In this document: piece by piece, positions 1 to 24,820 of the stretch
How positions within the stretch are numbered: the stretch's first letter is position 1
Layout of the letters: the number at the start of each line of letters is the position of its first letter
Virus record (IMG/VR): IMGVR_UViG_3300042569_000097
Location: 1 to 24,820 of that record
Source: a virus
DNA: 24,820 bases
Reading direction: 5' to 3' (one strand)
Translations under genes and position numbers: made by a program
The notes under the pieces: generated by a model
Databases searched by the model: none
The model's input: the letters and a program-made list of their open reading frames with translations, nothing else
Told to the model about the DNA's origin: nothing

Positions 1-1
1 A

Positions 2-1255
2 GTGCAGTATCAAGATGACAAGGTTAAGCTCCTCACTTACTACGGATTAGTCCCTAGAGAGTACCTAGATGAGCTTGAGAACGACGGAGACGAGGTAGTT
101 GACCTGTTCCCTGAAGACAGCACTGCAGACACCTACAGCGACCTCGTAGAGGCTATTGTGGTTATTGCTAACGATGGCTTGCTTCTCAAAGCAGAGCGCA
201 ACCCCTACATGATGAAAGACCGTCCTGTAGTCGCTTACCAAGACGATACTGTTCCTAACCGTTTCTGGGGTCGTGGCACAGTAGAAAAAGCATACAATAT
301 GCAAAAGGCGATTGATGCACAGCTCCGCAGCCACCTAGACAGCTTGGCATTGACCACTGCTCCTATGATTGCCATGGATGCTACTCGTTTACCTCGTGGT
401 GCTAAGTTTGAAGTTAAACCCGGCAAAGCAATCCTCACCAACGGTAATCCTTCTGAGATTATGATGCCGTTCCACTTTGGACAAACCAGCCCTGAGTCTG
501 CTGCTACCGCACGAGACTTTGAGCGTATGCTTCTCATGGCAACTGGTACTTTAGATAGCCAAGGCATGGTTACCCAAGCTACCCGTGATTCTTCGGGTGC
601 TGGTATGTCGATGGCTGTCTCTGGCATCATCAAGAAGTACAAGCGTACCTTGACCAACTTCCAAGAAGACTTTATGGTCCCATTGATTAAGAAGGTTGCG
701 TTCCGCTATATGCAATTTGACCCTGAGCGTTATCCTTCTGTTGACATGAAGTTCCTACCTACCGCTACGCTGGGTATTATGGCTCGTGAATACGAACAGC
801 AACAGCTTATTGGTCTGTTACAGACTCTTGGACCTGATACTCCTGTCCTGCCAATCATCCTTAAAGGCATCATTGCTAACTCCAGCCTGTCGAATCGTGC
901 TGAGATGGAGCAAGCCTTGACACAGATGAGTCAGCCAAACCCTGAAGCACAGCAACAACAGCAGATGGCAGTACAAATGCAGATGGAACAGGCTCAAGCG
1001 CAGACACAATCTCTCCAAGCCCGGGCAATGCGTGACCAAGCCGAAGCTCAAAAGACCGTAGTTGAGACCCAATTACTGCCTGAAGAACTCAAAGCCAAGG
1101 TCATTAGTTCACTTTCTACCAACATTGATGGTCAAAACCAAGATAACGAGTTTGAGAAGCGTGCTCGTATCGCTGATTTAATGCTCAAAGAGAAGGACAT
1201 TGACAACAAAGGCAAGATTGTTGAGCTACAAATGCAGAAAAGCCGTAACGCTTAG
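2..1255 (+). CDS. Portal (head-to-tail connector) protein, 5' partial
   Basis: The dodecameric portal forms the capsid vertex through which DNA is packaged and ejected, and to which the short tail attaches. The reading frame is open to the left edge, so the true start lies outside the window; the GTG at position 2 is only the first usable codon. About 417 C-terminal residues are visible. A central region with mixed alpha/beta character (including a conserved-looking stretch near NRFWGRGTVEKAYNMQKAID, residues 88-107) resembles podovirus portals. From about residue 300 it becomes Gln/Ala/Glu-rich and predicted coiled coil, like the portal barrel of podoviruses. Its position directly upstream of scaffold and capsid supports the call. 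Its stop overlaps by 3 bases the stop of the convergent HNH gene. Recognition rests on family resemblance plus gene order, not on a catalytic motif. Confidence 0.85.
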   Translation: MQYQDDKVKLLTYYGLVPREYLDELENDGDEVVDLFPEDSTADTYSDLVEAIVVIANDGLLLKAERNPYMMKDRPVVAYQDDTVPNRFWGRGTVEKAYNMQKAIDAQLRSHLDSLALTTAPMIAMDATRLPRGAKFEVKPGKAILTNGNPSEIMMPFHFGQTSPESAATARDFERMLLMATGTLDSQGMVTQATRDSSGAGMSMAVSGIIKKYKRTLTNFQEDFMVPLIKKVAFRYMQFDPERYPSVDMKFLPTATLGIMAREYEQQQLIGLLQTLGPDTPVLPIILKGIIANSSLSNRAEMEQALTQMSQPNPEAQQQQQMAVQMQMEQAQAQTQSLQARAMRDQAEAQKTVVETQLLPEELKAKVISSLSTNIDGQNQDNEFEKRARIADLMLKEKDIDNKGKIVELQMQKSRNA

Positions 1256-1809
1256 AACTGATATAAAAAGTCAGCTATCTTTTGGTGTTCGTCAGCCGTA
1301 CCATCGTTCTTAATACGGTTGGCTCGCCAAGAGATAACGACAACATTGCCTGAAATGTAGCCTTTATTAGAGTCAATACGGTCAAAAGACACAGTGTTTT
1401 CTGCTCTGTTTTCAGCAAAATAGTCGAGTTCAATACCAAGTATTGGGCAATGTGTTGGAAATGTAAGTTGTCCAAAGTCGATAGTAAACTCTGCTCCAGT
1501 TTTTGTAGCGTTTGCTTTCTTTTTACGAAATTTTTCACGCATAGTTTGATAAATCAGGCTTTTACGGTGTTCTTTGTTATCCCAACGAGGACCCCATTTT
1601 TTAAACATCTTATCATTTAGCTCTGATTCGTTTTGTTTTCTGCGTATTTCAAAAGAATCAATACCAAAACTCTTTAAAAGCTGTTGAATACGTTGGTAGC
1701 TTACTTTGTTATTAACTGCTGTGGCAATAGTACGTAGTTTTTCACCTTTTAAAGCAAGTGATTTAATTACATCCAAGTCGGTTTTTGTTAACGTAGATTT
1801 AAATGGCAT
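1252..1809 (-). CDS. HNH-type homing endonuclease with N-terminal HTH, antisense in the head operon
   Basis: This 185-residue protein is probably a free-standing homing endonuclease that cleaves phage DNA. The N-terminus (about residues 6-50) looks like a helix-turn-helix (IATAVNNKVSYQRIQQLLKS). The C-terminal half carries THCPILGIELDY followed by SFDRIDSNKGYISGNVVVIS and RANRIKND. That pattern is typical of phage HNH-like nucleases in which a DRID motif and a later Asn replace the usual HxH/N spacing. It lies on the strand opposite to every neighbouring virion gene. It has its own near-consensus promoter and an AAGGAG ribosome site 5 bases before the ATG. Its TAA overlaps the portal TAG. It reads as an inserted selfish cassette. 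The target site and activity are inferred. Confidence 0.8.
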   Translation of the reverse strand: MPFKSTLTKTDLDVIKSLALKGEKLRTIATAVNNKVSYQRIQQLLKSFGIDSFEIRRKQNESELNDKMFKKWGPRWDNKEHRKSLIYQTMREKFRKKKANATKTGAEFTIDFGQLTFPTHCPILGIELDYFAENRAENTVSFDRIDSNKGYISGNVVVISWRANRIKNDGTADEHQKIADFLYQF

Positions 1810-1828
1810 AGTTTCTCCTTAAAACGTC

Positions 1829-1857
1829 ATTTTACACCAACGCTTTACAAATGTCAA
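1829..1857 (-). promoter_or_regulatory. Sigma70-type promoter for the antisense HNH gene
   Basis: Read on the minus strand, a perfect -35 TTGACA (1857-1852) is followed by a 17-base spacer and a -10 TAAAAT (1834-1829). The expected start of transcription is near 1822, just ahead of the AAGGAG ribosome site (1820-1815) and ATG (1809). Five of six -10 bases match TATAAT. It is one of the strongest promoter-like sequences in the window and would act with host RNA polymerase. Confidence 0.75.
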
Positions 1858-1877
1858 GAAATATCTTACCTAAAGTA

Positions 1878-1906
1878 TTGCAAGTCAATCTTGGTTGTGG
1901 TAGAAT
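1878..1906 (+). promoter_or_regulatory. Sigma70-type promoter for the scaffold/capsid segment
   Basis: TTGCAA (1878-1883), a 17-base spacer and TAGAAT (1901-1906) give a good host-type promoter. Predicted transcription starts near 1913, about 33 bases before the ATG at 1946, which has an AAAGGA ribosome site. It stands back to back with the HNH promoter, so the intergenic stretch is divergent. It would restart late transcription downstream of the antisense HNH cassette. Confidence 0.65.
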
Positions 1907-1945
1907 TACAACACATTATAGAAACATTCTCCAAAAGGACAAAGA

Positions 1946-2206
1946 ATGATAGATAAGAAGTTACAAGAATATTACGAAAACCGCTTTTCAATGATGTCAA
2001 CGCAAGGTTGGCAAGATTTAATGGAAGATGCACAGACAATGTTCAATTCGTTGAACCATGTGCTATCAATCCAGAGTGAAGCGGATTTAATGGTAAAGAA
2101 GGGACAACTGGACTTGCTTCAGTGGCTCATTACCCTTAAACCTGCTTCAGAACAGGCTTACGAGTCTCTCATTAACGACTCTGCGGGAGCAGCTCAGAAT
2201 GAGTAG
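1946..2206 (+). CDS. Small conserved phage protein in head operon, function unknown
   Basis: This 86-residue acidic, mostly helical protein starts MIDKKLQEYYENRFSMMSTQ. It contains no membrane segment, signal or metal-binding pattern. A run of amphipathic helix (about residues 15-70, rich in Gln, Leu and Asp/Glu) suggests a small soluble helical partner. It is the first gene after the divergent promoter and has an AAAGGA ribosome site. Its last 8 bases overlap the next start, so the two are probably translationally coupled. Its place between portal and scaffold suggests a head-assembly accessory, but nothing in the sequence proves this. Confidence 0.7.
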   Translation: MIDKKLQEYYENRFSMMSTQGWQDLMEDAQTMFNSLNHVLSIQSEADLMVKKGQLDLLQWLITLKPASEQAYESLINDSAGAAQNE

Positions 2207-2429
2207 ACGGCTATACGACTTTAAATGCAGTGAAGAACATATTACAGAGGGTTTTGTTGATTATGAGACAACAACAATCTCCTGTGGTTGTGGGAATGTA
2301 GCTAATCGGATTATCTCACCCGTGAGAATTAGTTTAGATGGCACAGACCCAACTTACGTGTCTGCCTACGATAAGTGGGCGAAAAGGCACGAAGATAAGC
2401 AGAAGCAAGAAGCAAAACAAAACGCCTAA
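2199..2429 (+). CDS. FmdB-like small zinc-ribbon protein
   Basis: This 76-residue protein opens with RRLYDFKC and carries Cys10, His14, Cys29 and Cys31, followed by ANRIIS. This is the layout of the FmdB-type putative regulatory zinc-ribbon family (YDYxC ... CxxCG ... RxIS). Here it is modified: the first pair is C-x3-H and the second C-x-C. The C-terminal third is a charged helix rich in Lys, Gln and Glu. It overlaps the preceding gene by 8 bases (ATGAGTAG). Similar ribbons occur in head operons of several podophages. Whether it binds zinc, nucleic acid or a capsid partner is not visible. Confidence 0.7.
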   Translation: MSRRLYDFKCSEEHITEGFVDYETTTISCGCGNVANRIISPVRISLDGTDPTYVSAYDKWAKRHEDKQKQEAKQNA

Positions 2430-2469
2430 GACACCTCGTAAGAGCCTTAGATTATAAATCCTAAAATCA

Positions 2470-2483
2470 CTTGAATTTTCAAG
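2470..2483 (+). repeat. Perfect inverted repeat upstream of scaffold gene
   Basis: CTTGAA-TT-TTCAAG forms a 6-bp stem just before the scaffold ribosome site (GGGAG, about 2490-2494), in the 72-base gap between the zinc-ribbon gene and the scaffold gene. It could be an RNA processing or translation-modulating hairpin. It has no U tract, so it is not a terminator. Confidence 0.4.
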
Positions 2484-2501
2484 TTGGACGGGAGACTTTA
2501 A

Positions 2502-3329
2502 ATGGCAGCAAACTTTATTCAAGAAGACGAACTGTTTAACGGCAGTGAGCAAGAAGAAGTACAAGACGTTACAACCCCAGTACCCGACAGCACTACTGTA
2601 GATAATACTGAAGAGGTTGATGTCAAAGAACCCGTAGAAGAATTACCAGAGAAGTATCGTGGTAAGTCTGCTATTGAGATTGCTAGGATGCACCAAGAGG
2701 CTGAAAAGCTCATTGGACGACAAGCAAATGAGGTTCATGAAGTACGAAGTCTTGCAGACCAACTGTTAAAACAACAACTCGACTCTAAGGCTAAGGAAGC
2801 GAAGCCTATTGAAGAATCGCTCGAAGACGACTTTTTTGCAGACCCAGCTAGTGCGGTCAACAGACAAGTAGAGAAGCATCCTGCAGTTCTTGAAGCAAGA
2901 CAAGCAGCGTTAGAAATGAAGCGCATGAAGACAGCTCAACAGTTGTCCTCAAAGCACCCAGACTTTGCCACCATTGCATCAGATGCTGGCTTTCAAGATT
3001 GGGTAAAATCTTCTGCTATTCGCTTAAACTTGTTTGCTAAAGCTGACGCTGAATTCGACTTTGAATCTGCTGATGAATTGCTTAGTACCTACAAGGAACT
3101 AAAGCAAATCAAACAACAGAACCAAGTACAACAATCAGTTGCAGTCGAAAGCAAAGCCCAAGAACAGGCAATGAAGGCAGCTACAGTCGATGTTGGTGGT
3201 GCTGGTGAAACCAGTCGAAAAGTATATCGTAGAGCAGACCTTATTAAACTGAGAATGACCGACCCAGACCGTTATATGCAGTTGTCCGATGAAATTATGG
3301 ACGCATATGCAACAGGGCGAGTCAAGTAA
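2502..3329 (+). CDS. Capsid scaffolding (assembly) protein
   Basis: This 275-residue protein has the usual scaffold build. The N-terminus is highly acidic and disordered (residues 1-50, rich in Glu, Asp, Val, Thr). A long charged helical/coiled-coil middle follows (about 55-215). The C-terminus is short and basic-mixed (YRRADLIKLRMTDPDRYMQL, about residues 238-257), matching the conserved capsid-binding end of podovirus scaffolds. It lies immediately upstream of the capsid gene. The ATG follows a GGGAG ribosome site. It would template procapsid assembly and then leave the shell. No protease motif is seen. Confidence 0.85.
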   Translation: MAANFIQEDELFNGSEQEEVQDVTTPVPDSTTVDNTEEVDVKEPVEELPEKYRGKSAIEIARMHQEAEKLIGRQANEVHEVRSLADQLLKQQLDSKAKEAKPIEESLEDDFFADPASAVNRQVEKHPAVLEARQAALEMKRMKTAQQLSSKHPDFATIASDAGFQDWVKSSAIRLNLFAKADAEFDFESADELLSTYKELKQIKQQNQVQQSVAVESKAQEQAMKAATVDVGGAGETSRKVYRRADLIKLRMTDPDRYMQLSDEIMDAYATGRVK

Positions 3330-3360
3330 TTTTAGACTTTCTAATTAAAGGAAATACATC

Positions 3361-4323
3361 ATGGCAAAAGTAGCATACCCCGGCGGTAGTTCATCTATCG
3401 TTAACAACACCAATGCAGCAACCTTCATTCCAGAAATTTGGAGTGACGAGGTTATCGCTGCGTACAAGAAAAACCTAGTATTGGCAAACCTTGTTCGCAA
3501 AATGTCTTTCAAAGGCAAAAAAGGCGACACGCTGCACATTCCTAAGCCAACTCGTGGTACTGCAACCCTCAAGGCTGCTAACACCGCTGTAACGATTCAG
3601 GCTGACGTTGAGACAGAAGTACAAGTTCTGATTAACCGTCATTTCGAGTACTCACGTTTCATCGAGGACATCACCGAAGTTCAGGCTTTGGCATCGCTCC
3701 GTTCTTTCTACACGGAAGACGCTGGTTACGCTTTGGCTAAACAAGTAGATGACGACCTCATTAACTTGGGTAAGACTTTCGGTAACGGTACAACCACTTG
3801 GGTTCATAGCAATAGCTTTTACATCGATGCTTCTACTGGTTTAACAGCTTACGCTGAAGACCAAGTGATTGACACCGACGTATTTACTGACGCTGGTTTC
3901 CGTGCGCTTATCCAGCGTATGGACGACGCTGATGTACCAATGGATGGTCGTAAGTTTGCGATTCCTCCTTCACTGCGTAACGCAATCATGGGTATTGACC
4001 GTTATAACTCTAGCGACTTCGTTGATGGTCGTGGCGTAAACAATGGTCAAATCGGTAAGTTGTATGGCATCGACATCTATGTGTCGAGCAATATGCCTGT
4101 TATCGAAACTAACGCATTGAACACCGCAGTTGGTAACAACTTTGACATCAAAGCTGCACTCTTGTTCCATACCGACACAATGGTATTGGCAGAGCAGTTA
4201 GGTGTTCGTTCACAGACTCAGTACAAACAAGACTACTTGTCTACACTTTACACTGCTGACACATTGTTCGGCACTAAAGTTGTACGTCCAGAAGCTGGCT
4301 TCGTATTAGCTGTTAACGGCTAA
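3361..4323 (+). CDS. Major capsid protein (HK97 fold expected)
   Basis: This 320-residue protein forms the icosahedral shell. The sequence begins MAKVAYPGG, then FIPEIWSDEVIAAYKKNLVL and a Lys/Gly-rich turn (KMSFKGKKGDTLHIPKP), as in the N-arm and E-loop of HK97-fold coat proteins of podoviruses. The later sections are the mixed alpha/beta P- and A-domain type (GKLYGIDIYVSSNMP; LFHTDTMVLAEQLGV). The length is normal for the family. It follows the scaffold by 31 bases with an AAAGGA ribosome site. Codons look optimised for high expression, with frequent GGT/CGT/AAC use. A terminator-like hairpin lies directly downstream, as after the T7 capsid gene. Confidence 0.9.
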   Translation: MAKVAYPGGSSSIVNNTNAATFIPEIWSDEVIAAYKKNLVLANLVRKMSFKGKKGDTLHIPKPTRGTATLKAANTAVTIQADVETEVQVLINRHFEYSRFIEDITEVQALASLRSFYTEDAGYALAKQVDDDLINLGKTFGNGTTTWVHSNSFYIDASTGLTAYAEDQVIDTDVFTDAGFRALIQRMDDADVPMDGRKFAIPPSLRNAIMGIDRYNSSDFVDGRGVNNGQIGKLYGIDIYVSSNMPVIETNALNTAVGNNFDIKAALLFHTDTMVLAEQLGVRSQTQYKQDYLSTLYTADTLFGTKVVRPEAGFVLAVNG

Positions 4324-4329
4324 GTAGTA

Positions 4330-4367
4330 ACTCCTCCCCTGTCCTACCTTACTTTGGATGGGGGAGT
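4330..4367 (+). terminator. Terminator or attenuator hairpin after capsid gene
   Basis: ACTCC(T)CCC pairs with GGGGGAGT across a loop of about 20 bases, starting 6 bases after the capsid stop. The sequence that follows, ATTCTTTA, is only moderately U-rich, so termination is likely partial. T7 has its T-phi terminator at the equivalent place after gene 10. Partial termination here would give more capsid than fibre transcript. Confidence 0.6.
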
Positions 4368-4417
4368 ATTCTTTAAGTGTATTCAAACGAGTGCCTTTAA
4401 AGAAAACAAGGAGATTT

Positions 4418-4927
4418 ATGAAACGTTGTTGGAAATGTTCCACCTTTAAATTAACAACTGAATTTGTTAAAAACAAATCTAAAAAGGATGGGCTTTCCTC
4501 TGAGTGTAAAGAATGTAAAAGAACTCAAGATAAAGAATACGGGTTTAAAAATAAACAAGTAATTCAAGCACGAGCATCTGCTTGGTATTATGATAATTAC
4601 GAACACGCTAGAAAAATACGTAATGAATATAGTAGACAATGGATAGTAAATAATCCAGATAAAAACACAGCAAAGTCTAATTTATATAGAGCAAGAAAGT
4701 TAAACGCTTCTCCAAGCTGGTTAACGAATGAACAGAAATCTCAAATAGATTCTATTTATTGGTTAGCTCGTTTACAACAAGAATTAAATGACGAGCAATA
4801 TCACGTGGACCATATAGTTCCTTTAAAAGGAAAAACTGTTTGTGGATTACACGTTCCTTGGAATCTGCAGATACTTTCTGCTAAAAAGAACATGACTAAA
4901 GGGAATAGATTAAATGCCTATATTTAG
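4418..4927 (+). CDS. HNH endonuclease with N-terminal zinc finger
   Basis: The 169-residue protein has two CxxC pairs at the N-terminus (CWKC ... CKEC), then a Lys/Arg/Tyr-rich helical linker. The C-terminal HNH core is HVDHIVPL, followed by GLHVPWNLQILS and NMTKGNR. It is a homing-type nuclease common in phages. The ATG at 4418 is preferred because AAGGAG precedes it by 4 bases. An in-frame ATG at 4358 lies inside the post-capsid hairpin and has no ribosome site. The gene is visibly more AT-rich than capsid and fibre genes, a sign of separate origin. Its last 14 bases overlap the start of the long fibre gene, so it sits exactly at a gene junction. Confidence 0.85.
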   Translation: MKRCWKCSTFKLTTEFVKNKSKKDGLSSECKECKRTQDKEYGFKNKQVIQARASAWYYDNYEHARKIRNEYSRQWIVNNPDKNTAKSNLYRARKLNASPSWLTNEQKSQIDSIYWLARLQQELNDEQYHVDHIVPLKGKTVCGLHVPWNLQILSAKKNMTKGNRLNAYI

Positions 4928-7562
4928 AGGAGCAGGTGGTGCTGGTGATGCCACTAATGACGCTACAGTAACCGCTGTTCAAGCTGCTGCTACATCTGCA
5001 GCAACCTCAGCCACTAACGCTGCTAACTCAGCCACCGCTGCAGCTAACTCAGCCAGTGGTGCTGCTACATCTGCAACCAACGCTTCCAATTCAGCTACGA
5101 CTGCTGCAGGTCAAGCCACGACTGCTGCAGGACACGCTTCCTCTGCATCTACATTCGCTACTAATTCTTCGTTGTCTGCAGACGATTCTGCTGACTCTGC
5201 TACAGAAGCCGAAGGCTATGCGTCAGAAGCCTTTGACTATAAAGTTGAAGCATCTGTTTCCGCTGGTGCTGCTTCTGATTCTGAAGATGCTGCTGCTGCC
5301 TCTGCTGCCTTAGCAGAAGGTGCTGTAGATGATGCTCTTGCTCTCTACGGTGACGCTGCTGCATTAGACGCTGCTGTTACTGCTGCTCAGTTAGCAGAAA
5401 CCAATGCAGAGACTGCAGAGACTAATGCTGAAACTGCTGCAACTACAGCTACTAATGCTGCCTCTACCGCTACAACACAAGCAACCAACGCTGCTGCTTC
5501 TGCCTCTGCTGCTAATGCTGATGCTACTGCTGCTTCGATTGATGCTAATGAAGCTCAAGCTGCTGCAATCGCTGCACAGTCTGCAGTTAATAACGCTGAA
5601 GCTATCTACGGCTCTCTTGAGGATATTCAACAAGCAGAAGCAAACTCAGAAGCTAACCGTGATGCTGCTGCTGCTAGTGCTACCTCAGCGAGTAACTCAG
5701 CAAGCACTGCCACCACACAAGCTGGTATTGCTACTACACAGGCTACTTCTGCCTCTGCTAGTGCTGCTGCTGCATCCGCTGTAGCTCTCGGTAACGAGCC
5801 AGTTCGCCACTCAGTTCGCCCAAGCCTCTTGCTAGACTTTGCCAACACCAAGACCCTAGACCCTCGCATCACTTTCACAAGAGCATCTACTGGTACTTTC
5901 TATGATGGTAAGACTGTAGCTAAGGCTGAGGAGAATTTGTTGTTGCAAACAGTAGATATGGGGGGTGTTTTCTATACCTCCTCCGCAACTGGTACTGCTT
6001 CTGTTCCGACTAAAACCTCTAACTATGGCGTAGCCCCAGATGGAACAACAACTGCTGGTCGCTATCAATTAAATTTAAATGGTGGAACAAGTGTTAATGA
6101 TATTGCTCGAGTTCTACAAGGATATAACTTTGGTGTAGCAGTAACTGCAACTTATTCTGTATATATTAAATCTACAGATGGTACAAGCACTTACGCAGCA
6201 CAAATTATTTCTTCAGATGCGTTAGGACAAGCAATAACAATCACAGGAGCTTGGACTCGATTTACTGTTACAGCAACTTCATTAACTTCTTCAGTCTCCT
6301 ACGGTATTCGTCTGCGTGGGGGACAAACTCCTACCAACTCTGATACTGCTGATATTCTTGTCTGGGGCGCACAGTTAGAACAACGCTCATCCGTAACAGC
6401 CTACACAGCCACCACCACAGCTCCAATCACAAACTACATCCCAGCTCTGCAAAGTGCTGCTAGTGGAGTAGCTCGCTTTGAGCATAATCCTACTACTGGT
6501 GAGAGCCTTGGATTAGAGATTGAGGAGCAGAGGACTAATCTAGTGGTTCGTAGCCAAGAATTCCAAACCACATGGGCAACGACAAACGCCAGCATTACAA
6601 CAGACACAATAATTACTCCTGACGGTACGCTGACGGGTGATAAGTTAGTAGAGGACACAACAAACGGTCAGCATCGTGTTGGCCAAGCTGTAACTGTTTT
6701 GGCTTCAACTACATATACGGCATCGTTTTACGCCAAAGCTGGCGAAAGAACATTAGTACAATGGTTTGATAACGCAGCAGCGGGAAATACGGCTGTAATC
6801 TTCAATTTGTCTGCTGGAACAATAGCATCGGAATACTCGGCGGGTGTTAGCACGATTAGCGCAGTAGGCAACGGCTGGTACAGATGCTCTGTTCGCACAA
6901 CAACTGGGGCAGCGCAAACCACTTTAACGCCAGTATTACGCCTTGTAAGCACAGGAACCACTACTTCATACGCTGGCGATGGCTACTCAGGTCTATATCT
7001 CTGGGGCGCACAACTAGAAGCTGGCTCATTCGCTACTAGCTATATTCCTACGGTAGCATCTCAGGTAACTAGGTCGGCAGACTCTGCTGTTATGACTGGT
7101 ACTAATTTTAGTAGCTGGTATAGGACTGATGAGGGTACTGTTTATAGTGAAGCAAGTACATTAGTTGCAGCAGGAAATAGTAGAACAGCCTGGGCTTTGG
7201 GCTTTACCTCAAGCTCAAATGATTCAACCAGTCTAACCAGTCCTTATACAGGAACAGGTAGGTATAGACTTCTAGGATTTGTAGGCTCTACGGCAAATAT
7301 AGACTTGTACCCAGCAACAACATTTACTAGCGGCTCAATAAATAAAGCTGGATTTGCTTATGCTGCTAATGACTTTGCGCTGTCTGTTAATTCTGGAACT
7401 GTTACAACTGATACATCTGGATACATGAGCCCAGCGATTGATAGATTTTCTATTGGTACTCTGACAACAGGTTCTAACCCACTTAGTGGAACTATCAAGA
7501 AACTTGCCTACTATCCAAAACGCTTGACCAACGCAGAACTTCAAGGCTTAACTACAGTTTAA
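4914..7562 (+). CDS. Long tail fibre A (Ala-rich stalk plus jelly-roll tip domains)
   Basis: This 882-residue fibre starts MPIFRGAGGAGDATNDATVT, an N-terminus seen in podovirus fibres. Residues about 15-290 are a low-complexity Ala/Ser/Thr/Asn stalk with repeated ATNAANSA-like units, probably a trimeric coiled coil. From residue 304 comes a module shared with fibre B. It has SLLLDFANTK and PRITFTRAST, then a first beta-sandwich (about 340-500, ending VWGAQLEQRSSVTAY). A linker follows (GESLGLEIEEQRTNL), then a second beta-sandwich (about 545-710, ending LWGAQLEAGSFATSYIPTV). Last is a LamG-like end finishing GTIKKLAYYPKRLTNAELQ. These are carbohydrate-binding-type folds, so receptor recognition is inferred. 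No depolymerase active site is evident. The start lies within the HNH gene end, with AAAGGGAA upstream. Confidence 0.8.
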   Translation: MPIFRGAGGAGDATNDATVTAVQAAATSAATSATNAANSATAAANSASGAATSATNASNSATTAAGQATTAAGHASSASTFATNSSLSADDSADSATEAEGYASEAFDYKVEASVSAGAASDSEDAAAASAALAEGAVDDALALYGDAAALDAAVTAAQLAETNAETAETNAETAATTATNAASTATTQATNAAASASAANADATAASIDANEAQAAAIAAQSAVNNAEAIYGSLEDIQQAEANSEANRDAAAASATSASNSASTATTQAGIATTQATSASASAAAASAVALGNEPVRHSVRPSLLLDFANTKTLDPRITFTRASTGTFYDGKTVAKAEENLLLQTVDMGGVFYTSSATGTASVPTKTSNYGVAPDGTTTAGRYQLNLNGGTSVNDIARVLQGYNFGVAVTATYSVYIKSTDGTSTYAAQIISSDALGQAITITGAWTRFTVTATSLTSSVSYGIRLRGGQTPTNSDTADILVWGAQLEQRSSVTAYTATTTAPITNYIPALQSAASGVARFEHNPTTGESLGLEIEEQRTNLVVRSQEFQTTWATTNASITTDTIITPDGTLTGDKLVEDTTNGQHRVGQAVTVLASTTYTASFYAKAGERTLVQWFDNAAAGNTAVIFNLSAGTIASEYSAGVSTISAVGNGWYRCSVRTTTGAAQTTLTPVLRLVSTGTTTSYAGDGYSGLYLWGAQLEAGSFATSYIPTVASQVTRSADSAVMTGTNFSSWYRTDEGTVYSEASTLVAAGNSRTAWALGFTSSSNDSTSLTSPYTGTGRYRLLGFVGSTANIDLYPATTFTSGSINKAGFAYAANDFALSVNSGTVTTDTSGYMSPAIDRFSIGTLTTGSNPLSGTIKKLAYYPKRLTNAELQGLTTV
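5823..7562 (+). repeat. Fibre tip module, copy 1 (in fibre A)
   Basis: This segment encodes fibre A residues 304-882, paralogous to fibre B residues 60-643 (8557-10311). Short stretches are identical at DNA level, for example a 17-base match CAGAGGACTAATCTAGT (6528-6544 and 9301-9317) and ACTATCAAGAAACT (7491-7504 and 10243-10256). Other parts are diverged, especially the first sandwich and the last 150 residues. Confidence 0.8.
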
Positions 7563-7574
7563 TAAGGAAAACAA

Positions 7575-8075
7575 ATGAAAAAATTAACATTTTCCGATAT
7601 TGAAGCTAAGGCTATTAAAGACAGCATTAGTGGATGTTGGAATTGGTCTGGAAAAATTAATGCAACTGGTTATGGAAAAGTAAAAAAAGGCGAACTTGCA
7701 CACCGAGTTTCTTTAGAGTTATCAGGTGTAGAAGTTATTAAAGGATTAGATGTAATGCATTTATGTCATAACCGAAAATGCGTTAATCCAGCGCATTTAA
7801 AACTAGGAACTAGACAGGAAAATATACAAATGTCTGTGGATGATGGCAGATGGAATAATGAATTGCGTTCAAAAAGAATGAGTGAAGTTCGTAATAGAGA
7901 AACAAAAAATGGAATGATTGTTGGAAGATTCAGAAAGGTTACTGATGAACAAATAAAACATATTCGTGCCTATGGAATTACATCAGATTCTCGTAAAGAA
8001 CTTGCATTACTTTATAACTTAACTACGCAAGCAATACGCTCAATTCAAATTAAGAAGGTATATAAATATGTTTAA
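7575..8075 (+). CDS. HNH homing endonuclease (HNH_3 type) with C-terminal HTH
   Basis: The 166-residue protein has the HNH_3 layout: GCWNWSG and GYGKV, then AHRVSLELSG, then HLCHNRKCVNPAHLKLGTRQ (about residues 62-81), which holds the zinc/catalytic His and Asn residues. The C-terminus (SRKELALLYNLTTQAIRSIQ) is a helix-turn-helix that likely fixes the target site. It is AT-rich compared with neighbours. It follows fibre A by 12 bases with an AAGGA site. Its last 8 bases overlap the next start. It separates the two paralogous fibre genes. Homing activity is inferred from family. Confidence 0.85.
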   Translation: MKKLTFSDIEAKAIKDSISGCWNWSGKINATGYGKVKKGELAHRVSLELSGVEVIKGLDVMHLCHNRKCVNPAHLKLGTRQENIQMSVDDGRWNNELRSKRMSEVRNRETKNGMIVGRFRKVTDEQIKHIRAYGITSDSRKELALLYNLTTQAIRSIQIKKVYKYV

Positions 8076-8376
8076 TGATATGTATTTAAAATTCGCTGAC
8101 CAAGCACAAGCTGATTCAGTTCTTTACACAGTTACCGATGAAGTAACTGATGCTGATGGTGTAGTAGTACAAGAAGCCAGTAGCAAACCTAACTTCGCTA
8201 ACATTGATGTATTAGGCACTCTATATGAAGCTATCCCAGCAGATGCTGAAGAAGGCTATGAGCCAGTAGCTAAAGAGGGATACCATGTCAATGTTCGAGT
8301 AGTTGGCTCTGAAGATGCTTCTGCATTAGTACCATTCTCTGTAGTTCCTACTGTTCCAAAACGGATTTGGGGTTAA
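8068..8376 (+). CDS. Small fibre-associated protein, function unknown
   Basis: This 102-residue acidic protein begins MFNDMYLKFADQAQADSVLY. It has a beta-rich pattern with a repeated-looking acidic loop (TDEVTDADGVVVQEASSKPN) and ends FSVVPTVPKRIWG. No membrane segment or catalytic motif is present. It has an AAGG ribosome site 9 bases before ATG; a second in-frame ATG lies at 8080. Fibre B starts 3 bases after its stop, so the two are almost certainly co-translated. The place next to fibre genes suggests a fibre-assembly helper or small virion subunit; this is inference from position only. Confidence 0.7.
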   Translation: MFNDMYLKFADQAQADSVLYTVTDEVTDADGVVVQEASSKPNFANIDVLGTLYEAIPADAEEGYEPVAKEGYHVNVRVVGSEDASALVPFSVVPTVPKRIWG

Positions 8377-8379
8377 ACT

Positions 8380-10311
8380 ATGCCGTCACTTATTGGCAAC
8401 AAACCAAACCAAGTCCCTTCAAACGGTGACTTAGGTACTTTAGCTTTTCAAGATAGCAATGCTGTCAATATTGTTGGCGGTACTGCTGTTGTTGATAACT
8501 TAACTGCGGACAGTATCAACCTTAGAATTGACCATGACCTCAGTAACATCTCTCCTTCGCTACTCTTAGACTTTGCTAATACCAAAGCATTAGACCCAAG
8601 GATTACCTTTACTAGAGCCAGTACTGCTTCCTTCTATGATGGCAGAACTACAGCCAAAGCTGAGGAGAATTTGATATCATATAGCCAAGAGTTTGATAAT
8701 GCTTACTGGTCTAAGAACGCTTCTACAGTAACAACCAACACTTCTGTAGCTCCTGACGGAACAACAACCGCAGAAACATTAACTGCGTCTGCTGGAACTG
8801 CTCTAGCACCAAGAACATTTCCAACAACTTTAACTGGTATTACAAGCACAGTCCATGCAATTTCTATTTTTGCAAAAGCTGGAACAAATAACTTTTTACA
8901 AATTACCGATGCTACAGTTGGCTTTCATGCCAATTTTGATTTATCTGCTGGTACAGTAGGGACATCTGCATCTTGTACCCCATCTATTGTTTCTGCTGGA
9001 AATGGATGGCATAGATGTATAGTTACTTACACAAGCGGTGGTACGGATATAAGACCGCTATTCGTACTTGTGACAGGTTCTTCCGTAGCAAGACTTGCGA
9101 CATTTAATCCTGTCGGTACTGAAACAATCTTGTTATGGGGCGCACAACAGGAGCAACGCAGCGCAGTATCCGCATACACTCCAACAACTACTGCACCGAT
9201 TACCAATTACATCCCTGCTTTAAGAACAGCACAAGCTGGTCAAGCAAGATTTGACCATGCTCCGCTAACTGGAGAAAGTCTGGGATTGTTGATAGAGGAA
9301 CAGAGGACTAATCTAGTTACCTATTCTGACGATTTAGCAAACGCTGCTTGGTCTAAGGTGGGAGCTAGTGTTACCAGTAATGTTTTAGTTTCTCCTGACG
9401 GGACTTTAACTAGCGACAAGTTAGTTGAAGATACTAGCACAGGCTCACACAGGATTGAACAAAATGGAACTACAACAATTACAAATCCAGTAACATTTTC
9501 TGTTTTTGCTAAAGCTGCTGAACGAAATCAAATTAGCTTACAAATTGTTGATAACGGAACAGGCAGCAACGGCGGTAGTGTTTACTTTAATCTTTCCACA
9601 GGGGTTGCATTTAGTGCTGCTGTAGATGGTTCTGGAGCTGGTGCTTCCGCAACAATAACTGCTGTAGGTAATGGCTGGTATCGATGCTCCTTTACTGTCA
9701 CAACTAACGGCTCTGGAACTGCTGTTAGAGCGAGAACATATTTAAGCACTACTGGAACAACTAGGGCATACACAGGCGATGGCTACTCAGGAATCTACAT
9801 CTGGGGAGCGCAGTTAGAAGCAGGAGCTTTTGCTACCTCATACATCCCAACAGTAGCCAGCCAAGTTACTCGTAGTACTGATGCTGCCAGTATGACTGGG
9901 TTAAACTTCTCTAGCTGGTACAGAGCTGATGAGGGTACTTTGTATGCTGAATCTTTTTCAGAATCTGCTAGAACAGTAGCTGCAATCGGACAAGGTTCTT
10001 TTGTAACAAATATTATTTTTAATTTTGCAAACCTTGTGCGGTTTGCTGGAGCAGCCCCTAGCCTAACTTTAGGAACATCCGTAAATGGAAATATAAAATT
10101 AGCTGCTGCGTTAAAGCCAAATGATTTTGCTGTTTCAGCAAACGGAACAGCCGTAGTTACAAGTGCTTTGAATCTAACTATTCAAAGTTTTGCCAATCAA
10201 TTACAAATTGGCTTTTCACCTAGTTCAAGCACTTTAAACGGCACTATCAAGAAACTAGCCTACTACCCAGTTCGCCTACCCAATGCTGAGTTACAGGAGA
10301 TGACATCGTGA
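8380..10311 (+). CDS. Tail fibre B (short anchor plus jelly-roll tip domains)
   Basis: This 643-residue fibre has a short anchor (residues 4-36: LIGNKPNQVP then AFQDSNAVNIVGGTA) instead of fibre A's Ala-rich stalk. From residue 60 the same tip module as fibre A follows: SPSLLLDFANTK, PRITFTRAST, a first beta-sandwich ending LLWGAQQEQRSAVSAY, and a linker with GESLGLLIEEQRTNL. A second sandwich ends IWGAQLEAGAFATSYIPTV, and the final domain ends GTIKKLAYYPVRLPNAELQ. The anchor is shared with fibre C. It is probably a second receptor-binding fibre, with sugar binding inferred from fold type. Its TGA overlaps the GTG start of fibre C by 3 bases (10309-10310 plus the preceding G). Confidence 0.8.
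   Translation: MPSLIGNKPNQVPSNGDLGTLAFQDSNAVNIVGGTAVVDNLTADSINLRIDHDLSNISPSLLLDFANTKALDPRITFTRASTASFYDGRTTAKAEENLISYSQEFDNAYWSKNASTVTTNTSVAPDGTTTAETLTASAGTALAPRTFPTTLTGITSTVHAISIFAKAGTNNFLQITDATVGFHANFDLSAGTVGTSASCTPSIVSAGNGWHRCIVTYTSGGTDIRPLFVLVTGSSVARLATFNPVGTETILLWGAQQEQRSAVSAYTPTTTAPITNYIPALRTAQAGQARFDHAPLTGESLGLLIEEQRTNLVTYSDDLANAAWSKVGASVTSNVLVSPDGTLTSDKLVEDTSTGSHRIEQNGTTTITNPVTFSVFAKAAERNQISLQIVDNGTGSNGGSVYFNLSTGVAFSAAVDGSGAGASATITAVGNGWYRCSFTVTTNGSGTAVRARTYLSTTGTTRAYTGDGYSGIYIWGAQLEAGAFATSYIPTVASQVTRSTDAASMTGLNFSSWYRADEGTLYAESFSESARTVAAIGQGSFVTNIIFNFANLVRFAGAAPSLTLGTSVNGNIKLAAALKPNDFAVSANGTAVVTSALNLTIQSFANQLQIGFSPSSSTLNGTIKKLAYYPVRLPNAELQEMTS
8557..10311 (+). repeat. Fibre tip module, copy 2 (in fibre B)
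   Basis: This segment encodes fibre B residues 60-643, the paralogue of fibre A residues 304-882. The two modules have nearly equal length (579 and 584 residues) and the same domain order. This indicates a duplication followed by divergence, or import of a related fibre. Confidence 0.8.
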
Positions 10312-10790
10312 GTATAAAGAAACTGATTGGTTCAGATAAAAACCAAGTACCTCTGAATCGGGATTTAGGTTCTCTTGCGTATCAAGACAGTACCGCAGTA
10401 AATATTGCTGGTGGTACTGCATCTAATGTACAGAACTTAACCAACTTGTTTGTAGCCCAGCCAACTCCTTCAGCAATTAATGCCTCTGCTACTTTAACCA
10501 TTGCTCAGTTACTAACTAGAATCATTACAACCAACAGCGCAACAGCAGTAGCGTTTACTTTGCCAACAGGTACATTAACTGATGCTGGTATCTTGAGTGG
10601 ACAGCTATTAGTTAATCAATCGTTTGATTGGACTATTATCAATACAGGTTCAGCAGTTGGTATTATTACAGTTTCAGGTGGTACAGGCAATACTTTGGTT
10701 GGTTCAGGGATGCTTGCTATTACTACCTCAGCAACTTTCAGAACTACAAAGACTGCTGCTAATACATTCACCACTTATAGAATTGCATAA
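10308..10790 (+). CDS. Short fibre C sharing fibre B's anchor
   Basis: This 160-residue protein starts at a GTG overlapping the fibre B stop. Residues 6-38 (LIGSDKNQVP then AYQDSTAVNIAGGTA) match fibre B residues 4-36 at 24 of 33 positions. The rest is a small beta domain (FTLPTGTLTDAGILSGQLLV; TVSGGTGNTLVGSGML; ending TYRIA), a pattern common in phage decoration and fibre proteins. It lacks the large tip module. It may be a short fibre, a cap or an adaptor docking at the same site as fibre B. Confidence 0.7.
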   Translation: MSIKKLIGSDKNQVPLNRDLGSLAYQDSTAVNIAGGTASNVQNLTNLFVAQPTPSAINASATLTIAQLLTRIITTNSATAVAFTLPTGTLTDAGILSGQLLVNQSFDWTIINTGSAVGIITVSGGTGNTLVGSGMLAITTSATFRTTKTAANTFTTYRIA

Positions 10791-10795
10791 TTAAT

Positions 10796-11002
10796 ATGAA
10801 CGAAATTAACCCTATAGAGTACGGTAAGTTAGTACAGTCTGTTGATAGTCTAGAGCGTAAAGTAGATGCTTTAGAAGTTGACATTAAGAAGTTAGTGGCT
10901 ATGGCAGAGCGTAGTAAAGGTTCTCTATGGGCTTTGATGGGTGTTGCTTCAGTTGCTGGTGCGTTCATCAGCTACATGACTGAACTCTTTTTTAAAAAGT
11001 AA
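10796..11002 (+). CDS. Small single-span membrane protein (XhlA/holin-like)
   Basis: This 68-residue protein has an N-terminal charged coiled coil (about residues 8-40, LVQSVDSLERKVDALEVDIK) and one C-terminal hydrophobic span (about 43-65, SLWALMGVASVAGAFISYMT), then LFFKK. This matches the plan of XhlA-type hemolysin/holin-accessory proteins. It lies among fibre genes rather than with the lysis cassette at 19.5-20.7 kb. It may regulate lysis, or tether a virion component to the membrane. Function is not proven by any motif. Confidence 0.6.
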   Translation: MNEINPIEYGKLVQSVDSLERKVDALEVDIKKLVAMAERSKGSLWALMGVASVAGAFISYMTELFFKK

Positions 11003-11005
11003 ATC

Positions 11006-11356
11006 ATGAGACCACTATCAGTTGGTAGCAACTTAGTAGCAAACACCAAGACGACCTTGTTCACTGTACCCACAAGGCAGATAGCTAAGTGGACTTTATT
11101 GTGGGCTGTTAACAACACCGCCTCTGCTAAGAACTTTACAGCATGGTGGTATGACAAGAGTGAGAATGTTGAAGTTAGGGTTATCCTAGACTATCCTTTA
11201 GCTACTAAGACCTTCCTGAAGTTTGATGGTGGTGCTTATGTGGCTTTAGAAGAAGGTGATGAAATTAGAGTACAAGCAGAGACAGGAGCAGATTGTTCTG
11301 TTCTTTGTACATTTGAGTTAGAAGCAACTTCCGCAGTTCAATACAACCAATATTAA
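11006..11356 (+). CDS. Beta-rich phage protein, probable virion component
   Basis: This 116-residue protein has alternating hydrophobic/polar strands throughout (TTLFTVPTRQIAKWTLLWAV; VRVILDYPLA; DEIRVQAETGADCSVLCTFE) and no helix-rich or membrane section. It looks like a compact beta sandwich. The start at 11006 is 3 bases after the preceding stop. Proteins of this type occur near fibre genes in environmental podophages, and a head-decoration or fibre-linked role is plausible. I do not recognise a named family. Confidence 0.65.
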   Translation: MRPLSVGSNLVANTKTTLFTVPTRQIAKWTLLWAVNNTASAKNFTAWWYDKSENVEVRVILDYPLATKTFLKFDGGAYVALEEGDEIRVQAETGADCSVLCTFELEATSAVQYNQY

Positions 11357-11365
11357 GGAGCTATT

Positions 11366-11500
11366 ATGCCAATGGTAAAAGACAAGAAGTTCCCTTACAC
11401 AGCTAAAGGTAAGAAAGAAGCTAAGTCGTATGCTAAGTCAACTGGTTCTACTGTTAAGGCTAAACCAGCTAAGAAGATGGGTTCTAAGCGTGGCTACTAA
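11366..11500 (+). CDS. Tiny Lys-rich protein 1 (44 residues)
   Basis: ATG at 11366 follows AAGGAG by 5 bases. The product starts MPMVKDKKFPYTAKGKKEAK and ends KKMGSKRGY. It is strongly basic, with about one third Lys/Arg. The pattern KFPYTAKGKKEAK recurs in small proteins of many marine and freshwater phages. It could bind nucleic acid or a capsid surface. It overlaps the next gene by 11 bases. No fold is predictable by eye. Confidence 0.65.
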   Translation: MPMVKDKKFPYTAKGKKEAKSYAKSTGSTVKAKPAKKMGSKRGY

Positions 11501-11645
11501 GCAAGGACTCTATGCAAACATTGCTAAAAAGCGTAATCGCATTAAAGCTGGCTCTGGAGAGAGAATGCGGAAGGTTGGCACTGCAGGTGCTCCTTCTGCC
11601 AAGGACTTTAAAGACGCAGCTAAAACAGCTAAGAAAGTCAAGTAA
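11490..11645 (+). CDS. Tiny Lys-rich protein 2 (51 residues)
   Basis: Start taken as GTG 11490, giving MATKQGLYANIAKKRNRIKA followed by GSGERMRKVG and a final KDFKDAAKTAKKVK. Small phage proteins with the same GLYANIxxKRxRIxxGSGExMRKxG core are widespread, which supports the GTG start over an in-frame upstream ATG at 11430 that would lie inside protein 1. It is very basic. The stop shares one base with the ATG of the next gene (TAATG). Role unknown; it is often found near structural genes. Confidence 0.7.
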   Translation: MATKQGLYANIAKKRNRIKAGSGERMRKVGTAGAPSAKDFKDAAKTAKKVK

Positions 11646-11899
11646 TGCCTAAAAAAGCATTTCAGAACAAAGAAGGCGGACTGAACCAGAAAGGTCGGGA
11701 TTATTATAACAAGACCACTGGTTCTAAACTAAAGCCTCCTGTATCCGCTAAAGAGGCTGCAAAGTCGCCTAAAGCGGCTGCACGGCGTAAGAGCTTCTGC
11801 GCTAGGATGGGTGGTGTTGCTGGTCCAATGAAGGACGAAAAAGGAAGACCAACCCGCAAGGCATTAGCATTAAAAAAGTGGGATTGCGGTTCAAAATAA
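11645..11899 (+). CDS. DUF6321-like basic phage protein
   Basis: The 84-residue protein has the conserved core GGLNQKGRDYYNKTTGS, KLKPPV, ARRKSFCARMGGVAGPM and RPTRKALALKKWDC. I recognise this as the DUF6321-type phage family. Arg/Lys content is high, and Cys52 and Cys81 are the conserved cysteines. It is the third member of a run of small basic proteins, each overlapping the next. The molecular role is not established. Position next to tail genes and the basic charge suggest a DNA-contacting or virion role. Confidence 0.75.
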   Translation: MPKKAFQNKEGGLNQKGRDYYNKTTGSKLKPPVSAKEAAKSPKAAARRKSFCARMGGVAGPMKDEKGRPTRKALALKKWDCGSK

Positions 11900-11910
11900 G
11901 TAGAAATAGC

Positions 11911-11939
11911 TTGCAATTTTCTTAAAAGTATGATACACT
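11911..11939 (+). promoter_or_regulatory. Extended -10 sigma70 promoter before tail module
   Basis: TTGCAA (11911-11916), a 17-base spacer ending TGA, then TACACT (11934-11939). The TG at 11931-11932 makes an extended -10. The predicted start of transcription, near 11946, is only about 4 bases before the ATG at 11950, so the transcript may be near-leaderless for the first gene. It shares the TTGCAA/17-base design of the promoter at 1878-1906. Confidence 0.55.
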
Positions 11940-11949
11940 GAGAGCACAC

Positions 11950-12609
11950 ATGGCACTACCTAACTACCTAGACCTTACTAACGAAGTATTAGTCCGACTG
12001 CGTGAGCCAGAGGCTTCCTCAGTGTCGGATAACGCTTATGTTAAACTCATTGCTCGTTACATTAACGACGCTAAGACACAAGTTGAAAATGCGTACAACT
12101 GGAACTGTTTAAGTAACACTTTAACAGCCACTACCCAGCCTTCTATCTTTAGTTATGCTTTAACTGATTCAGGTCAACGATTCCGAGTCATTGATGTGTT
12201 AAACGACACAACCAATACTTATGTCCGGAACATTAGTACAACTGAGATGAATAAGCTGTTCTTGATGGCTGCAGGTGTCGCTAGTGGACCTCCGGTGTAT
12301 TATAACTTTAACGGTACAGACAACAACGGCGATACACTGATTGACTTCTACCCTGCGCCTGACACCGTATATCAAATTCGGGTAAACATCATTCAACCCC
12401 AACCTGACTTGGTGGCTAACTCTGACCAAATGCTTGTTCCAAGAGAAGCAGTTATTTTAGCTGCTTTAGCTAGAGCGCAAGCTGAACGAGGTGAAGATGG
12501 TGGTGTGCAGTCTGCTGAAACGTATGCACTGTTTAAACAAAGTTTAGCAGATGCAATTTCATTAGAATCAGCACGATACATTGAAGACTCTGAGTGGGTA
12601 GCTATTTAA
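11950..12609 (+). CDS. Tail adaptor / tail tubular protein A (T7 gp11-like)
   Basis: This 219-residue protein forms the ring joining portal to nozzle. It has an N-terminal helical bundle (LTNEVLVRLREPEASSVSDN, then a long helix with YVKLIARYINDAKTQVENAY and WNC). A beta-rich middle ends DTLIDFYPAPDTVYQIRVNI, and C-terminal helices follow (VPREAVILAALARAQAERGE; ESARYIEDSEWVAI). This matches gp11-type adaptors in length and layout. It is directly followed by the nozzle gene, overlapping by one base (TAATG). The ribosome site before ATG 11950 is weak (GAGAG). Confidence 0.85.
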   Translation: MALPNYLDLTNEVLVRLREPEASSVSDNAYVKLIARYINDAKTQVENAYNWNCLSNTLTATTQPSIFSYALTDSGQRFRVIDVLNDTTNTYVRNISTTEMNKLFLMAAGVASGPPVYYNFNGTDNNGDTLIDFYPAPDTVYQIRVNIIQPQPDLVANSDQMLVPREAVILAALARAQAERGEDGGVQSAETYALFKQSLADAISLESARYIEDSEWVAI

Positions 12610-14228
12610 TGGCTGGAGAACTCAGAACTTCCTCGATTGCAGCACCGGGATTTTACGGTCTCAATCTTCAAGAGTCGAGCATTACGCTGTCGTCTGGCTT
12701 TGCCTTAAAAGCACAGAACTGCGTTATTGACCGCTATGGTCGTATTGGTGCAAGACGGGGTTGGACTCCGCTAAACGCTGTTAATGCTGACTTAGGTTCT
12801 AATCCGATTGAAGCAATGATGGAGGTAGTCGATGGCGGAAGCAATACTATTATATCAGCAGGTAATAACAAGTTATTCACTGGTCGTGCAACACTTACAC
12901 AACGTCTTGTCCGAAATGCAGACAATTCAGGAAACGCTACTTACACGATAACAGGTAACAACTGGCAGATGGTAGCAATGCCATACGGTGATGTTAACGA
13001 CTTTCAGCCTCATGCGTATTTAGCACAAGCTGCACACCCAATGCTGGTGTGGCATGAACTACCTGTCTCAGGTGGAGACCCGCACGACCACGATAGCGGT
13101 ACGTTTGGCTTTCAACAGATTGGTGATGTTGGTACACTGCCAGCCAATCACAACACTGCCTCGTTTAAACCTAACGCAGTGTTCTCTGGCTTTGGGCGTA
13201 TCTGGGTTGGTAACATTGTTGGTGACACCCAGACTGTTTACTTTAGTGACTTGCTTCGTGGCTCTGACTTTACTACAGGTTCTGCTGGTTATTTAAACCT
13301 ACAAGAAGTGTTCCCTAACGGTGATAACATTGTCGCTATCGCAGGACATAACGGATTCTTAATTATCTTTGGTCGTAATAACATTGCTATCTATGAGAAC
13401 CCAATCGACACAAGCAGTCTTCGTCTTGTAGAGTGTATATACAATGTAGGATGTATTGCTCGTGATTCGGTACAGAACATTGGTACAGACATCTTGTTCT
13501 TGTCTGATGCGGGTGTACGCAGCCTTGCTCGTGTGATTCAAGAGAAGTCATTGCCGATGAACGACATCTCTAAGAATGTTCGTGATGACTTGATGTCTAA
13601 CGTAGCTTCTGAGTCAGATTTAAGTAAGATTAAAAGTATTTACCACGATAGAGATGCTATCTATCTTTTGTCTTTACCTACTACTCGCTTTGTGTATTGC
13701 TTTGATACTCGCTCACGTCTCCAAGACGGTTCAGCTAGAGTAACCATTTGGGATAGCTTACAGCCTAAATCGTTCTGCATTACTCAGGCTAAAGAGTTGT
13801 TGATTGGTCAGACATCGTACATTGGTAAGTACTTTGGACACTCGGACAACGGTACTTCCTATCGTTTACAGTATTACACCAACTACTTTGACTTTGATGC
13901 TTCAACTAAACTGAAGATTCTGAAGAAGATTGGTTGGGTTCTTATTGGCGGCACGAATCAAGCAGTTGCAGTTAAGTGGGGATTTGATTACACAGAAGGT
14001 TATCAAGCAACTACTTACACTTTGGACACTGCAGTGGTTTATGAATATGGTATCGGTGAGTACAACATTGCTGAATACAGTTCAGGTATTGTATTAGACA
14101 GATTCTCCATTAATGCTGGTGGTCAAGGCACGATTATGCAACTTGGTTTAGAAGCAGACATCAACGGTAATCCCTTGTCTATTCAAAAGATAGACGTTGC
14201 CGTTAAAGCAGGTAAAACAATAGTTTAA
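12609..14228 (+). CDS. Tail nozzle / tail tubular protein B (T7 gp12-like)
   Basis: This 539-residue protein (ATG at 12609, overlapping the adaptor stop) begins MAGELRTSSIAAPGFYGLNL. It has the typical nozzle start: LSSGFALKAQNCVIDRYGRI then GARRGW. The body is beta-rich and repetitive, with strands ending in Gly/Asn turns (FLIIFGRNNIAIYE; DILFLSDAGVRSLAR), consistent with the beta-propeller platform of gp12-like and P22 gp10-like nozzles. It would form the distal short tail tube that carries the fibres. The GTG at 12594 in frame upstream lacks a better ribosome site and would lengthen the overlap. Confidence 0.85.
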   Translation: MAGELRTSSIAAPGFYGLNLQESSITLSSGFALKAQNCVIDRYGRIGARRGWTPLNAVNADLGSNPIEAMMEVVDGGSNTIISAGNNKLFTGRATLTQRLVRNADNSGNATYTITGNNWQMVAMPYGDVNDFQPHAYLAQAAHPMLVWHELPVSGGDPHDHDSGTFGFQQIGDVGTLPANHNTASFKPNAVFSGFGRIWVGNIVGDTQTVYFSDLLRGSDFTTGSAGYLNLQEVFPNGDNIVAIAGHNGFLIIFGRNNIAIYENPIDTSSLRLVECIYNVGCIARDSVQNIGTDILFLSDAGVRSLARVIQEKSLPMNDISKNVRDDLMSNVASESDLSKIKSIYHDRDAIYLLSLPTTRFVYCFDTRSRLQDGSARVTIWDSLQPKSFCITQAKELLIGQTSYIGKYFGHSDNGTSYRLQYYTNYFDFDASTKLKILKKIGWVLIGGTNQAVAVKWGFDYTEGYQATTYTLDTAVVYEYGIGEYNIAEYSSGIVLDRFSINAGGQGTIMQLGLEADINGNPLSIQKIDVAVKAGKTIV

Positions 14229-14237
14229 GGAATAGAC

Positions 14238-14978
14238 ATGGCAGATTACACAAAAGCAACTAACTTTACAGCCAAGGATAGTTTACCAACAGGAAACTCT
14301 GGTAAGATTGTTAAAGGTACGGAGATTGATACTGAACTTAATGCAGTTGCTAATGCGATTGCATCGAAAGCAGATAGCAATAGTCCTACTTTTACAGGCA
14401 CACCTGTAGCGCCTACAGCATCTTCTGGCACAAACACAACACAGTTAGCAACCACAGCGTTTGTCACCGCTGCTTTGTCTGCGGCTTATCCTGTTGGTTC
14501 TATTTACATCAATGCTTCTAGCGCATCTAACCCATCTACCTTGTTAGGCTTTGGTACATGGACAGCCTTTGGTGCTGGTCGTGTCATGGTTGGTTTAGAT
14601 GCTAGTGATGCTCTGTTTGATACTGCCGAAGAAACTGGCGGCTCTAAAGACGCTATTGTTGTGTCGCATACACACACCTTAACAGGCACTACAGATAGTG
14701 AAGCAGCACACCAACACTTTATTGCAACTAATGGCGAAGTTGGAGGTGGTGAGGGTTCATTAAATGCCTCAAACTACATGATTAGACGAGGAAGTTATGG
14801 AAGTGATTACAACTATGATTTTACTTCCACAGGAACTGAAGCAAATATCGGTCGGACAAGCAATGCTGGCGCACATGACCACACCGTCTCTGGTACAACA
14901 GCGTCTGCTGGTTCTAGCGGTACTAACGCTAACGTACAGCCCTATATTACAGTTCGTATGTGGAAGCGCACAGCTTGA
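14238..14978 (+). CDS. Collar-type tail fibre with HxH metal-binding tip
   Basis: This 246-residue protein has an N-terminal attachment segment (MADYTKATNFTAKDSLPTGN), then a short neck (SPTFTGTPVAPTASSGTNTT). A T4 gp10/gp12-like collar domain follows (AAYPVGSIYINASSASNPST; GFGTWTAFGAGRVMVGLD; ending NVQPYITVRMWKRTA). Three HxH pairs (His144/146, His158/160, His213/215) resemble the metal-coordinating His pairs in T4 short and long fibre tips. It may be a receptor-binding spike or a nozzle-tip protein. AAGGA lies 6 bases before its ATG. Confidence 0.8.
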   Translation: MADYTKATNFTAKDSLPTGNSGKIVKGTEIDTELNAVANAIASKADSNSPTFTGTPVAPTASSGTNTTQLATTAFVTAALSAAYPVGSIYINASSASNPSTLLGFGTWTAFGAGRVMVGLDASDALFDTAEETGGSKDAIVVSHTHTLTGTTDSEAAHQHFIATNGEVGGGEGSLNASNYMIRRGSYGSDYNYDFTSTGTEANIGRTSNAGAHDHTVSGTTASAGSSGTNANVQPYITVRMWKRTA

Positions 14979-15268
14979 GTTTCAAAGTACCTGTCGTCCT
15001 TCGTGAAGACTATACGATGTTGTTAGAACTGTATGACAACTTAATATGGTTTCACACCGATGTTCGTAAATGGACACCGGCAGTTAAAGCAAAGTTTTTA
15101 GAAGACTTAAATCTGTTGCAGCACTTAGTGTCTATTCCGTTAGTAGCGCTAGCACATACAGATAATAAGAAGTTAGTTAAGTTTGGAAAATCAATCGGAT
15201 TTGAGTTTAAACAAGATTTCATAGGTCAGGATAATCAAATGTATCACATATATAGTAGGAGTCTATAA
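14975..15268 (+). CDS. Small GNAT-like protein (T7 gp13-like position)
   Basis: I chose TTG 14975 (GGAAG 8 bases upstream, 4-base TTGA overlap with the fibre stop), giving 97 residues; GTG 14960 is the alternative. Residues about 45-97 (LVSIPLVALAHTDNKKLVKF, then GKSIGFEF, ending YHIYSRSL) look like the last strands of a GNAT acetyltransferase. The N-terminal acetyl-CoA loop (R/QxxGxG/A) is missing, so activity is unlikely. T7 gp13 lies at the same place between nozzle and internal proteins. The similarity is by pattern and context only. Confidence 0.6.
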   Translation: MSFKVPVVLREDYTMLLELYDNLIWFHTDVRKWTPAVKAKFLEDLNLLQHLVSIPLVALAHTDNKKLVKFGKSIGFEFKQDFIGQDNQMYHIYSRSL

Positions 15269-16416
15269 TGGGTAAGTCAGCAGGAATTATTGGCGGAGTC
15301 GCTGGCGGCATTGGTGGCGCTCTCTTAGGCGGACCAGCAGGAGCAGCTACGGGCTTTCAGCTCGGTAGCGGTGTTGGCGGTATGCTAGGCGGTGGTGGCG
15401 GAGGAAGCAACGTAAGTGGCTACTACAACGATGCTGCTGCTGCTCAACAAGCCGCTGCACAGCAAGCAGCGCAGATGGCTCAGTTCCGACCTATTGGTAT
15501 TACCACAGGCTTTGGTTCCTCTACATTCGGATACAATCCTCAAGGACAACTCAGTAGCGCAAGTTATCAGTTAACTCCTGAACTGCAAGCTATTCAGCAA
15601 CGAGCCTTAGCTGCTGCTAGCGCTTACAATCCTGAGCAAATTGGACAGATGGCGCAGCCTTTAGGCGCAGGTGCTGAGTCTTTATTTGGTCTTGGACAAC
15701 AGTATCTTGCTACGTCTCCTCAAGAAGCTGCGGCAACAGCGATGGCACAACGTCAAGCATTACTTGCTCCCGGACGTGCTGCTGAAGAAGCAAGACTGAT
15801 GACTACAAACTTTGGTCGAGGTACTGGTGGTTTAGGTGTACAGACTGGTACAGGTTCTGCTCCTTCTAATCCATTAGCACAAGCACTCTTTAATGCACGG
15901 GCGCAACAAGATGCAGAATTAGCTGCACAATCGGATTTATTAGGTCAACAGCGTGCTACTTTTGGAGCTGGTTTATTCGGCACAGGTGCAAACTTGTTAA
16001 GTCAAGTTCCTGCGCTAAGTTCTGCTGGCTACGCTCCATTGACAACTCGTTTAGGTCTTGCAGAGTCCGTAGAAGGTTTAGGACAACGAGCATTAGATAT
16101 TGGTTCTTCACTCGGCGCAAGAACATCTACCGCTGGAGCGCAAGCAGGTAATTACTTGTTGCGTGGTGGTTTAGAATCTGCACAGACTGGTTTAGCTGGT
16201 AACATCGCACAAGCCGGAATCAACGCCGCTGGACAAACATCATTGCTCAACCAATTAGGCGGTGTATTTTCAAACCCATCCGTAGGTAACTGGTTCGGTA
16301 GTCTCATTGGTGGTGGCTCTACAGGTGGTGCTTACGGTAGCATGGGCGGTATTCCCGGCTTAGGCGGTTCAATGGGTACTGGGTTACGCACCGGCGGCGG
16401 TATCGGTTTCCGCTAA
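15268..16416 (+). CDS. Internal virion / DNA ejection protein 1 (gp14-like)
   Basis: This 382-residue protein starts with a Gly-zipper-rich hydrophobic region (residues 5-46, GIIGGVAGGIGGALLGGPAG). It continues with an Ala/Gln-rich helical middle (AAAQQAAAQQAAQMAQF) and ends in another Gly-rich stretch (GGIPGLGGSMGTG). Membrane-inserting Gly-rich proteins at this place are the gp14-type ejection proteins that form the outer-membrane pore of the DNA ejectosome. ATG shares one base with the previous stop. The order 14-15-16 of T7 is matched by the next two genes. Confidence 0.7.
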   Translation: MGKSAGIIGGVAGGIGGALLGGPAGAATGFQLGSGVGGMLGGGGGGSNVSGYYNDAAAAQQAAAQQAAQMAQFRPIGITTGFGSSTFGYNPQGQLSSASYQLTPELQAIQQRALAAASAYNPEQIGQMAQPLGAGAESLFGLGQQYLATSPQEAAATAMAQRQALLAPGRAAEEARLMTTNFGRGTGGLGVQTGTGSAPSNPLAQALFNARAQQDAELAAQSDLLGQQRATFGAGLFGTGANLLSQVPALSSAGYAPLTTRLGLAESVEGLGQRALDIGSSLGARTSTAGAQAGNYLLRGGLESAQTGLAGNIAQAGINAAGQTSLLNQLGGVFSNPSVGNWFGSLIGGGSTGGAYGSMGGIPGLGGSMGTGLRTGGGIGFR

Positions 16417-16433
16417 TCAACTAAGGAATAATT

Positions 16434-17546
16434 ATGGCAGATAGTATCGTAGGCGGTTTATTCGGAGTTTCTCCTGATATGTATTCTCAAGCGAGGAACG
16501 CTAGGGACTATGCACAAGCGTTAAAGATAGGCACTAGCTATGCAGCTCCGGGAACAATGATGTCTCCTTCCCTTGGTCCTCTGTACGCTCAAGCAGCGCA
16601 GACAGGACAGTTGCTAGGTCAAGGTGTTGGTGGCTTACTTGGTGTCGAAGACCCTGAACTGAAGAAGATTACAGCTATTCAAGAACTGTCTTCACAGTTT
16701 GATTTAACTTCTCCAACTGGTATGCGTGACTTTGCTCGTTCATTGCAACAGATTGCGCCGCAAGAAGCAATGATGGCTGCAAAGCGTGCTGATGAGATGG
16801 CAGTTTCGTCTGCTACGGTGGCGCAGAAGACTCGTGAGCGTCAAATACCTACGTCTCCATTAGGTAAGATACAGTTTGAAAGACAAGAGCTATTAAACGC
16901 AGGTGTTCCAGCGAACGACCCACGTGTATTGGCTTACGATGACGCTATCAAAGCAACTGGTTTAACAGGGAAAAAAGCAATATCAGCGGCTGCGGCTCCA
17001 ATTGAACGTCAAAACAAACTATTGGGAGAAAAGCGAGTTGGTAAATTACTTGACTTAGAAGATAATGCTTTAGCTGCTACAGACACTCTTCAGGTTGTTT
17101 CTGATTTTAGGTCTTTAATTGATAATTCCTTTACCGGAGCAGGCGCAAAAGCAAAGCTAACAGCGGCGCAGTTTGCTAACGCACTTGGTGTACCTGTGAC
17201 AGGCACAAGCGAATCTGAACAGTTAAATCAGTTGTTTGCAGCGTTGACTACTGGACAGGCAAAGAATCTCAAAGGTAGTTTATCCGATAAAGACTTAGCG
17301 TTCTTAAAAGAAGCTGTTGGGACAAGCGGCTTAACTAAAGATACTTTACGCAGCGTGATTTCCAGAATTGAACGCAATGCTTTGATTGAAGCAAAGACTT
17401 TTGAAATCGCCTCTAAATTTGAAGGCGACTTGGCTAAAATGAACATTGTTGATATTAAGAAACAAGCGCAAAAAGAAGTTAACGAACGAGCTGATAAACA
17501 AAAGCGTTTAGAAGAGCTGCGTCGTAAACAAAACCAACCAATATAG
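16434..17546 (+). CDS. Internal virion / ejection protein 2 (gp15-like)
   Basis: This 370-residue mostly helical soluble protein has a Gly-rich early part (residues 3-70, with LLGQGVGGLLGVEDPELK). A long helical body follows, and the C-terminal coiled coil is strongly charged (about 335-370, KKQAQKEVNERADKQKRLEE). It has no enzyme motif. AAGGA precedes the ATG. Position between the Gly-rich and the 646-residue proteins fits a gp15-like ejectosome component. This is context-based, since such proteins diverge fast. Confidence 0.65.
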   Translation: MADSIVGGLFGVSPDMYSQARNARDYAQALKIGTSYAAPGTMMSPSLGPLYAQAAQTGQLLGQGVGGLLGVEDPELKKITAIQELSSQFDLTSPTGMRDFARSLQQIAPQEAMMAAKRADEMAVSSATVAQKTRERQIPTSPLGKIQFERQELLNAGVPANDPRVLAYDDAIKATGLTGKKAISAAAAPIERQNKLLGEKRVGKLLDLEDNALAATDTLQVVSDFRSLIDNSFTGAGAKAKLTAAQFANALGVPVTGTSESEQLNQLFAALTTGQAKNLKGSLSDKDLAFLKEAVGTSGLTKDTLRSVISRIERNALIEAKTFEIASKFEGDLAKMNIVDIKKQAQKEVNERADKQKRLEELRRKQNQPI

Positions 17547-17557
17547 TAAGGATTGTT

Positions 17558-19498
17558 ATGTCTTTAACTTCTGAAGAATTAAAAGAATTAGAATCTCTTG
17601 AGCAAGAGCTAGGAGGAAACACTGGCTATGTTAGTGTTTTAGACCCAAACCGGAAAGACCCTACTTTATTACAGCAGTTCGGAACTTCAGTTGTACAGAA
17701 CTTACCTGAACTCGGTGGGATGTTTGGTGGTGTGGTAGGCGCTCTTGGAACACGCTCACCTGCTGGCGCTCGGGCAGGGCAAGCCCTTGGTGCTGCTGCT
17801 GTTCGTAGCATGGTAGGTGCTGGTTTCGGAGGAGCCGCAGGAGAAGCCTCTCGTCAAGCAATTACTGGACAGCCATCTGTCTTTGGAACGGTTAAAGCAG
17901 GTGTTGAACAAGCAACCTATGACGCTGCTGGTAATTTAATTTTTTCTGCTGCTGGAAAAGCATATCGACTTGGTAAAGAAGCCTTAACTGGTAAGTTTGG
18001 TAATCAAATTCCTGATAATGCAATTTTTGCAGCAGACAGGTTGTTAAAAGAAGAAGGTGCGTTCGGATTGACACCTTTTCAATCTACAGGTAGTGGTCTA
18101 TCTGGGGTGTCGGAAAGCATTGCTAGAGGTTCGTTCACAGCACGACCAATTATGGCGGCAGCAGATAAGGCAACAGACACAGCACTTCAATCAGCTAAAA
18201 CAAAGATTTTAGACAATATCTCTACAAACGTCTACGACAGTGTGGCGACTGGTAAATCGTTTGCTGAGTCGATTGCTGCAGGTGATGACGCTTTAAAAGA
18301 AACTGTCAGTCCTTTTTATAAGTCGATGAGCGAAGCTGCTAAGAACATTTCTGTAGATATTGTTCCATTACAGTCACAAGCAGCTCAGATTTTAAATCGT
18401 GCAGACAAAGCAGGCGGTTTGAATATATCAGCTGGCGAAAAGACATTTTTAAATCAAATAGTTGAAGCTCCTGAAAAAGTAGACTTTACAATCGCCCATG
18501 AGATTCTTTCTGGTTTGAAGACCCGTCAAAGAGACTTAAAAAGCACAACTACGCCCGATACTAAGTTATACGCACAAATCACATCCTTTACTAAGAATTT
18601 AGAAAAGCAAATGGATGCTGCTGGTTCTAAAGTACCGGGTTCTGCAATTGATTTTCAAGGACGTATTCCAGAAGACAAATCGAAAACACTGACCGAACAG
18701 TATAAGTTTTATTCAAAGCTGTATCGTGACAGTGTGACTGATTTATATAGTGACACCACAGCAAAGTTGTTAAACAAAGACCCTGAATATGTCGGTAAGA
18801 ACATCTTTCAAAGTGGCAATGTAACCGCTTTCCAAGAGACAAAACAAGCCCTTGGAAGAGCCAAACAACTTAATCCTGATTTAAATGTTAACGATACCTT
18901 AAACAGTGTTCGTCGTGGGTATGTAGAAAACTTACTTAAAAGCGAAGGCTCTTTGTCTACTCTTGGCTCGAAGATAGATACGGATGAGGCTGTACGCCGT
19001 ACATTTGAGACGGTGCTGTCTAAAGAGCAACAAGCCAATGTTAAAAAACTTCTAAAAGCAGCAGAGCTTTCTTCTGTTCGACCTGAAGCAACAGCACCTT
19101 TGTTTCTCGCAGCTCAGCAAGCACAGTCTGTAACTGGTTTAGCTGGTTTAGGCGCTTTAGTGTTAAGTGATGATGCTAAAAAAGTTGCTTCGGAAAATCC
19201 CGGCTGGACAGCATTAACAGCGGGGGCTGTGTTGTTAGGTCCTCGTTTTATTGCTAAATCAATCACAAACCCAGAAGCGGTGAACGCTGCTATAGCACTT
19301 TACAAGCAACAGGAAAAAGGTCTTCCAATTACAGCTAACTTGTTTGCTAAGTCATTAAAAGTATTTGAAAGAGCCGGAATCACAGCACAGGACTTACTAC
19401 AGCCTGAAACAGATACCAGCTCACCAGCACCTGTCGGTTTGACTGCAGCAGAGCAGGAAGAGCTAAGACTATTAGAATCTGAACTACAAGGACAATAA
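17558..19498 (+). CDS. Large internal virion / ejection protein 3 (gp16-like position)
   Basis: This 646-residue protein carries a Gly/Ala-rich potentially membrane-inserting section (about residues 48-100, LGGMFGGVVGALGTRSPAGA). A long helical body follows, and there is a second hydrophobic section near residues 530-580 (AGLGALVLSDD; WTALTAGAVLLGPRF). The two ends carry similar amphipathic motifs: LTSEELKELESLEQEL at residues 3-18 and LTAAEQEELRLLESEL at 628-643. Unlike T7 gp16, no N-terminal lytic transglycosylase motif is visible, and it is about half that length. It probably spans the host envelope during DNA entry. Confidence 0.65.
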   Translation: MSLTSEELKELESLEQELGGNTGYVSVLDPNRKDPTLLQQFGTSVVQNLPELGGMFGGVVGALGTRSPAGARAGQALGAAAVRSMVGAGFGGAAGEASRQAITGQPSVFGTVKAGVEQATYDAAGNLIFSAAGKAYRLGKEALTGKFGNQIPDNAIFAADRLLKEEGAFGLTPFQSTGSGLSGVSESIARGSFTARPIMAAADKATDTALQSAKTKILDNISTNVYDSVATGKSFAESIAAGDDALKETVSPFYKSMSEAAKNISVDIVPLQSQAAQILNRADKAGGLNISAGEKTFLNQIVEAPEKVDFTIAHEILSGLKTRQRDLKSTTTPDTKLYAQITSFTKNLEKQMDAAGSKVPGSAIDFQGRIPEDKSKTLTEQYKFYSKLYRDSVTDLYSDTTAKLLNKDPEYVGKNIFQSGNVTAFQETKQALGRAKQLNPDLNVNDTLNSVRRGYVENLLKSEGSLSTLGSKIDTDEAVRRTFETVLSKEQQANVKKLLKAAELSSVRPEATAPLFLAAQQAQSVTGLAGLGALVLSDDAKKVASENPGWTALTAGAVLLGPRFIAKSITNPEAVNAAIALYKQQEKGLPITANLFAKSLKVFERAGITAQDLLQPETDTSSPAPVGLTAAEQEELRLLESELQGQ

Positions 19499-19499
19499 G

Positions 19500-19910
19500 A
19501 TGTTTCCACTAGGCGCAATACTAAGTATCGGTGAAAAGCTCATTGACAAGTTTTTCCCAGACCCAGAGCAGAAAGCTAAGGCTCAGTTAGAACTAATGAA
19601 GATGCAGCAGGAAGGTGACTTCAAGAAGATAGAAGCTGACATAGTAGAGGCACAGGAGCTTACTAAGCGCCAACAAGCAGATATGACTAGCGATAGCTGG
19701 TTAAGCAAGAACATTCGCCCAATGACGCTTATCTTTATCCTTGGTGGCTACTTTGTGTTTGCAATGATGTCTGCCTTTGGCAACAACGCTAATGAGAAGT
19801 ATGTCGAACTGTTGGGTCAGTGGGGTATGTTAGTGATGTCCTTCTACTTTGGTGGAAGAACATTGGAAAAGATTATGGATATGAAATCGAAGGAGAAGAA
19901 AGATGCATGA
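19500..19910 (+). CDS. Holin (GTA_holin_3TM-like)
   Basis: This 136-residue protein starts MFPLGAILSIGEKLIDKFFP. A charged helix with EQKAKAQLELMKMQQEGDF and IVEAQ follows, then SWLSKNIRPMTLIFILGG and two hydrophobic spans (about residues 73-92 and 103-120). The pattern DPEQKAKAxLEL ... SWLSKxIRPMT is typical of the GTA_holin_3TM family. It would make the inner-membrane lesion that releases endolysin. The last 8 bases overlap the next gene, forming a compact lysis cassette. Confidence 0.8.
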   Translation: MFPLGAILSIGEKLIDKFFPDPEQKAKAQLELMKMQQEGDFKKIEADIVEAQELTKRQQADMTSDSWLSKNIRPMTLIFILGGYFVFAMMSAFGNNANEKYVELLGQWGMLVMSFYFGGRTLEKIMDMKSKEKKDA

Positions 19911-20253
19911 ACAAGTAGACTCAGCAAAAGAAGTAGCGGGTAAGTCAATCGGTAAGCACGGACTAATGTATATCACTGCTATCATCCTGATTGGTGTAGT
20001 CTCTAGTGCTTTCCTTACTGAGTCTGCCATCACTGCTGTTATGACAATGGTTGGTGGTGCGTTAGTAGCTCTGATTAACATGATGAATGGAATCGCTGGT
20101 ACAGTAGAGAAGCAAGACAAACCTGAGTTTAAAGTTATCTCTGACTTAGTAGCTCGGTTAGACCAAAAAGAACCTGCAATGTCTGTTGAAGTAGATGGTG
20201 AGAAGGTAACAGTCACCAAAGGTACAGACTCTATTACTACGAAGAAGAAATGA
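19903..20253 (+). CDS. Two-span membrane protein in lysis cassette
   Basis: This 116-residue protein has two hydrophobic spans (about residues 21-38, LMYITAIILIGVVSSAFL; and 42-64, AITAVMTMVGGALVALINMM). A charged soluble tail follows, rich in Lys, Glu and Asp. It overlaps holin by 8 bases and the peptidase start by 4. It may be a second holin or antiholin. The tail shows no lipobox or coiled coil of the spanin kind. I do not recognise a named family. Confidence 0.65.
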   Translation: MHEQVDSAKEVAGKSIGKHGLMYITAIILIGVVSSAFLTESAITAVMTMVGGALVALINMMNGIAGTVEKQDKPEFKVISDLVARLDQKEPAMSVEVDGEKVTVTKGTDSITTKKK

Positions 20254-20684
20254 ATCTTAGCCAAAACTTCACACTAGATGAGTTAACAGCCTCTCAAACA
20301 GCAGCTCGTAAAGGCTTTGACAACACCCCTAACGCTACCGAAGTAGCTAACTTAGTGCGGGTTGCAGCATTGCTCGAAGAAGTCAGAGCATTAGTAAAGA
20401 AGCCTGTTTTAGTTAATTCTGGCTTTCGCTCTAAACAGGTGAACGATGCTGTTGGTTCACGAGATACTAGCCAACACCGTATCGGCTGTGCAGCAGATAT
20501 TAGAGTCCCCGGAATGACCCCTAGAGAGGTCGTAGAGGCGTGCATTAAAGCCAACATAGGGTATGACCAAATCATTGAAGAATTTGGCTCATGGACTCAT
20601 ATAAGCGTTCCTGACAGCCCTACTAGACCACCTCGCAGACAAGCACTTACAATAGACCGTCAAGGCACTCGTCCGTTCAAGTAA
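20250..20684 (+). CDS. M15-type peptidase endolysin
   Basis: This 144-residue protein is a zinc D,D- or L,D-carboxypeptidase/endopeptidase of the Peptidase_M15_3 type, cleaving peptidoglycan cross-links. Key residues are His76 and Asp83 in SQHRIGCAADIRV (H-x6-D) and His117 in SWTHISV. The family start LSQNFTLDELTAS and SGFRSKQVNDAVGS are also present. No signal peptide or binding domain is seen, so release depends on the upstream holin. ATG overlaps the membrane protein stop (ATGA). It is the last rightward gene. Confidence 0.9.
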   Translation: MNLSQNFTLDELTASQTAARKGFDNTPNATEVANLVRVAALLEEVRALVKKPVLVNSGFRSKQVNDAVGSRDTSQHRIGCAADIRVPGMTPREVVEACIKANIGYDQIIEEFGSWTHISVPDSPTRPPRRQALTIDRQGTRPFK

Positions 20685-20848
20685 TTGTATCATATTTTAT
20701 ACATAATCGTGTGTATTGTACACAATGAGATACATTTCCCTATCGGTAAAGTTTCTCTGTTTCTGCACAGATACTAAGCAGAATAACCCGTTCGGGATAT
20801 AAAAAAACCCTGCCGAAGCAGGGCTATAAAGTTACAACATACAAGGAA
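20685..20848. other. Convergent intergenic region with inverted repeats
   Basis: This 164-base stretch between the lysin and the leftward reductase holds no credible gene. It is AT-rich at the left and carries small palindromes: TGTGTA-ttg-TACACA (20710-20724), TCTGT-ttctgc-ACAGA (20756-20771) and CCCG-tt-CGGG (20787-20796). Next to these is the strong hairpin described separately. No U-tract terminator for the rightward strand is clear. Confidence 0.6.
20801..20823 (-). terminator. Intrinsic terminator of the leftward operon
   Basis: On the minus strand CCCTGC-ttcg-GCAGGG is followed at once by seven T residues (20807-20801). A stable UUCG tetraloop, GC-rich 6-bp stem and U tract make a canonical intrinsic terminator, about 25 bases after the reductase stop. 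On the plus strand the hairpin lacks a U tract, so it acts mainly leftward. Confidence 0.85.
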
Positions 20849-22756
20849 TTAGATAGAGCACCCACCAGCGGTGCAACTTAACATCTGAGCGCCTTCAACG
20901 TTATCGTCATACTCTTTGAAATTCTCCCAGTCTACCGTCTCAGGAACTAACGACTTTAACTTGTTGTAAGTCTCCTCGTCACACTCCTCATAAGGCGCTT
21001 GCTTGTAAGTTCCACCATCCATCGGTAGGAACGACACACCTGTAACCTCATCGAAGTGCTTAAACGTCCATGCTCCAACATCCATCCATTCGTTCTCTTT
21101 AACAGAGATAGTGACTGACGGCTTGTGTTCACAGTAATGACGCTGGAAGATTAACCACAACCGCAGATGCTCAATAGCTGTCAAGTCTTCACGCAGTAAT
21201 GCACCATCAGCCACCGCAACAGGGAAACTAAATACTGTTGTTGACTCCGGCTTCATCACGCAAGGCTCTGCAACAAATCCTGCTTGAATCATAAACTGTG
21301 TTAAAGGGTCTTTATTGTCAGCTCGTACACGGCGGATATAATACTTGCTATGCTGAGGATGTATGCCACTAGCGGTAGAACAAAGCTGGGATACTGTGCC
21401 TTCGGGCTTGACTGCGGTAACTGCAACCGATTGATTAATACCAATAGCAGAAGCAAATTCAGCATTAGTAGCAACAGCAAGGTCACGGAGTTTCTCCAAT
21501 CGAGCAGGTAACGATTCATCATCAGGGTTATTGAGAAGTGTGTTGTCGCAGATACCAGTCATTGACACTCCTAAAAGCGCCTCTTCCTCGGTGTTCTTTT
21601 GCCAAATCTTACGCAAGTATGGAAAGTCTGTAAGACTAGCCTGAAAAGTACCGAGAATGGTAGCAAGACGAATCTTACGACTAATATCATCAATACTATC
21701 AGTGCTACGAATAATGCAGCTAGATAGGTTACAGAACTGGTAAGGGCGCAGAATAATCTCTGAGCATGGGTTCGTACCAAATGCATACGACTCATCCCTA
21801 CGACCATTCTTTGCAGCTTGCTTTTGACTTGCTTCACGATTGAAGATACCACGCTCACCGGAGTGTGATTCATAGATTGAACTCCATTCACGCATAAATT
21901 GACCGATAGATGGTGTCTCAACATAGGTAGCAGAGTTGTTTGCTAACGCACGTTGTCCTTGACCGTCCCACCAGTTACCTGCTTTAGCATGAGCCATCTT
22001 GTCGTCTGACAAATCAGACAGGCTAATCATTGCCGAGCGTCGTACTCCGCCCACAACAACAACTTCCCCGATTTTGCAGAGAATATCATGACATTCAAGT
22101 GATGATAAGCGCCGACCAACTGCCCATTTAAATTTGGACACACAGAAACGATAAAGCTCTTCCAAAGGTCCGGGTCCAGAAGCACGTCCTCCGAAAGTTC
22201 TGAGTCTTGCTCCAGCAGGTCGAACCTTGGATACGTCAAACCTTGGAATTTCACCAGCATACAAAAGAGCAATGAGCTGTCTAAGCGATTTTGCCCATCC
22301 TTCTTTAGAATCCGACACAACAACAGTGCTTTTACTATCAAACAACTGAGTAGGGACTTCGGGTAACTTAGAAACATATTGTTGCTCCACAGAGAATCCG
22401 ACACCAGTGCCACAGAGAAGGATGTACATTGCTTCGTCAAAGGCTTTGGGGTCGTCGATTGGTAAATAAGAACAGTTAAATGCTGCTACATTCTGGCGCT
22501 CTAGCGCAGGTCCTGCTGTCATCACTGCACGCATAGATGGTACGACATCTAAGGCTGTTACTGCTTGTTGTAACTCGTTACGCAACTCTTTTGTGAGTGT
22601 GTAGTTCTGTTTCGTTTGTAGGTGCTTTTCCATAAAGTCAAAGTACCGTGCTACTGTTTCGTCCCAGTGCTCACGACGACCTTTATCGTCCAAGTAACGA
22701 CTATAGCGACTCTTGGCGATGAATGTGTTGTACGGGGTCATGTTGTATGCTGCCAT
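20849..22756 (-). CDS. nrdJ: Class II (adenosylcobalamin) ribonucleotide reductase, NrdJ-like
   Basis: This 635-residue enzyme converts ribonucleotides to deoxyribonucleotides for phage DNA synthesis, using vitamin B12 to make the thiyl radical. Active site NPCSEI has Asn329, Cys331 (radical) and Glu333. Redox Cys95 (FNCSYLP) and Cys342 form the active-site pair; Cys342 lies 11 residues after Cys331, as Cys419 to Cys408 in Lactobacillus leichmannii reductase. The C-terminal swinging-arm pair is Cys628/Cys633 (SCTAGGCSI). The phosphate loop PEGTVSQL is at 451-458. GTGVGFS and GVRRSAMIS are typical of monomeric class II enzymes. At 635 it is shorter than the 739-residue bacterial enzyme. No NrdB gene is seen, as expected. 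Confidence 0.92.
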   Translation of the reverse strand: MAAYNMTPYNTFIAKSRYSRYLDDKGRREHWDETVARYFDFMEKHLQTKQNYTLTKELRNELQQAVTALDVVPSMRAVMTAGPALERQNVAAFNCSYLPIDDPKAFDEAMYILLCGTGVGFSVEQQYVSKLPEVPTQLFDSKSTVVVSDSKEGWAKSLRQLIALLYAGEIPRFDVSKVRPAGARLRTFGGRASGPGPLEELYRFCVSKFKWAVGRRLSSLECHDILCKIGEVVVVGGVRRSAMISLSDLSDDKMAHAKAGNWWDGQGQRALANNSATYVETPSIGQFMREWSSIYESHSGERGIFNREASQKQAAKNGRRDESYAFGTNPCSEIILRPYQFCNLSSCIIRSTDSIDDISRKIRLATILGTFQASLTDFPYLRKIWQKNTEEEALLGVSMTGICDNTLLNNPDDESLPARLEKLRDLAVATNAEFASAIGINQSVAVTAVKPEGTVSQLCSTASGIHPQHSKYYIRRVRADNKDPLTQFMIQAGFVAEPCVMKPESTTVFSFPVAVADGALLREDLTAIEHLRLWLIFQRHYCEHKPSVTISVKENEWMDVGAWTFKHFDEVTGVSFLPMDGGTYKQAPYEECDEETYNKLKSLVPETVDWENFKEYDDNVEGAQMLSCTAGGCSI

Positions 22757-22757
22757 G

Positions 22758-22913
22758 TTATTTAACTTCCTTTTCTAGTTTATCGGCGTTGTCCTCGATG
22801 CGGTCTGAGAACATTTCTACTATGTCTTCACTGCTGATATTGAGCAGTTCTAGTAAGGTTACTTCATCAAGTGCGGTTAACCGTTCTTTTATCTCGTGGA
22901 GTAGCAAAGGCAT
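22758..22913 (-). CDS. Small conserved phage protein upstream of reductase (51 residues)
   Basis: ATG at 22913 gives MPLLLHEIKERLTALDEVTL, then LELLNISSEDIVEMFSDRIE, ending at TAA 22760-22758, one base before the reductase ATG. The weak AGAAAG ribosome site lies just upstream. Small phage proteins with the LLHEIKxRLTxLDEVTLLELLxISSEDIVExF pattern are common in environmental phages. The protein is acidic and fully helical. Tight spacing to the reductase suggests coupled translation. Function unknown. Confidence 0.7.
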   Translation of the reverse strand: MPLLLHEIKERLTALDEVTLLELLNISSEDIVEMFSDRIEDNADKLEKEVK

Positions 22914-22922
22914 AGTTTCTTT

Positions 22923-23243
22923 CTATTTGTAATACTTATCGTTTACTTCGTCGTAATTCTCTATCAAAAACTCCAAATAATGCTGAATCTTCTTTAGGTC
23001 TTCTTTTCCGTTCTTGTAAGGGAAACGAAGTATGTATTTTACCACATTATGTGACCACGGGTCCAGCCCCCAATCAAGGGCAATAGTCCACGGCTGTACG
23101 CCTTTTTTGTAGTGTGTACCACCTACTTGACGACTTAAAGTGCCGCCTTCTTTAACCTTGTCGTCAAAATCTTTAATTAAGTCAGCTAAGGTTTCTTCAC
23201 GAATATAGCCAAAAGGCGTTGGCATTGCTACTGGGTTGGTCAT
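22923..23243 (-). CDS. DUF3310 protein (related to T7 gp1.7 region)
   Basis: This 106-residue protein has the conserved core VGGTHYKKGVQPWTIALDWG, then NVVKYILRF and KNGKEDLKKIQHYLEFLIE. This is the DUF3310 pattern; T7 gp1.7, a dGMP/dTMP kinase, contains such a region. A nucleotide-metabolism role would fit the adjacent ribonucleotide reductase, but no Walker motif is present and activity cannot be claimed. The start overlaps the exonuclease stop by 4 bases (ATGA). Confidence 0.8.
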   Translation of the reverse strand: MTNPVAMPTPFGYIREETLADLIKDFDDKVKEGGTLSRQVGGTHYKKGVQPWTIALDWGLDPWSHNVVKYILRFPYKNGKEDLKKIQHYLEFLIENYDEVNDKYYK

Positions 23244-23977
23244 ACGATTCCTTTCACTTCTACACGACCACGAGTTGATTTAGTTCCTTGACTCCATGTA
23301 CCGCAATCACGACACTGGTAGCGTTGGTATGCACCAGTGGTAGATACCGCTGTACCCCGCTTCTGTAGATGCGTAGATGAGCAGTTAGGACATACAGCGC
23401 CTTCGGAGAACATATTGTGATTCGGATGGTTCTTAATCCAAGGACGGAGTGTGTCGTATAACGACTCTAACAACACCACGTCTTGAATGTTATAAGACTC
23501 CATGCGCTTCCACGCATCTTTGTCACCCTTCATGCACTTTGTCCAAAGTTCCATGCCTTCATGCTCTTGCTTCTTACCTAAGCCAAGACGCTGTGCTACG
23601 AAGTCCAACTTGTTACTAGGAAACCTAAAGTTGCTACGAACAACACGAAGTAAATCAATCTGTTTATAGGGACTAGGAGGACTAAAATCATTGATGATGA
23701 ATTCCTTATTAATAGTAGGAATATCAAACTTATTGCCATTATAGTGAACCACAGCGTCTGCATCGGAGAGAAGTCCATGAAGTCCTTTCAACATCTTCTT
23801 GGTTTTGGAATTATGAACAGAGTCAAATACAACAGTTTCATCACCGTGCCACTTCGCAGCATAGCAGAGCATATTAGACGAATCAATGATGTGGTTAGGC
23901 GAGATGTTCTGGTCCCACAGTCCCCACACCAAAGCTGTCATCGGCGCAGTTTCAATATCGAGAAGAAGGATTCTCAT
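23240..23977 (-). CDS. DnaQ/RNase H-fold 3'-5' exonuclease with C-terminal zinc ribbon
   Basis: This 245-residue protein carries the DEDDy set. Asp7 and Glu9 are in LLLDIETAP (Exo I), Asp85 is in HYNGNKFDIPTINKEF (Exo II), and Tyr162/Asp166 are in YNIQD (Exo III). Residues about 190-230 form a zinc ribbon (Cys196-x2-Cys199, Cys222-x2-Cys225, YQCRDCGTWSQ). It is probably a single-strand DNA or RNA exonuclease for host DNA degradation or replication processing. It is too short to be a polymerase, and the polymerase part is absent. The start overlaps the upstream stop by 4 bases. YprB-like exonucleases are related. Confidence 0.88.
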   Translation of the reverse strand: MRILLLDIETAPMTALVWGLWDQNISPNHIIDSSNMLCYAAKWHGDETVVFDSVHNSKTKKMLKGLHGLLSDADAVVHYNGNKFDIPTINKEFIINDFSPPSPYKQIDLLRVVRSNFRFPSNKLDFVAQRLGLGKKQEHEGMELWTKCMKGDKDAWKRMESYNIQDVVLLESLYDTLRPWIKNHPNHNMFSEGAVCPNCSSTHLQKRGTAVSTTGAYQRYQCRDCGTWSQGTKSTRGRVEVKGIV

Positions 23978-24270
23978 GCCTCGTCATCCCAGTCGCTAAA
24001 CAAGTCACTACGCTCACGATTCTTTAGAACCAGTTGGTACTCCTCAGTGGTGATGTAGTTGACAGCGCCATCGTGCATTGTGATTTCAGGAAAGTCTGTT
24101 AGAAACACAAGTCTATCCTTAATTGGATAGCTATACTGCAGTGTCAAGAAGTCAGCGAACTTACCGATTAACTTCACCCACGACACATCATAAGTAAAAT
24201 CACCATCATAGCTTTGTACACCGTCTAAGTCTGCTAGTTCAATCTTCAGGTTAATTTCTTTATCACTCAT
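23974..24270 (-). CDS. Unknown phage protein in DNA-metabolism operon
   Basis: The most likely start is ATG 24270 (MSDKEINLKIELADLDG; 98 residues), with GGAG upstream and an 8-base overlap with the nuclease stop. In-frame ATGs at 24273, 24279 and 24285 are alternatives. The protein is acidic and beta-rich with a middle segment VSWVKLIGKFADFLTLQYSY, and ends RERSDLFSDWDDEA. No catalytic or metal-binding pattern is seen. Its tight overlaps on both sides place it in the same transcript as nuclease and exonuclease. Confidence 0.65.
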   Translation of the reverse strand: MSDKEINLKIELADLDGVQSYDGDFTYDVSWVKLIGKFADFLTLQYSYPIKDRLVFLTDFPEITMHDGAVNYITTEEYQLVLKNRERSDLFSDWDDEA

Positions 24271-24616
24271 CATCTTCATCTCCATTGTTAGCCATCAAAT
24301 CAAATAAAAGTTCTGCATCAATTACAGCGAGTGGTTTCGAATTGTTTTGCTTGATAATCACAATCGGTTCACCGTCGCCATGTTTCTTGCATTGCTCGTA
24401 GTAATTATACACCGCAATCTTTGCTAAAGACTTACATTCAAATGTAGCTGGCAGTTCCTCTTTAGCAAACTGAGACATTACTACATCTTCACCGTGGCTT
24501 CCCATCGGACAACTGCGTAAGTCCTTGTCCGTCAACTGAGGATACCTCTCCAGCAACTGCTTTACGGTCCACTGCTGGAGCAGCCTTCCTTTCTGTTTTG
24601 CGCTGCTTGTTTTCAC
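24263..24616 (-). CDS. PD-(D/E)XK nuclease (putative phage endonuclease)
   Basis: I chose GTG 24616, preceded by AAAGG at 9 bases, giving MKTSSAKQKGRLLQQWTVKQ, the usual start of phage putative PDDEXK endonucleases, and 117 residues. Catalytic-like residues are Asp44 (HGEDVVMS), Glu60 and Lys62 (TFECKSL). Then come YNYYEQCKKHGDGEPIVIIK and PLAVIDAELL. The family includes resolvase-like enzymes for phage DNA processing. An upstream ATG at 24712 in frame encodes unrelated-looking sequence and overlaps the neighbouring gene. The first 128 bases overlap the 3' end of the upstream gene in another frame. Confidence 0.8.
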   Translation of the reverse strand: MKTSSAKQKGRLLQQWTVKQLLERYPQLTDKDLRSCPMGSHGEDVVMSQFAKEELPATFECKSLAKIAVYNYYEQCKKHGDGEPIVIIKQNNSKPLAVIDAELLFDLMANNGDEDDE

Positions 24617-24820
24617 GATTGATAACCTTTCGTTTAGTAATCCATGATTTAGGAATGTGCATCCGTGCATTGCTGTTGTCTCCCGATACAGTCGATGCAA
24701 GACAGATTCCATCTTTTGTTTCTGCGATTAAAAACCCTACTGTGCATACATTGTGAATATCAACTTTTACGTTGTCTTCCCAACCTCCATCAGATACAGC
24801 ATCAACCCATTCAACATAGA
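24489..24820 (-). CDS. Conserved phage protein, 5' part beyond right edge
   Basis: The open frame runs off the right edge and stops at TGA 24491-24489. 109 residues are visible, beginning YVEWVDAVSDGGWEDNVKVD, then VGFLIAETKDGICLAST, then NSNARMHIPKSWITKRKVI. This resembles small beta-rich phage proteins with the VxWVDAxxDGGW ... GFLI ... IPKxWI pattern. The tail after about residue 65 (RENKQRKTERKAAPAVDRKA) is basic, low in complexity and overprinted on the nuclease start. The function is unknown. Confidence 0.7.
   Translation of the reverse strand, partial: YVEWVDAVSDGGWEDNVKVDIHNVCTVGFLIAETKDGICLASTVSGDNSNARMHIPKSWITKRKVINRENKQRKTERKAAPAVDRKAVAGEVSSVDGQGLTQLSDGKPR

Follow-up and report, generated by a model that had tools for sequence, protein, structure and literature searches.

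Fibres A and B of this virus carry paralogous tips, each composed of three serial, replaceable cassettes. We consider it likely that single cassettes are exchanged by recombination within the linkers that separate them, with breakpoints at six joints, that fibre B arose later by a fusion involving the p160 gene, and that an HNH gene lying between the two fibres is a separate insertion. The window, i.e. the whole stretch of DNA analysed here, is a 24.8-kb virus record (IMGVR_UViG_3300042569_000097; 24,820 nt) and represents a fragment.

Two paralogous tips on different anchors

The genes of the window are ordered portal, scaffold, capsid (3361-4323), endonuclease (4358-4927, + strand, adjoining the capsid gene), fibre A (4914-7562, +), HNH, p102, fibre B (8380-10311, +), p160 (10308-10790, +) and then tail genes; portal, scaffold and capsid were named from position and homology. 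Another endonuclease gene lies on the minus strand beside the portal and capsid genes (1252-1809). The nearest cultured relatives of the capsid protein are only ~30% identical, so we name no host. For comparison with invertible tail-fibre cassettes, fibres A and B have the same orientation in this fragmentary record.

The original prediction, that two related tips sharing domain order and several short exact DNA matches are attached to different anchors, was borne out. BLASTP aligns residues 304-882 of A with residues 60-643 of B (280/621 identical, 45%; E=4e-140), and the domain order is shared over the full tip, end to end. The N-terminal part of A comprises 303 residues, an anchor and an Ala-rich stalk (4914-5822, +). 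In B the anchor has 59 residues (8380-8556, +), of which the first ~35 resemble the N-terminus of p160.

Both tips follow the layout N-linker, D1, linker 1, D2, linker 2, D3, C-tail, with all parts on the + strand. In tip A, the N-linker (5823-5939) ends in the seam box GCTGAGGAGAATTTG (5925-5939) and leads into D1 (5940-6362), which has few homologues within our set. Linker 1 (6363-6544) extends from box TGGGGCGCACA (6363-6373) to CAGAGGACTAATCTAGT (6528-6544) and is followed by D2 (6545-6974), a domain of the GTA_spike_fiber type. Linker 2 (6975-7139), from GGCGATGGCTACTCAGG (6975-6991) to CTGATGAGGGTACT (7126-7139), precedes the LamG-like D3 (7140-7490) and a C-tail (7491-7562) that opens with ACTATCAAGAAACT (7491-7504). 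Tip B consists of an N-linker (8557-8673; box 8659-8673), the jelly roll D1 (8674-9135), linker 1 (9136-9317; boxes 9136-9146 and 9301-9317), a D2 of the GTA_spike_fiber type (9318-9774), linker 2 (9775-9939; boxes 9775-9791 and 9926-9939), a LamG-like D3 (9940-10242) and a C-tail (10243-10311; box 10243-10256). The tips are probably built from three serial beta-sandwich cassettes, CBM-like jelly rolls followed by a LamG-like domain, set between conserved linkers.

Domain-by-domain alignment of A and B revealed patchy identity, ~70-84% at the amino acid level in the linkers and 20-41% in the domains. Exact DNA matches in the aligned register exceed those obtained by shuffling codons within each gene (3000 shuffles): there are eight runs of at least 11 nt (4.1 expected, P=0.04) and five of at least 14 nt (1.2 expected, P=0.005). 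The longest run, 17 nt, is unremarkable on its own (15.0 ± 3.0 expected, P=0.31). All five runs of at least 14 nt (GCTGAGGAGAATTTG, CAGAGGACTAATCTAGT, GGCGATGGCTACTCAGG, CTGATGAGGGTACT and ACTATCAAGAAACT) lie within five residues of a domain joint, where 0.28 were expected, an outcome reached in none of the 3000 shuffles (P<1/3000). The sixth joint is marked by an 11-nt match, TGGGGCGCACA. The seam boxes are these stretches of 11-17 nt, common to A and B, at the six joints.

Mosaicism of the tips

One near-identical strain, L004, was found, which shares 98-100% identity with the window in the p84, p160 and tail-tubular proteins. In fibre A of L004, D3 is identical and D2 is replaced; in fibre B, the anchor and D1 are retained and both D2 and D3 are replaced. 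DNA identity drops at the joints from 93-100% to ~50% and returns equally sharply. No donor of the L004 cassettes was present in our set, in which the best match reached about 52% amino acid identity. The two genomes also differ in the p116 gene, which shows a 42-base length difference (window about 11054-11113, L004 about 4187), and in an endonuclease VII gene that precedes the tail-tubular gene in L004 (5027-5443) and has no counterpart there in the window.

The L004 comparison is a single pair, and the general case for exchange is based on 104 full tips, aligned from loci fetched with the two tips of the window, most of them on metagenomic contigs. In this alignment the three linkers and the C-tail are conserved and D1, D2 and D3 are hypervariable. 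In an all-against-all BLASTN comparison, 139 pairs share segments that are at least 82% identical, and the ends of these segments mostly coincide with linker edges. Four-fold-site identity in the linkers exceeds 0.65 for 64 pairs out of 5356; of these, 54 have no related domain, eight share one or two domains and two share all three. This measure sorts the blocks according to age: tip A of the window compared with L090, L099, L091 and L087 illustrates the pattern, with four-fold-site identities of 0.63-0.91 in the linkers and 0.23-0.34 in D1 and D2.

As the 64 pairs were chosen for high linker identity, the reverse cases matter too. Five pairs (L007/L143, L008/L020, L090/L099, L136/L151 and L015/L017) keep one or two cassettes at 82-100% amino acid identity beside replaced ones; in all of these except L008/L020 the shared domains are ~90-100% identical and their neighbours 26-47%. 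L109 is a three-way mosaic, in which an L006-like D1 is joined to an L110-like D2; the short L110 contig has no flanking ORFs in common with L006 or L109. Changepoints estimated from the mosaics fall at B residues 102, 254, 313.5, 466, 524 and 625, their inter-quartile ranges spanning 1-15 residues. L004 and other pairs show the hallmark of mosaic receptor-binding proteins (RBPs), in which near-identical and unrelated segments adjoin in related phages. Variation by a diversity-generating retroelement, which would leave adenine-derived changes at fixed codons, was not observed; whole domains differ and lengths change. On these sequence comparisons, cassettes are exchanged between strains. Phages of a shared aquatic pool would swap single cassettes by recombination within linkers, with breakpoints that come to lie at six sharply defined joints, each bearing a short DNA box.

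The Nonlabens phages P12024S (L528) and P12024L (L529), which infect one host, have tip proteins whose first halves are identical; they differ mostly in a repeat-like region towards the C-terminus, which is another form of variation within the family. A 425-kb contig (CALRBF010000001.1: L331, L334, L340 and L376) in a metagenome-assembled genome of the Parcubacteria group carries at least four tip-like matches, and a second contig, CALRBF010000006.1, carries a further one (L325).

DNA conservation at the joints

We quantified codon identity in excess of that expected from each tip's own codon usage. Across 3365 otherwise unrelated pairs the excess falls from 0.097 ± 0.018 (up to 3 residues from a joint) to 0.083 (4-8 residues), 0.053 (9-15) and 0.010 (16-25); at greater distances it is 0.024. 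In this first set the excess is near zero at many mid-linker residues whose protein conservation is just as high; a universal DNA constraint on whole linkers was rejected on this ground and on that of a median linker four-fold-site identity of 0.36 over all pairs. Because related pairs of the first collection served to place the joints, only a second set does not depend on how they were chosen. The 20-nt pattern GARGARCAGAGGACNAAYCT has at least 119 matches in viral sequence; it yielded 73 new loci, of which 71 carry tips. In the second viral set, with the selected joint omitted, the codon excess is 0.154 ± 0.034 within 3 residues of a joint vs 0.002 beyond 25; residues 486-499 of linker 2 also show an excess. 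Among 74 tips from bacterial genomes the excess at joints is weak (0.031 vs 0.005, P=0.05).

A possible, though tentative, reading is that the seam boxes are functional recombination elements, kept alike across otherwise unrelated phages to allow short-homology exchange of single domains between genomes and possibly between fibre slots, so that phages would draw on a shared cassette pool with a DNA-level standard. Short-homology recombination during co-infection would perform the swap, and the boxes would persist because they permit it. The literature searched, on the RITFTRAS motif, on glycine-rich motifs of gp37 and on homing in the vicinity of tail fibres, contained no report of such a system. 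The boxes could instead reflect codon choice for co-translational folding or pausing, given that they are located at domain boundaries and use unusual arginine codons (AGG in 54 of 91). We regard this explanation as improbable, as tips from bacterial genomes, which have the same protein boundaries, show a weak effect and the viral pool a strong one. It bears on the boxes only, and cassette exchange stands regardless.

Relationship of the two fibres and the HNH gene

A different source of the exact matches would be gene conversion between A and B within one genome, which would keep the linkers alike as the domains diverge and make B a reservoir for A, with the HNH gene promoting the exchange. 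The five matches of at least 14 nt are compatible with such a process, and L010, a different genome and the only clear case among the multi-tip genomes, has a within-genome patch in linker 1, where its two tandem tips reach a four-fold-site identity of 0.77. In the window, however, all three linkers are saturated, with a four-fold-site identity between A and B of 0.31-0.37, and codons at shared residues are identical at a frequency of 0.383, where codon usage alone predicts 0.388. Codon identity at expectation indicates that synonymous sites are saturated and that no recent conversion took place. Neither the linkers nor codon identity thus show the synonymous homogenisation expected of concerted evolution, and within-genome conversion was rejected as a candidate; over long A/B tracts it is largely refuted, and overall we hold this explanation to be very improbable. 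No A cassette was seen in a B slot, and slot-to-slot exchange was not observed. Of the original interpretation, exchange of domains by recombination finds support between strains, but exchange between A and B in this genome does not.

The HNH gene (7575-8075, +) encodes a 166-aa protein with an HNH_3 domain (E=8.6e-8, above the cut-off) and is inserted between fibre A and p102. It is present in the window and absent from L004, where the flanks are near-identical. The suggestion that it promotes exchange does not agree with this comparison: L004 lacks the gene yet differs in three cassettes, and the surroundings of the insertion site (6.99-9.31 kb) are the least diverged stretch between the two genomes. 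A role of the gene as driver of exchange is not supported and, by its presence/absence pattern, it is a separate, dispensable insertion of the homing type. Homing-type endonuclease genes lie just 3' of ~5 of 136 tips surveyed, the window included. They also adjoin other structural genes, at 1252-1809 and 4358-4927 in the window and in L158, L159 and L245, so that a tip-specific role is unsupported. Genes of this type (HNH_3, NUMOD or HNH) immediately follow tip genes at L068:4222, L129:2994, L096:6057 and L132:6318, all on the + strand.

Among the backbone relatives, L087, L099 and L090 each encode only one tip, with p102 and p160 downstream of it. In backbone relatives the anchor class of fibre A fills the position behind the capsid gene, and in L168, L245, L161 and L162 the fibre found there is a different one with an Ala-rich anchor of the same type. 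Fibre A probably occupies the ancestral fibre slot. The anchor of B is 74% identical in DNA to the p160 N-terminus of the window over 81 nt and has nearly the same residues as p160 of L087 and L090. Judged by this similarity, fibre B was probably added later, by fusion of a tip with a copy of the p160 N-terminus. A comparable arrangement exists in L152, where a tip on a similar, p160-like anchor directly precedes a p160-like gene. Three tip genes are present in one phage fragment in L150/L152 (L152 3900-10112). The locus suggests a route to a second tip, fusion with the anchor of a neighbouring gene.

The small gene p102 (8068-8376, +; phrog_18574) is parted from fibre A by the HNH gene. p102-like genes follow 61 of 100 tips surveyed, including those of L087, L099, L006 and L109, and p102 may be an assembly partner of the tips.

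Assembly and selection as sources of mosaicism

Most loci are metagenomic and their linkers are alike in DNA, so assemblers could have formed chimaeras at shared linkers, in which case the mosaics would be artefacts. Three observations make this highly improbable. First, at the left joint of B-D3, the window and L004 share only short exact runs with mismatches nearby, and runs that short fall below usual assembler k-mers. Second, the linkers of exchanged pairs usually differ by several percent. Third, named isolate genomes show the same pattern. The cyanophage isolates S-CAM4 and ACG-2014j, with two tandem tip genes, keep the N-linker in both genes (DNA identity in 45-nt windows is 0.87-1.00 across the first 45 residues and reaches 0.69-0.89 at residue 61) and the C-tail in the first (0.91-1.00), but their interiors are mostly at 0.3-0.5. 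An assembly artefact alone is thus unlikely to explain the mosaics. The isolate pair RcapMu/RcWaterboi has tips that are similar throughout and was uninformative. Least probable of all is that fast point mutation and indels under diversifying selection changed the domains and purifying selection held the linkers, with no recombination: the linkers are indeed conserved as protein across the family, but the same pairs combine unsaturated linkers with domains that are unalignable at synonymous sites, the four pairs described above place near-identical domains next to diverged ones, and no intermediates of graded divergence were seen among the tips.

Tip folds and likely ligands

The region from linker 1 through D2 to linker 2 matches the RcGTA head spike fibre Rcc01080 in profile searches (E=3e-65), and its profile also matches baseplate proteins of the E217 and Pa193 types. 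Against NF048003 (GTA_spike_fiber; curated cut-off 36 bits), tip A scores 199 bits and tip B 288 bits; no Pfam family reached its cut-off in either tip. Predicted models of B (pLDDT 91.3) and A (pLDDT 86.6) match these phage proteins as well as CBM22, CBM40 and laminin-G folds; their TM-scores over the whole chain are low, which is to be expected when a query has several domains.

RcGTA attaches to the Rhodobacter capsule by means of its head fibres (PMC7296036, PMC10218006), and Rcc01080 binds capsule (PMC10218006). Homology and fold matches to this capsule-binding fibre make glycan binding by A and B likely. Based on sequence and predicted models, the tips are very probably sugar-binding receptor-recognition modules. 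It is plausible, by homology to the RcGTA fibre, that the two tips bind two surface glycans or capsule types and so serve dual receptors.

Discussion

T4-type gp37 adhesins have conserved short glycine-rich motifs between variable segments, and these motifs are proposed exchange sites. The tips described here would differ from gp37 in fold and motif. Their D2-type domain is shared, by profile and structure, with Pseudomonas phage E217 gp45 and the Pa193/Pb1-like proteins, but these are myovirus baseplate components. It also resembles Rcc01080 (NF048003; PDB 6tb9), for which capsule polysaccharide binding has been proposed and partly tested (PMC7296036, PMC10218006). Rcc01080, with 325 residues, is a spike fibre of the capsid and is anchored there through an N-terminal Ile/Leu-Gly peptide. 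Unlike Rcc01080, A and B have the extra cassettes D1 and D3 and are encoded among tail-type genes, and the Ile/Leu-Gly peptide described in PMC7296036 is absent from their N-termini. The antireceptor of Streptococcus thermophilus phages, with its VR2, has variable regions that are sometimes parted by conserved repeats and are the main proposed determinant of host range (PMC5601072). Those separators are collagen-like repeats, whereas three cassettes are set here between non-repetitive, folded linkers.

In the domain mosaicism known from RBPs, too, related phages have recently exchanged domains that are non-homologous or diverged (PMC10684548). The mosaics described there mostly combine an N-terminal anchor with a swapped C-terminus, and earlier descriptions of mosaic RBPs are mainly of such anchor-plus-tip swaps, whereas here the unit of exchange is one internal domain of three in series. 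The joints are resolved to within a few residues, and it is there that DNA conservation, in the form of the boxes, is concentrated. Block-by-block exchange suggests a way in which these phages alter their host recognition. Should the boxes matter for recombination, the evolution of host recognition could be tested and in part predicted, by cataloguing cassettes, recognising joints in the sequence and relating exchange rates to box identity.

Follow-up and report, generated by a model that had tools for sequence, protein, structure and literature searches.

How does a run of phage DNA come to be read in two frames, and does the second reading do anything? The question is raised by one end of an uncultured virus record 24.8 kb long (the window). 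On the minus strand, positions 24489-24616, exactly 128 nt, serve both as the end of a small upstream gene and as the beginning of a nuclease gene, as a preliminary description made from the letters alone had stated. The upstream gene (24489-24820 (-)) is 5'-open at the window edge, with its start expected outside the window, 250 nt before that of the nuclease, and it stops at a TGA (24491-24489 (-)) that spans nuclease codons 42-43 at a synonymous site. Its product would consist of a predicted Sm/LSm-like barrel and an overprinted tail: the 42 residues encoded over the first 42 of the nuclease are K/R-rich at first, which bears out the basic character earlier ascribed to them. The nuclease gene (24263-24616 (-); 117 aa, phrog_244, putative PD-(D/E)XK) runs from a GTG at 24616-24614 to a stop at 24263. 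The AAAGG site named in the preliminary description, its ribosome-binding site, is indeed present at 24630-24626 (-), 9 nt from the GTG and inside the sequence for the last predicted barrel strand of the upstream protein (KRKV). A longest-ORF call would choose an in-frame ATG at 24710-24712 (-), and this lies 96 nt too early, the distance originally given.

A two-frame junction and its relatives

Relatives were gathered with the nuclease (44 loci), the upstream protein (best 80 of 104 relatives), a nuclease of phages that lack the upstream gene (best 80 of 170), a profile (best 80 of at least 498) and a divergent upstream protein (70 loci). The 254 loci with both genes came down to 148 distinct IMG/VR regions once duplicates were removed. 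Excluded from all counts were 18 loci that have the upstream protein and lack a full nuclease start: contig-end loci, the broken nucleases L039, L045, L067/L230 and L068/L231, and five distant homologues (L349-L353). The two genes overlap in the same frame in 146 of the 148 regions, by 59 to 128 nt. The tail is variable in length, the point on which the preliminary description had asked for a comparison: the overlap measures 59 nt in 7 regions, 83 in 4, 86 in 6, 89 in 12, 92 in 44, 95 in 8, 107 in 38, 119 in 22 and 128 in 5. The first 20 codons of the tail (24558-24617 (-) in the window) are open in every relative, in keeping with the minimum overlap of 59 nt. Relatives that simply end the upstream gene before the nuclease, which would have pointed to a recent stop loss in the window, are absent from these 148 regions; the two regions without direct overlap (L013 and L062) carry an HNH gene inserted at the junction.

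The nuclease start is equally consistent across relatives. An AAGGA, AAAGG or AGGA motif precedes the start codon in 146/146 overlapped loci, with the AGG exactly 9 nt away in 145; the codon itself is TTG in 139, GTG in 7 and ATG in none. Homology to phages without the upstream gene begins at this same GTG/TTG position. The ATG at 24712 is ruled out as the start, because in 126 of the 146 overlapped relatives an in-frame stop interrupts the 96 nt between it and the GTG/TTG, and all 146 have the SD at the latter; its role as a start is not conserved. A hairpin is predicted around the nuclease SD and start (24580-24650 (-); -12 kcal/mol, z -2.2).

Both proteins would be made from one mRNA, with the nuclease initiated independently from its own SD and a weak start codon (TTG or GTG) inside the upstream gene. 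Classical termination-reinitiation coupling is unlikely: the upstream gene terminates 20-43 codons beyond the nuclease start, against a reinitiation window of about seven codons given in PMC2988022, which leaves independent initiation at the weak start codon as the likeliest route. We considered that TTG might be kept since an ATG would place H, N, D or Y at upstream residue 84. This idea is weakened because the last strand of the model ends at residue 82 and because the TTG may come from a single ancestor; nor do L013 and L062, where the nuclease has an ATG, count as clean reversions, because the HNH insert itself brought that codon.

Direction of the overlap

The preliminary description had supposed that one side of the overlap arose by extension into the other, and the relatives tell us which. 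Alignments with the nuclease start at its N-terminus in 67 phage records, the 40 listed all beginning at query residue 1, while tblastn of the upstream protein against the same 50,697 phage records gave no match. A scan of genome contigs for the upstream protein returned 101 pattern hits, none of them confirmed, and a search of the phage collection with a distant homologue gave nothing useful. In 80 relative loci the nuclease is present without the upstream gene. Where an exonuclease is recognised in such loci, its gene (fen) mostly abuts the nuclease, overlapping by 4, 20 or 26 nt, and the nuclease mostly starts with ATG; in roseophage CRP-738 the annotated exonuclease overlaps the nuclease by 10 nt. 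The polarity is clear: the nuclease is ancestral, and the upstream gene, restricted to a subset of the phages, came to lie between the two and had its 3' end overprinted on the nuclease. The upstream gene grew into the nuclease and not the reverse, because phages without the upstream gene also conserve the N-terminus of the nuclease. One strand is thus coding in two frames, the nuclease frame being conserved and the second kept open.

The two exceptions are natural experiments on this junction. Related HNH ORFs (L013:1516-2011 and L062:2202-2772) sit exactly at the nuclease start; each begins at the old TTG and uses the old SD, and an ATG now opens the nuclease. In both loci the upstream gene has acquired a new K/R-rich tail from the 5' end of the HNH gene. 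In L013 a stop now interrupts the second frame over the nuclease no more than four codons from the new start, and the remainder of that frame is open as far as the old stop; in L062 the HNH ORF itself has taken over the 95-nt tail in the nuclease. The first nuclease codons of L013 show silent differences from its relatives, of the kind that co-conversion leaves. According to PMC2988022, free-standing homing endonuclease genes of T4 overlap their upstream ORFs by 11-24 nt. The two HNH genes at our junction recall that situation, and differ from it in beginning at the old nuclease start codon and, in L062, in reading 95 nt into the nuclease. In other loci the nuclease is broken and the upstream protein intact: L045:1716-2159, L039, L067 and L068 show a fusion by deletion, an in-frame stop and internal deletions, through either natural loss or assembly error.

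Selection on the tail and competing explanations

We grouped the loci into clusters at 90% identity over 90 nt, obtaining 24 with the upstream gene and 21 control clusters without it. A second-frame stop before +59 occurs in 0/24 of the former and 19/21 of the latter (Fisher 9e-11; the clusters are not independent of each other). When nuclease codons were resampled synonymously, with protein and codon usage fixed, the probability of an open frame to +59 was 0.08-0.26 per cluster with the upstream gene; the frame is open in all 24. The same resampling in the control gave 0.18-0.22 for the 17 of 21 clusters that have ATG, GTG or TTG at the start, and two are open, in line with expectation. Some of the remaining control clusters have ATA or ATC at the conserved position, and in the roseophage records of this kind that we examined the annotated start lies two codons upstream in the same frame.

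Substitution patterns point the same way. On a tree built from nuclease codons 45-105, counting parsimony changes in one reconstruction each, none of the 30 changes at stop-prone third positions of codons 2-19 is to T. The corresponding figures are 13/83 at harmless sites of the same codons (Fisher p 0.019), 62/161 at stop-prone sites of codons 45-104 (p 3e-6) and 11/25 at stop-prone sites in the control group (p 4e-5). Protection against stops fades after about codon 20, because 6 of 21 stop-prone changes in codons 20-28 are to T. The tail is also more basic than the nuclease sequence dictates: the first 19 tail residues carry a net charge of +4.1, against an expected +1.0 with general codon usage, +1.5 with the 5'-end usage of 60 other genes (22/24 clusters above), +2.55 with the region's own usage (21/24 above) and +3.0 with codons permuted within each gene. 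No such excess is seen in the control group (+0.8, against +0.6 to +1.1 expected).

The preliminary description had proposed synonymous-site conservation as a check. This stood in part: stop-creating changes are avoided in the overlap, but codons 2-19 show no clear loss of synonymous divergence beyond that of the control group, so the tail sequence itself is free and we do not uphold conservation of its exact letters. A further influence, for instance an A-rich translation start, also acts here, because T is scarce at harmless third positions too (13/121 in codons 2-19 against 310/710 further on); the charge excess shrinks when the region's own codon usage (+2.55) or within-gene permutation (+3.0) sets the expectation. 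The tail is selected, but loosely: at least its first 19-20 codons are kept stop-free, the tail stays basic and poor in hydrophobic residues, and its exact sequence drifts with silent changes in the nuclease.

We consider it highly probable that this is 3' overprinting, in which a small upstream gene extended into an older nuclease in a fixed alternative frame and selection has kept the tail open and basic. A passive run-on, with an upstream gene that lacks its own stop reading to the first chance stop and a tail that does nothing, would explain why the stops fall at silent nuclease sites and vary among relatives, why unrelated upstream genes of other phages run on in the same frame, and it accords with the model that long one-phase overlaps need no selection, as set out in PMC3887535. 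It predicts overlaps of control-like length, however, and the 0/24 against 19/21 early stops, the 0/30 changes to T and the excess of positive charge make it improbable as an account of the first 20 codons or so; for the tail beyond about codon 20, with its 6/21 changes to T, it is plausible. Another reading places the constraint on RNA: the A-rich, T-poor 5' end of the nuclease gene would be an mRNA target, for instance of the Sm-like protein itself, through which nuclease translation is controlled, and the openness and charge of the tail would be by-products. Sm-type proteins can bind A-rich RNA, and in codons 2-20 the third positions of 4- and 6-fold codons hold A in 59% and T in 3% of cases when overlapped, against 46% and 27% without the upstream gene. 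Yet T is avoided more at stop-creating sites than at their harmless neighbours (p 0.019), and the charge excess survives permutation of codons within genes, so we regard this reading, too, as decidedly doubtful.

Two further explanations concern the record and the ribosome. The window comes from an uncultured virus, which would leave room for a mistake in assembly or sequencing, or for a recent stop loss confined to one contig; with 146 of 148 distinct regions alike and overlaps of 59 to 128 nt this is ruled out for practical purposes. A frameshift in the overlap, yielding a fusion of the upstream protein with the nuclease, would find an argument in L045, where a deletion joins the upstream frame to the C-terminal half of the nuclease in a 147-aa ORF. 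We reject it as very unlikely: 146/146 loci provide the nuclease with an SD and start of its own, the stop positions vary widely, and L045 stands alone, a single contig that has lost the middle of the nuclease.

Overprinting at the 3' end of an upstream gene is a known phenomenon, and ours is a well-supported new case, ordinary in kind and unusually well documented by its relatives. According to PMC8903798 (PLoS Pathog 2022), overlaps in DNA viruses have a median of 15.6 nt (IQR 8.5-61); with 1- and 4-nt overlaps left out, the most frequent class is the +1 shift, with a median of 14 nt (IQR 8-26). Fonseca et al. 2013 (PMC3887535) propose that the commoner origin is a lengthening of the upstream gene at its 3' end, and that long phase 1 overlaps arise without need of selection. 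The present overlap is like those described in these sources in lying on one strand and in that the upstream gene has grown at its 3' end into an older gene downstream; at 59-128 nt against a median of 14 it is long for its class, and it comes with evidence of selection on the new tail. Neutral run-on and selection are usually hard to tell apart for 3' extensions; here a matched control, in which the same nuclease lacks the upstream gene, and two insertions in nature that part the gene pair separate them, in a family-wide, polarised and replicated case of a disordered protein tail made by overprinting an older gene. We did not find the pair of upstream gene and nuclease described in the open-licence literature that we searched.

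The two proteins, their neighbourhood and other genes at the junction

We have modelled the upstream protein of the close relative L003 with AF2 (32 sequences). The model has strands at residues 15-22, 38-49, 53-61, 64-72 and 76-82, that is, a five-stranded Sm-type barrel; pLDDT exceeds 90 in much of the core, with 40 of 122 residues at 90 or more, and falls to 40-52 beyond residue 90. It is within upstream codon 84 that the nuclease start codon begins. On this model the protein is predicted to fold as an Sm/LSm-like barrel up to a last strand that finishes just ahead of the nuclease start, and everything encoded past that codon is predicted to be a disordered tail. The 50 PDB matches listed by Foldseek are of Sm/LSm type or complexes containing such proteins (best E 5e-3); the 50 entries shown by VIA-align include Sm, LSm and snRNP complexes or their close relatives, the best being the LSm domain of Edc3 (Z 8.3, 63 residues, 3.2 A).

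Sm proteins carry Sm1 and Sm2 sequence motifs with RG(D/N). These are absent here: by eye, alignment A1 reads NARMHIPKxWI at that place, and the upstream protein is accordingly Sm-like in fold and not a member of the Sm family. It matched no Sm family or other entry among Pfam and PDB sequences; PDB sequence searches with the upstream-protein and nuclease alignments gave nothing useful, relatives in BFVD at E <0.001 are unnamed or uncharacterised phage proteins, and a literature search for Sm-like cyanophage proteins found nothing relevant. The predicted five-stranded barrel and disordered C-terminal tail recall Edc3 LSm, archaeal Sm-like proteins and Hfq; the differences are the lack of a sequence match to the Sm family, of RG(D/N) and, in the model, of an N-terminal helix. 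According to the title of PMC5606850 the C-terminal domains of Hfq are acidic, whereas the tail here is basic and overprinted. The distant homologues L349-L353 (38% identity) come from other phages, with no nuclease recognised in the retrieved stretch, and they too finish in a short basic tail where the end is present. In other Sm-type proteins disordered tails add nucleic-acid or partner binding. Judging by its charge, its disorder and the genes around it, the basic tail would probably give the barrel such binding within this replication cassette.

That the downstream gene encodes a PD-(D/E)XK nuclease, as the preliminary description proposed, agrees with the sequence pattern. D44, E60 and K62 are invariant in 35/35 nucleases (D ... 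(D/E)-x-K, with E60-C-K62), and the PHROG 244 profile matches residues 3-113 (E 2.2e-10). Pfam PDDEXK_15 (PF24608) matches 17 of 35 members at E up to 0.1, and the five members scanned stay below its gathering cut-off of 27 (best bit score 22.6). The nuclease model is fairly confident (pLDDT 84.7); Foldseek found no clear match for it, and the VIA-align hits to I-Ssp6803I (Z 3.2) and Hjc (Z 2.6) are weak, ranking below the unrelated Phd/YefM (Z 4.1). We therefore keep the assignment as putative. Likeness to PDDEXK_15 and to the 'RusA-like Holliday junction resolvase' of PHROG 244 lies in the profile match and the D44 and E60-C-K62 residues; apart from the PDDEXK_15 score of the members scanned, the present nucleases differ in their TTG/GTG start and in sharing N-terminal codons with another gene.

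In close relatives the gene order is DNA polymerase, ssDNA-binding protein, 5'-3' exonuclease, upstream gene, nuclease, small acidic gene, RNase H-like exonuclease, DUF3310-like gene and ribonucleotide reductase, where the polymerase, ssDNA-binding protein, 5'-3' exonuclease and DUF3310 names are what we take these genes to be on reading their sequences. Roseophages likewise have an exonuclease before the nuclease, and a DUF3310 gene and ribonucleotide reductase after it. The upstream gene lies between fen and the nuclease and is overlapped by both: its start codon is at -250 or -247 in 140 of 146 overlapped loci and falls 46-139 nt inside fen in the 139 loci where the end of the exonuclease can be placed, so that the small gene shares sequence with both neighbours. 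At its other end the window's nuclease gene overlaps the next gene (23974-24285) by 23 nt (24263-24285), a stretch that encodes an acidic nuclease C-terminus absent from 110-aa relatives. The RNase H-like exonuclease (phrog_403; 23240-23977 (-)) has a zinc-ribbon-like C-terminal stretch. Elsewhere in the window, the C-terminal parts of the proteins encoded at 4914-7562 and 8380-10311 both belong to tail-protein family phrog_5939, and the two are likely paralogues.

The Sm-like gene is not the only one to run into this nuclease. In MW202796.1 (L354:834-1884), which has no Sm-like gene, the exonuclease itself overlaps the nuclease by 80 nt in the same frame, with a tail that is not basic; other small genes overlap it by 68, 68, 68, 35 and 32 nt in DSL-LC02, S-RIM32, S-H9-2, S-SZBM1 and Syn1, respectively. 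An overlap of 32 nt or more was present in 6 of the 16 public phage records examined. The nuclease start followed by AAA would create a TGA in the remaining frame (ATGA or TTGA): genes entering in that frame would end with a 4-nt overlap, and genes entering in the tail frame would run on. Repeated run-on by unrelated genes can be understood because start-AAA closes the one frame and leaves the other open. We propose tentatively, giving it somewhat less than an even chance, that the conserved nuclease N-terminus is a recurrent donor of tails: unrelated genes (the Sm-like barrel, the HNH gene of L062, the MW202796 exonuclease and the small genes of cyanophages) would have been extended in the same frame, and in the Sm-like lineage, the one that our selection tests cover, the tail would have become a selected nucleic-acid-binding arm.

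These overlaps also carry a warning for annotators, since nuclease starts are called too late where an upstream ORF overlaps. This is so in 4 of the 16 public phage records examined, by 48-108 nt: OR032571.1 (L356; 48 nt), KU594606.1 (L362; 108 nt), MW147367.1 (L364; 69 nt) and OL473597.1 (L366; 108 nt). The late starts remove the conserved SAKAKGR-type N-terminus, precisely where the upstream ORF overlaps.
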